This document shows positions 1 to 41,045 of a stretch of DNA of 41,045 nt, one piece after another. Source of the stretch: Lachnospiraceae bacterium. Its GTDB lineage: Bacteria; Bacillota; Clostridia; Lachnospirales; Lachnospiraceae. Both the position numbers and the translations under genes were made by a program. The notes under the pieces are model-generated. The model worked only from the letters and a program-made list of their open reading frames with translations, was not told the DNA's origin and did no database searches. The stretch lies in assembly GCA_017437065.1 (NCBI GenBank), contig JAFSBX010000015.1, positions 1-41,045 on the forward strand, read 5' to 3'. Position 1 is the stretch's first letter, and each line of letters starts with the position of its first letter.

Positions 1-1
1 A

Positions 2-40
2 AAGATGAAAGAAATTCAAAAAATTAGCAAAGGGAGATAA
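2..40 (+). CDS. C-terminal end of an upstream gene (partial)
   Basis: An open frame enters from the left edge and stops at TAA 38-40, giving only 12 residues (ending KISKGR). A rho-independent terminator begins 28 bases later, which fits a gene end. Nothing can be said about the product, and a chance open frame is possible. Confidence 0.3.
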   Translation, partial: KMKEIQKISKGR

Positions 41-67
41 ATTACTACATTGTAAAACGAAACCCAA

Positions 68-112
68 AATCGCTACAGACCTTGAATTTAAAGGCTTGTA
101 GCGATTATTTTG
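68..112 (+). terminator. Rho-independent terminator
   Basis: AATCGCTACA (68-77) pairs perfectly with TGTAGCGATT (97-106), with an inner CCTT/AAGG helix, and is followed by ATTTTGT. It most likely ends the gene entering from the left edge. Confidence 0.8.
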
Positions 113-246
113 TCTATCAAACTGTTAAAGACGGGATTATATAGAATTTCTATGGGAAGTACAATATAAGTTTAAAATGTAGAAATTATACGGGAAGTTT
201 GTGCATTTCAAGCAATTTATAAAATTTATAAAATCAAATATTTGAA

Positions 247-275
247 TTGACATGCAGATATACCAACAATATAAT
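247..275 (+). promoter_or_regulatory. Sigma-A promoter of the Rpn/ATPase pair
   Basis: A perfect -35 TTGACA (247-252) and a perfect -10 TATAAT (270-275) are separated by 17 bases. Transcription would start near 282, leaving a leader of about 190 nt before the start codon at 475. The flanking stretch 113-246 is AT-rich, and I see no gene in it. Confidence 0.85.
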
Positions 276-282
276 AGACTTT

Positions 283-474
283 ATAAAACATCTTTGTGAA
301 AATCTATTCACTGTATCATACAGATAGAAGTCTTGGGCATTTCGCCAATATTTTCACAAAATCATGATCAATTAAATATTGGCAGGCGTGGAGACTTTGC
401 TGTACAATGAAGAAAGTTGTTCTGTTTCTCTATAGCCTGCAAGTGCATTTTCTGGCATTGGAAAGGGAGGGTAT
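283..474 (+). promoter_or_regulatory. Structured 5' leader of the first Rpn gene
   Basis: This transcribed leader can form two strong helices that exclude each other. TTTGTGAAAAT (293-303) pairs with ATTTTCACAAA (350-360), and GCCAATATTT (344-353) pairs with AAATATTGGC (374-383); both need bases 350-353. A small hairpin CTGTA/TACAG lies between them. Four short blocks (304-310, 328-348, 369-377, 382-395) recur in the same order in the leader of the other Rpn gene near 31.9 kb. The SD GGGAGG (465-470) is close to the ATG. I do not recognise it as a named RNA family. Confidence 0.55.
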
Positions 475-1389
475 ATGAGTTATACGAACAAAAAATTTGA
501 AGAATTGAATGTAATTGATGATTTTCTGATGAACGCAGTTGCGACGGACGAAACGGTTGGAATTCCGTTTTGCAGGGCAATTCTTTCAGTATTGCTACAA
601 CGTAAAATAGGAAAAATCAGGGTGATGGCACAACGTACTATTCCTGCATTGGCTCCTACGAAAAGAGGGATTCGATTGGACGTAGAAGTGGAGGAGTATG
701 GTGAAGAAGCAGACATTAGTTTGCCGCCGGTCAACTTGTATGATGTAGAACCGAATTTACAGAAAAATATAAATTTACCAAAGCATAACCGCTTTTATCA
801 GGCAAAGATAGATAGCAGACGTTTGAGAAGTGGTGAAAAAGATTTCTCCAAATTGCCGAATCTGTATGTTATTAGTATTACGGATTTTGATCCGTTTGGG
901 CATGATTATATGATGTACACGATTGAGAATCAGTGTAAAGAAATACCGGATTTACATTATAAAGATGGATTGCAGTTTATTTATTTTTATACAAAGGGAA
1001 ATAAAGGTGGAAATGAAGAAATAAAAGCAATGCTGAATTATATTCAGAATAGTACGGAAAAGAATGCGACGAATAGTGTTATTCGAGAAATTCATAAATA
1101 CGTTGAAGACGTGAGACTTCAACCGGAGGTGAAAGAAGAGTATATGACGTTGGAAGATATTATTTATTTTGAGAGAGAAGAGGAAAGGGTACAGGCAATC
1201 CTTGATTTGTTGGAGGATTATGGCGAGATTCCGGATACATTAAAACAACGTTTAGAGGAAGAAATAAGATTTGATGTTCTGAAAGCGTGGCATAAACTGG
1301 CTGCAAAAGTTGAAAGTATATCAGAATTTGAAGAAAAAATGGAAGCAGTAAGGGAATCCGTATTAAAACAACAAGGGAGAACAACATGA
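475..1389 (+). CDS. Rpn-family recombination-promoting nuclease / putative transposase (PD-(D/E)XK)
   Basis: This 304-residue protein resembles the PDDEXK_2 branch of the Rpn family, whose members are DNA endonucleases that promote RecA-independent recombination. Visible family features are the N-terminal FEELNVIDDFLMNAV segment, GIRLDVEVEE (catalytic Asp region, about residue 70), YDVEPN (about 90), HNRFYQAKIDS (about 105) and LPNLYVISITDFDPFG (about 130). Relatives usually read YDIEMQ where this one reads YDVEPN, so the Glu is kept but the polar partner two residues on is Asn, and activity may be altered. The C-terminal 80 residues are charged and helical. The stop overlaps the ATPase start (ATGA), so the two are probably translationally coupled. 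SD GGGAGG lies 4 bases before the ATG. No terminal inverted repeats are seen, so this is not an insertion sequence in itself. Confidence 0.8.
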   Translation: MSYTNKKFEELNVIDDFLMNAVATDETVGIPFCRAILSVLLQRKIGKIRVMAQRTIPALAPTKRGIRLDVEVEEYGEEADISLPPVNLYDVEPNLQKNINLPKHNRFYQAKIDSRRLRSGEKDFSKLPNLYVISITDFDPFGHDYMMYTIENQCKEIPDLHYKDGLQFIYFYTKGNKGGNEEIKAMLNYIQNSTEKNATNSVIREIHKYVEDVRLQPEVKEEYMTLEDIIYFEREEERVQAILDLLEDYGEIPDTLKQRLEEEIRFDVLKAWHKLAAKVESISEFEEKMEAVRESVLKQQGRTT

Positions 1390-3080
1390 AAACAGCAGAC
1401 GAACTAAAAACCAAGCTCCACATAATTGACCACCGGGGATATCCGGCATACAAAGAGCTTAGAGATAAATATGATTTTGGAGAATACATTCTTTCCATCG
1501 ACCATGTACAGGGAGATCCTTTTGCGGCACCGTCCAGACTTTCCGTGCATATACCGATGAAAAAGGCAATGTTTCCGGCGGAGTATTATGCTGAATATGT
1601 GAAGAGGGTAACGTTACAAGACCATTTAACCAGACTGTTTGCAAGCCGGATTGCAGACGGCAGTTTTCGGGCAAAAGGTTCCGGAAAAAGCGGACTTTTG
1701 TCAGTTTCGCGTTGTGGGCAGGAAGTGTTGGAACGTACAGCATGCCGTGTAAGTAACGAAAGCGTCATAATGAGATTTGAAGCCGGATTTCCTGCAAATG
1801 GACGCTCCATCAATGCAAAAGAATTAGAAAAAATGCTTTTTGATATTTTGCCGGAATGTGTGAAAAACAGTCTGTATTACAACAGAATAAATAAGGAAAA
1901 ATTAAAGGAAGCAATTGAGCTTTGTGAGGATCAGCAATATATTCGTGAAGAACTACCCAAGATGGGACTTTGTGCATTTATTGCTAATGGTTCTGTTTTG
2001 CCGAGGCAGAGTGGTGTTTCGGAAAAGCCGATGAAAGATGCGATTGCATTTTGTTCACCGGAATCTTTACAAATAACGTTTGCACTTCCAAATTATGGAA
2101 AAATTACAGGAATGGGAATTAAAAAAGGTGTTACTCTTTTTGTGGGTGGCGGTTACCATGGAAAGTCCACGATATTACAGGCATTACAGAATGGAGTTTA
2201 TAACCATATAAAAGGTGATGGAAGGGAATTTGTCATTACTGACCAAAGTGCTGTAAAGCTTCGTGCAGAGGATGGAAGAAGCATTTCAAATGTAGATATT
2301 TCACCTTTTATCAGTCATCTTCCAAATAAAAAAGATACCACTCATTTTAGTACAGAGGATGCCAGTGGAAGTACATCACAGGCAGCAGGTCTGATGGAAG
2401 CAATAGAGAGTGGAAGTAGCCTTTTACTGATAGATGAGGATACTTCCGCAACCAACTTTATGATTCGGGATAAGCTTATGCAGAGCGTAATCCATGGGGA
2501 GGAAGAACCGATTACCCCATTTATAGAAAGAGTAAACAGTTTATATGAAGACATAGGCATTTCTACTATTCTTGTGGCAGGAAGCAGCGGATCTTATTTT
2601 TATGTGGCAGATACCATAGTGCAGATGAAAGAATACATTCCGTATGACATTACGCAAAAAGCGAAAACAGCAGCCGAACAATTTGCGGTGTTTGAAACAG
2701 AACGGGTAAAATTTCCGGCATACAGGAAGGAAAGAATTATGAAGCCTGATAGCGTACTAAAAAGAGAGGAACGAATGAAAATTAAAGCTTTTGGAACAGA
2801 TGAAATCACTATTGCCAAAAAGACAGTAGAACTACGATATTTAGAGCAGTTAAAGGATATAGAGCAGACGGCTGCATTGGGATATATTCTGAAACAGATG
2901 CAGGTGTGTTTGCTGGATGGAAAGCGGACTTTAGTGCAGGTTGTGGATATATTGGAGAAGCAACTGCAAAAAGATGGGTTAGAATGTTTGTTTGGAAGAG
3001 GTGAGGTAAGTGCGTCCCTTGCAATGCCGAGGCGTCAGGAGATATTTGCGTGTATGAACAGGTATAGAAATAACTACTAA
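1386..3080 (+). CDS. ABC-class predicted ATPase (PF09818-like)
   Basis: This 564-residue cytoplasmic protein matches the stand-alone 'predicted ATPase of the ABC class' family, which lacks membrane segments. The Walker A region is GGGYHGKST with the lysine at residue 260. A Walker B strand SLLLIDEDTS carries Asp350-Glu351, and a Gly/Ser-rich segment DASGSTSQAAG about 25 residues before it may act as the signature motif. The N-terminal 240 residues form the family's lid and RNA- or DNA-interaction region; the family's role is not established. Its ATG overlaps the TGA of the Rpn gene, an unusual partner that suggests shared expression. A perfect 19-bp terminator follows 90 bp downstream. Confidence 0.85.
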   Translation: MKTADELKTKLHIIDHRGYPAYKELRDKYDFGEYILSIDHVQGDPFAAPSRLSVHIPMKKAMFPAEYYAEYVKRVTLQDHLTRLFASRIADGSFRAKGSGKSGLLSVSRCGQEVLERTACRVSNESVIMRFEAGFPANGRSINAKELEKMLFDILPECVKNSLYYNRINKEKLKEAIELCEDQQYIREELPKMGLCAFIANGSVLPRQSGVSEKPMKDAIAFCSPESLQITFALPNYGKITGMGIKKGVTLFVGGGYHGKSTILQALQNGVYNHIKGDGREFVITDQSAVKLRAEDGRSISNVDISPFISHLPNKKDTTHFSTEDASGSTSQAAGLMEAIESGSSLLLIDEDTSATNFMIRDKLMQSVIHGEEEPITPFIERVNSLYEDIGISTILVAGSSGSYFYVADTIVQMKEYIPYDITQKAKTAAEQFAVFETERVKFPAYRKERIMKPDSVLKREERMKIKAFGTDEITIAKKTVELRYLEQLKDIEQTAALGYILKQMQVCLLDGKRTLVQVVDILEKQLQKDGLECLFGRGEVSASLAMPRRQEIFACMNRYRNNY

Positions 3081-3170
3081 GTAATGAGCTTTGTATGAGT
3101 GTGATTAATTATAGTAAAATATAGTAAAAAAGATTTAATAGAGGTATATGAATAGAATATTTTGAAGACT

Positions 3171-3222
3171 ACAAAAGGCTAATATTTCTTGTTTATAGTG
3201 AGAAATATTAGCCTTTTGTATT
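3171..3222 (+). terminator. Strong terminator after the ATPase gene
   Basis: Bases 3171-3189 and 3201-3219 are perfect reverse complements (19 bp, 11-nt loop). The 5' arm begins ACAAAAGG and the 3' arm ends CCTTTTGT, so it could act on both strands. The remaining AT-rich stretch 3223-3400 holds nothing I can identify. Confidence 0.85.
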
Positions 3223-3406
3223 GGGAAAATAAATATTAGTTTTAGAAAATAATGTATAAAGAATAGAAAAAATACTGAGGTATAAATAAACTGAATGAGA
3301 AATACCTTGGCATATATTAATAAAGTGCAAAAAAATAAGTTAAAAAACACAGAGTTATTGTAATTAATCAACAAAAATATTAATTGTAAATTAGCTAAAA
3401 AATCAA

Positions 3407-3435
3407 TTTAGAAAAAGGAAAATTTATGGTATAGT
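3407..3435 (+). promoter_or_regulatory. Probable promoter of the mannanase gene
   Basis: TTTAGA (3407-3412) and TATAGT (3430-3435) are separated by 17 bases, upstream of an AAGGAG-type SD and the ATG at 3482. The -35 box is weak, so an activator may be involved. Confidence 0.45.
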
Positions 3436-3481
3436 TTAATGGTACGTAGACTTATATAAGCTACATGAAAGGAGAAAGCAA

Positions 3482-6400
3482 ATGGTATTGGGAAAGGTAA
3501 AAAAGTTATTTAAAAGAGCTATAACCGTAACTTTAGCAACGGCTATGGTTGTAACATCTATTCCCGTTTCTGCCAATGCCCAGGAATTGGGGCAAAGCAC
3601 AGAAGAAATTGTGGTAGAAACAGAAGAAACAACAGTAGAAGAAACCGAAGCAGAAGAGGCTGTTACGGTGGAAACTGCTGAAACAGAGGTAGTAGAAACC
3701 GAAGAAGCTACCACGGTGGAAACCGTTGAGACAGAGGTAGTGGAGACAGAAGAAGCTACTACAGTGGAAGATACTGAAACAGAAGAAACTGGGGAAAATG
3801 AAACAGTAACTGAAACGGAAGAAGTAGTAGAAGAAACTACCATAGTTGAAGAAACAACAGAAGTTGAAACAGTTGTTGTTGAAGAGATAGTTTCTGAAGA
3901 AATTGTCATGAATGGTAATGCAGTGGAGAGTAACAATGCGGCAAGTGATGAAACAGTAGTTTATGAAAGTGATACTGTTGTTACATCAGATGCTATTGAT
4001 TTTTCCGAACTAACAGAAGAAGACTGGGGAAAAAAAGTAACAGTTACATATGCATATACAAATGATGTTGTACGAACTGTAGAAGATAAATATACAGTAG
4101 ATGCAACAGTTACAATTGACGCAACAGCTTATCAAACACTGGAAACAGAAGGAAATTATATCAAAATCCAAGGAATTGTAAAGCTTAATGACTGGGTGTA
4201 TACAAAGAGTGATGCGGTTGTAGAGTTAAAAGCTTCTGATTTTACAAAAGAAGGAGAGAACTATACAACAGATATTCAGTTTGACTATACAGACAAAGCC
4301 GGAACATTAATGGAAGTTGACTTTGAAATCGTTGGAGTTGGTTTCAAAGGTGCAGTTAGTGTTGATAATGTAACAGTAGCTAATGTTGAAAAGCAGGCCG
4401 AGTCTTATGAAGATGTTGTGTATGAAAATGAAACAAGTGTTGCATCAGACGCTATTGATTTTTCAGAATTGACAGAAGAAGACTGGACGAAAAAAGCAAC
4501 AGTTACATATGCATACACAAACAATGATGCAGTCAATGTAATAGATAAATACAGAGTAGATACAAAGGTTACAATTAATGAAACAACATATCAGACACTC
4601 GGAACAGAGGGAAATTATGTCAAAATCCAGGGAATTGTAAAAATCAATGACTGGGTGTATACAAAGAGTGATGCGGTTGTAGAGTTAAAAGCAGCAGACT
4701 TTACAAAAGAAGGAGAAAACTATACAGCGGATGTTCAGTTTGAGTATACAGACAAAGCCGGAACATTAATGGAAATTGATTTTGAAATTGTTGGAGTTGG
4801 TTTTGCGGGTATAGTTAATTTTAGTGATGTAAAAGTTGTTAACATTACAACAGAGAAACCACCGTTAGAAGAAAAAGATCCGACTATTTTATCTGACCTT
4901 TCCACAGAAGCAGATTTTAATAACTGGAAAGCAGAAACAGGTTGGGATTATTACCATGGCGGAACTGAGAATGCAGCACCTGTTATTGCGTATGAGAATG
5001 CAAACCAGCGTTTAAAAGTGTCTCTTGATTATTCTGCTAACTCTGCATCTACATGGAGTGAAGCTAAGGCAACTTTCACACCGACAGAGGCTGCTGATGT
5101 AAGTCAGTATAATCAGATTAGTGTAGATTTCATTTATCCGGATGCATTAGACGGAACAAAGATGAAATTCTTTGCGGCAGGTGTGATCGAAAAAGATACT
5201 GCCATTGATGAAAGTACAGCAGAAGTTTTGGCAGATGGTATGAAAAAGGTTACCGTTACAATGTCCTTCTCACCTACTGCTTCACCGCTTGAATCACTTA
5301 CTATCGGTATTATCGGTGTTTCAACAAGCTTTAAAGGAGATGTGTACTTAGATAATCTGGTATTATCCCAGAAAAATCTTGCAGAAGATTTTGTTGAGAT
5401 TACTTCCGTACCAAGTGAAGGTTCAGCAGCGACACTTACAACGAAACCTTCAAGTATCAAACTTACAGATAAAAATGCAGGTGACAGTGTAAAAGCATTG
5501 TATACATATTTAGCAACATTAGCAAATGATGATCAGGTATTATTCGGACATCAGAATGATATCAATTCAAAGATTAGTACTTCTGCAACATTAGGTGATG
5601 TATATGATATTACAGGACAGGTAAGTGGTCTGTATGGTATTGATACATTATCACTTACAGGTTCGGAAGCAGGAGGAACAGATGCAAAATCAGCACTTGA
5701 GAATTCTGTTAAGTATAGTAAACAGGCAGCTGAAAATGGTGCAATTGTAACCCTTTCTGCACATATGCCTAATGTTTCTAACAGCAAGGTTGTAAAAAAT
5801 GAAGATGGTACCTATGACTTCTTCCAGTGTGATTTCTCAGAGTCAAAGGATTTATCTAATGATATCGCAAAGAAGATTCTTCCGGGTGGGGAATATAATG
5901 TAGTATATAATGCATATCTTGATATAATTGTTGACTATGCTACACAGTTACAGGAAGCAAATATTCCTATTATTTTCCGTCCGCTTCATGAGAATACAGG
6001 TAACTGGTTCTGGTGGGGATCTTCTAATACAGAAGAAACTTATAAGTCATTGTTCAGATATACAAGAGATTATATCGAAAGCAAGGGTGTTCATAACATG
6101 CTCTGGGTATACTCTCCGAATGGACCACTTACTACAGAAGAAGAATATTTAAGCTATTATCCGGGTGATGAATATATTGATATTTTGGCATTTGATTATT
6201 ATGATGATTACAACACATACCCGGCTACATCCGATGGTTCTTTCTTTACTAATTTGGACAACACTTGTAAAGTAGTTTCTTCCTTAGCTGAGAAAAGAGG
6301 AAAAGTAGCAGCTATTTCAGAATGTGGTGTCAGAGTCATGAAAAAAGATGGTTCTGATAACGAAGGTCTTCTTGTGAAAGGAAACCCTGTTGGTACAGCA

Positions 6401-9379
6401 GCAAGCGGAACAAACTGGTATTCAAAAATCAGTGAAATAGCACAGAACAACAATATGCCATATTACCTTGTATGGGCAAACTTTAGTGATACAAACTTCT
6501 ATGTACCATATAAATACAGTGATACACATGGTCATGAATTAATTAATGACTTTATTGATTTCTATAATGAAGAGTCCTCTATTTTTGGTAAAGATGCAAA
6601 ATTCTATGCAAATATGGAAACTCTTAAAGCTACAGCTACAGAAACATATACAAATCAGATGGGATATATGGTATCTCCGTTTGACAGAGACACTGTTTTA
6701 GAACCGACAAAGATTACGGCAGTAGTTGAAAATGCAGAAGCTGTACAGTTTATTGTTGCAAATACAGGAGTAGAGGGTAAAGCAGTTACTCTTAATGCGG
6801 CAAAAGTTGAAAATGCACAAATTGAAGGCTTGTGGAGTGCAGATTTAACAGAAAAAGCTATGGCAGAAGTCGGTAAGACGGAAGTTGCAGCTATCACTCT
6901 TAAAGCAGATGACGTTGAACTTGCAAAAATTACTAACATTGCATTAGGAAAAGAAAAAGAAAAAGCACCGGCACATATTATTGAAAACTTTGATTATTAT
7001 TCAGGCAGTGACAGTTTATTGGATGTATCTTATACTGCTAATTCAGCAGCAGGCTGTAGTTCAGGCTTTACATTAAGTACAGAGAATAAATCAGATGGTA
7101 CTTTTGGTGGTGCATTTAATTACAAATTATCAACAACCGGTTCAGAAGTATGGACAGGAAGAATTAAATCTGACCTTGTAAGCGGAGACTTCTCTAAATA
7201 CAATGCACTTGAAATGTGGGTAAAACCTGATGGTATGGGTCAGAAGGTTGTTGTTCAGCTGACAGATGCATCAGGCGAAGAATTTGAAGTATACCTTACA
7301 GATTTTGTAAAAGGTACAGAAGCTAAGCACATAACAATTCCATTCAGCTCATTTAAGGGTAAGAGAAATGGTACTTTAGATGCTGCCAATATTACCAAGT
7401 TTGCAATCTGGTGTAACTCTATTATACCGGAAGGTCATGAAGGAACATGGGAAGTTGATTCTGCAATTTACTTTGACGGAATTCAGGCAGTTAAGATTGC
7501 CGATGGATATGTAACAGATGAAAACGGCTTGATTATTGAAGACAAGCTCAGAATTGAATTTGTAGATGGTCAGGAATATACTTATACCGGCAAAGCAATT
7601 ATACCTGAAATCAAAGTATATGATGGCAATACTTTATTACAGGAAAATGTAGACTACAAATTAAAATTCAGCAAGAATAAAGCTGTTGGTAAAGCAGTTG
7701 TAAACGTAACGGGAAAAGGTAACTATGATGGAAAACATGTAACAGACTTTGCTATCGTTGCTAAAGATCTTGAGACAGAAGGTATTGTAGTTGATTACAA
7801 AGAAAATCTGGTAGAAACAAACAAAAACCAGAAAGCGTTAAATCAGGTTACCTACACAGTTGATGGCAAAACAACTAAATTAGGAAGCAAAGATTATACT
7901 GTAACATACTATCAGTACGTAAACGGAGTTATTCCAAAAGATGCAAAAGCATTAAAACAGATTAAAAAAGCCGGTGATTACCAGATGGTAGTTACAGGTA
8001 AAGGTAACTTTACAGGAACGGTTACTAAGGATATTAAAGTATATGCAAAGAATAAAGTTGTTGATATTAGTAAACTGACTGTAAAAATTGCAGGAAAGAC
8101 ATCTTACAGCGTAGTATGTGATGGCACAGCACAGAAGCCGGCAATTCAGGTATTTTCCGGTGGAAAAGAAATTGGCAAAGAATGTTATGAAGTAAGCTAT
8201 GATAACAATACAAATGTTGGAACAGCAAAAATAACCATTAAGGGCAAATTGGAAGCAGGTTATATCGGTTCTGTAACTAAAACATTCAAAATTAATGCAA
8301 CAAAACTTTCCAATGTAGCAAAAATTGATACTACGAAATGGAAGACAAAAGTAGATTTTGATGCTGCAATCGGTGAAGCAAAACAGGCAGATAACATGCT
8401 GATAGCCAAAGATGCAAAATCAAAAGTTACATTTAAAGAAGGTACAGATTATAAAGTAAGCTACAGCAAAAATACAAAAGCAGGTAAGGCAACAGTAACC
8501 TATACGGGTATTGGAAAATATTCAGGAACTATCAAGAAGACTTTTACAGTAAATGCTATAGAGTTATTCAAAAGTAATAAGCCGACTGCAGGAGTAGATA
8601 TAAGTATTGGCGCAACAGCAGAATACGCTCAGAAGGGCAGCAAAGTAGATGTTGTTGTCAGCATTGGCGGAACAACTCTTGTAGAAGGTAAGGATTATAA
8701 AGTAACTTATAAGAATAACAAAGCAGTTACCACTGTAAACATGAAAGAAAACAAAAAACCGCAGGTAACTATTAAAGGTGTTAACGGTTACAAAGGAACA
8801 ATGACTGCGAAATTTACTATTACGCCGACAGATTTATCAACTATTGATATGAAAGTGGCAGATGTGGCTTACCAGAACAAAAAAGGCAAGTACAAATCAG
8901 CACCTGTACTGACAGATGCAGATAATAAGAAGTTAAAAGTAAACAGAGATTACACAGTAAAATACTATTTAGCAGCAGACGGAACAGAACTGGGTAAAAA
9001 TGATGTAGTGGATGCAGGCGAAGCCGTGAAAGTGGTAGTAACAGCAAAGGGCAAAAACTACACAGGAAGTAACGAAGCAGTATACAAAGTTGCAGTACAG
9101 GATATTTCCAAGGCTAAAGTAGTAGTAAAATCTAAGCCGTATACAGGAAAAGCAATTACACTTACAGCAGAAGATTTCACAACAATTAAAGTGGGCGATA
9201 CAAAATTAAAAGAAGGCGTACACTACGAAATCGTAGAAGACAGCTATGTAAATAACGTCAACAAAGGAACTGCAAGTGTAACAATCAAAGGAATCGGAAA
9301 CTATGCCGGAACAAAGAAAGTAACCTTTAAGATTACAGGACGTACCATGGCATGGGTTCAGAACCTCTTTAAATGGTAA
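3482..9379 (+). CDS. Secreted multidomain GH26 beta-mannanase with carbohydrate-binding modules and Ig-like repeats
   Basis: This 1965-residue secreted enzyme should cleave beta-1,4-mannan outside the cell. In order: a signal peptide (1 to about 33, ending VSANA); a Glu/Thr/Val-rich linker (34-158); two near-identical modules of about 147 residues (159-305 and 312-458); a third binding-type module (470-630); the GH26 catalytic domain (about 650-1030); a small beta domain (1037-1157); a CBM11-like jelly-roll module (1162-1340); and about seven Ig-like repeats (1356-1953). In GH26, the acid/base Glu is E837 in RPLHENTGNWFWWG and the nucleophile is E947 in AISECGVR; their spacing of 110 is usual for the family. 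There is no LPXTG motif; the protein ends GRTMAWVQNLFKW, so attachment, if any, must be by the repeats. It stands alone, without neighbouring sugar-transport genes. Confidence 0.9.
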   Translation: MVLGKVKKLFKRAITVTLATAMVVTSIPVSANAQELGQSTEEIVVETEETTVEETEAEEAVTVETAETEVVETEEATTVETVETEVVETEEATTVEDTETEETGENETVTETEEVVEETTIVEETTEVETVVVEEIVSEEIVMNGNAVESNNAASDETVVYESDTVVTSDAIDFSELTEEDWGKKVTVTYAYTNDVVRTVEDKYTVDATVTIDATAYQTLETEGNYIKIQGIVKLNDWVYTKSDAVVELKASDFTKEGENYTTDIQFDYTDKAGTLMEVDFEIVGVGFKGAVSVDNVTVANVEKQAESYEDVVYENETSVASDAIDFSELTEEDWTKKATVTYAYTNNDAVNVIDKYRVDTKVTINETTYQTLGTEGNYVKIQGIVKINDWVYTKSDAVVELKAADFTKEGENYTADVQFEYTDKAGTLMEIDFEIVGVGFAGIVNFSDVKVVNITTEKPPLEEKDPTILSDLSTEADFNNWKAETGWDYYHGGTENAAPVIAYENANQRLKVSLDYSANSASTWSEAKATFTPTEAADVSQYNQISVDFIYPDALDGTKMKFFAAGVIEKDTAIDESTAEVLADGMKKVTVTMSFSPTASPLESLTIGIIGVSTSFKGDVYLDNLVLSQKNLAEDFVEITSVPSEGSAATLTTKPSSIKLTDKNAGDSVKALYTYLATLANDDQVLFGHQNDINSKISTSATLGDVYDITGQVSGLYGIDTLSLTGSEAGGTDAKSALENSVKYSKQAAENGAIVTLSAHMPNVSNSKVVKNEDGTYDFFQCDFSESKDLSNDIAKKILPGGEYNVVYNAYLDIIVDYATQLQEANIPIIFRPLHENTGNWFWWGSSNTEETYKSLFRYTRDYIESKGVHNMLWVYSPNGPLTTEEEYLSYYPGDEYIDILAFDYYDDYNTYPATSDGSFFTNLDNTCKVVSSLAEKRGKVAAISECGVRVMKKDGSDNEGLLVKGNPVGTAASGTNWYSKISEIAQNNNMPYYLVWANFSDTNFYVPYKYSDTHGHELINDFIDFYNEESSIFGKDAKFYANMETLKATATETYTNQMGYMVSPFDRDTVLEPTKITAVVENAEAVQFIVANTGVEGKAVTLNAAKVENAQIEGLWSADLTEKAMAEVGKTEVAAITLKADDVELAKITNIALGKEKEKAPAHIIENFDYYSGSDSLLDVSYTANSAAGCSSGFTLSTENKSDGTFGGAFNYKLSTTGSEVWTGRIKSDLVSGDFSKYNALEMWVKPDGMGQKVVVQLTDASGEEFEVYLTDFVKGTEAKHITIPFSSFKGKRNGTLDAANITKFAIWCNSIIPEGHEGTWEVDSAIYFDGIQAVKIADGYVTDENGLIIEDKLRIEFVDGQEYTYTGKAIIPEIKVYDGNTLLQENVDYKLKFSKNKAVGKAVVNVTGKGNYDGKHVTDFAIVAKDLETEGIVVDYKENLVETNKNQKALNQVTYTVDGKTTKLGSKDYTVTYYQYVNGVIPKDAKALKQIKKAGDYQMVVTGKGNFTGTVTKDIKVYAKNKVVDISKLTVKIAGKTSYSVVCDGTAQKPAIQVFSGGKEIGKECYEVSYDNNTNVGTAKITIKGKLEAGYIGSVTKTFKINATKLSNVAKIDTTKWKTKVDFDAAIGEAKQADNMLIAKDAKSKVTFKEGTDYKVSYSKNTKAGKATVTYTGIGKYSGTIKKTFTVNAIELFKSNKPTAGVDISIGATAEYAQKGSKVDVVVSIGGTTLVEGKDYKVTYKNNKAVTTVNMKENKKPQVTIKGVNGYKGTMTAKFTITPTDLSTIDMKVADVAYQNKKGKYKSAPVLTDADNKKLKVNRDYTVKYYLAADGTELGKNDVVDAGEAVKVVVTAKGKNYTGSNEAVYKVAVQDISKAKVVVKSKPYTGKAITLTAEDFTTIKVGDTKLKEGVHYEIVEDSYVNNVNKGTASVTIKGIGNYAGTKKVTFKITGRTMAWVQNLFKW
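3955..4854 (+). repeat. Tandem duplication of a module inside the mannanase gene
   Basis: Two copies (about 3955-4395 and 4414-4854) are offset by 459 bases. Bases 4187-4233 and 4646-4692 are identical over 47 positions. The amino-acid copies share SDAIDFSELTEEDW and DWVYTKSDAVVELKA. The DNA-level identity points to a fairly recent duplication or to gene conversion. Confidence 0.9.
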
Positions 9380-9416
9380 AAAAGAAGGGAAACATACTGT
9401 TTCTGGAATTAGGGAA

Positions 9417-9446
9417 TTGACATTTTTATTGTCGGAGTCTTATAAT
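9417..9446 (+). promoter_or_regulatory. Sigma-A promoter of the ileS T-box transcript
   Basis: TTGACA (9417-9422) and TATAAT (9441-9446) are separated by 18 bases. Transcription would start near 9453, just before the T-box stem I. Confidence 0.85.
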
Positions 9447-9455
9447 AATGAACAG

Positions 9456-9770
9456 ATATCAAAAGACGTTGACGAAGACAGTAGATAGCTATTGAAGTTG
9501 CAGCGAGCCGGAGATGGTGAGAGCCCGGTACGAGTAGACAGCTATCGAATATCACTTCCGAGTTGCAGATCCGAACCGATTTCCCAACCAATTAACCAGA
9601 CGGAAAAGAAGTAGGAACTGACGGCAATCCACCGTTAAAGGAACACATATAAACCCATTTAAAAATTTTTTATGATTACATTAACTAATCAAAATGGGGA
9701 GTATGCATGTAACAGGTGGTACAACGAGATTATTAACCCTCGTCCTTTTACAGGACGAGGGTTTTCTGCG
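9456..9770 (+). ncRNA. T-box leader, isoleucine-specific
   Basis: This is a T-box riboswitch that senses uncharged tRNA-Ile. Stem I contains the usual GAGATGGTGAGAGCCC segment (9510-9525) and the specifier loop GAAT-ATC-ACTTCCG, giving the Ile codon ATC at 9551-9553. The antiterminator bulge reads AGGTGGTACAACGAG (9714-9728), whose TGG pairs with the NCCA end of the tRNA. A terminator follows. The downstream gene is ileS, which agrees with the specifier. Confidence 0.93.
9737..9766 (+). terminator. T-box-controlled terminator
   Basis: CCCTCGTCCT (9737-9746) pairs perfectly with AGGACGAGGG (9752-9761) and is followed by TTTTCT. Its 5' side overlaps the antiterminator region, so it forms only when tRNA-Ile is charged. 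Confidence 0.9.
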
Positions 9771-9814
9771 TCATTAAGCAAAGTTAAGAGTATAAAAGGC
9801 ATTAGTCGTGCTTG

Positions 9815-9838
9815 CACGAAAAGGTAACTTTTCATGCT
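9815..9838 (+). repeat. Small hairpin between T-box and foldback element
   Basis: GCACGAAAAG (9815-9824) and CTTTTCATGC (9829-9838) form a 10-bp stem with one G-T position and a GTAA loop. There is no T-run. Its function is unknown. Confidence 0.5.
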
Positions 9839-9877
9839 CCTAACGAGTAACGCAGACAAAGTTGAAAATAAGATTTC

Positions 9878-10175
9878 ATGTGACAAACGCCATTTCAAAG
9901 CCTTGAAGCGTCATGTTGCACAAAGTTATTTCAGCATTTGTGACTGGTGCAGGATATTAGATTTTCTTAATGTTCTGTATATGATTAGCAATTCGGTGGC
10001 ATGGATGCCGGCGAAAGGCTGAAATTGAGCCACGATGGCGAATTTCAGCCGGTTGCGTCCGTTTTTCATATACTATCGCAGAACATTTAGAAAATCTTAT
10101 ATCCGAAACGTGGAACAAAGGATGAAATAACTTTGTGCAACATGACGACCACAACCTAAAAAGCATTTGTCACAT
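9878..10175 (+). repeat. 298-bp foldback (long imperfect inverted repeat) in the ileS leader
   Basis: Almost the whole stretch folds back on itself. ATGTGACAAA (9878-9887) pairs with 10166-10175; 9909-9933 pairs perfectly over 25 bp with 10123-10147; GGATAT-AGATTTTCT-AATGTTCTG on the left pairs with 10080-10104, with two mismatches; and GGCTGAAATT (10017-10026) pairs with 10041-10050 around a 14-nt apex. There is no open reading frame of note. It could be a MITE-like element without a visible target duplication, or a structured RNA domain of the ileS transcript. Confidence 0.8.
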
Positions 10176-10200
10176 AAACAAAAAAGAAAGGAAGAAAAAA

Positions 10201-13200
10201 ATGTACGAAAAAGTATCCACAAACCTCAATTTCGTAGAACGCGAAAAACAAACATTGGACTTCTGGAATTCCAATGACATTTTCAAAAAAAGTATGGACA
10301 GCAGAAAAGAAGGTCCCACATACACATTCTATGACGGACCGCCAACTGCCAACGGAAAACCACATATCGGACACGTATTAACCCGTGTTATCAAAGATAT
10401 GATTCCGAGATACCGCACAATGAAAGGCTACATGGTACCGAGAAAAGCCGGATGGGATACCCACGGTCTTCCGGTAGAGCTGGAAGTAGAAAAATTACTC
10501 GGTCTTGACGGTAAAGAACAGATTGAAGAATACGGCTTAGACCCGTTCATTACAAAATGTAAAGAGAGCGTATGGAAATACAAAGGAATGTGGGAGGATT
10601 TCTCCGGTACAGTTGGTTTCTGGGCTGACATGGACGATCCTTACGTTACTTACCATGATGATTACATTGAATCCGAATGGTGGGCATTAAAAGAAATCTG
10701 GAACAAAGGTTTATTATACAAAGGCTTTAAGATTGTACCTTACTGTCCTCGTTGTGGAACTCCGCTTTCTTCTCATGAAGTAGCACAGGGATACAAAGAT
10801 GTAAAAGAACGCTCCGCAGTAGCAAGATTTAAAGTAAAAGATGAAGATGCTTACATTCTTGCATGGACAACAACACCTTGGACATTACCTTCCAACGTAG
10901 CACTCTGCGTAAACCCGGACGAAACCTATGCTAAAGTAAAAGCAGCAGACGGTTACACATATTATATGGCAGAAGCATTGCTTGATACGGTTCTTGGAAA
11001 GCTTGGCAAAGAAGAAAACAAAGAAACCGGAGAAGCAGCAGTACCGGCTTACGAAGTTTTAGAAACTTATAAAGGTAAAGATTTAGAATATAAAGAATAC
11101 GAACCGTTATTTGATTATGCAACAGAAATCTGTGAAAAACAGCACAAAAAAGCATACTATGTAACATGCGATAACTATGTAACATTGACAGACGGTACTG
11201 GTGTCGTTCATATTGCACCTGCATTCGGTGAAGACGATGCGAATGTAGGACGTAAATATGACCTTCCTTTCGTACAGCTTGTAGACGGAAAAGGTGAAAT
11301 GACAAAAGAAACACCATATGAAGGCGTATTCTGTAAAAAAGCTGACCCGATGGTATTAACAGACTTGGAAAAGAAAAATCTGTTATTCGATGCACCGAAG
11401 TTTGAACATAGCTATCCGCACTGCTGGAGATGTGATACACCGCTTATCTACTATGCGAGAGAATCCTGGTTTATCAAAATGACAGCTGTGAAAGAAGACT
11501 TAATCCGCAACAACAATACCATCAACTGGATTCCGGAATCTATCGGTAAAGGACGTTTCGGTGACTGGTTAGAGAATATTCAGGACTGGGGTATTTCCCG
11601 TAACCGTTACTGGGGAACACCGTTAAACGTATGGGAATGTGAATGCGGACATATGCATTCCATCGGAAGCCGTGAAGAATTGGAAAAATTAAGCGGAAAT
11701 CCGGAAGCAAAAACAGTAGAATTCCACAGACCATACATTGATGCAATCACATTCCCTTGTGAGAAATGTGGTAAGCAGATGCATCGTGTGCCGGAAGTAA
11801 TTGACTGTTGGTTTGATTCAGGAGCAATGCCTTTCGCACAGCATCATTATCCGTTTGAAAATAAAGACTTATTTGAAAAACAGTTCCCGGCACAGTTTAT
11901 TTCCGAGGCGGTTGACCAGACAAGAGGATGGTTCTATTCCTTACTTGCAGAGTCTACTTTATTATTTAATAAAGCGCCTTATGAAAATGTAATCGTACTT
12001 GGACACGTACAGGATGAAAACGGACAGAAGATGAGTAAATCCAAAGGAAATGCAGTAGACCCGTTTGACGCACTGGCTACTTACGGAGCAGATGCTATCC
12101 GCTGGTATTTCTACATCAATTCCGCTCCATGGCTGCCGAACCGTTTCCACGGCAAAGCTGTACAGGAAGGACAGCGTAAATTCATGGGTACATTGTGGAA
12201 TACTTATGCATTCTTTGTACTCTATGCAAACATTGACGATTTTGACGCTTCCAAATACAGCTTAGAATACGACAAGCTGACAGTTATGGATAAATGGTTA
12301 TTATCCAAGTTAAACAGCTTAATTACAGAAGTGGATAACAACTTAGAAAACTACAAAATTCCGGAAGCAGCAAGAGCATTGGAAAGCTTCGTAGATGACA
12401 TGAGTAATTGGTATGTAAGAAGAAGCCGTGAACGTTTCTGGGCAAAAGGAATGGAACAGGATAAGATTAATGCTTACATGACACTTTACACAGCACTTGT
12501 AACCGTAAGTAAAGTGGCAGCACCACTCATTCCGTTTATGACAGAAGATATTTACCAGAATCTTGTAAGAAGCATTGATAAATCCGCTCCGGAAAGTATT
12601 CATTTGTGTGATTATCCGGTGGCAGATGCAGCTTTTGTAGACAAGAAGCTGGAAGAAGATATGGATGAAGTATTAAAGGTTGTTGTAATGGGTCGTGCAT
12701 GTAGAAATGCAGCCAACATCAAGAACCGTCAGCCAATCGGAAATATGTTTATCAAAGCACCGAATGCACTGGATGACTTCTATAAAGCAATTATCGAAGA
12801 AGAATTGAATGTAAAAGCAGTGAATTTCACAGATGATGTCAGAGACTTTACAAGCTATACATTCAAACCACAGCTTCGTACAGTAGGTCCGAAATACGGT
12901 AAACAGCTTGGCGGTATCCAGAAAACATTAGCTTCATTAGATGGAAATGCAGCTATGGATGAGTTAAAAGCAAACGGCGCATTGAAATTTGACGTAGATG
13001 GCGTGGAAGTAGCACTTACAGAAGAAGACTTATTAATTGAAATGAGCCAGAAGGAAGGTTATGTATCAGATGCAGATAACACAGTAACTGTTGTACTTGA
13101 TACCAACCTGACAGAAGAACTGATTGAAGAAGGATTTGTGCTTGAGCTTATCAGTAAGATTCAGACAATGCGTAAGGATTCCGAAGAAAACTTACAGGTA

Positions 13201-13383
13201 ACAGACCATATTAAGGTAGCTGTAAGCGGAAATGAAAAGATTGCATCCATCATGGAAAGCAATAAAGAAGCAATTGCAGGAAAAGTACTTGCAGATGTGA
13301 TGACAACAGGCGACAGCTTCAAATATGCAAAAGAATGGAATGTAAACGGAGAGAATGTAACGATTGCAATTGAAAGAGTATAA
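10201..13383 (+). CDS. ileS: Isoleucine--tRNA ligase
   Basis: This class I synthetase charges tRNA-Ile. Its 1060 residues are longer than the typical bacterial type-1 enzyme. The HIGH signature is PHIGH at residues 54-58, and KMSKS is at 610-614 in GQKMSKSKGN. The editing domain shows the TWTLPSN segment, and a CPRCGTPLSSHE motif is present. The KMSKSKGN form and the long C-terminus resemble the eukaryote-like (IleS2) class rather than the KMSKSLGN type. The ATG at 10201 is chosen because it follows a GAAAGGAAG ribosome binding site and matches the family N-terminus; 22 codons of upstream open frame lie in the foldback arm. Control is by the Ile T-box. Confidence 0.97.
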   Translation: MYEKVSTNLNFVEREKQTLDFWNSNDIFKKSMDSRKEGPTYTFYDGPPTANGKPHIGHVLTRVIKDMIPRYRTMKGYMVPRKAGWDTHGLPVELEVEKLLGLDGKEQIEEYGLDPFITKCKESVWKYKGMWEDFSGTVGFWADMDDPYVTYHDDYIESEWWALKEIWNKGLLYKGFKIVPYCPRCGTPLSSHEVAQGYKDVKERSAVARFKVKDEDAYILAWTTTPWTLPSNVALCVNPDETYAKVKAADGYTYYMAEALLDTVLGKLGKEENKETGEAAVPAYEVLETYKGKDLEYKEYEPLFDYATEICEKQHKKAYYVTCDNYVTLTDGTGVVHIAPAFGEDDANVGRKYDLPFVQLVDGKGEMTKETPYEGVFCKKADPMVLTDLEKKNLLFDAPKFEHSYPHCWRCDTPLIYYARESWFIKMTAVKEDLIRNNNTINWIPESIGKGRFGDWLENIQDWGISRNRYWGTPLNVWECECGHMHSIGSREELEKLSGNPEAKTVEFHRPYIDAITFPCEKCGKQMHRVPEVIDCWFDSGAMPFAQHHYPFENKDLFEKQFPAQFISEAVDQTRGWFYSLLAESTLLFNKAPYENVIVLGHVQDENGQKMSKSKGNAVDPFDALATYGADAIRWYFYINSAPWLPNRFHGKAVQEGQRKFMGTLWNTYAFFVLYANIDDFDASKYSLEYDKLTVMDKWLLSKLNSLITEVDNNLENYKIPEAARALESFVDDMSNWYVRRSRERFWAKGMEQDKINAYMTLYTALVTVSKVAAPLIPFMTEDIYQNLVRSIDKSAPESIHLCDYPVADAAFVDKKLEEDMDEVLKVVVMGRACRNAANIKNRQPIGNMFIKAPNALDDFYKAIIEEELNVKAVNFTDDVRDFTSYTFKPQLRTVGPKYGKQLGGIQKTLASLDGNAAMDELKANGALKFDVDGVEVALTEEDLLIEMSQKEGYVSDADNTVTVVLDTNLTEELIEEGFVLELISKIQTMRKDSEENLQVTDHIKVAVSGNEKIASIMESNKEAIAGKVLADVMTTGDSFKYAKEWNVNGENVTIAIERV

Positions 13384-13392
13384 TGGAAGTAA

Positions 13393-13425
13393 GTTACTGT
13401 TCACAGAGTGGACAGTAACAATTTT
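13393..13425 (+). terminator. Terminator after ileS
   Basis: GTTACTGTTCAC (13393-13404) pairs with GTGGACAGTAAC (13408-13419), 12 bp with one mismatch, around an AGA loop. AATTTT follows. Confidence 0.75.
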
Positions 13426-13459
13426 CGCTAATTTTCGATGAATTTACAGACAATTCGCT

Positions 13460-13487
13460 TTGCAAACAGGAAGAAATCAGCTATACT
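13460..13487 (+). promoter_or_regulatory. Probable promoter of glgP
   Basis: TTGCAA (13460-13465) and TATACT (13482-13487) are separated by 16 bases, shortly before the AGGAGG ribosome binding site at 13510. Confidence 0.55.
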
Positions 13488-13521
13488 AGATAATAGTTGA
13501 ATGAATATAGGAGGAGCTTGT

Positions 13522-16002
13522 ATGGCTAAAACAACAAAACCAGCTTTTGACAAGGAGCTTTTTAAAAGAAGCGTTCTTTATAATGTAAAAACTCTTTATC
13601 GTAAAACTTTAGAGGAGGCAACAGAACAGCAGATTTTCCAGGCTGTTTCCTATGCCATTAAAGATGATATTATTGATCATTGGCTTGAGACACAGAAAGC
13701 ATACGAGAAAGAGGATCCGAAAACTGTATATTATCTCTCCATGGAATTTTTGATGGGTCGTGCCTTAGGTAACAACCTGATTAACTTACAGGCATATGAG
13801 GAAGTAAAGAAAGCGTTGGAAGAATTAGGATTAAACATTAACGTAGTAGAAGATCAGGAGCCGGATGCAGCACTTGGTAACGGTGGTCTTGGACGTCTTG
13901 CAGCATGTTTCCTTGATTCTTTGGCTACATTGGGATATCCGGCATATGGTTGTGGTATCCGTTATCGTTACGGTATGTTCAAACAGGAAATCCGTGACGG
14001 TTATCAGGTAGAGGTACCGGATGTATGGCTTGCAGACGGAAATCCATTCGAGCTTCGCAGACCGGAATATGCAAAAGAAGTAAAATTCGGTGGATATGTA
14101 AATGTTCACGTTGACGAAAAAGGAAGAAACAACTTTGTTCAGGAAGGATATCAGTCTGTAAAAGCAATTCCTTATGATATGCCAATCGTAGGTTATGGAA
14201 ACGGTATTGTTAATACTCTTCGTATCTGGGATGCACAGCCGGTAGAATGCTTCCAGCTTGATTCCTTTGACAAAGGTGATTACCAGAAAGCGGTAGAGCA
14301 GGAAAATCTTGCAAAAAATATTGTTGAAGTACTTTATCCGAACGATAATCACTACGCAGGTAAAGAGCTTCGTTTAAAACAGCAGTATTTCTTCATTTCT
14401 GCATCTGTACAGGAAGCAGTAGAGAAATATGTGCGTACACACAAAGATATTAAGAAATTCCATGAAAAAGTAACCTTCCAGTTAAATGATACACATCCGA
14501 CAGTAGCAATTGCGGAATTAATGCGTATTTTAATGGATGAGCATTATCTGACATGGGATGAAGCATGGGAAGTAACAACAAAAACATGTGCTTACACAAA
14601 CCATACAATTATGGCTGAAGCATTGGAAAAATGGCCAATCGAACTGTTCTCCAGACTGCTTCCGAGAATTTACCAGATTGTAGAAGAAATTAACCGTCGT
14701 TTTATTGCACAGATTCAGCAGAAATATGGTGCAGATCAGAACGTATGCCAGGAAAAAATCCGTAAAATGGCAATTGTTTATGATGGTCAGGTTAAGATGG
14801 CACACCTTGCAATCGCAGCAGGATACTCTGTAAACGGTGTAGCAAGACTTCATACAGAAATTTTAAAGAAACAGGAATTAAAAGACTTTTATGAAATGAT
14901 GCCGGAGAAATTTAACAACAAAACAAACGGTATTACACAGAGAAGATTCTTATTACATGGTAATCCATTGCTTGCAAAATGGGTAACAGAGCATGTAGGT
15001 GATGACTGGATTACAGACTTACCAAAAATCAACAAGTTAAAAGTATATGCAGATGATGAAAAAGCACAGCAGGAATTCATGAATATCAAATACCGTAATA
15101 AAGTTAGACTTGCGGAGTACATTAAAGAACACAATGGCATTGACGTAAATCCTCGTTCTATTTTCGATGTACAGGTAAAACGTCTTCATGAGTACAAACG
15201 TCAGCTTTTAAATATTCTTCATGTTATGTACTTATACAACGAAATCAAAGAACATCCGGAAATGGAATTCTACCCAAGAACATTTATTTTCGGTGCAAAA
15301 GCAGCAGCAGGATACAAGAATGCGAAGCTTACAATTAAATTAATTAACTCTGTGGCAGATGTAGTAAATAACGATCCTGCCATTAACGGAAAGATTAAAG
15401 TTGTATTTATCGAAAACTATCGTGTTTCCAATGCGGAAATGATTTTTGCGGCAGCAGACGTATCCGAGCAGATTTCAACAGCAAGTAAAGAAGCATCCGG
15501 TACAGGTAACATGAAGTTCATGTTAAACGGTGCTTTGACTATCGGAACAATGGACGGCGCTAACGTGGAAATCGTAGAAGAAGTTGGACAGGAACATGCA
15601 TTTATCTTCGGTTTAAGCTCTGATGAAGTTATTCAGTTTGAGAACTTCGGCGGATACAATCCGATGGAAATTTTCAACAATGACCCGGATGTAAGAAAAG
15701 TATTAATGCAGTTAATTAACGGTACTTATGCACCGCAGGATCCGGAACTTTTCCGTCCGCTGTACAATTCTTTGTTAAATACACAGAGTACATCAAAAGC
15801 AGATACTTACTTTATCTTGAAAGACTTCAAGTCTTATGCGGAAGCACAGAAAAAAGTAGAGGCTGCTTACAAAGATGAAGCAGGCTGGGCTAAGAGTGCT
15901 ATTTTAAATGTAGCTTGCTCAGGTAAGTTTACTTCTGACAGAACTATCCAGCAGTATGTAGATGAAATCTGGAAGTTGGATAAAGTGGTTTTGAGTAAAT
16001 AA
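13522..16002 (+). CDS. glgP: Glycogen/starch/alpha-glucan phosphorylase
   Basis: This GT35 enzyme releases glucose-1-phosphate from alpha-1,4-glucans in the cytoplasm, using pyridoxal phosphate. The length of 826 residues is normal. The PLP-lysine motif EASGTGNMKF places the lysine at residue 665. Other family segments are YYLSMEFLMGRALGNN (about 70), DAALGNGGLGRLAACFLDS (about 115), QLNDTHPT (about 320) and VKRLHEYKRQLLN (about 550). The ATG at 13522 follows AGGAGG (13510-13515) by 6 bases; an in-frame ATG at 13501 would lie upstream of that site. The gene is monocistronic, with its own promoter and terminator. Confidence 0.96.
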   Translation: MAKTTKPAFDKELFKRSVLYNVKTLYRKTLEEATEQQIFQAVSYAIKDDIIDHWLETQKAYEKEDPKTVYYLSMEFLMGRALGNNLINLQAYEEVKKALEELGLNINVVEDQEPDAALGNGGLGRLAACFLDSLATLGYPAYGCGIRYRYGMFKQEIRDGYQVEVPDVWLADGNPFELRRPEYAKEVKFGGYVNVHVDEKGRNNFVQEGYQSVKAIPYDMPIVGYGNGIVNTLRIWDAQPVECFQLDSFDKGDYQKAVEQENLAKNIVEVLYPNDNHYAGKELRLKQQYFFISASVQEAVEKYVRTHKDIKKFHEKVTFQLNDTHPTVAIAELMRILMDEHYLTWDEAWEVTTKTCAYTNHTIMAEALEKWPIELFSRLLPRIYQIVEEINRRFIAQIQQKYGADQNVCQEKIRKMAIVYDGQVKMAHLAIAAGYSVNGVARLHTEILKKQELKDFYEMMPEKFNNKTNGITQRRFLLHGNPLLAKWVTEHVGDDWITDLPKINKLKVYADDEKAQQEFMNIKYRNKVRLAEYIKEHNGIDVNPRSIFDVQVKRLHEYKRQLLNILHVMYLYNEIKEHPEMEFYPRTFIFGAKAAAGYKNAKLTIKLINSVADVVNNDPAINGKIKVVFIENYRVSNAEMIFAAADVSEQISTASKEASGTGNMKFMLNGALTIGTMDGANVEIVEEVGQEHAFIFGLSSDEVIQFENFGGYNPMEIFNNDPDVRKVLMQLINGTYAPQDPELFRPLYNSLLNTQSTSKADTYFILKDFKSYAEAQKKVEAAYKDEAGWAKSAILNVACSGKFTSDRTIQQYVDEIWKLDKVVLSK

Positions 16003-16017
16003 AATATAAATGAAAAA

Positions 16018-16055
16018 TTGCAGTTCACACGTTAGTGGCGAACTGTAATTTTTTA
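16018..16055 (+). terminator. Terminator after glgP
   Basis: TTGCAGTTC (16019-16027 region) pairs with GAACTGTAA before a run of six Ts. A second small hairpin, GGTTC/GAACC (16064-16080), follows without a T-run. The rest of the interval to 16187 holds no recognisable gene. Confidence 0.8.
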
Positions 16056-16187
16056 TGTAAGAGGGTTCGCATAGTGAACCAATTACAATTCTGGTGAAAG
16101 AAATAGAATACTGCGAGGAAAGGCTTGCAGACTTTAGTATGTTGAATTATAATTAATTTTTGTTAGAACAATATGTTATGTAATAAG

Positions 16188-16217
16188 AAATTGTGTAGGC
16201 TAGGCGACAATTTTTTA
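16188..16217 (+). terminator. Terminator-like hairpin just before the hydratase gene
   Basis: AAATTGT (16188-16194) and ACAATTT (16207-16213) form a 7-bp stem followed by a T-run, ending 23 bases before the ATG. It could attenuate the gene that follows, but the stem is short. Confidence 0.4.
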
Positions 16218-16239
16218 TGTAGGAAAATGGAGGGCTAGG

Positions 16240-18528
16240 ATGATTCAGTTATATGAAGGCGGCGCTTATCTTGTAAACGGAACAGAGTTAATTCCGGACA
16301 ACAGTGAAGCGTTAAATGCCGTAAAAAGCAAAACAGGAAAAGAAGTAACCAAAGAATCCGCTGCAAAAGAAACAATTGCATACGGAATTTTGGAAAATCA
16401 TAATACATCAGGTAATATGGACAAGTTAAGAATCAAATTTGATAAATTAACTTCTCATGATATTACTTTCGTTGGAATTATTCAGACTGCACGTGCGTCA
16501 GGACTTGAAAAATTCCCGATTCCTTATGTACTTACAAACTGCCACAACTCTCTTTGTGCAGTAGGTGGAACTATCAATGAAGACGACCACATGTTTGGTC
16601 TTACTTGTGCGAAAAAATATGGTGGAGTTTATGTACCACCTCATCAGGCAGTTATTCACCAGTTTGCAAGAGAAATGCTTGCAGGCGGCGGTAAGATGAT
16701 TTTAGGTTCTGACTCCCATACACGTTACGGTGCTTTAGGTACTATGGCTATGGGTGAAGGCGGACCGGAGCTTGTAAAACAGCTTTTAAATCAGACATAT
16801 GATATTAATATGCCAGGCGTAGTTGCTGTTTACTTAAAAGGAGAACCGATGAAGGGTGTAGGTCCTCAGGACGTTGCACTTGCTATTATCGGAGCTGTAT
16901 TCGGTAATGGCTATGTAAAGAATAAAGTTATGGAATTCGTAGGACCGGGTGTAGCATCTTTAAGTGCTGATTTCCGTATCGGTATCGACGTAATGACAAC
17001 AGAAACAACTTGTCTTTCATCTATCTGGCAGACAGATGATAAGATTAAAGAATTCTATGATATTCACGCAAGAAGTGAAGAATACAAAGAATTAAATCCG
17101 GGTGAAGTTGCTTACTATGACGGTGTGATTGAAGTGGATTTAAGTAAAGTAAAACCTATGATTGCTATGCCGTTCCACCCAAGCAACACATATACAATCG
17201 AAGAATTAAATGCAAACTTAATGGATATTTTGGATGATGTAGAAAAACGTGCAGCAGTCAGCCTTGACGGAGCAGTAGATTACACATTAAAGAATAAAGT
17301 GAAAAACGGTAAATTTATCGTAGATCAGGGTATCATCGCAGGTTGTGCAGGTGGTGGATTTGAAAATATCTGTGCAGCAGCAGATATCATGAAAGGAAGC
17401 TATATCGGATGTGACGAATTTACATTGAGTGTATACCCGGCTTCTACACCGATTTATATGGAATTAATGAAGAATGGCTGTGCAGCAACTCTGTTAGAGA
17501 CAGGTGCAATCCTGAAAACAGCATTCTGCGGACCTTGCTTTGGTGCAGGTGATACTCCGGCAAACAATGCGTTCAGTATCCGTCACTCTACAAGAAACTT
17601 CCCGAACAGAGAAGGTTCTAAATTACAGAGCGGACAGATTTCTTCCGTGGCTCTTATGGATGCACGTTCTATCGCAGCTACAGCAGCAAACAAAGGTGTG
17701 CTTACTCCTGCAACTGATTTTGACGGAGAAATCGGTAAATACAAATATCATTTTGATACAAACATTTACGCGAACCGTGTATTTGATTCTAAGGGTGTGG
17801 CTGATGAGACAGTTGACATTCACTTTGGACCAAACATCAAAGACTGGCCGGTAATGGGAGCACTTCCGGAGAACATGGTACTTCGTGTTGTTTCCGAAAT
17901 CCACGATCCGGTAACTACAACAGATGAATTGATTCCTTCCGGAGAGACATCCTCTTATCGTTCCAACCCGTTGGGACTTGCAGAGTTCACACTTTCCAGA
18001 AAAGACCCAAACTATGTTCCGCTTGCAAAAGATATGCAGAAGGCACAGACTGCCGTTATGAATGGTGAATGTCCTGTTGATGCAAAACCGGAATTAAAAG
18101 AGGTTATGGATGCAATCAAAAAAGAGTATCCGGAAGTAGGAAAAGGAAATGTTGGCTTTGGTTCTACTATTTTTGCAGTAAAACCGGGTGACGGTTCTGC
18201 AAGAGAGCAGGCTGCTTCCTGCCAGAAGGTATTAGGCGGATGGGCAAACATTGCAAATGAGTATGCTACTAAGAGATATCGTTCCAACTTAATCAACTGG
18301 GGTATGCTTCCATTCCTTATTGAAGAAGGAGAACTGCCGTTCAAGAATAAAGATTACTTATTTATTCCGAATATCAAAAAGGCAGTAGAAGAAAAGGCTG
18401 AGGTTATCAAGGCTTATACAGTAAGCGAAAGCGGACTGAAAGAGTTCAGCTTAAAACTTGGTGAACTTACAGATGAAGAACGCCAGATTATATTAAAGGG
18501 ATGTCTGATTAACTATAACAGAGTATAA
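16240..18528 (+). CDS. Aconitase-family hydratase (probable aconitate hydratase)
   Basis: This 762-residue iron-sulfur hydratase is expected to interconvert citrate and isocitrate. Possible 4Fe-4S ligands are the cysteine in IIAGCAGGG (about residue 370) and the pair in FCGPCFGAG (about 430); these match the usual GSCTNS and CGPC positions. Conserved substrate segments are [22 protein letters not shown] (about 155) and [16 protein letters not shown] (about 450). The C-terminal swivel-like domain is present, with [13 protein letters not shown]. It belongs to a divergent branch common in Lachnospiraceae, often annotated only as 'hydratase', so another hydroxy-acid substrate is possible. The SD is GGAGG, 6 bases before the ATG. 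No citrate synthase or isocitrate dehydrogenase gene is nearby. Confidence 0.85.
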
Positions 18529-18535
18529 AAATGAG

Positions 18536-18587
18536 GACTGCAATTCTAAACCTTTTGAAATTAAGGCTTATGAATTGTAGTCTTTTT
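18536..18587 (+). terminator. Terminator after the hydratase gene
   Basis: GACTGCAATTC (18536-18546) pairs with GAATTGTAGTC (18572-18582), with an inner CCTT/AAGG helix, and is followed by five Ts. Confidence 0.85.
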
Positions 18588-18588
18588 G

Positions 18589-18615
18589 TAAAGTTTTACC
18601 AATATTGTCCGATAT
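18589..18615 (+). promoter_or_regulatory. Sigma-D (sigma-28)-like promoter
   Basis: TAAA (18589-18592), a 15-base spacer and TCCGATAT (18608-18615) fit the motility sigma factor consensus TAAA-N15-GCCGATAA. A sigma-A -10 TATAAT (18613-18618) overlaps it, but there is no matching -35 at the right distance. This suggests expression together with flagellar genes. Confidence 0.6.
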
Positions 18616-18624
18616 AATAAATAC

Positions 18625-18775
18625 ACACAGCTTGATTCAGGCCGGCAAAGCTGTATGAATAAAGGTAAGCCACGGACGGTAAATAAAAGGGAAAAGGAGT
18701 TTCCTGTTTATTTATCGTCCTTTTTGTTTGCACAGGGAAGTAAGAACAGGAGGGGCAGATAAAGGAGGCACAAAA
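18625..18775 (+). promoter_or_regulatory. Attenuator-like leader of the calcium-loop protein gene
   Basis: After the sigma-D-like promoter comes ACAGCTT/AAGCTGT (18627-18633 with 18648-18654). A second pair, ATTCA (18635-18639) with TGAAT (18656-18660), cannot readily form together with the first. Then comes a strong terminator-type hairpin: GGACGGTAAATAAA (about 18673-18686) with TTTATTTATCGTCC, followed by TTTTTG. The gene starts about 50 bases later. The layout is that of a riboswitch or attenuator. It does not match any class I can confirm by eye. Confidence 0.5.
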
Positions 18776-20023
18776 GTGCGTATAAGTTCATCCAGTGTGG
18801 ATATGTATTCAAACAGAACATATTCAGTGGAAAATTATGAAGAAAGAACCGTGCAGGAAAATTCAAAGAATGTTCTTGTGCTTGTTCCAGATGCTGAACT
18901 TGAATCGAAAAAGTCAGGGCAGATTACGGAGGAAACAGTTGCTTCTACGGAAGTATTGGAAAAAATGTCTGTTACAGAAAACGGACAGGAAGAAGCAGAG
19001 GGAGCAGAAGAAAATAAAGAAACAAGAGAAACAGCGGATAATGAAACTGTTTACATACGAACAGGGAAAATTGCGACTGCACAGGAACAAAAGGACACAA
19101 AGACAATCAGACAGCGATGTATCCAGTATCTTTTGGAAGTATTGCTTTTAAATCGTGAGAGAACTTTAAACGGGCAGGGGATTCGGAAGCTTACTTATCA
19201 GGAGTGGCTTGAAGAAAATACGAATCAGAATTCACAGACCACAAATACTTATATGTATAGCAGAAAATCAACGCATAAGAGTAAGCAGGGCAATGGTATA
19301 GACGATAAGAGGAGTTTTACGGACGTATTGGAAGGAATACGTGTGGCAACGAAAACAACGGTGCAGACTGGTACGACTTGTTATTTTAGTGAAAAGGAAA
19401 GAACAGCATATCAGACGAAGGGCACGGTAGTTACTGCGGATGGAAAAAGCATAGAATTTAATCTGCAATTTGCCATGAGTCGCAGTTTTGAAAAATATTA
19501 TAATGAAAATTACGAAACCAGTGTAATTTCTTTTTGTGATCCTTTGGTCATCAATTTGGATAGTACCATGCCGGAAGTTTCCGACCAGAAGTTCTTATTT
19601 GATTTGGATACAGATGGTGTAATGGATACGATTTCCATGTTGTCCAACAAGAGCGGATATCTTGCAATTGATAAAAATAAAGACGGAAACATCAATGATG
19701 GAAGTGAGCTGTTTGGAACAAAAAGCGGAGATGGCTTCAAAGACCTTGCGGAATATGACAATGACGGTAACGGATGGATTGATGAAGGTGATGAAATCTG
19801 GGATAAGCTGATGATCTGGTGTATGGATGACAGCGGAAAAACAGAGCTTTATCATATATCTGAAAAAGGTATCGGGGCCATTTGTTTAAAAAATATTTCA
19901 AGTGATTTTTCTTTAAATTCATTAAAAACAAATCAAACCAATGCGGCAGTGCGAAATACAGGAATATTCCTATATGAAAATGGAAATGTTGGAACGGTAC
20001 AGCATATGGATTTGGCAATATAA
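18776..20023 (+). CDS. Uncharacterised protein with calcium-binding DxDxDG loops
   Basis: This 415-residue protein has no signal peptide and begins with the Ser-rich segment RISSSSVDMYSNRTY. Residues about 30-130 are Glu-rich and probably disordered. The C-terminal third carries EF-hand-like or dockerin-like loops: DLDTDG (276), DKNKDGN followed by DGSELFGT (299), and DNDGNGWIDEGDE (328). Similar proteins with DGSELFG-type loops occur in many flagellated bacteria, without known function. GTG 18776 is chosen because AGGAGG (18763-18768) lies 7 bases before it and relatives start MRISSS-like. The sigma-D-like promoter suggests a link to motility or surface life, which is inference. Confidence 0.65.
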   Translation: MRISSSSVDMYSNRTYSVENYEERTVQENSKNVLVLVPDAELESKKSGQITEETVASTEVLEKMSVTENGQEEAEGAEENKETRETADNETVYIRTGKIATAQEQKDTKTIRQRCIQYLLEVLLLNRERTLNGQGIRKLTYQEWLEENTNQNSQTTNTYMYSRKSTHKSKQGNGIDDKRSFTDVLEGIRVATKTTVQTGTTCYFSEKERTAYQTKGTVVTADGKSIEFNLQFAMSRSFEKYYNENYETSVISFCDPLVINLDSTMPEVSDQKFLFDLDTDGVMDTISMLSNKSGYLAIDKNKDGNINDGSELFGTKSGDGFKDLAEYDNDGNGWIDEGDEIWDKLMIWCMDDSGKTELYHISEKGIGAICLKNISSDFSLNSLKTNQTNAAVRNTGIFLYENGNVGTVQHMDLAI

Positions 20024-20046
20024 GAAGCATAGTGAAAAGAATACAA

Positions 20047-20075
20047 GAATAGAAAAAACGATGTTTACATACAAT
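20047..20075 (+). promoter_or_regulatory. Sigma-E-like promoter of spoIID
   Basis: GAATAGA (20047-20053), a 14-base spacer and CATACAAT (20068-20075) closely fit the mother-cell sigma-E consensus. The start of transcription near 20083 would exclude the in-frame ATG at 20061 as start codon. Confidence 0.65.
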
Positions 20076-20102
20076 AGAACAAAGAATTGTATGGGATGTC
20101 GG

Positions 20103-21017
20103 ATGGGAAAGAAAACGTATAAGAGAACCATACAAAAGTCCTTATTTTGGGATATTTGTATGGTTCTTTGTATTATGATGATTCTTCCGGTTAATATATC
20201 ACTGCTATTTTTTAAAGAGGAGCAAAACAGTGAAAATGTAAACACACAAAATTTATTAAATTCAAAATTGGAGTGGCAGGTGCTTCATGAGCTGGCAGCA
20301 GTAATTCCGACAGATTATGAAAAGGAAACATTAAAAGCACAGGCTGTCATAATTCGGACAAACATTCTTGCAGACAGGCAGCAAAGTGAAAAAAAACAGG
20401 AGTCACCATTATTGTTTTCGTATAAAAAGAAGTGGGGAGAAAATTATGGGGAAACATGCCGGAAGTTGTTTGAAGCAGTACAGGAAACAAGAGGAATGTA
20501 TTTGGAACAAAATGGAGAAATTGTGCGTGTATCCTATTTTCGTTTAAGTAATGGAAGCACCAGAAATGGAGAGGAGTGCTTGGGAACGGCATATACGATA
20601 TTTACGGCAAAAGAATGCAGAAAAGATTTATTGAGTGAAGATTTCCTGCAAAAAAGTAAAGTAGAAGGAAAAATATTTGCTCAAAGATTAGGTGAATTAA
20701 CAGGAAAAGAGATTTCGTATGAAGAGTTAAAAACATTAGGTATTACATATGAATATGACAGTACGGGATACGTGTTGGCAATAAATTGTGGGAATGTAAA
20801 ACTTGGAGGAGAAACTTTTCGAAAGATTTTTTCGCTGCCATCTTCGGATTTTTCTGTTTCATATGAAGACGAGGGAGTCTGTATCGAAACAAAAGGGGTA
20901 GGAAACGGAATCGGTTTTTGCCAATATGGAGCAAATGAACTGGCAAAGGAAGGAAAAGATTTTATAGAGCTGTTAAATTATTTTTTTACAAATATTGCAA
21001 TATCAAAAACTGAATAA
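20103..21017 (+). CDS. spoIID: Stage II sporulation protein D (SpoIID/LytB family), divergent
   Basis: SpoIID is the mother-cell lytic transglycosylase that drives engulfment with SpoIIM and SpoIIP. This protein has 304 residues from ATG 20103, with one membrane segment near residues 15-40 (MVLCIMMILPVNISLLFF). The key segment YEKETLKAQAVIIRT keeps the Glu ahead of the LKAQA motif. Two positions that are usually histidine differ: YFRLSNGST instead of a YHSxSGGxT form, and GVGNGIGFCQYGA instead of GxGHGVGMSQYGA. Zinc binding or activity may therefore be altered. The start is uncertain (20091 and 20103 both lie after the sigma-E-like promoter; SDs are weak). spoIIQ follows 66 bp on, the usual clostridial order. 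Confidence 0.85.
   Translation: MGKKTYKRTIQKSLFWDICMVLCIMMILPVNISLLFFKEEQNSENVNTQNLLNSKLEWQVLHELAAVIPTDYEKETLKAQAVIIRTNILADRQQSEKKQESPLLFSYKKKWGENYGETCRKLFEAVQETRGMYLEQNGEIVRVSYFRLSNGSTRNGEECLGTAYTIFTAKECRKDLLSEDFLQKSKVEGKIFAQRLGELTGKEISYEELKTLGITYEYDSTGYVLAINCGNVKLGGETFRKIFSLPSSDFSVSYEDEGVCIETKGVGNGIGFCQYGANELAKEGKDFIELLNYFFTNIAISKTE
20124..20174 (+). other. Terminator-like hairpin inside the 5' part of spoIID
   Basis: AGAACCATACAAA (20124-20136) and TTTGTATGGTTCT (20155-20167) are perfect 13-bp complements followed by TTGTATT. It could end transcripts from the calcium-loop gene upstream, or modulate spoIID. Confidence 0.5.
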
Positions 21018-21039
21018 GCGGTCAGATTTCGGCAAGACT
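21012..21039 (+). promoter_or_regulatory. Sigma-F/G-like promoter of spoIIQ
   Basis: GAATA (21012-21016) and GGCAAGACT (21031-21039), separated by 14 bases, fit the forespore consensus (GHATA-type -35, GGNNANANT -10). It overlaps the spoIID stop codon. Forespore expression is expected for spoIIQ. Confidence 0.5.
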
Positions 21040-21083
21040 ATTTCTATAACTTGAAGATGGAGGAAAGGAGCAGGGTTATAGAA

Positions 21084-21986
21084 ATGAGAAAAAGAAATAG
21101 AATGCGGGGCGGCGCAGGAAAAGAGCGCGCTATTATGTTAGCGGCTTCCGTTTTTGTATTAAGTGCATTGACACTGACCGGTGTATATGTAAAAGAAAGC
21201 AATACACAGAAAAATGATGATGGATATTCCGTGGATTTAAGTTCGCTGGAAAAAAATAATAATACAGTACAGGAACAGGCAGAGGCAGTAGAGGAAGAAA
21301 ATAATAATTCCTTGAGCGTACAAAACCCAAATGCAGAATATGAGCTTGATTTGGAAGCTGTTTTAGAAGAAGGCGAATTGGAAAGTAATGAGTTTGTAAA
21401 GAACACAGGGGAGAAAAAGGATGAGAAGAATGAAAAAAATACGGAAACAAGTGAAGATTCTAAAACACAGAGTACAGAAAATGATCATAAGAAAGAAAAT
21501 AAGGAAGAAGATGCATCGAAATCTGAAGAAAGTACTTCGGTTTCTACAACCACATGGAAAGCGCTTGAATTTACGGAGGAAAAAGGTCTTGTTTGGCCTA
21601 CGGTAGGTGAAATATTAATTAATTATAGTATGGATAAAACGGTGTATTTTCCAACACTTGCACAGTATAAATATAATCCTGCCATTGTAATTTCGGCAGC
21701 GGAAGGAAAAACAATTGTGGCGGCAGCAGATGCCAGGATTACTGAAATATTTACTGACAGCGAAATTGGTCAGGCGGTAAAAATGGATTTGGGAAACGGG
21801 TATGAATTGATTTACGGTCAGCTTGCAGATATACAAGTTAGTAAAGGTGCTTACGTTTCAGCAGGAGATGTAATTGGAACTGTAGGTACACCTACAAAAT
21901 ATTACAGTGTAGAAGGAAGTAACCTTTATGTAAAACTTTCCAAAGATGGTGAGCCGGTAAATCCACTTACGTTACTTCCACAATAA
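21084..21986 (+). CDS. spoIIQ: SpoIIQ-like forespore protein with degenerate M23/LytM domain
   Basis: SpoIIQ is the forespore membrane protein that joins SpoIIIAH to form the channel between the two compartments. Here 300 residues hold a short basic N-terminus, one membrane segment (about 13-33, AIMLAASVFVLSALTLTGVY), a long Glu/Lys/Ser/Asn-rich linker (about 40-160) and a LytM fold (about 175-300). The zinc motifs of active M23 peptidases are missing: the HxxxD region reads YNPAIVISA, and the HxH strand reads NLYVKL. The domain is therefore structural, as in the B. subtilis protein. ATG 21084 is preceded by AGGG at 8 bases; ATG 21057 is an alternative. The position after spoIID supports the call. 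Confidence 0.85.
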   Translation: MRKRNRMRGGAGKERAIMLAASVFVLSALTLTGVYVKESNTQKNDDGYSVDLSSLEKNNNTVQEQAEAVEEENNNSLSVQNPNAEYELDLEAVLEEGELESNEFVKNTGEKKDEKNEKNTETSEDSKTQSTENDHKKENKEEDASKSEESTSVSTTTWKALEFTEEKGLVWPTVGEILINYSMDKTVYFPTLAQYKYNPAIVISAAEGKTIVAAADARITEIFTDSEIGQAVKMDLGNGYELIYGQLADIQVSKGAYVSAGDVIGTVGTPTKYYSVEGSNLYVKLSKDGEPVNPLTLLPQ

Positions 21987-22043
21987 TAAGAATTGTAGTT
22001 AAAAAGGAATTTAGATTTTAAATATAAAAATGCTGACAAAATA

Positions 22044-22081
22044 CAAGTTTGTGCCTTGATGTTGACACAAACTTGATTTTG
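22044..22081 (+). terminator. Perfect inverted repeat: spoIIQ terminator and/or operator
   Basis: CAAGTTTGTG (22044-22053) and CACAAACTTG (22066-22075) are perfect 10-bp complements followed by ATTTTG. The right arm overlaps the TTGACA box (22062-22067) of the next gene, so it may serve as terminator, operator or both. Confidence 0.6.
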
Positions 22082-22089
22082 CGTATAGC
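22062..22089 (+). promoter_or_regulatory. Probable promoter of the amidohydrolase gene
   Basis: TTGACA (22062-22067) and TATAGC (22084-22089) are separated by 16 bases. Transcription would start about 25 bases before the ATG at 22118. Confidence 0.55.
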
Positions 22090-22117
22090 AGATTGTGAGA
22101 AAGGTATGATAAGTAAT

Positions 22118-23284
22118 ATGAAACGTATTTTTATAAAAAACGGAAAAATAATGACCATGGCAGGATACATTCACGAAAACGGAAGTATTCTTCTGGAAAA
22201 TGGAAAGATACAGGCTGTGGGGAATATCCGGGTGGATGAAAAACAGAAGGATTTACTTGTAATTGATGCCGGAGGAGGCTGGGTTATGCCGGGGCTTATT
22301 GAGGCACACTGTCATATGGGGATTACAGAAGAGAAAAAAGGAATGGAAGGGGATGACTGCAATGAAAATGTAGAACCCATTACTCCGTATCTTCGGGGAA
22401 TTGATGCAATTAATCCTATAGATGCTGCTTTTGATGATGCAGTTCGTGCAGGAATTACTGCGGCTATGGTAGGTCCCGGAAGCTCCAATGTAGTAGGAGG
22501 TCAGTTTGCAGTTATTAAAACAAAAGGAAGAAAAATCGATGACCTGATTGTAAAAGCTCCGGCAGCCATGAAAACGGCATTTGGAGAAAACCCTAAGGTA
22601 AATTACAGCGGACAGGGGAAAATGCCCGTAACAAGAATGTCTATTGCCGGAATGCTTAGAAAGGAACTGTTTGCAGCAAAACAGTATGCAAAGAAAAAGG
22701 AACAGGCAGATAAAGATTTTGAGGAAGATTTTCAGTATGAGAGCTGGCTTCCGGTATTAAATAGGGAAATACCAATTAAGGCACATGTACACCGTGCGGA
22801 TGACATTTTTACAGCCATGCGCATTGCAAAAGAATTTGATGTAAAAATGACTCTGGACCATTGCAGTGAAGGACATCTGATTGCGGAAGAAGTAGCAAAG
22901 AGCGGTATGCCTGCCATAGTAGGTCCCGATTTTGCAAGCAGAAGTAAAATTGAAGTGCAGAATATGGCATTTAAAACAGCGGGTGTTTTGCAAAAAGCAG
23001 GGGTTATGGTAGCAATAACCACAGACCATCCGGTTTCGATTATTAATTCCCTGCCATTGTGTGCAGGTATGGCGGTAAAAGCCGGATTGCCGATGCTGGA
23101 GGGATTAAAAGCAATTACAATTAATCCTGCGATAATATGCGGAGTAGATGACAGAATCGGAAGTCTGGAAGTAGGAAAAGATGCGGATGTAGTTATTTAC
23201 TCAGGTAATCCGATGGAGATTTTTACGGAAACTTACTGTACGATTATTGATGGAAAAATCGCTTACCGTAAAGAGGGCTTTTAG
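22118..23284 (+). CDS. Amidohydrolase (metal-dependent, imidazolonepropionase-like)
   Basis: This 388-residue cytoplasmic hydrolase belongs to the amidohydrolase superfamily; the substrate is unknown. Visible metal ligands are HCHMG (about residue 65) following MPGLIEA, the His in KAHVHRADD (about 225), DHCSEGH (about 250) and the Asp in TTDHPVS (about 305). The C-terminal strand GSLEVGKDADVVIYSGNP is typical. The ATG at 22118 is preferred because MKRIFIKNGKI matches the family N-terminus; an SD GAGAAAGG lies about 13 bases upstream, rather far. The neighbours (spoIIQ, a GH9-like lipoprotein) give no substrate hint. Confidence 0.85.
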   Translation: MKRIFIKNGKIMTMAGYIHENGSILLENGKIQAVGNIRVDEKQKDLLVIDAGGGWVMPGLIEAHCHMGITEEKKGMEGDDCNENVEPITPYLRGIDAINPIDAAFDDAVRAGITAAMVGPGSSNVVGGQFAVIKTKGRKIDDLIVKAPAAMKTAFGENPKVNYSGQGKMPVTRMSIAGMLRKELFAAKQYAKKKEQADKDFEEDFQYESWLPVLNREIPIKAHVHRADDIFTAMRIAKEFDVKMTLDHCSEGHLIAEEVAKSGMPAIVGPDFASRSKIEVQNMAFKTAGVLQKAGVMVAITTDHPVSIINSLPLCAGMAVKAGLPMLEGLKAITINPAIICGVDDRIGSLEVGKDADVVIYSGNPMEIFTETYCTIIDGKIAYRKEGF

Positions 23285-23349
23285 TTTTTTGTAAAAAGAG
23301 GTATAATACTGAAGATTAATGTTTTTTGACAAAGGAAGGTAACGTTTGT

Positions 23350-24693
23350 GTGAGACAAAAAGTAATGCTGTGTCTGCTAAGCCTCCTTTTTTTGCTGACA
23401 GGCTGTTCTTTACAAAAAAGTGAGGTTGTTCAGTCGTCAAATGAAATAATAGAGGCAATGGAACCCGAGGCGGTAATTGAATATGAAGTTCCCGGAAGTG
23501 TTCCGGGAATTCTTGTAAATCAGGCAGGATATGATATAAAGAGTGAAAAAAAGGCTGTTTTTCGAGGAGAAAACCTTCCGGAAACATTTCGGGTGTATCA
23601 TGCAGAAAGTAAAAAAATGATATATGAGGGAGAAGTGGAGGAAAAGGGCTATGATGAAGTTACAGGAGAAAGGCTTGCTTATGGTTCTTTTCAGGATATA
23701 AATACACCGGGAGAATATTATATTGAAGCAGATATTCTGGGGTATTCATATCCTTTTTCCATTGGCAGTGAAGTATACCGGGAAGTGCTAAACAACAGTA
23801 TACAGCAGTTTTATGAGAAGATTAAAAATAAAACAGTGTTGACTGTGGAAGAAATCAGAAGTGACTGTGAAGTTGTCATTATTTTGTTGCTGGCGTCAGA
23901 ATTGCATGGAAATGCATTTGGTGATGCCATGGGAATTACGGAAAGCGGCAATAATATTCCGGATTTGACTGATGTGTTGTTTAAGGAGATAAATCTTTTG
24001 ATGGAGCAACGGGAGAAAGTATTGCTTTCAGAAGATTGGGAACTGGTTTCTTATTATGCGGCGGCAATGGCAAAATTCAGTTATACATATAAAGAATATG
24101 ACAGCGTATTTGCCACTGAGTGCCTGCAATTAGCTGATGCAGTATGGAACTATATGGAAAAGAATGGCAGGTCGGCAGATAGAGATATGCGTTTTTTAGC
24201 GGCAACAGAATTGTATCGGGCTTCCGGGAGACAGAAATATCATTATTTCATAAAAGAATATGGAGCAGAGGAAAATGTTCTTGAAAGTCGTGAGTCTGTC
24301 TATGGAGCGGTAACATATCTTTCAACCAGGCAGTCTGTAAATATAGATTTGTGCAGTGCTTTTATGAAAATAATTATGGAAAAGGCAGAAAAAATTGCAG
24401 CCGATTCAAAAACTTCTTTTTATCAGATAAATCTGAATAGTGACAGTGAAGAAATTTTGTGGAATATGGTTGTATTTACGGTTGTGGACAAGGTGATTTC
24501 CAATCATGAGTATGATATGGTTATTGAAAATCATTTGCATTATTTTTTAGGACGGAATCCTTCAGCAGTCAGTTTTGTAGATGGAGTTGGCGTGTGTAAT
24601 TATGCGGAAGGCGGTCAAGATCTTGTGTTGGACGGTGGATTTAAAGAGGCTGCTTTTCTATTTATATTGAGTGAGGTCAATGATAAGGTGTAA
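23350..24693 (+). CDS. Lipoprotein with CelD-type Ig domain and a degenerate GH9-like domain
   Basis: A 447-residue membrane-anchored lipoprotein with lipobox LLTGC (Cys19). Residues about 55-145 resemble the N-terminal Ig-like domain of GH9 cellulases (ILVNQAGYDIKSEKKAVF). The rest is helical, with GH9 landmarks ITESGNNIPDLTDVLFKEINLLMEQ (in part, about 195) and HYFLGRNPSAVSFVDGVG (about 400). The GWYDAGDY segment that normally precedes the ESGNGIPD landmark is absent, and so is the final NE motif, so both catalytic acids are missing. A cellulase activity is unlikely; sugar binding or a structural role is possible. GTG 23350 follows AGGAAGG by about 10 bases. A -10 TATAAT lies at 23302-23307. 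Confidence 0.7.
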   Translation: MRQKVMLCLLSLLFLLTGCSLQKSEVVQSSNEIIEAMEPEAVIEYEVPGSVPGILVNQAGYDIKSEKKAVFRGENLPETFRVYHAESKKMIYEGEVEEKGYDEVTGERLAYGSFQDINTPGEYYIEADILGYSYPFSIGSEVYREVLNNSIQQFYEKIKNKTVLTVEEIRSDCEVVIILLLASELHGNAFGDAMGITESGNNIPDLTDVLFKEINLLMEQREKVLLSEDWELVSYYAAAMAKFSYTYKEYDSVFATECLQLADAVWNYMEKNGRSADRDMRFLAATELYRASGRQKYHYFIKEYGAEENVLESRESVYGAVTYLSTRQSVNIDLCSAFMKIIMEKAEKIAADSKTSFYQINLNSDSEEILWNMVVFTVVDKVISNHEYDMVIENHLHYFLGRNPSAVSFVDGVGVCNYAEGGQDLVLDGGFKEAAFLFILSEVNDKV

Positions 24694-24788
24694 GAGTATT
24701 GATGCAATATAAGGAAATCGGCATATTTATAAAAAAGAAAGATGAATGTTAAATATAGTGAAAAAGCAGGATTATTAGGAGGCAGAGT

Positions 24789-25826
24789 ATGAAAATTGTA
24801 GTGTTAGCAGGTGGAGTAAGTACGGAAAGAGATGTTTCTTTGATTTCCGGGACAATGATATACAGAGCGTTGAAGGAAAAAGGACATCAGGTAATTCTTT
24901 TGGATGTGTATTTGGGTTATGAAGGAAGTACAGAAGGAATTTTTGAAACAGAAGATGACTGGGCAAAGGAAATAGAAGGAATCAAAGAAGAAAATCCGGA
25001 TATTGAGAAAGTAAAAGCAATGCGTCCGGATGGTGATAAAATTTTCTTTGGACCGAATGTAATTACTATTTGTCAGAGTGCAGATGTAGTATTTATGGCA
25101 CTTCACGGAGAAAATGGAGAAAACGGAAAAATTCAGGCATGTTTTGATTTGATGGGAATTAAGTATACCGGAACAGATTATTTAAGTTCTGCAATATGTA
25201 TGGATAAAGGACTTACAAAGGAACTGTTTGAACTGCATGGTGTTCCTACTCCAAAGGGAATCTGCTTAAAGAAGGGACAGGAGGATAAGAGAGAGGTACC
25301 TTTTCCATGTGTGGTAAAATCCTGCTGTGGCGGTTCCAGTGTGGGAGTATGTATTGCAACTGATGAAAGTGAGTATGAAAAAGCAAAAGAGGAAGCTTTT
25401 AAGTATGATAATGAAGCAGTAATAGAGCAATATATAAAAGGCCGTGAATTTTCTGTCGGTGTCATTGAAGGCAGGGCATTACCCATTATTGAAATTGCAC
25501 CGATAAGCGGTTTTTATGATTATAAAAATAAATATCAGGCAGGAAGCACGATTGAAACCTGTCCGGCAGAACTGAGTGAAGAAAAAACAAAGGAAATGCA
25601 AAAATATGCAGAAGAGGCATTTCGTATTCTCAGATTAAAAAATTATGCCCGCATGGATTTTATGATGAATGAAAGCGGTGAACTTTATTGTTTGGAAGCG
25701 AATACTTTACCCGGAATGACACCTACATCACTTCTTCCGCAGGAAGCACAGGCAGAAGGTACTTCTTATGGGGATTTGTGTGAAGAGATTATTCGTATTT
25801 CATTGCAGAAACAGAGTTCAAATTAG
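24789..25826 (+). CDS. ddl: D-alanine--D-alanine ligase
   Basis: This ATP-grasp enzyme makes the D-Ala-D-Ala dipeptide of peptidoglycan. The length of 345 residues is normal. Seen are the N-terminal VVLAGGVSTERDVSLISG, ALHGENGENGKIQ (about 100), VVKSCCGGSSVGV (about 175), the E-Q-Y-I-K-G-REFSVGV segment (about 215) and the metal-binding LEANTLPGMTPTSLLP (about 300). It starts 8 bases after AGGAGG. murF begins 27 bp downstream and uses the product, so the two form an operon. Confidence 0.96.
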   Translation: MKIVVLAGGVSTERDVSLISGTMIYRALKEKGHQVILLDVYLGYEGSTEGIFETEDDWAKEIEGIKEENPDIEKVKAMRPDGDKIFFGPNVITICQSADVVFMALHGENGENGKIQACFDLMGIKYTGTDYLSSAICMDKGLTKELFELHGVPTPKGICLKKGQEDKREVPFPCVVKSCCGGSSVGVCIATDESEYEKAKEEAFKYDNEAVIEQYIKGREFSVGVIEGRALPIIEIAPISGFYDYKNKYQAGSTIETCPAELSEEKTKEMQKYAEEAFRILRLKNYARMDFMMNESGELYCLEANTLPGMTPTSLLPQEAQAEGTSYGDLCEEIIRISLQKQSSN

Positions 25827-25853
25827 AGTGAATGTAGAACTGGAGAGATTATT

Positions 25854-27248
25854 GTGAAAAATATGACATTAGTGTCGATTGCAGAAAGCTGTAATGGTAC
25901 ATTACATCTGGCAGGCACAAATTTGGAAAAATGCGCAGCAGGCGTAGTATTGGATTCAAGAAAAGTAGAAAAAGATTATATTTTTATTGCCACAAAAGGG
26001 GAGCGGGTTGACGGTCATGACTTTATTCCTCAGGTTATGGAAAAGGGCGCACTTGCTGTTGTATGTGAAAAGAAACCGGAAGATGAAAATATTCCCTATA
26101 TACTCGTGAAGGATTCTTTTCAGGCATTAAAAAGTATTGCAGAATATTACAGAATGCAATTAGATATAAAAGTAGTAGGAATTACGGGAAGTGTAGGGAA
26201 GACCAGTACGAAGGAGTTTATTGCAGGAGTACTTTCGGAAAAGTATAAGGTACTAAAAACAGAAGGAAATTTTAATAATGAAATAGGTCTTCCACTTACG
26301 GTATTGCAGATGAAAGAAGAGCATGAAGTGGCAGTGTTGGAAATGGGAATTAATCATTTTGGAGAAATGCACCGCTTAAGTAAAATTGCAAAACCGGATG
26401 TTTGTGTTATGACAAATATCGGTCAATGTCATTTGGAATTTTTGGGAACAAGAGAAGGCATATTAAAGGCAAAATCGGAAATTTTTGATTTTGCAGATGA
26501 ACAGGCGGCCATTTTTGTAAATGGTGATGATGATATGTTGATTACAATACCGGAAAGAAATGGAAAGTTACCGGTTCATTTTGGATTGAATCCATCTAAT
26601 GAAGTATATGCGGATAACATGGAAAACAGAGGACTTTTTGGTAGTGAGGTAAAAATTCATGTAAAAAATGAAGATGGTACAGAGGAGTGTTTTGCGGCAT
26701 CTGTTCCACTACCGGGGGAACATATGGTATATAACGCATTGGCGGCAGCGGGTGTTGCCCGATTATTAGGACTTAGCATAGAACAGATTCAGTCAGGAAT
26801 TGCAGCAGTAAAACCGGTAGGCGGAAGAAGTAATATTATCCGTGCCGAAAAGTATACGTTAATTGATGACTGCTATAATGCCAATCCGGTTTCCATGGAA
26901 GCTGCAATTGATTTGCTGAATATGGCACTTACAAGAAAAGTTGCTGTTTTAGGTGACATGTTTGAGCTTGGTGAAAATTCAGACGCTTTGCATGAAAGAG
27001 TCGGTAAGTATGCAGTAGAGAATAGTGTGGATATGTTGCTTTGTGTCGGAAAGAATTCAAAATTGATGTACGAAGCAGCAGTAAAGAAAAGAGAAGAATT
27101 ACAAAATTGTACGAAATTACATTACTTTGAGACAAGGGAAGATTTAGAGGCTGTGTTGGATAGCCTTTTGGAAGAAAAGGATACGGTGCTGATAAAGGCA
27201 TCTCATGGAATGGGATTTCATACAGTTGTTAATAAGCTGTCGCAGTAA
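25854..27248 (+). CDS. murF: UDP-N-acetylmuramoyl-tripeptide--D-alanyl-D-alanine ligase
   Basis: MurF adds D-Ala-D-Ala to the UDP-MurNAc-tripeptide, the last cytoplasmic step of precursor assembly. It has 464 residues. The ATP loop GITGSVGKTSTKE is at about 107-119, followed by EGNFNNEIGLPLT and LEMGINHFGEM (about 160). Further on are NALAAAGVARLLG (about 290) and IDDCYNANPVSM (about 335), then the C-terminal domain with VLGDMFELGE. The start is GTG 25854, 27 bp after ddl, with a modest GGAGAG site. The terminator overlaps the end of the gene. Confidence 0.96.
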   Translation: MKNMTLVSIAESCNGTLHLAGTNLEKCAAGVVLDSRKVEKDYIFIATKGERVDGHDFIPQVMEKGALAVVCEKKPEDENIPYILVKDSFQALKSIAEYYRMQLDIKVVGITGSVGKTSTKEFIAGVLSEKYKVLKTEGNFNNEIGLPLTVLQMKEEHEVAVLEMGINHFGEMHRLSKIAKPDVCVMTNIGQCHLEFLGTREGILKAKSEIFDFADEQAAIFVNGDDDMLITIPERNGKLPVHFGLNPSNEVYADNMENRGLFGSEVKIHVKNEDGTEECFAASVPLPGEHMVYNALAAAGVARLLGLSIEQIQSGIAAVKPVGGRSNIIRAEKYTLIDDCYNANPVSMEAAIDLLNMALTRKVAVLGDMFELGENSDALHERVGKYAVENSVDMLLCVGKNSKLMYEAAVKKREELQNCTKLHYFETREDLEAVLDSLLEEKDTVLIKASHGMGFHTVVNKLSQ

Positions 27249-27266
27249 TGTGACGGCTTATTTTAG
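27231..27266 (+). terminator. Terminator overlapping the murF stop
   Basis: AATAAGCTGTCGCA (27231-27244) pairs with TGTGACGGCTTATT (27249-27262), with two mismatches, and TTAG follows. The 5' arm is coding. Confidence 0.7.
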
Positions 27267-27315
27267 TGTATCCTGTGGGCACACATAAGAATACTAAGTA
27301 ATTATGAAAGATAAA

Positions 27316-27341
27316 ATTAATTACGATTAAACGTAATTAAT
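27316..27341 (+). repeat. AT-rich palindrome
   Basis: ATTAATTACG (27316-27325) and CGTAATTAAT (27332-27341) are perfect complements around a 6-base centre. The surrounding stretch 27267-27460 is very AT-rich and has further TTACG-type words, but no gene. It may be a protein-binding site or simply biased DNA. Confidence 0.4.
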
Positions 27342-27460
27342 ATAAAAATAATTAAATATAATATATTTAAACGAAGTATTTATTGAACATAAGAAATAAT
27401 TACGGTATAGTATGAATAAATAAGATATAGTTACGTAAAATAATAGTATAAATACAGAAA

Positions 27461-28400
27461 TTGGAGGAATGCTTGGAATATAGTTTTCTTTCAAATGCGG
27501 AGACGTTGCATTCCTATATAAAAGAGAAAATAACAGATGAAAGTAAATATTATCTGTTATTTGATGAGATTCAAAATGTGGAAGAGTTTGAAAGAGCAAT
27601 AAATTCCTTCCGTGCGGTAATGAATGTAAGTATTTTTTTGACAGGTTCTAATAGTAAGATATTGTCAGGGGAGTTGGCAACATTGCTTTCGGGAAGATAT
27701 GTCAGCTTTCATATTATGCCGTTTCGTTTTAAAGAGGTATGCGAATTAAAAGGTATACGAATGGAAGAGGCAGCAGAAGCAGATTTGATGGATTATATTT
27801 TATGGGGTGGAATGCCGCAGAGATTTCAGTTCCATTCTGAAGAAGAGACAAAAATATTTCTGACTGACTTATATAATTCAATTGTTTTGAGAGACATCAA
27901 TTACAAAGTATTTTGAAAGCGTCAATCGAAAAATATCATTGGAAACATTGTATAATTATATGGAGCACATTTTGGCGGCAATGATTATGAATAAGGCGGT
28001 ACGTTATGACATAAGGGGAAAAAGAATCCTTACCAGAATGGATAAATATTATCTTACGGATTTGGGAATAGGAAAAATTAAAAATACCGGATTTAAAACA
28101 GAAATCGGTGCATTATTGGAGAATGTTGTATACAATGAACTGTTGGTACGAGGATATGAGGTATACGTTGGAAAAACAACAAAAAACGAAATTGATTTTG
28201 TGACAGTAAAGGATGGAAAAAGGGAATACTACCAGGTAGCTTATCTGCTTGCTACAGAGGAAGTAATAGAACGGGAATTCGGGGCGTATGAGAGTGTGGG
28301 AGATAACTATCCGAAATATGTTCTTTCCATGGATAAATTTGACTTTTCAAGAGAAGGAATAATACACAAAAATATACTCGATTTTCTGTTAGACAGGTAA
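27461..28400 (+). pseudogene. Decayed DUF4143-type AAA ATPase
   Basis: Two frames together resemble the ATP-binding family with a C-terminal DUF4143 domain. The first (27461-27916) begins after the P-loop region, which is missing, and keeps a Walker B-like YYLLFDEIQNVEEFE, then LTGSNSKILSGELATLLSGRY and ILWGGMP. It stops at 27914 after VLRDINYK. The second frame resumes at 27909 with YFESVNRKISLETLYNYM, then YYLTDLGIGKIK, LENVVYNELLVRGYEVYVGK and EIDFV. Relatives have several dozen residues between these two points, so this is an internal deletion that shifted the frame, not a simple indel. The 5' end, including the P-loop, is gone. The pair is very unlikely to be functional. Confidence 0.85.
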
Positions 28401-28412
28401 TATAATGGGATG

Positions 28413-28467
28413 AATAAAAAAGGACTATGATGTCTAATGTCTGAACGGCATGGGAATCATAGTCCTT
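28413..28467 (-). terminator. Terminator of plsC (minus strand)
   Basis: AAGGACTATGAT (28420-28431) pairs perfectly with ATCATAGTCCTT (28456-28467). On the minus strand the stem is followed by a T-run (the A-run 28416-28420 on the plus strand). Confidence 0.8.
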
Positions 28468-28491
28468 AAGTATACCAGTTGAAATTTTAGT

Positions 28492-29232
28492 TTATGAATA
28501 GTATTGTTCTTTGTTCTTAAAGTAAGCCTCAGAAATAATTTTTTGAGCATAAGCTCCAACAAATTTTTTGTCTTCTTTATCTAAGTCACTAATATAAAAG
28601 GGTTTACAGTATTCCAATACAACGTGTGCTTTTTTGATTTTAGGAAAATGGTCTTCAAAAATTGCTGAACTGTTGTTAATGCTGATTGGAACAATTGGAC
28701 AGCCACTCTTTTGGGCAAGTTTAAAACTGCCTTCATGAAAAGGAAGAAAGGTGTCTGGTTCTTTGTTTCTGGTACCTTCCGGGAAAATGCATATGGAAAT
28801 ACCGGATTTCAATTTTTCAATTCCTTCTAAAATAGTCTGCAATCCCTTTTTGATATCATCTCTGTCTAAAAACAGGCAGTGAAGATTTTTCATCCATTGA
28901 CTCAGTAGAGGAACCTTTTTAATTTCTACTTTTGAAACATAACCGGTAAGTCTTGGAACCCGTACATAAGTAAGAACAATGTCAAAAAAACTGCGATGGT
29001 TTCCGACGTATAAAACGGCAGTATCCTTTGGGACATTTTCTTTGCCGATTACTGTAACTTTTGTACCTGCAATAAACAGAATGCAACGGAATGCCCAGTT
29101 GACGATGGCGAGTGAACTTCTGCTTTTGATATCCATATTAAATTTTCCTATGAGCCATTCGATGAAAAACAAAGGAATGGAACATATTAAGAATGTGATA
29201 AGAAATATAGCAATTAAAATAAATCGAATCAT
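28492..29232 (-). CDS. plsC: 1-acyl-sn-glycerol-3-phosphate acyltransferase
   Basis: PlsC acylates lysophosphatidic acid at the inner membrane to give phosphatidic acid, a phospholipid precursor. The protein has 246 residues, with an N-terminal membrane helix (about 1-25, FILIAIFLITFLICSIPLFF). The catalytic HX4D motif is in GNHRSFFD (about residue 80), the substrate motif is FPEGTRNKE (about 150), and a later PIVPISI strand is present. It is monocistronic and divergent from the histidine kinase. A GAGG-type SD precedes the ATG. Confidence 0.93.
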   Translation of the reverse strand: MIRFILIAIFLITFLICSIPLFFIEWLIGKFNMDIKSRSSLAIVNWAFRCILFIAGTKVTVIGKENVPKDTAVLYVGNHRSFFDIVLTYVRVPRLTGYVSKVEIKKVPLLSQWMKNLHCLFLDRDDIKKGLQTILEGIEKLKSGISICIFPEGTRNKEPDTFLPFHEGSFKLAQKSGCPIVPISINNSSAIFEDHFPKIKKAHVVLEYCKPFYISDLDKEDKKFVGAYAQKIISEAYFKNKEQYYS

Positions 29233-29291
29233 AAAATATAACCTCTTTTAATAATAAAAAGTTGCAGAGAACAAATCTCACACATATTGTT

Positions 29292-29320
29292 ATTATAGTC
29301 GACTGTTCAATTGAAAGCAA
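29292..29320 (-). promoter_or_regulatory. Promoter of plsC (minus strand)
   Basis: Read on the minus strand, TTGCTT (29320-29315), a 17-base spacer and TATAAT (29297-29292) form a good sigma-A promoter about 55 bases upstream of the plsC start. Confidence 0.65.
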
Positions 29321-29426
29321 TGGTTAGTTTTCACAAGTAATGTGTGTTACAAAGCCCGATAAACCAATTGAAAAACCTTGTATTCACATTTATAATATAG
29401 TCATAAAATACAAAGGATGCGATACT

Positions 29427-31691
29427 ATGAATTTATATATTGCTCTATTTTTGTTTTTAATCAGCTTTTTAATTTTAATATGGGGATATTGGGCAGGAAT
29501 GAGGCACAATGGGAGAAATAAGCAGAATGATGCTTATTTTGTGATGTCTTTATCTACATGTGTCTGGTCCGGTTCATTGGCACTTCTGATGGTATGTACC
29601 AAAGAACAGAGTGGTATATTTGTAGCTGCAAGTTTGTGGGGGGTTGTTAATTTTACGGTACAGCTTCTGCTTTTTATGCTGACACTTTATGGAGACACAT
29701 TGTTATATAAAGTGATGTATATTTTATGTCCGTTAACCGGAATGATAGTATGGGCACTACGTGTTTTTGGCAATAGTTATGAAATTGTAGAAACCCAATA
29801 TGGTTTTTTTTATAAAGATAAGGTGTGTCCGGTAAATTTTATTGGTTATGGATATGTATTTTTGATTGCCAGTTTGGCCATTGCAGTGTTGTGTTACTAT
29901 TCGAAAGGAACGGTATTAAAAAGAGAAAAAATTTGTGTGTATATATGGATTGGTTTGATTGTATTTTTTGCAATTATTTTGAATGGTGTTGCAGTGTATA
30001 ATATGTTTGCAGGTATACCTACCAGTCCATTTGAGGGAGTATTGGCGTGTTTAGCAACTCTTTGCTTTTATCATATTGCAAATTATGCGGATATGATGGA
30101 ATTGCCCAAAGAGAAAGTAGAATCTTATATAACGGACTATTTGTCGACACCAATCGTGTTTGTAGATTATGCAGGTAATATTATTTACTGTAATGAGGCA
30201 TTTGAAAGTTTTTTTCATTTAAAAAAGGAAAAAATAAAAGGAACAAAAAGCTTTTATGAAAATATCCATACAGAAGCGAGTTTTGAAGAGGATATTGCTT
30301 ATGCAAGGGCAATAGGATTAAATTCGGGTTCTTTTAGAGCAAAAACCATGGATGATAATCGTGAACTCGATATAAAATATAGAATTTTGTATGATCGATT
30401 TGGAGATACCAAATGTATTATGAATGTCATCAATGACGTGACGGAAGAAGAAATATTGTTGCGTAATCTGGAGCAACAGAAGGCTGTGGCGGAAGAGAAC
30501 AGGCAGGAAGCAATACGTGCCAATCAGGCGAAAAGTAATTTCCTTGCGCATGTAAGTCATGAAATCAGAACACCGATGAATGCCATTATCGGAATGAATG
30601 AGATGGTAATGCGGGAAGAAATTTCACCGAAGGCAGAGCAATATTCTCAGGATATATATACTGCCGGGCAAACATTGCTTTCGATTATTAATGATATTTT
30701 GGATTTAACTAAAATTGAGTCCGGAAAAATGGAAATAGTACCGGTCTCATATGAATTAAGCACTTTATTGAATGATGTACTGAATATGGTTGCTAAAAAA
30801 GCACAGGATAAAAATTTGAAAATGAAAACAGAAATTACGTCAGATATTCCGAATCAATTGTATGGTGATGAGGTACGTATCAGACAGATTTTACTGAATT
30901 TGATTAATAACGCTGTAAAATACACGCAAGATGGCACAGTTACCCTAAAAGTGGATTGGGAAAAAATACGAGAGAAAAAAATAGAACTGAAAATGGCAGT
31001 TATTGATACGGGAATCGGCATTCGCAAGGAAGATATGCTGTTATTATTTGAAAGCTTTCAACGTGTGGATTTGCAGGCGAATCGTAATGTAGAAGGCACC
31101 GGGTTGGGACTGACGATTGCGAAACAGTTAGTAGATCAGATGGAAGGAACTATAAGTGTAGATAGTGTTTTTGGTGAAGGAACTGCGTTCTATGTAAATA
31201 TTCCGCAAGGAATTGTCAATGATACTCCAATGGGAGAATTTTCGGAAACTTATAAGAAGCTGCATCGTGACAGGAAAAAAGGAACAGTAGAGTTTACAGC
31301 ACCGGATGCAAGGATACTGATAGTAGATGATAATAAAGTAAATCTGGCAGTTGCCAAAGGGTTGATTAAGGAGACGAAAATTAAGATAGATACTGTACTA
31401 AGTGGTCAGGAGGCATTGGAAAAAATCAGAGAAAATGAATACCAGATTATTTTCTTAGATCATATGATGCCGGAAATGGATGGAATTGAGACATTGCAAC
31501 ACATGAAAAAGCAGGAAGAAAATTCCAGTGAAAATGCTGTGATAATTGCAATGACTGCCAACGCGATTTCAGGTTCCAGAGAGCAGTATATTGCAGCCGG
31601 ATTTCATGACTATTTATCAAAACCGCTTGATCTTGAACGATATATGGCTATGATAAAAAAATATCTGCCGGAAGAATTGTTATATAGGTAA
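29427..31691 (+). CDS. Hybrid sensor histidine kinase with 7TM input and receiver domain
   Basis: This 754-residue membrane sensor has seven predicted membrane helices in residues 1-215 (7TM histidine kinase input domain), then a PAS domain (about 235-340), a short coiled coil, and a HisKA domain with the phospho-acceptor His378 in HVSHEIRTPMN. The HATPase domain shows LINNAVKYT, DTGIGI and GTGLGLTIAKQL. A C-terminal receiver (about 625-745) has Asp678 in IIFLDHMMPEMDG, the acidic pair in IVDDNKVN, and the Lys in LSKPL. The start at 29427 follows AAAGGA by about 10 bases; an upstream in-frame ATG at 29340 lacks a site. No response regulator gene is adjacent, so the output partner is elsewhere. 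Confidence 0.9.
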   Translation: MNLYIALFLFLISFLILIWGYWAGMRHNGRNKQNDAYFVMSLSTCVWSGSLALLMVCTKEQSGIFVAASLWGVVNFTVQLLLFMLTLYGDTLLYKVMYILCPLTGMIVWALRVFGNSYEIVETQYGFFYKDKVCPVNFIGYGYVFLIASLAIAVLCYYSKGTVLKREKICVYIWIGLIVFFAIILNGVAVYNMFAGIPTSPFEGVLACLATLCFYHIANYADMMELPKEKVESYITDYLSTPIVFVDYAGNIIYCNEAFESFFHLKKEKIKGTKSFYENIHTEASFEEDIAYARAIGLNSGSFRAKTMDDNRELDIKYRILYDRFGDTKCIMNVINDVTEEEILLRNLEQQKAVAEENRQEAIRANQAKSNFLAHVSHEIRTPMNAIIGMNEMVMREEISPKAEQYSQDIYTAGQTLLSIINDILDLTKIESGKMEIVPVSYELSTLLNDVLNMVAKKAQDKNLKMKTEITSDIPNQLYGDEVRIRQILLNLINNAVKYTQDGTVTLKVDWEKIREKKIELKMAVIDTGIGIRKEDMLLLFESFQRVDLQANRNVEGTGLGLTIAKQLVDQMEGTISVDSVFGEGTAFYVNIPQGIVNDTPMGEFSETYKKLHRDRKKGTVEFTAPDARILIVDDNKVNLAVAKGLIKETKIKIDTVLSGQEALEKIRENEYQIIFLDHMMPEMDGIETLQHMKKQEENSSENAVIIAMTANAISGSREQYIAAGFHDYLSKPLDLERYMAMIKKYLPEELLYR

Positions 31692-31714
31692 AAATAGGTT
31701 TGAAGTTTTAAAGA

Positions 31715-31766
31715 AAAGCTTTTGTAATACAGATGTGCAAATGTCTGTTGTGCAGGAGCTTTTTTG
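31715..31766 (+). terminator. Terminator after the histidine kinase
   Basis: AAAAGCT (31715-31721) pairs with AGCTTTT (31758-31764), with an inner ACAGA/TCTGT helix, and ends in a T-run. Confidence 0.7.
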
Positions 31767-31817
31767 ATGTTGGGATTAATGGAAATTTTGGATTTTAGGA
31801 ATTTGTATGAAAAATAC

Positions 31818-31846
31818 TTGCACAATTATTTTGTGCATGTTATTGT
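31818..31846 (+). promoter_or_regulatory. Promoter with overlapping dyad, second Rpn gene
   Basis: TTGCAC (31818-31823) and TATTGT (31841-31846) are 17 bases apart. TGCACAA (31819-31825) and TTGTGCA (31831-31837) form a perfect dyad across the -35 box and spacer, as an operator would. Transcription would start near 31853. Confidence 0.5.
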
Positions 31847-31852
31847 AAAATT

Positions 31853-32042
31853 ATTATTAAAACATATTTGCATATAGAAGCATTTTCTGGTTTTTATATG
31901 TTCCACATTTCGGAAGAACTATTCAGAACTTCTCGAAATGTCTAAGTTCTGGCTTTTCGCCAAAAATTCAAAGCAAACAATTTAATGCAGACAGGCGAAA
32001 AGACATTCTCCTGTGGACTGCATGACAACAGGAGGAAAAAGT
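31853..32042 (+). promoter_or_regulatory. Structured 5' leader of the second Rpn gene with buried ribosome binding site
   Basis: Three hairpins follow each other. ACATTTCG (31905-31912) pairs with CGAAATGT (31934-31941), plus GAAG/CTTC. CTTTTCGCC (31953-31961) pairs with GGCGAAAAG (31994-32002). CTCCTGT (32008-32014) pairs with ACAGGAG (32028-32034), which contains most of the SD AGGAGG (32030-32035). The leader shares ordered sequence blocks with the leader at 283-474. This suggests translational control by an RNA switch, protein or trans factor; no known class is recognised. Confidence 0.6.
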
Positions 32043-33125
32043 ATGAGCAGTAACGTTAACTGTGTCGAAGAACAAAGAATGCATGGAGCGAATGCAGTAA
32101 GAAATACCAACAGCAAGAACATTTTTCATGAACCGTTGCTTTATGCCCAGTTTCTTAGGGACAATTTAAATGTTCCGATGTTGAAAAATGTACAACCGGA
32201 GGATATTGAAGATGTTTCAGAACAATATCGACCGTATCTTGGAATTGAGTTTGAATCGGATACAGTAAAGAAAGTACGTATCAGAGATGCTTTCGGGGAG
32301 AGGTTAGAAACGCCTTTATATTTGATTTCGCTGACAGAGCATAAAAGCAGGGTGGACTACAATGTAGCTATGCAGCTGTTAAAGTATATGGCATGTATCT
32401 GGCAGGAGTATGCAAAAGAGCAGGAAAAAGAATGTCCGGGATGTACGAAAAATAAAAGCTTTCGATATCCACCGATTCTACCAATTGTATATTATGAAGG
32501 CAGGGAAAATTGGACGGCGGATATTCATTTAAAAGACAGAATTATGCTGAATGAAATTTTTCGGGATTGTATACCGGATTTTTCGTATGAAGTTATAAAA
32601 TTACATGCATATGGAAATGAGGAATTGTTAAATCGCGGAGATGAGATGTCGTTGATTATGATGTTTAATAAAATTCAGGATGCAGTGGATCTTGAGAAGT
32701 TTCTGGAGATTCCAACAGAGAAGCTGAACGGTATTATAAAAGATACTCCGGAATATATCATAGAAGTAATAGCATCTGTTATGAAAGCTCTGTGTGTGAA
32801 AATAGGTGCTACGGAGGAAGAAACAGACCAATGCATTCAAAAAGTAAGGGAGCGAAAAATGGGATATTTATTTGAAAACATGGAAAAGATGAATATACAG
32901 GAAGAGCGCAAACTGAGAGCAGAGGCAGAAGAAAATTTAAGAAAGGGATTGGAAGCAGCGAAAGAGGCAGCGAAAAAAGCAGCGGAGGAAGCTGCGATTC
33001 AAAGTACGATAGAAACCTGTCAGGAGCTTGGAGCAACAAAAGAAGTTGCGTTGAATAAAGTTATGGAGAAATTAAAACTGAACCGCATAGAAGCGGAAAA
33101 GAAGCTTGCAGAATACTGGAAGTAA
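32043..33125 (+). CDS. Rpn-family recombination-promoting nuclease / putative transposase (YhgA-like)
   Basis: This 360-residue protein of the YhgA-like (transposase_31) branch of PD-(D/E)XK nucleases has several family landmarks: NIFHEPLLYAQFLRDNL, the Asp in FESDTVKKVRI (about residue 75), LYLISLTEHKSRVDYNVAMQLLKYM with the Glu-His-Lys core (about 100), and YPPILPIVYYEGRENW (about 145). A helical region follows, then an Ala/Glu/Lys-rich coiled coil (about 280-320) and a short C-terminal helix. It is intact. ATG 32043 is chosen because AGGAGG lies 7 bases before it; an in-frame ATG at 32013 would lie inside the SD-burying hairpin. It is not closely similar to the other Rpn protein in this window, yet their leaders are related. 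Confidence 0.8.
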   Translation: MSSNVNCVEEQRMHGANAVRNTNSKNIFHEPLLYAQFLRDNLNVPMLKNVQPEDIEDVSEQYRPYLGIEFESDTVKKVRIRDAFGERLETPLYLISLTEHKSRVDYNVAMQLLKYMACIWQEYAKEQEKECPGCTKNKSFRYPPILPIVYYEGRENWTADIHLKDRIMLNEIFRDCIPDFSYEVIKLHAYGNEELLNRGDEMSLIMMFNKIQDAVDLEKFLEIPTEKLNGIIKDTPEYIIEVIASVMKALCVKIGATEEETDQCIQKVRERKMGYLFENMEKMNIQEERKLRAEAEENLRKGLEAAKEAAKKAAEEAAIQSTIETCQELGATKEVALNKVMEKLKLNRIEAEKKLAEYWK

Positions 33126-33154
33126 AGTTGTAATAAAATATAGGTAGTGACATT

Positions 33155-33204
33155 AAAAAACCGCAGACCACACTTTTTTTATTGTGGAATGCGGTTTTTT
33201 AACG
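33155..33204 (+). terminator. Terminator after the second Rpn gene
   Basis: AAAAAACCGCA (33155-33165) pairs with TGCGGTTTTTT (33190-33200), with an inner CCACA/TGTGG helix. The A-run and T-run make it bidirectional. Confidence 0.85.
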
Positions 33205-33235
33205 TATACTAATGAAGATAGAAAGGGACAAGGAT

Positions 33236-34726
33236 ATGTTGTTTAATTCATATATATTCATTTTTTTATTTTTGCCGCTGGCACTTGCAGGCTGGTATTT
33301 ATTAAATCAGTTAGAAAAGTATACGGTAGCACAGATATTTTTGATTGCCATGTCATTATGGTTTTATGCTTATTTTGATGTAAGTTATCTTGCAGTTATT
33401 TTGACAAGCTGTGTTGTCAATTATTTGTTTAGCTTCCTGCTGACGAAAAGGGATAGTGAAGGATTCAAAAAAGGGATGTTGTTTGTAGGATGTGTTGTAA
33501 ATCTTGGAATCCTTGGGTATTTTAAGTATTATGATTTCTTTTTGGAAAATCTTAATGCGGTACTTCATACCGATTTTACATTGAAAAACATTTTATTGCC
33601 GCTAGGAATCAGTTTTTTTACCTTTCAGCAGCTTTCCTTTGTGATTGACAGATGTAAAGGAGATGCACCACATTACAGTCTGGCAGATTACTTGAATTTT
33701 GTTACTTTTTTTCCACAGCTTATTGCAGGACCGATTGTATTGCACAGCGAACTGATACCACAATTTCAGGATAAGGCAAGGAGAAAGTTTGATACAGACA
33801 GTTTTGCACAGGGCATTGCTTATTTTTCCATCGGAATGGGAAAAAAGGTGTTGCTTGCGGACACGCTTGCCAAGGCAGTCAATTATGGATTTGGAGATAT
33901 AGCCGGATTAGATACGGTTTCCGCGTTGGTTGTGGCATTGGCATATACTTTTGAACTGTATTTTGATTTTAGCGGATATTGTGATATGGCAATCGGAATC
34001 GGAAAGATGTTCCATATTGAAATTCCGGATAATTTTGATGCACCATATAAGTCAGCTTCGGTAAAAGAGTTCTGGCGGCGCTGGCATATGACATTGGGAA
34101 GATTTTTTACAACGTATGTGTATATTCCGCTTGGCGGAAGCCGTAAGGGTAAGGTGCAAACCGTAGTAAATACAATGATTGTTTTTCTTTTGAGCGGTTT
34201 GTGGCACGGTGCTAACTGGACCTTTGTATTTTGGGGATTTTTGCATGGTGTTGGTGTTGCGGTAAACAGCATTTTTATGAAAAAGGAGCAGATAACCGGA
34301 ATAGAAAAGAAGAAAGTAATAGGAAAGAGAATGGCACAGATTGCTACATTCGTATATGTATGTCTCGCATTTGTGTTTTTCAGAAGTGACAGTATGGCAG
34401 ATGGAATGCTGTTTATGAAGCGGCTGTTTTCTTTTGAATATAACGGAAGTATTTTTGCAATAGCAGAAGCGGTCAATGTTTCTGAAATTTACATTGTGAC
34501 AAAGGTACTTTCCATGAAAGCCCCACAGCTTTTGGCTGTTGTAAACTTGTTTATACTTTTGGTGATTATGGCAGTCAGCATATATGCTCTTTTTCAAAAA
34601 AGGACGAGAGAAATTGTAGAAAATTGTACATGGAAAACAGGTTTCAGCTTAAAAATGTCAATTTTGTTTGTGTGGGCTGTGATTTCCATGTCAGGCGTAA
34701 GTACATTTTTATATTTCAATTTCTAA
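33236..34726 (+). CDS. MBOAT-family O-acyltransferase (AlgI/DltB-like)
   Basis: This 496-residue polytopic membrane protein transfers acyl groups, usually acetyl, to an extracellular polymer. MBOAT signatures are present: FFPQLIAGPIV (about 165), EFWRRWHMTLGRFF (about 280), YIPLGGSRKG, and the presumed catalytic His in SGLWHGANWTFVFWG (about 325). About ten membrane segments are visible. The start MLFNSYIFIFLFLPL is typical; AAAGGGA lies 7 bases before it, and an ATG 24 bases upstream lacks a site. The SGNH-type gene follows 97 bp on, and the pair probably works together. The polymer (peptidoglycan, teichoic acid or exopolysaccharide) cannot be told. Confidence 0.9.
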   Translation: MLFNSYIFIFLFLPLALAGWYLLNQLEKYTVAQIFLIAMSLWFYAYFDVSYLAVILTSCVVNYLFSFLLTKRDSEGFKKGMLFVGCVVNLGILGYFKYYDFFLENLNAVLHTDFTLKNILLPLGISFFTFQQLSFVIDRCKGDAPHYSLADYLNFVTFFPQLIAGPIVLHSELIPQFQDKARRKFDTDSFAQGIAYFSIGMGKKVLLADTLAKAVNYGFGDIAGLDTVSALVVALAYTFELYFDFSGYCDMAIGIGKMFHIEIPDNFDAPYKSASVKEFWRRWHMTLGRFFTTYVYIPLGGSRKGKVQTVVNTMIVFLLSGLWHGANWTFVFWGFLHGVGVAVNSIFMKKEQITGIEKKKVIGKRMAQIATFVYVCLAFVFFRSDSMADGMLFMKRLFSFEYNGSIFAIAEAVNVSEIYIVTKVLSMKAPQLLAVVNLFILLVIMAVSIYALFQKRTREIVENCTWKTGFSLKMSILFVWAVISMSGVSTFLYFNF

Positions 34727-34823
34727 TGTGTTGACACGTTGATGATTTGATAAATTCCCTGCCTATTCAAATATTAATGTGTCAGTACACTACAGAAAAA
34801 AGATTTGAGGATAAATACAGATT

Positions 34824-35879
34824 ATGGAACAGAAAAAGTTTATCAGAAATTTTATCATACAGTCATCTGTGCTTTTATTTATGGTTGGAGCAGTTGTTGT
34901 ATTGATTGATCCGTTTTTTCATTATCATAAACCGGTTGGAAGTTTGAAAGCAGTTGTGACAAAAGCGGAATATCAATGTATCGGTACGGTACGAAATTTT
35001 GATTATGATGGAATTGTACTTGGGTCTTCCGTGGCGGAAAATTATAATAACCGCTGGTTTGATGAAGCCTTTGGCAGTACAACAATCAAGGGAATAAAAA
35101 GTTCGGCGGCTACCGTGGATTTGGTGTATTATCTGGAAGAAGCGTTAGCATGCAAAGAGATAAAAAACGTGTATTACAGCATGGATATTTTTGCACTGAC
35201 AGCAGATGCAAAGAAAGAATTTCCTGATGAATCTTTGCCGTTGTATTTGTATAATCGTAATCCTTTTGATGATGTGAAATATATTTTGAATAAGGATGTG
35301 GTGTTTGAGCATATTCCATATATGTTTGCCATGACTTATCTGGATGATTATGATGAGGGAACTTCCTATAACTGGGCACAGTATAAAACTTTTTCAAAAG
35401 AAGATACTTTAAAGCATTACAGCAGACCGGAAAGTGTACATCCTATGATGGCAGAAGCAGAATATAAGGAGAACGTGGATGCAAATATTACGTTGATAGA
35501 AAATGTAGTAAAGGAGCATCCGGAGGTGACGTTCCGTTTTATTTATCCGCCTTACTCCATGCTTTGGTGGGATGCGGCTTATCGGAATGGGGAGACGGAA
35601 CAGAATCTGTATGCTTCTGTGCAGGCGGCGGAGCGCTTGCTTGCTTATGAGAATGTGGAGATGTATTACTTTCAGAATATGGAAGAGTTAATTACGGATT
35701 TGGACTGTTATATGGATATGGTGCATTTTTCGGATGAGATTAATCATGCGATTGTAGAGTGGATGCAGGAGGGAGAATATCGGCTTACGTTGGAGAATTA
35801 TCAAAGTGAGATTGAGAAGATGCGTAATTTATCACACAAAATTCAGGAGGAATATATTACGGAATATTTTCAAGAGTAA
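34824..35879 (+). CDS. Membrane-anchored SGNH-like / DltD-like partner of the acyltransferase
   Basis: This 351-residue protein has one N-terminal membrane segment (about 10-30, FIIQSSVLLFMVGAVVVLI) and an extracellular domain. A nucleophile-type GIVLGSSVAEN (about residue 75) and a C-terminal DMVHFSDEINH (Asp-x-x-His, about 300) suggest an SGNH hydrolase fold, as in partners of MBOAT O-acetyltransferases. The remaining blocks of the SGNH family are not clear by eye. The 97-bp gap to the MBOAT gene has no terminator and holds two small dyads (GTGTTGACAC 34728-34737, GTGTCAGTACAC 34779-34790). The family assignment is by motif and context. Confidence 0.65.
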   Translation: MEQKKFIRNFIIQSSVLLFMVGAVVVLIDPFFHYHKPVGSLKAVVTKAEYQCIGTVRNFDYDGIVLGSSVAENYNNRWFDEAFGSTTIKGIKSSAATVDLVYYLEEALACKEIKNVYYSMDIFALTADAKKEFPDESLPLYLYNRNPFDDVKYILNKDVVFEHIPYMFAMTYLDDYDEGTSYNWAQYKTFSKEDTLKHYSRPESVHPMMAEAEYKENVDANITLIENVVKEHPEVTFRFIYPPYSMLWWDAAYRNGETEQNLYASVQAAERLLAYENVEMYYFQNMEELITDLDCYMDMVHFSDEINHAIVEWMQEGEYRLTLENYQSEIEKMRNLSHKIQEEYITEYFQE

Positions 35880-35886
35880 GGAGATG

Positions 35887-36090
35887 GGGACGGGAAAAAT
35901 TTCTATGTGTGTGAGTGAAAGAAGCAGCTAATACTTCTCATGCGGACGCGCTTTCGCTCAACTCCATGCGTAGCGGTACTAAGGCTGCAAAAGACGCAGC
36001 CTAAGTGCCGACGCATTCCGATGGTCCGCCTGAGAAGTATTAGCTGCTTCTTTACGGGACACTATGACAGGGGAAATTTTTGATTGTCCC
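35887..36090 (+). repeat. 204-bp foldback (MITE-like) element
   Basis: This is an imperfect palindrome. The outermost GGGAC and AAAAATTTC (35887-35903) match GAAATTTTT and GTCCC (36073-36090) in reverse complement. A perfect 23-bp inverted pair follows (35918-35940 with 36031-36053), next to TGCGGAC/GTCCGCC, and an inner GGCTGC/GCAGCC hairpin closes it. There is no reading frame. Target duplications are not clear. It lies between the SGNH gene and pyrC and is unrelated in sequence to the ileS foldback. Confidence 0.75.
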
Positions 36091-36173
36091 TTGAGGAGGG
36101 GAAGTATTAGTGGAACGGATAGGTTTTAATAATGGTAAGAAATTGATGACAGATTGCAGAAGGAGGAAGAGTT

Positions 36174-37448
36174 ATGCTTTTAATTAAGAATGGTTATGTG
36201 ATGGATCCTAAGAGTCGGTTTGAAGGGAAGAGGGATATTCTTGTTGATGATGGGAAGGTTGTGAAAATGGCGGAAGGTATAGATGTGGATGTAGCGGATG
36301 CAGAGGTGATTGATGCGGAGGGGTTACTTGTGGCACCGGGGCTTGTGGATGTGCATGTGCATTTCAGGGATCCGGGATTTACTTATAAGGAGGATATTGA
36401 GACCGGGGCGAAGGCGGCGGCAAAGGGTGGATTTACTACGGTGGTGCTGATGGCGAATACGAAACCGGCGGTGGATACGGTGGAAACATTAGAATATATA
36501 TTGGAAAAAGGAAAGAAAACGGGAATTCATGTGGAAACCTGTGCGACCGTGACTATGGGAATGCAGGGGAAAGAGTTGACACAGATGCCGCAATTACAGG
36601 CCGCAGGTGCAGTCGGATTTACGGATGACGGAATTCCGATTCTGGATGAGGCGATGGCAAGAAAGGCTATGGAAGAAGTGGCGAAAACGGGATTGCCGAT
36701 TAGTTTCCATGAAGAAGATCCGACATATATTGAAAATAACGGAGTGAATCGAGGGAAGGCTTCTGCACATTTTGGAATTGGAGGCTCTGACAGACAGGCG
36801 GAAATCAGCATGATTCAGAGGGATTTGGAAATTGCCTTGGAAACAGGAGCAGTGATTAATATTCAGCACATCAGCACAAAGGAAGGTGTGGAACTGGTAC
36901 GTCAGGCAAAGAAAAGAGGAAATAATATTCACGCGGAAGCTACACCACATCACTTTACTTTAACGGAAGAAGCGGTAATAGAATACGGCACGATGGCCAA
37001 AATGAACCCGCCTCTTAGAGAAGAAGCGGACAGACAGGCGGTGATTGAAGGTTTACAGGATGGAACCATTGATTTGATTGCAACGGACCATGCACCTCAC
37101 AGCGAAGAGGAAAAGCAAAAAGCCATTACAGAAGCACCAAGCGGTATTATTGGATTGGAGACTGCTTTAAGCCTTGGAATCAGTGAACTGGTAAATAAAG
37201 ATAAACTTTCCATGATGGAACTTCTGGAGAAAATGACCTGCAATCCGGCAGAACTTTATCATCTGCCTTGCGGAAGTGTGCAGGAGGGTGCAGTTGCGGA
37301 TTTGATTTTGATTGATAAAGAAAAAACGTGGGTAGCAGAGAAATTTGCATCAAAGTCAGCAAATACACCATTTAAGGGAAAGACAATGACAGGAAAAGTA
37401 TGTTATACTATTTGTGATGGAAAGATTGTTTATCAGGATGAAAAATAA
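36174..37448 (+). CDS. pyrC: Dihydroorotase
   Basis: PyrC closes carbamoyl aspartate to dihydroorotate, step three of pyrimidine synthesis. It has 424 residues. Metal ligands are HVHFRDPG (about residue 60) and QHIS (about 230). Further family motifs are FHEEDP (about 180), HAEATPHHF (about 255) and ATDHAPHS (about 305). The AGGAGG site (36161-36166) lies 7 bases before the ATG. It opens the operon pyrC-pyrK-pyrD. I saw no PyrR-type attenuator upstream. Confidence 0.96.
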   Translation: MLLIKNGYVMDPKSRFEGKRDILVDDGKVVKMAEGIDVDVADAEVIDAEGLLVAPGLVDVHVHFRDPGFTYKEDIETGAKAAAKGGFTTVVLMANTKPAVDTVETLEYILEKGKKTGIHVETCATVTMGMQGKELTQMPQLQAAGAVGFTDDGIPILDEAMARKAMEEVAKTGLPISFHEEDPTYIENNGVNRGKASAHFGIGGSDRQAEISMIQRDLEIALETGAVINIQHISTKEGVELVRQAKKRGNNIHAEATPHHFTLTEEAVIEYGTMAKMNPPLREEADRQAVIEGLQDGTIDLIATDHAPHSEEEKQKAITEAPSGIIGLETALSLGISELVNKDKLSMMELLEKMTCNPAELYHLPCGSVQEGAVADLILIDKEKTWVAEKFASKSANTPFKGKTMTGKVCYTICDGKIVYQDEK

Positions 37449-37489
37449 GCATTCATATGAAATTTGACTATATGGAGGATAAAACAAAA

Positions 37490-38299
37490 ATGTCTCAAAA
37501 GAAAAAAGTGACAGCTGTGGTTACAGCACAAAAAGAAATTGCACCGGATATTTTTGATATGTGGTTAAAAACAGAACTGGCAACAGATGCAGTGCCGGGA
37601 CAGTTTATTGCCGTATATCCGAAAAATGAAAGTACTTTACTTCCACGTCCAATCAGTATTTGTGAAGTAAATAAGGAAGAAGGCATGCTTCGCATTGTAT
37701 ATCGAATTGCCGGAAAAGGAACGAAAGAGTTTTCAGCATATAAAGAAGGAGATACCACAGAAATTCTGGGAGTTTTAGGAAACGGTTTCCCGGTAGACAA
37801 GGGAGTATCTGCTGATAATTCCGCAGGAAAAAAAGTATTCCTTATGGGTGGCGGAATCGGAATTCCTCCGATGTTAGAGCTTGCAAAAGAGCTTTCAAAG
37901 AATGGCTCTGCTACAGAAATCAACATTATTGTCGGTTATCGTGACAGCAAGCTTTTCTTAAAGGAGGATTTGGAGAAGTATGGAAATGTATATGTTGCAA
38001 CGGAGGATGGCAGTGTAGGAACAAAAGGAAACGTTATGAATGCCATTGAAGAAAACGGCTTACAGGCAGACGTGATTTTTGCCTGCGGACCTATGCCGAT
38101 GCTCCGTGCAATCAAAGGTTATGCAGAAGAAAAGGGCATCGAAGCCTACATTTCATTGGAAGAAAGAATGGCTTGTGGTGTAGGGGCATGTTTAGGCTGT
38201 GTATGCAAAACAAAGAACAAAGATCATCATTCCCATGTAAACAACACAAGAATTTGCACAGATGGTCCGGTATTTGAAGCAGGGGAGGTGGAAATCTAA
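37490..38299 (+). CDS. pyrK: Dihydroorotate dehydrogenase B, electron transfer subunit
   Basis: PyrK passes electrons from the PyrD FMN through FAD and a 2Fe-2S cluster to NAD+. It has 269 residues. The FAD segment RPISICEV is at about residue 55, the NAD loop is GGGIGIPPML (about 120), and the 2Fe-2S cysteines lie in ACGVGACLGCVC with a fourth in RICTDG near the C-terminus. The start at 37490 is chosen because GGAGG lies about 11 bases upstream; ATG 37457 lacks a site and would add 11 residues. Its stop overlaps the pyrD start by one base (TAATG). Confidence 0.94.
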   Translation: MSQKKKVTAVVTAQKEIAPDIFDMWLKTELATDAVPGQFIAVYPKNESTLLPRPISICEVNKEEGMLRIVYRIAGKGTKEFSAYKEGDTTEILGVLGNGFPVDKGVSADNSAGKKVFLMGGGIGIPPMLELAKELSKNGSATEINIIVGYRDSKLFLKEDLEKYGNVYVATEDGSVGTKGNVMNAIEENGLQADVIFACGPMPMLRAIKGYAEEKGIEAYISLEERMACGVGACLGCVCKTKNKDHHSHVNNTRICTDGPVFEAGEVEI

Positions 38300-39201
38300 T
38301 GAATACAAAAGTTACAATTGCCGGTGTAGAATTTAAAAATCCGGTGATGACAGGGTCAGGAACATTTGGTTCCGGCATGGAATATGGTGAATTCGTAGAT
38401 TTAAACCGTCTGGGTGCAGTGGTAACCAAAGGTGTTGCCAACGTACCGTGGCCGGGAAATCCGACTCCGCGTATTGCAGAAACTTATGGTGGAATGTTAA
38501 ACGCCATCGGTTTACAGAATCCGGGAATTGATGTTTTTATCGAAAGAGATATTCCGTTCCTGAAAAAGTATGATACTAAAATTATTGTGAATGTTTGTGG
38601 AAAATCCGTAGAAGATTACTTGGAGGTTGTGGAAAAGTTAGGGGATACGGACGTAGATATGTTGGAAATCAATGTTTCCTGTCCTAACGTAAAAGAAGGT
38701 GCGATTGCTTTTGGACAAAACGCAGATTGTCTGTATGACATTACGTCACAGATTAAAAAGAAGGCAAAACAGCCGGTAATTATGAAATTAAGCCCGAACG
38801 TAACAGACATTACAGAAATGGCAAAAGCGGCAGAGGCAGCAGGAAGTGATGCGATTTCTTTGATTAATACGCTTACGGGGATGAAGATTGACATTCACAG
38901 ACGAAGCTTTGCCCTTGCAAATAAAACAGGCGGACTTTCCGGTCCTGCCATTAAGCCGGTAGCCGTACGTATGGTTTACCAGTGTGCACAGGCAGTCAAA
39001 ATACCGATTATTGGTATGGGTGGTATTGCAAATGCAGAAGATGCTCTGGAATTTATTATGGCTGGTGCGACAGCAGTTTCCGTTGGTGCCATGAACTTTG
39101 TAAATCCTTATACTACAGTTGAGGTGGTAGAAGGAATTGAGAAGTTTATGAAAGAAAAGAACGTGGAAGACATCAGGGAATTGATTGGTTGCGTAAAATA
39201 G
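38299..39201 (+). CDS. pyrD: Dihydroorotate dehydrogenase B, catalytic subunit
   Basis: This class 1B enzyme oxidises dihydroorotate to orotate in the cytosol together with PyrK. It has 300 residues. The catalytic base Cys is in NVSCPNVKEG (about residue 130), which marks class 1. FMN and substrate segments include VMTGSGTFGSG (about 18), NAIGLQNPG (about 73), VIMKLSPNV (about 160) and IIGMGGIANAEDALEFIMAGA (in part, about 235). It overlaps pyrK by one base, so translation is coupled. A strong terminator lies 12 bp downstream. Confidence 0.96.
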   Translation: MNTKVTIAGVEFKNPVMTGSGTFGSGMEYGEFVDLNRLGAVVTKGVANVPWPGNPTPRIAETYGGMLNAIGLQNPGIDVFIERDIPFLKKYDTKIIVNVCGKSVEDYLEVVEKLGDTDVDMLEINVSCPNVKEGAIAFGQNADCLYDITSQIKKKAKQPVIMKLSPNVTDITEMAKAAEAAGSDAISLINTLTGMKIDIHRRSFALANKTGGLSGPAIKPVAVRMVYQCAQAVKIPIIGMGGIANAEDALEFIMAGATAVSVGAMNFVNPYTTVEVVEGIEKFMKEKNVEDIRELIGCVK

Positions 39202-39213
39202 AATAGAACTCAT

Positions 39214-39266
39214 AAAATACCTTCACACGGAATATACTTAGGTAGAATAAGTGTGGAGGTATTTTT
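39214..39266 (+). terminator. pyrD terminator that contains the next gene's ribosome binding site
   Basis: AAAATACCTTCACAC (39214-39228) pairs with GTGTGGAGGTATTTT (39251-39265), 15 bp with one mismatch, around a 22-nt loop and followed by Ts. The right arm carries the SD GGAGG (39255-39259) for the TTG start at 39269. Confidence 0.85.
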
Positions 39267-39268
39267 CG

Positions 39269-40828
39269 TTGGAATTAGTGAAACAAAATATACATATGGA
39301 CCGGATAAAATGTCTTGCAGGTACACAGATTACTTTGGAAAATGACGTGAATATTCCCGATAACAGACCGGATGCAGAGAGTGTTGTTTTAAGTAAGGGG
39401 ATGATACTTGTAGAAGATAGTAAGGCTTCTGAAAATCATGTACTTGTGAAAGGAAAACTACAGTTTAACGTATTGATTCAATCAGAAACAGGTGGCTTGT
39501 ACGCTATAAATGGAGAAATTCCGTTTGAGGAACAAGTATATATGGAAGGGGTCATGCCTACAGATACGGCAGATGTCATTACTTCGTTAGAAGATATGAG
39601 TGTGGGACTGATTAATTCCAGAAAACTTAGTGTACAGGCGGTGGCAGGATTAAAGCTATGCGTAGATTCTTTGTGGGATGAAGAAGTGGTAACAGGTATT
39701 CTGGTAAATGAAGAAACAGATGGTGCAGTAGAATGTAGAAAAAAGAAAAAAACAGTAGCCCAGATAGCCATTCAAAAAAAAGACATTTTCCGAATAAAAG
39801 AAGAAATGGAGCTGCCGCAAAATTATCCTAATATTATGGAAATTATTTGGCATGATGTGCAGCTTTTAAATGTAGAAGTAAAACTTTTGGAAGAAAAAAT
39901 TGCCATACAAGGTTCTGCACAGTTTTTTATGATTTATGAAAGCGAAGGAGAAGATGGAAGATTACGTACCTATGAGACAACAATACCTTTTGGAGGTACA
40001 ATTGATTGCTATGGCTGTAGAGAGGCGCTTCTGCCGGCTATACGGTTTGATGCCGGTGAGCCAAGTGTGGAGGTACGAACAGATTTTGACGGAGAAGAGC
40101 GTGCTATTGGACTGGAGCAGATTCTGAATATGGATATTCGGCTATATGAAGAAGAAAATTTAGAATATGTGGATGATGTATATGGAATAGATAAAGAGGT
40201 TGAGATTACAAGAAGTGATTTCTTCCATAAGAAGCTGCTGCATTGTTCCAGTGATAAAGTAAAGGCAACAGGTCAGCTGGAAACTATGGCAGCAACAGAT
40301 GGGATTATGCAGATACTTCATACAGATGCGGTAGTACAGATGGATGAAGTGCGACAGGAAGCCGGAAAGTTGACTGCAGAAGGTGCACTTAGAATGCAAC
40401 TTCTACTGTTTACAGGCGAGAATGATAAACCTTATACAAGTGCAGAGGGGTATCTGCCATTTACGTATGAGACAGATTTACATACGGATAAAAAATGTAG
40501 TTATGAGTTGCAACCAACATTATCTGCGGTTATGGCAACGGTATCGGGAAACGGGGACATAGAAGCAAAGGCAATTTTGAATTTTAATTTGCTGGCATTT
40601 GAGGATATTACAGAATCGAAAGTTGCAGAAATAAAGGTTGTGGAAGCAGATGCAGATAAAAGAAACAGATTGCCCGGAATTATTGGATATATGGTTCAGG
40701 AAGGTGACGAATTATGGGACATTGGAAAGCGGTATTATGTACCGGTTTCACAGATTTTAGAGTTTAATAATTTGTCAGGTGAAAATATAAGAGCCGGAGA
40801 AAAGCTGTTAATTGTGAAGCAACGTTAA
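39269..40828 (+). CDS. DUF3794 (SPOCS) and LysM domain protein, spore-associated
   Basis: This 519-residue protein has no signal peptide. It contains SPOCS/DUF3794-type repeats in the first 460 residues and a C-terminal LysM domain (about 470-519, YMVQEGDELWDIGKRYYVPVS in part). Proteins of this architecture in Clostridia are linked to spore coat and exosporium assembly; LysM would bind peptidoglycan. TTG 39269 is chosen because GGAGG lies 9 bases upstream and MELVKQNIHMDR matches the usual N-terminus. The GTG at 39251 would lie upstream of that SD. The SD sits inside the pyrD terminator hairpin, so read-through transcripts may be poorly translated. Confidence 0.85.
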   Translation: MELVKQNIHMDRIKCLAGTQITLENDVNIPDNRPDAESVVLSKGMILVEDSKASENHVLVKGKLQFNVLIQSETGGLYAINGEIPFEEQVYMEGVMPTDTADVITSLEDMSVGLINSRKLSVQAVAGLKLCVDSLWDEEVVTGILVNEETDGAVECRKKKKTVAQIAIQKKDIFRIKEEMELPQNYPNIMEIIWHDVQLLNVEVKLLEEKIAIQGSAQFFMIYESEGEDGRLRTYETTIPFGGTIDCYGCREALLPAIRFDAGEPSVEVRTDFDGEERAIGLEQILNMDIRLYEEENLEYVDDVYGIDKEVEITRSDFFHKKLLHCSSDKVKATGQLETMAATDGIMQILHTDAVVQMDEVRQEAGKLTAEGALRMQLLLFTGENDKPYTSAEGYLPFTYETDLHTDKKCSYELQPTLSAVMATVSGNGDIEAKAILNFNLLAFEDITESKVAEIKVVEADADKRNRLPGIIGYMVQEGDELWDIGKRYYVPVSQILEFNNLSGENIRAGEKLLIVKQR

Positions 40829-40874
40829 AGTAGAACAGCGGATATGACATTGGTTGATTTTTTGGGAAAAATAC

Positions 40875-40904
40875 GGGCCGTCAGACATTATAGTCTGACG
40901 GCTC
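40875..40904 (+). terminator. Terminator hairpin interrupted by a group II intron
   Basis: GCCGTCAGAC (40877-40886) pairs perfectly with GTCTGACGGC (40893-40902), extended by a G-T and a G-C pair. Only GTT follows before the intron-like sequence begins, so the T-run appears cut. Confidence 0.75.
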
Positions 40905-40909
40905 GTTGT

Positions 40910-41045
40910 GTGTGCCAAGCATGGCACTAATCTTGCTAGTGAAAGTCTAGCCACGGGTATTTACCGCCAAGTGTAGTGAACCACAAGTCGGTATCAGTAA
41001 TGGTATGGATGAAGGAAGTGGTGTAGCAAAGTTCTTGAGCCTACG
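40910..41045 (+). mobile_element. 5' end of a group II intron (truncated by the window)
   Basis: The sequence starts GTGTGCC, fitting the group II 5' consensus GUGYG. It forms GTGCC/GGCAC (40912-40916 with 40923-40927). It then shows the conserved GTGAAAGTC (40939-40947) between GCTA and TAGC, followed by CACGGG and later AGTGAACC, all typical of domain I of bacterial group II introns. Its position right after a terminator hairpin is the known target of class C introns. The reverse transcriptase gene would lie beyond the window. The exact first base could be 40908 or 40910. Confidence 0.8.

Follow-up and report, generated by a model that had tools for sequence, protein, structure and literature searches.

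The stretch of DNA analysed here, which we refer to as the window, spans 41,045 nt and contains two nuclease genes, here termed A and B, each with a leader of its own. Gene A encodes an Rpn-type PD-(D/E)XK protein that matches TIGR01784 below the cut-off of that family and no Pfam family at E<=0.001, and the product of gene B, read from the ATG at 32043, is an Rpn protein of the Transposase_31 (YhgA-like) branch. The two proteins give no blastp match to each other at E<=1, in agreement with the initial annotation, which had placed them in different Rpn branches. The genes and the features of their leaders are as follows.

247-275 (+): promoter-like site of the gene A leader, TTGACA-17-TATAAT, identified by eye
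304-325 (+): block CTATTCA of the gene A leader with its predicted upstream hairpin, from fold prediction
336-356 (+): gene A core, with GGC at 336-338, loop AUUUC at 339-343, GCC at 344-346 and a tail running to UUUUCA at 351-356
345-382 (+): alternative long stem of the gene A leader, in which CCAAUAUUU (345-353) pairs with AAAUAUUGG (374-382), predicted in the minimum-energy fold
475-1389 (+): gene A, encoding a 304-aa Rpn-type PD-(D/E)XK protein (TIGR01784, E 1.5e-9, below cut-off)
31818-31846 (+): promoter-like site of the gene B leader, TTGCAC-17-TATTGT, identified by eye; the spacing is similar in locus L012
31951-31970 (+): gene B core, with GGC at 31951-31953, loop UUUUC at 31954-31958, GCC at 31959-31961 and tail AUUCA at 31966-31970
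31953-32002 (+): alternative long stem of the gene B leader, in which CUUUUCGCC (31953-31961) pairs with GGCGAAAAG (31994-32002), predicted in the minimum-energy fold
32008-32034 (+): gene B anti-Shine-Dalgarno (anti-SD) hairpin, CUCCUGU (32008-32014) with ACAGGAG (32028-32034), predicted in the minimum-energy fold
32043-33125 (+): gene B, Rpn protein of 360 aa (PF04754, E 1.4e-18)

Ahead of gene A (start at 475) and gene B (start at 32043), the two leaders share four blocks and a following AGAC in identical order, at the positions first reported for them: CTATTCA (304 and 31919), AAGTCTTGGGCATTTCGCCAA (328-348) with its counterpart AAGTTCTGGCTTTTCGCCAA (31944-31963), CAATTAAAT (starting at 369) with CAATTTAAT (starting at 31978), GCAGGCG (382) with ACAGGCG (31991), and AGAC at 392 and 32001. 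The leader length of about 190 nt originally proposed likewise agrees with the promoter-like sites listed above. Local alignment of the two leaders scores 58, against a mean of 32.2 for dinucleotide shuffles, of which only 1 in 1000 reached that score (largest, 61); none of the 1330 tiles of the window did so (best tile, 56), and the match is well above chance. The pattern TTTCGCCAAN{10,40}CAGGCG occurs at exactly two sites in the 3.9 Mb of the source genome, an assembly listed as 5.58% contaminated, and both are the leaders in the window; the control count was zero, and no site arose in 100 shuffles of the window.

A conserved hairpin core and its range

A longer pattern, scanned over 195 genomes including the source genome, returned three sites, namely the two window leaders and L012, which belongs to a second species of the genus and is followed by a third PD-(D/E)XK-like gene, this one with a frameshift. 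These three nuclease leaders were used to build a covariance model, R1, which was searched in 116 genomes. Most R1 matches were weak, and among them were similar-looking leaders: L045, which lies elsewhere in the source genome, on a different contig, and precedes a gene A paralogue, L044, before a Uma2 gene (PF05685), L017, before a homologue of gene B, and L018, before a PDDEXK_2 gene; for the minus-strand matches, the downstream gene context rests on five of them. Unexpectedly for a model trained on nuclease leaders only, R1 also recovered three recA leaders (L016, L021 and L050). A pattern scan of named genomes yielded 30 stretches, and the 16 inspected (17 sites) included nuclease leaders in Hungatella, in Hespellia (two tandem copies) and in two other Lachnospiraceae/Clostridia records, a recA leader in Blautia, and chance matches, such as one followed by an rpoB-like gene as judged by eye (L059) and one followed by no gene (L068). 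Two further models were then available: R2, built from 13 sequences and searched in 397 genomes of the family at E<=0.1, where it gave 79 matches in 62 genomes, and R3, built from 68 sequences. The training sets of both retained the chance-match sites of the pattern scan plus L078, with its antirepressor-like gene, and ten of 75 sources, mostly weak ones, were excluded from R3 by hand (L005, which had no match, L106, L121, L124, L125, L133, L140, L143, L145 and L151).

The shared core thus delimited consists of a pyrimidine-rich tract, in which UUUCUU and UUUCAU are frequent, followed by a short stem with the loop N(N)UUC, and then AUUUCA, the commonest form being GGC-NUUUC-GCC. More precisely, the loop ends in UUC or AUC, and a few nucleotides after the 3' strand of the stem there follows UUUCA, UUUCC or AUUCA. 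Loops such as AUUUC, GUUUC, UUUC, UUUUC and AUAUC were found, with the G after the loop paired, and the near-invariant letters are the final UC of the loop and the second U of the tail. The gene A core is matched by R1, R2 and R3, and the gene B core is the best match of both R2 and R3, each leader being part of the training sets concerned. The blocks CAATTAAAT, GCAGGCG and AGAC lie outside this core and are a downstream module of long-form leaders.

The stems observed include GGC/GCC, GCC/GGC, GAC/GUC, GUC/GAC, AGC/GCU and AUC/GAU. In a first alignment of 77 distinct rows, 16 cells are changed on both sides of the stem, against 2.7 in shuffles, and in a second one of 88 rows the figure is 24 against 4.7, with none of 500 shuffles as high in either case; sliding the partner strand gave at most 8 such cells. 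Both alignments were fitted to the model stem, and on this model-fitted basis the element has the compensatory changes of a structured cis-regulatory leader RNA. The innermost C-G of the stem is invariant, the outer pair fails in 23 of the 88 rows, and the number of pairs with changes on both sides, three, was reached by 17 of 500 shuffles. The covariance model and the search of related genomes that the initial annotation had suggested did recover further copies upstream of Rpn-family genes, with compensatory changes.

The suggested comparison with Rfam found no family for these copies. In Rfam 15 there is no match among 20 loci with the element, and the sole match at the gathering threshold in the whole window is a TwoAYGGAY RNA at 9945-10111; on the two window leaders, searches at E<=5 gave only weak, chance-like matches, all below threshold. 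A known Rfam element was therefore rejected, as no family reached the gathering threshold on the window leaders or the 20 loci. A literature search, which covered a 2017 motif survey only through Rfam, found no paper on such an element, nor one on the control of DNA uptake and recombination in Lachnospiraceae, and the terms recA, COG0606 and competence are absent from the motif table of PMC2864571.

Among 391 Clostridia genomes, R3 at E<=0.05 matched 6 of the 16 genomes of the same family, the source genome included, and 7 of the 375 others. The latter figure is below the approximately 19 chance matches that the E-value allows, so that a Clostridia-wide element was rejected; the element is nearly restricted to the Lachnospiraceae, with almost nothing outside the family. 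A good R3 match in another family of the class (L245, 1501-1564, minus strand, E 1.9e-4) lies shortly before the SD sequence and start of a secreted-protein gene and may be a real exception. A phage-borne element was also discarded, since no viral contig carried the pattern in the one scan run.

Genes behind the element

To assign the genes downstream of the R2 matches, BLAST comparison with typed references was combined with Pfam, NCBIfam and inspection by eye. The 79 matches precede 21 PD-(D/E)XK nuclease genes (several Rpn branches and Uma2), 12 recA genes, 6 comM/yifB genes, 6 toxin-antitoxin genes (four HicB-type, which begin 70-294 nt downstream of the match, one PHD-like and one ParE-like), 2 Tad-pilus-type operons, single Ser/Thr kinase, LPD3 and DUF5688 genes, and 2 members of an unnamed family (L090 and L093). 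For some of the nucleases the profile score is weak or below its cut-off, or the assignment comes from a BLAST match to another member; four (L012, L061, L105 and L109) have no profile match in the searches made. Eight of the 79 are R2 training sequences (seven nucleases and one recA); without them, the remaining 71 comprise 14 nucleases, 11 recA, 6 comM, 6 toxin-antitoxin and 2 Tad-type matches. Given the E-value limit, chance could account for about 40 of the 79, a number large enough to accommodate the 27 matches that fall outside all named groups.

The notion of an Rpn-only leader was rejected, because the core is not confined to Rpn genes and also stands ahead of recA, comM, Tad-pilus-type operons and toxin-antitoxin genes. 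The common cis-regulatory RNA initially proposed for the two Rpn genes was consequently right in kind and too narrow in its range of targets.

Within the source genome, the seven R3 matches at E<=0.3 comprise six before Rpn-type genes, on five contigs and including three training sequences, and one before recA; at E<=10 there are 13, of which eight precede Rpn-type genes, one recA and four other genes. No R3 match precedes four of the seven loci found in this genome with protein B, and the element is therefore common, not universal, among Rpn-type genes. One of these four, L005, carries a palindrome of other letters at a comparable place.

The recA, comM and comEC upstream regions were also analysed with a fixed scan, which called for a stem of at least 4 pairs, a 4-6 nt loop with TTC or ATC at its end, and a tail of TTTC[AC], TTCCA or ATTCA. 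In the first sets, matches were found in 6 of 30 recA regions (0.36 expected from control sequence), 10 of 30 comM regions (0.21) and 3 of 30 comEC regions (1.4), the recA and comM figures being partly circular because the scan was designed after part of those sets had been viewed. In held-out sets, 7 of 20 recA regions have a match, against a mean of 0.27 and a maximum of 2 in shuffles and none on the reverse strand, and 1 of 20 comM regions does (0.25 in shuffles), with near misses by eye in L286, L294, L298 and L304. R3 matches the leader in 7 of 30 recA loci, in 4 of 30 comM loci at E<=0.5, and in 0 of 30 comEC loci. The membership of recA is thus firm, and that of comM rests mainly on the R2 matches. 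A regulon comprising all of late competence was rejected, given the comEC counts of both R3 and the fixed scan: of the two genes looked for in such a regulon, recA carries the element and comEC does not, so that the association does not extend to all of the DNA-uptake apparatus. Taken together, the target genes point to DNA uptake and recombination, joined by nucleases and toxin-antitoxin genes and with comEC outside.

Several loci have further features of their own. In recA leaders, the SD sequence and start codon that follow the element are in most cases those of a short frame; downstream of this frame comes a promoter-like site, with a palindrome that we take to be LexA-box-like. Downstream of the element, recA leaders such as L084, L107, L122, L165 and L169 carry the conserved stretch GGAGGGATGCC-TTGAGGG-TTTATKGGAC, which holds a short frame such as MPLRVVYWT; this frame is broken in several genomes, so the stretch may act as RNA or promoter and not as a peptide. 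The Tad-pilus-type operons L232 and L233 (by eye, a TadA-like ATPase, CpaE-like proteins and a prepilin peptidase) have the element before their first gene. In L128 (1660-2723, minus strand), two tandem long-form leaders with an identical 63-nt matched sequence precede a ParE-like toxin gene and a Transposase_31-type Rpn gene, and in L061 of Hespellia (3389-4578, minus strand) the leader and an 'EYKSP' PD-(D/E)XK-like gene occur in tandem copies. The toxin-antitoxin leaders L113, L121 and L139 place a strong terminator-like hairpin between promoter-like site and element, its U-tract running into the element.

Position in the leader and long forms

A promoter-like site lies at most 130 nt upstream in 41 of 76 elements, against a mean of 14.7 and a maximum of 22 in shuffles, and the predicted -10 ends 20-93 nt before the hairpin. 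Counted from the start of the hairpin, an SD sequence with start codon is found at 38-66 nt for 41 of the 76 elements, as compared with 11% at random positions. A second group of distances, at 84-104 nt, is made up of L061 (84), L105 (86), gene B (92), L012 (93), L128 (94, twice), L088 (96), L045 (99), L044 (101), L070 (103) and L144 (104); the distance in gene A is 139 nt, and 12 of the 76 elements have no SD sequence and start within 160 nt. The element is accordingly predicted to lie in transcribed 5' leaders, before the ribosome-binding site. The tetranucleotide TCTA is present upstream of 43 of the 76 elements, whereas 200 mononucleotide shuffles averaged 25.6 (largest, 38), and in 15 cases it falls within a predicted loop. 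A general mechanism in which the arms of the hairpin pair with the region around the start codon was rejected, because the mean duplex energy is only 0.6-0.7 kcal/mol better than in mononucleotide shuffles, a gain that composition may explain.

Both window leaders are long forms, and the predicted fold of the gene B leader adds a hairpin that sequesters the SD sequence. Each of the five B-type leaders can form a long stem of 9-10 bp between the element, through its loop and 3' arm, and a strand further downstream whose sequence differs among them (GGCGAAAAG, GGCGGAAAG, GGCGGAGAG and GGCGGAAGG); this stem is equalled by 11-21 of 1000 shuffles per leader. The anti-SD hairpin, as long in only 3 of 1000 shuffles for gene B, is clear in four of the five, and the predicted folds of leader B and L012 contain both structures. 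The pairing proposed to free the SD sequence in an ON state is not significant in the B-type leaders, being matched in length by 65, 66, 69, 379 and 733 of 1000 shuffles. In A-type leaders, a different stem engages the 3' arm of the element; that of gene A is kept in L045 and L044, where CCAACAUUU or CCGACAUUU pairs with AAAUGUUGG. In three of the four A-type leaders (L045, L044 and L088), the strand after the stem forms 8-9 bp with the nucleotides immediately preceding the SD sequence (0-5 of 1000 shuffles as long), and in gene A itself this pairing is at chance level (465 of 1000). No A-type leader has a clear anti-SD, and that of gene A is no better than chance. The suggestion that the leader limits nuclease production is hence plausible for gene B, where the predicted fold would sequester the SD sequence, and is not borne out for gene A.

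Candidate mechanisms

Taking the whole explanation together, we lean towards a cis-regulatory hairpin of the Lachnospiraceae, located in the 5' UTR and read by a trans-acting factor that sets target expression. The conservation, the compensation in the stem, the placement with respect to promoter-like sites and the SD sequence, the near restriction to the family and the gene association are computed; from them we infer the factor, and the direction and trigger of the regulation. A trans-acting RNA-binding factor, either a protein or a small RNA, would recognise the loop and tail of the hairpin and set the translation or stability of the target mRNAs jointly, thereby tying DNA uptake and recombination to nucleases. 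Three features lead us to read the element as a receptor: conservation falls on the unpaired letters of loop and tail, the stem being free to change; the element keeps a preferred SD distance; and long forms build competing stems, and B-type leaders an anti-SD, on the element. In long forms such as that of gene B, the element might, with less confidence, be the receptor of a switch: in the OFF state the downstream strand would capture the loop and 3' arm, leaving the anti-SD to pair with the SD sequence, and in the ON state the small hairpin would be kept and the downstream strand could instead draw the anti-SD away.

The same palindromic core could act at the DNA level, as part of a promoter or as an operator to which the transcription factor of a regulon for DNA repair or competence binds; TTTC recurs every ~10-12 nt in several copies and the gene set resembles a transcriptional regulon. 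We regard this as unlikely, since compensatory stem changes around a constant loop and tail are unlike an operator whose letters are read, and since the element keeps a preferred SD distance and lies 20-93 nt downstream of predicted -10 sites, so that it would be transcribed. Control at the level of transcription, with the hairpin loading an elongation factor such as a NusG paralogue of the LoaP type for pausing or antitermination, appears decidedly unlikely. As described in PMC12691694, LoaP counteracts NusA-dependent termination and recognises a small hairpin in the leader, and the LoaP-binding dfn leader of Bacillus velezensis resembles our element in being a small 5'-leader hairpin that serves several operons through one trans-acting protein. 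Some copies of the element directly follow a terminator-like hairpin (e.g. L113, L090 and L119). The dfn hairpin, however, has a UNCG-type loop, long antibiotic operons and terminators downstream, whereas the element has an N(N)UUC loop with the following G paired, none of its loops being a UNCG tetraloop, and an AUUUCA tail, and stands close to the SD sequence of recombination and nuclease genes, many of them short, with terminator-like hairpins before and not after it.

A constitutive feature of the 5' UTR, enhancing mRNA stability or translation with no regulation, would account for the preferred place before the SD sequence and for the stable hairpins near the 5' end of several leaders. 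It is quite improbable in view of the selectivity of the element, whose seven R3 matches (E<=0.3) in 3.9 Mb all precede Rpn-type genes or recA, and of the SD-sequestering structure added in long forms. A mobile or copied hairpin unit landing near these genes is very improbable indeed: the tandem gene-plus-leader copies in L061 and L128 and the horizontal movement of Rpn genes reported in PMC10327210 speak for it, and the preferred SD distance, the recA loci of many genera and the absence of the pattern from the viral contigs scanned speak against it.

Extending the favoured reading of a hairpin recognised in trans, we may tentatively postulate an RNA regulon of the Lachnospiraceae, in which one dedicated factor would read the UUC-loop hairpin in recA, comM, Tad-pilus-type, PD-(D/E)XK and toxin-antitoxin leaders and control a DNA-uptake-and-recombination state post-transcriptionally, nuclease and toxin genes having been recruited by acquiring the hairpin, some of them with a built-in SD switch. 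The data hint at an unrecognised switch that jointly controls DNA-cutting and recombining genes, recA included. The Lachnospiraceae are abundant gut bacteria, and a single leader element shared by recA, comM, Tad-type pili and Rpn nucleases would, if real, point to a control of their DNA uptake and recombination, with the hairpin, used as bait, providing a direct handle on the regulator.

For the Rpn nucleases, such an element would, if real, add a second restraint to the known internal antitoxin. Rpn proteins are described in PMC10327210 as toxic DNases with internal antitoxins; RpnS restrains the same kind of toxic DNase as the element might, unlike it being a protein made from within the gene, and the words 'leader' and 'UTR' are absent from the main text of that paper.

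Two other known classes invite comparison. SD-sequestering riboswitches and translational leader switches are known as a general kind, and the gene B leader resembles them in its receptor-like hairpin, competing long stem and anti-SD hairpin; the core of the element, on the other hand, is far smaller than a typical aptamer, occurs also without the switch module and suggests no ligand. ANTAR-type tandem-hairpin antiterminator sites are defined by hexaloops and an overlapping terminator, and share with our leaders two successive hairpins with conserved loop letters, whereas the conserved loop of the element has 4-6 nt and ends in UC.

Finally, the TwoAYGGAY RNA of the window (9945-10111, plus strand; Rfam RF01731, 118 bits) immediately precedes a gene that begins at 10135; the protein encoded there matches class I tRNA synthetases (tRNA-synt_1 together with DUF5915) and is presumably of the isoleucyl type. 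Its place before a tRNA synthetase gene is a possible hint to the role of TwoAYGGAY.
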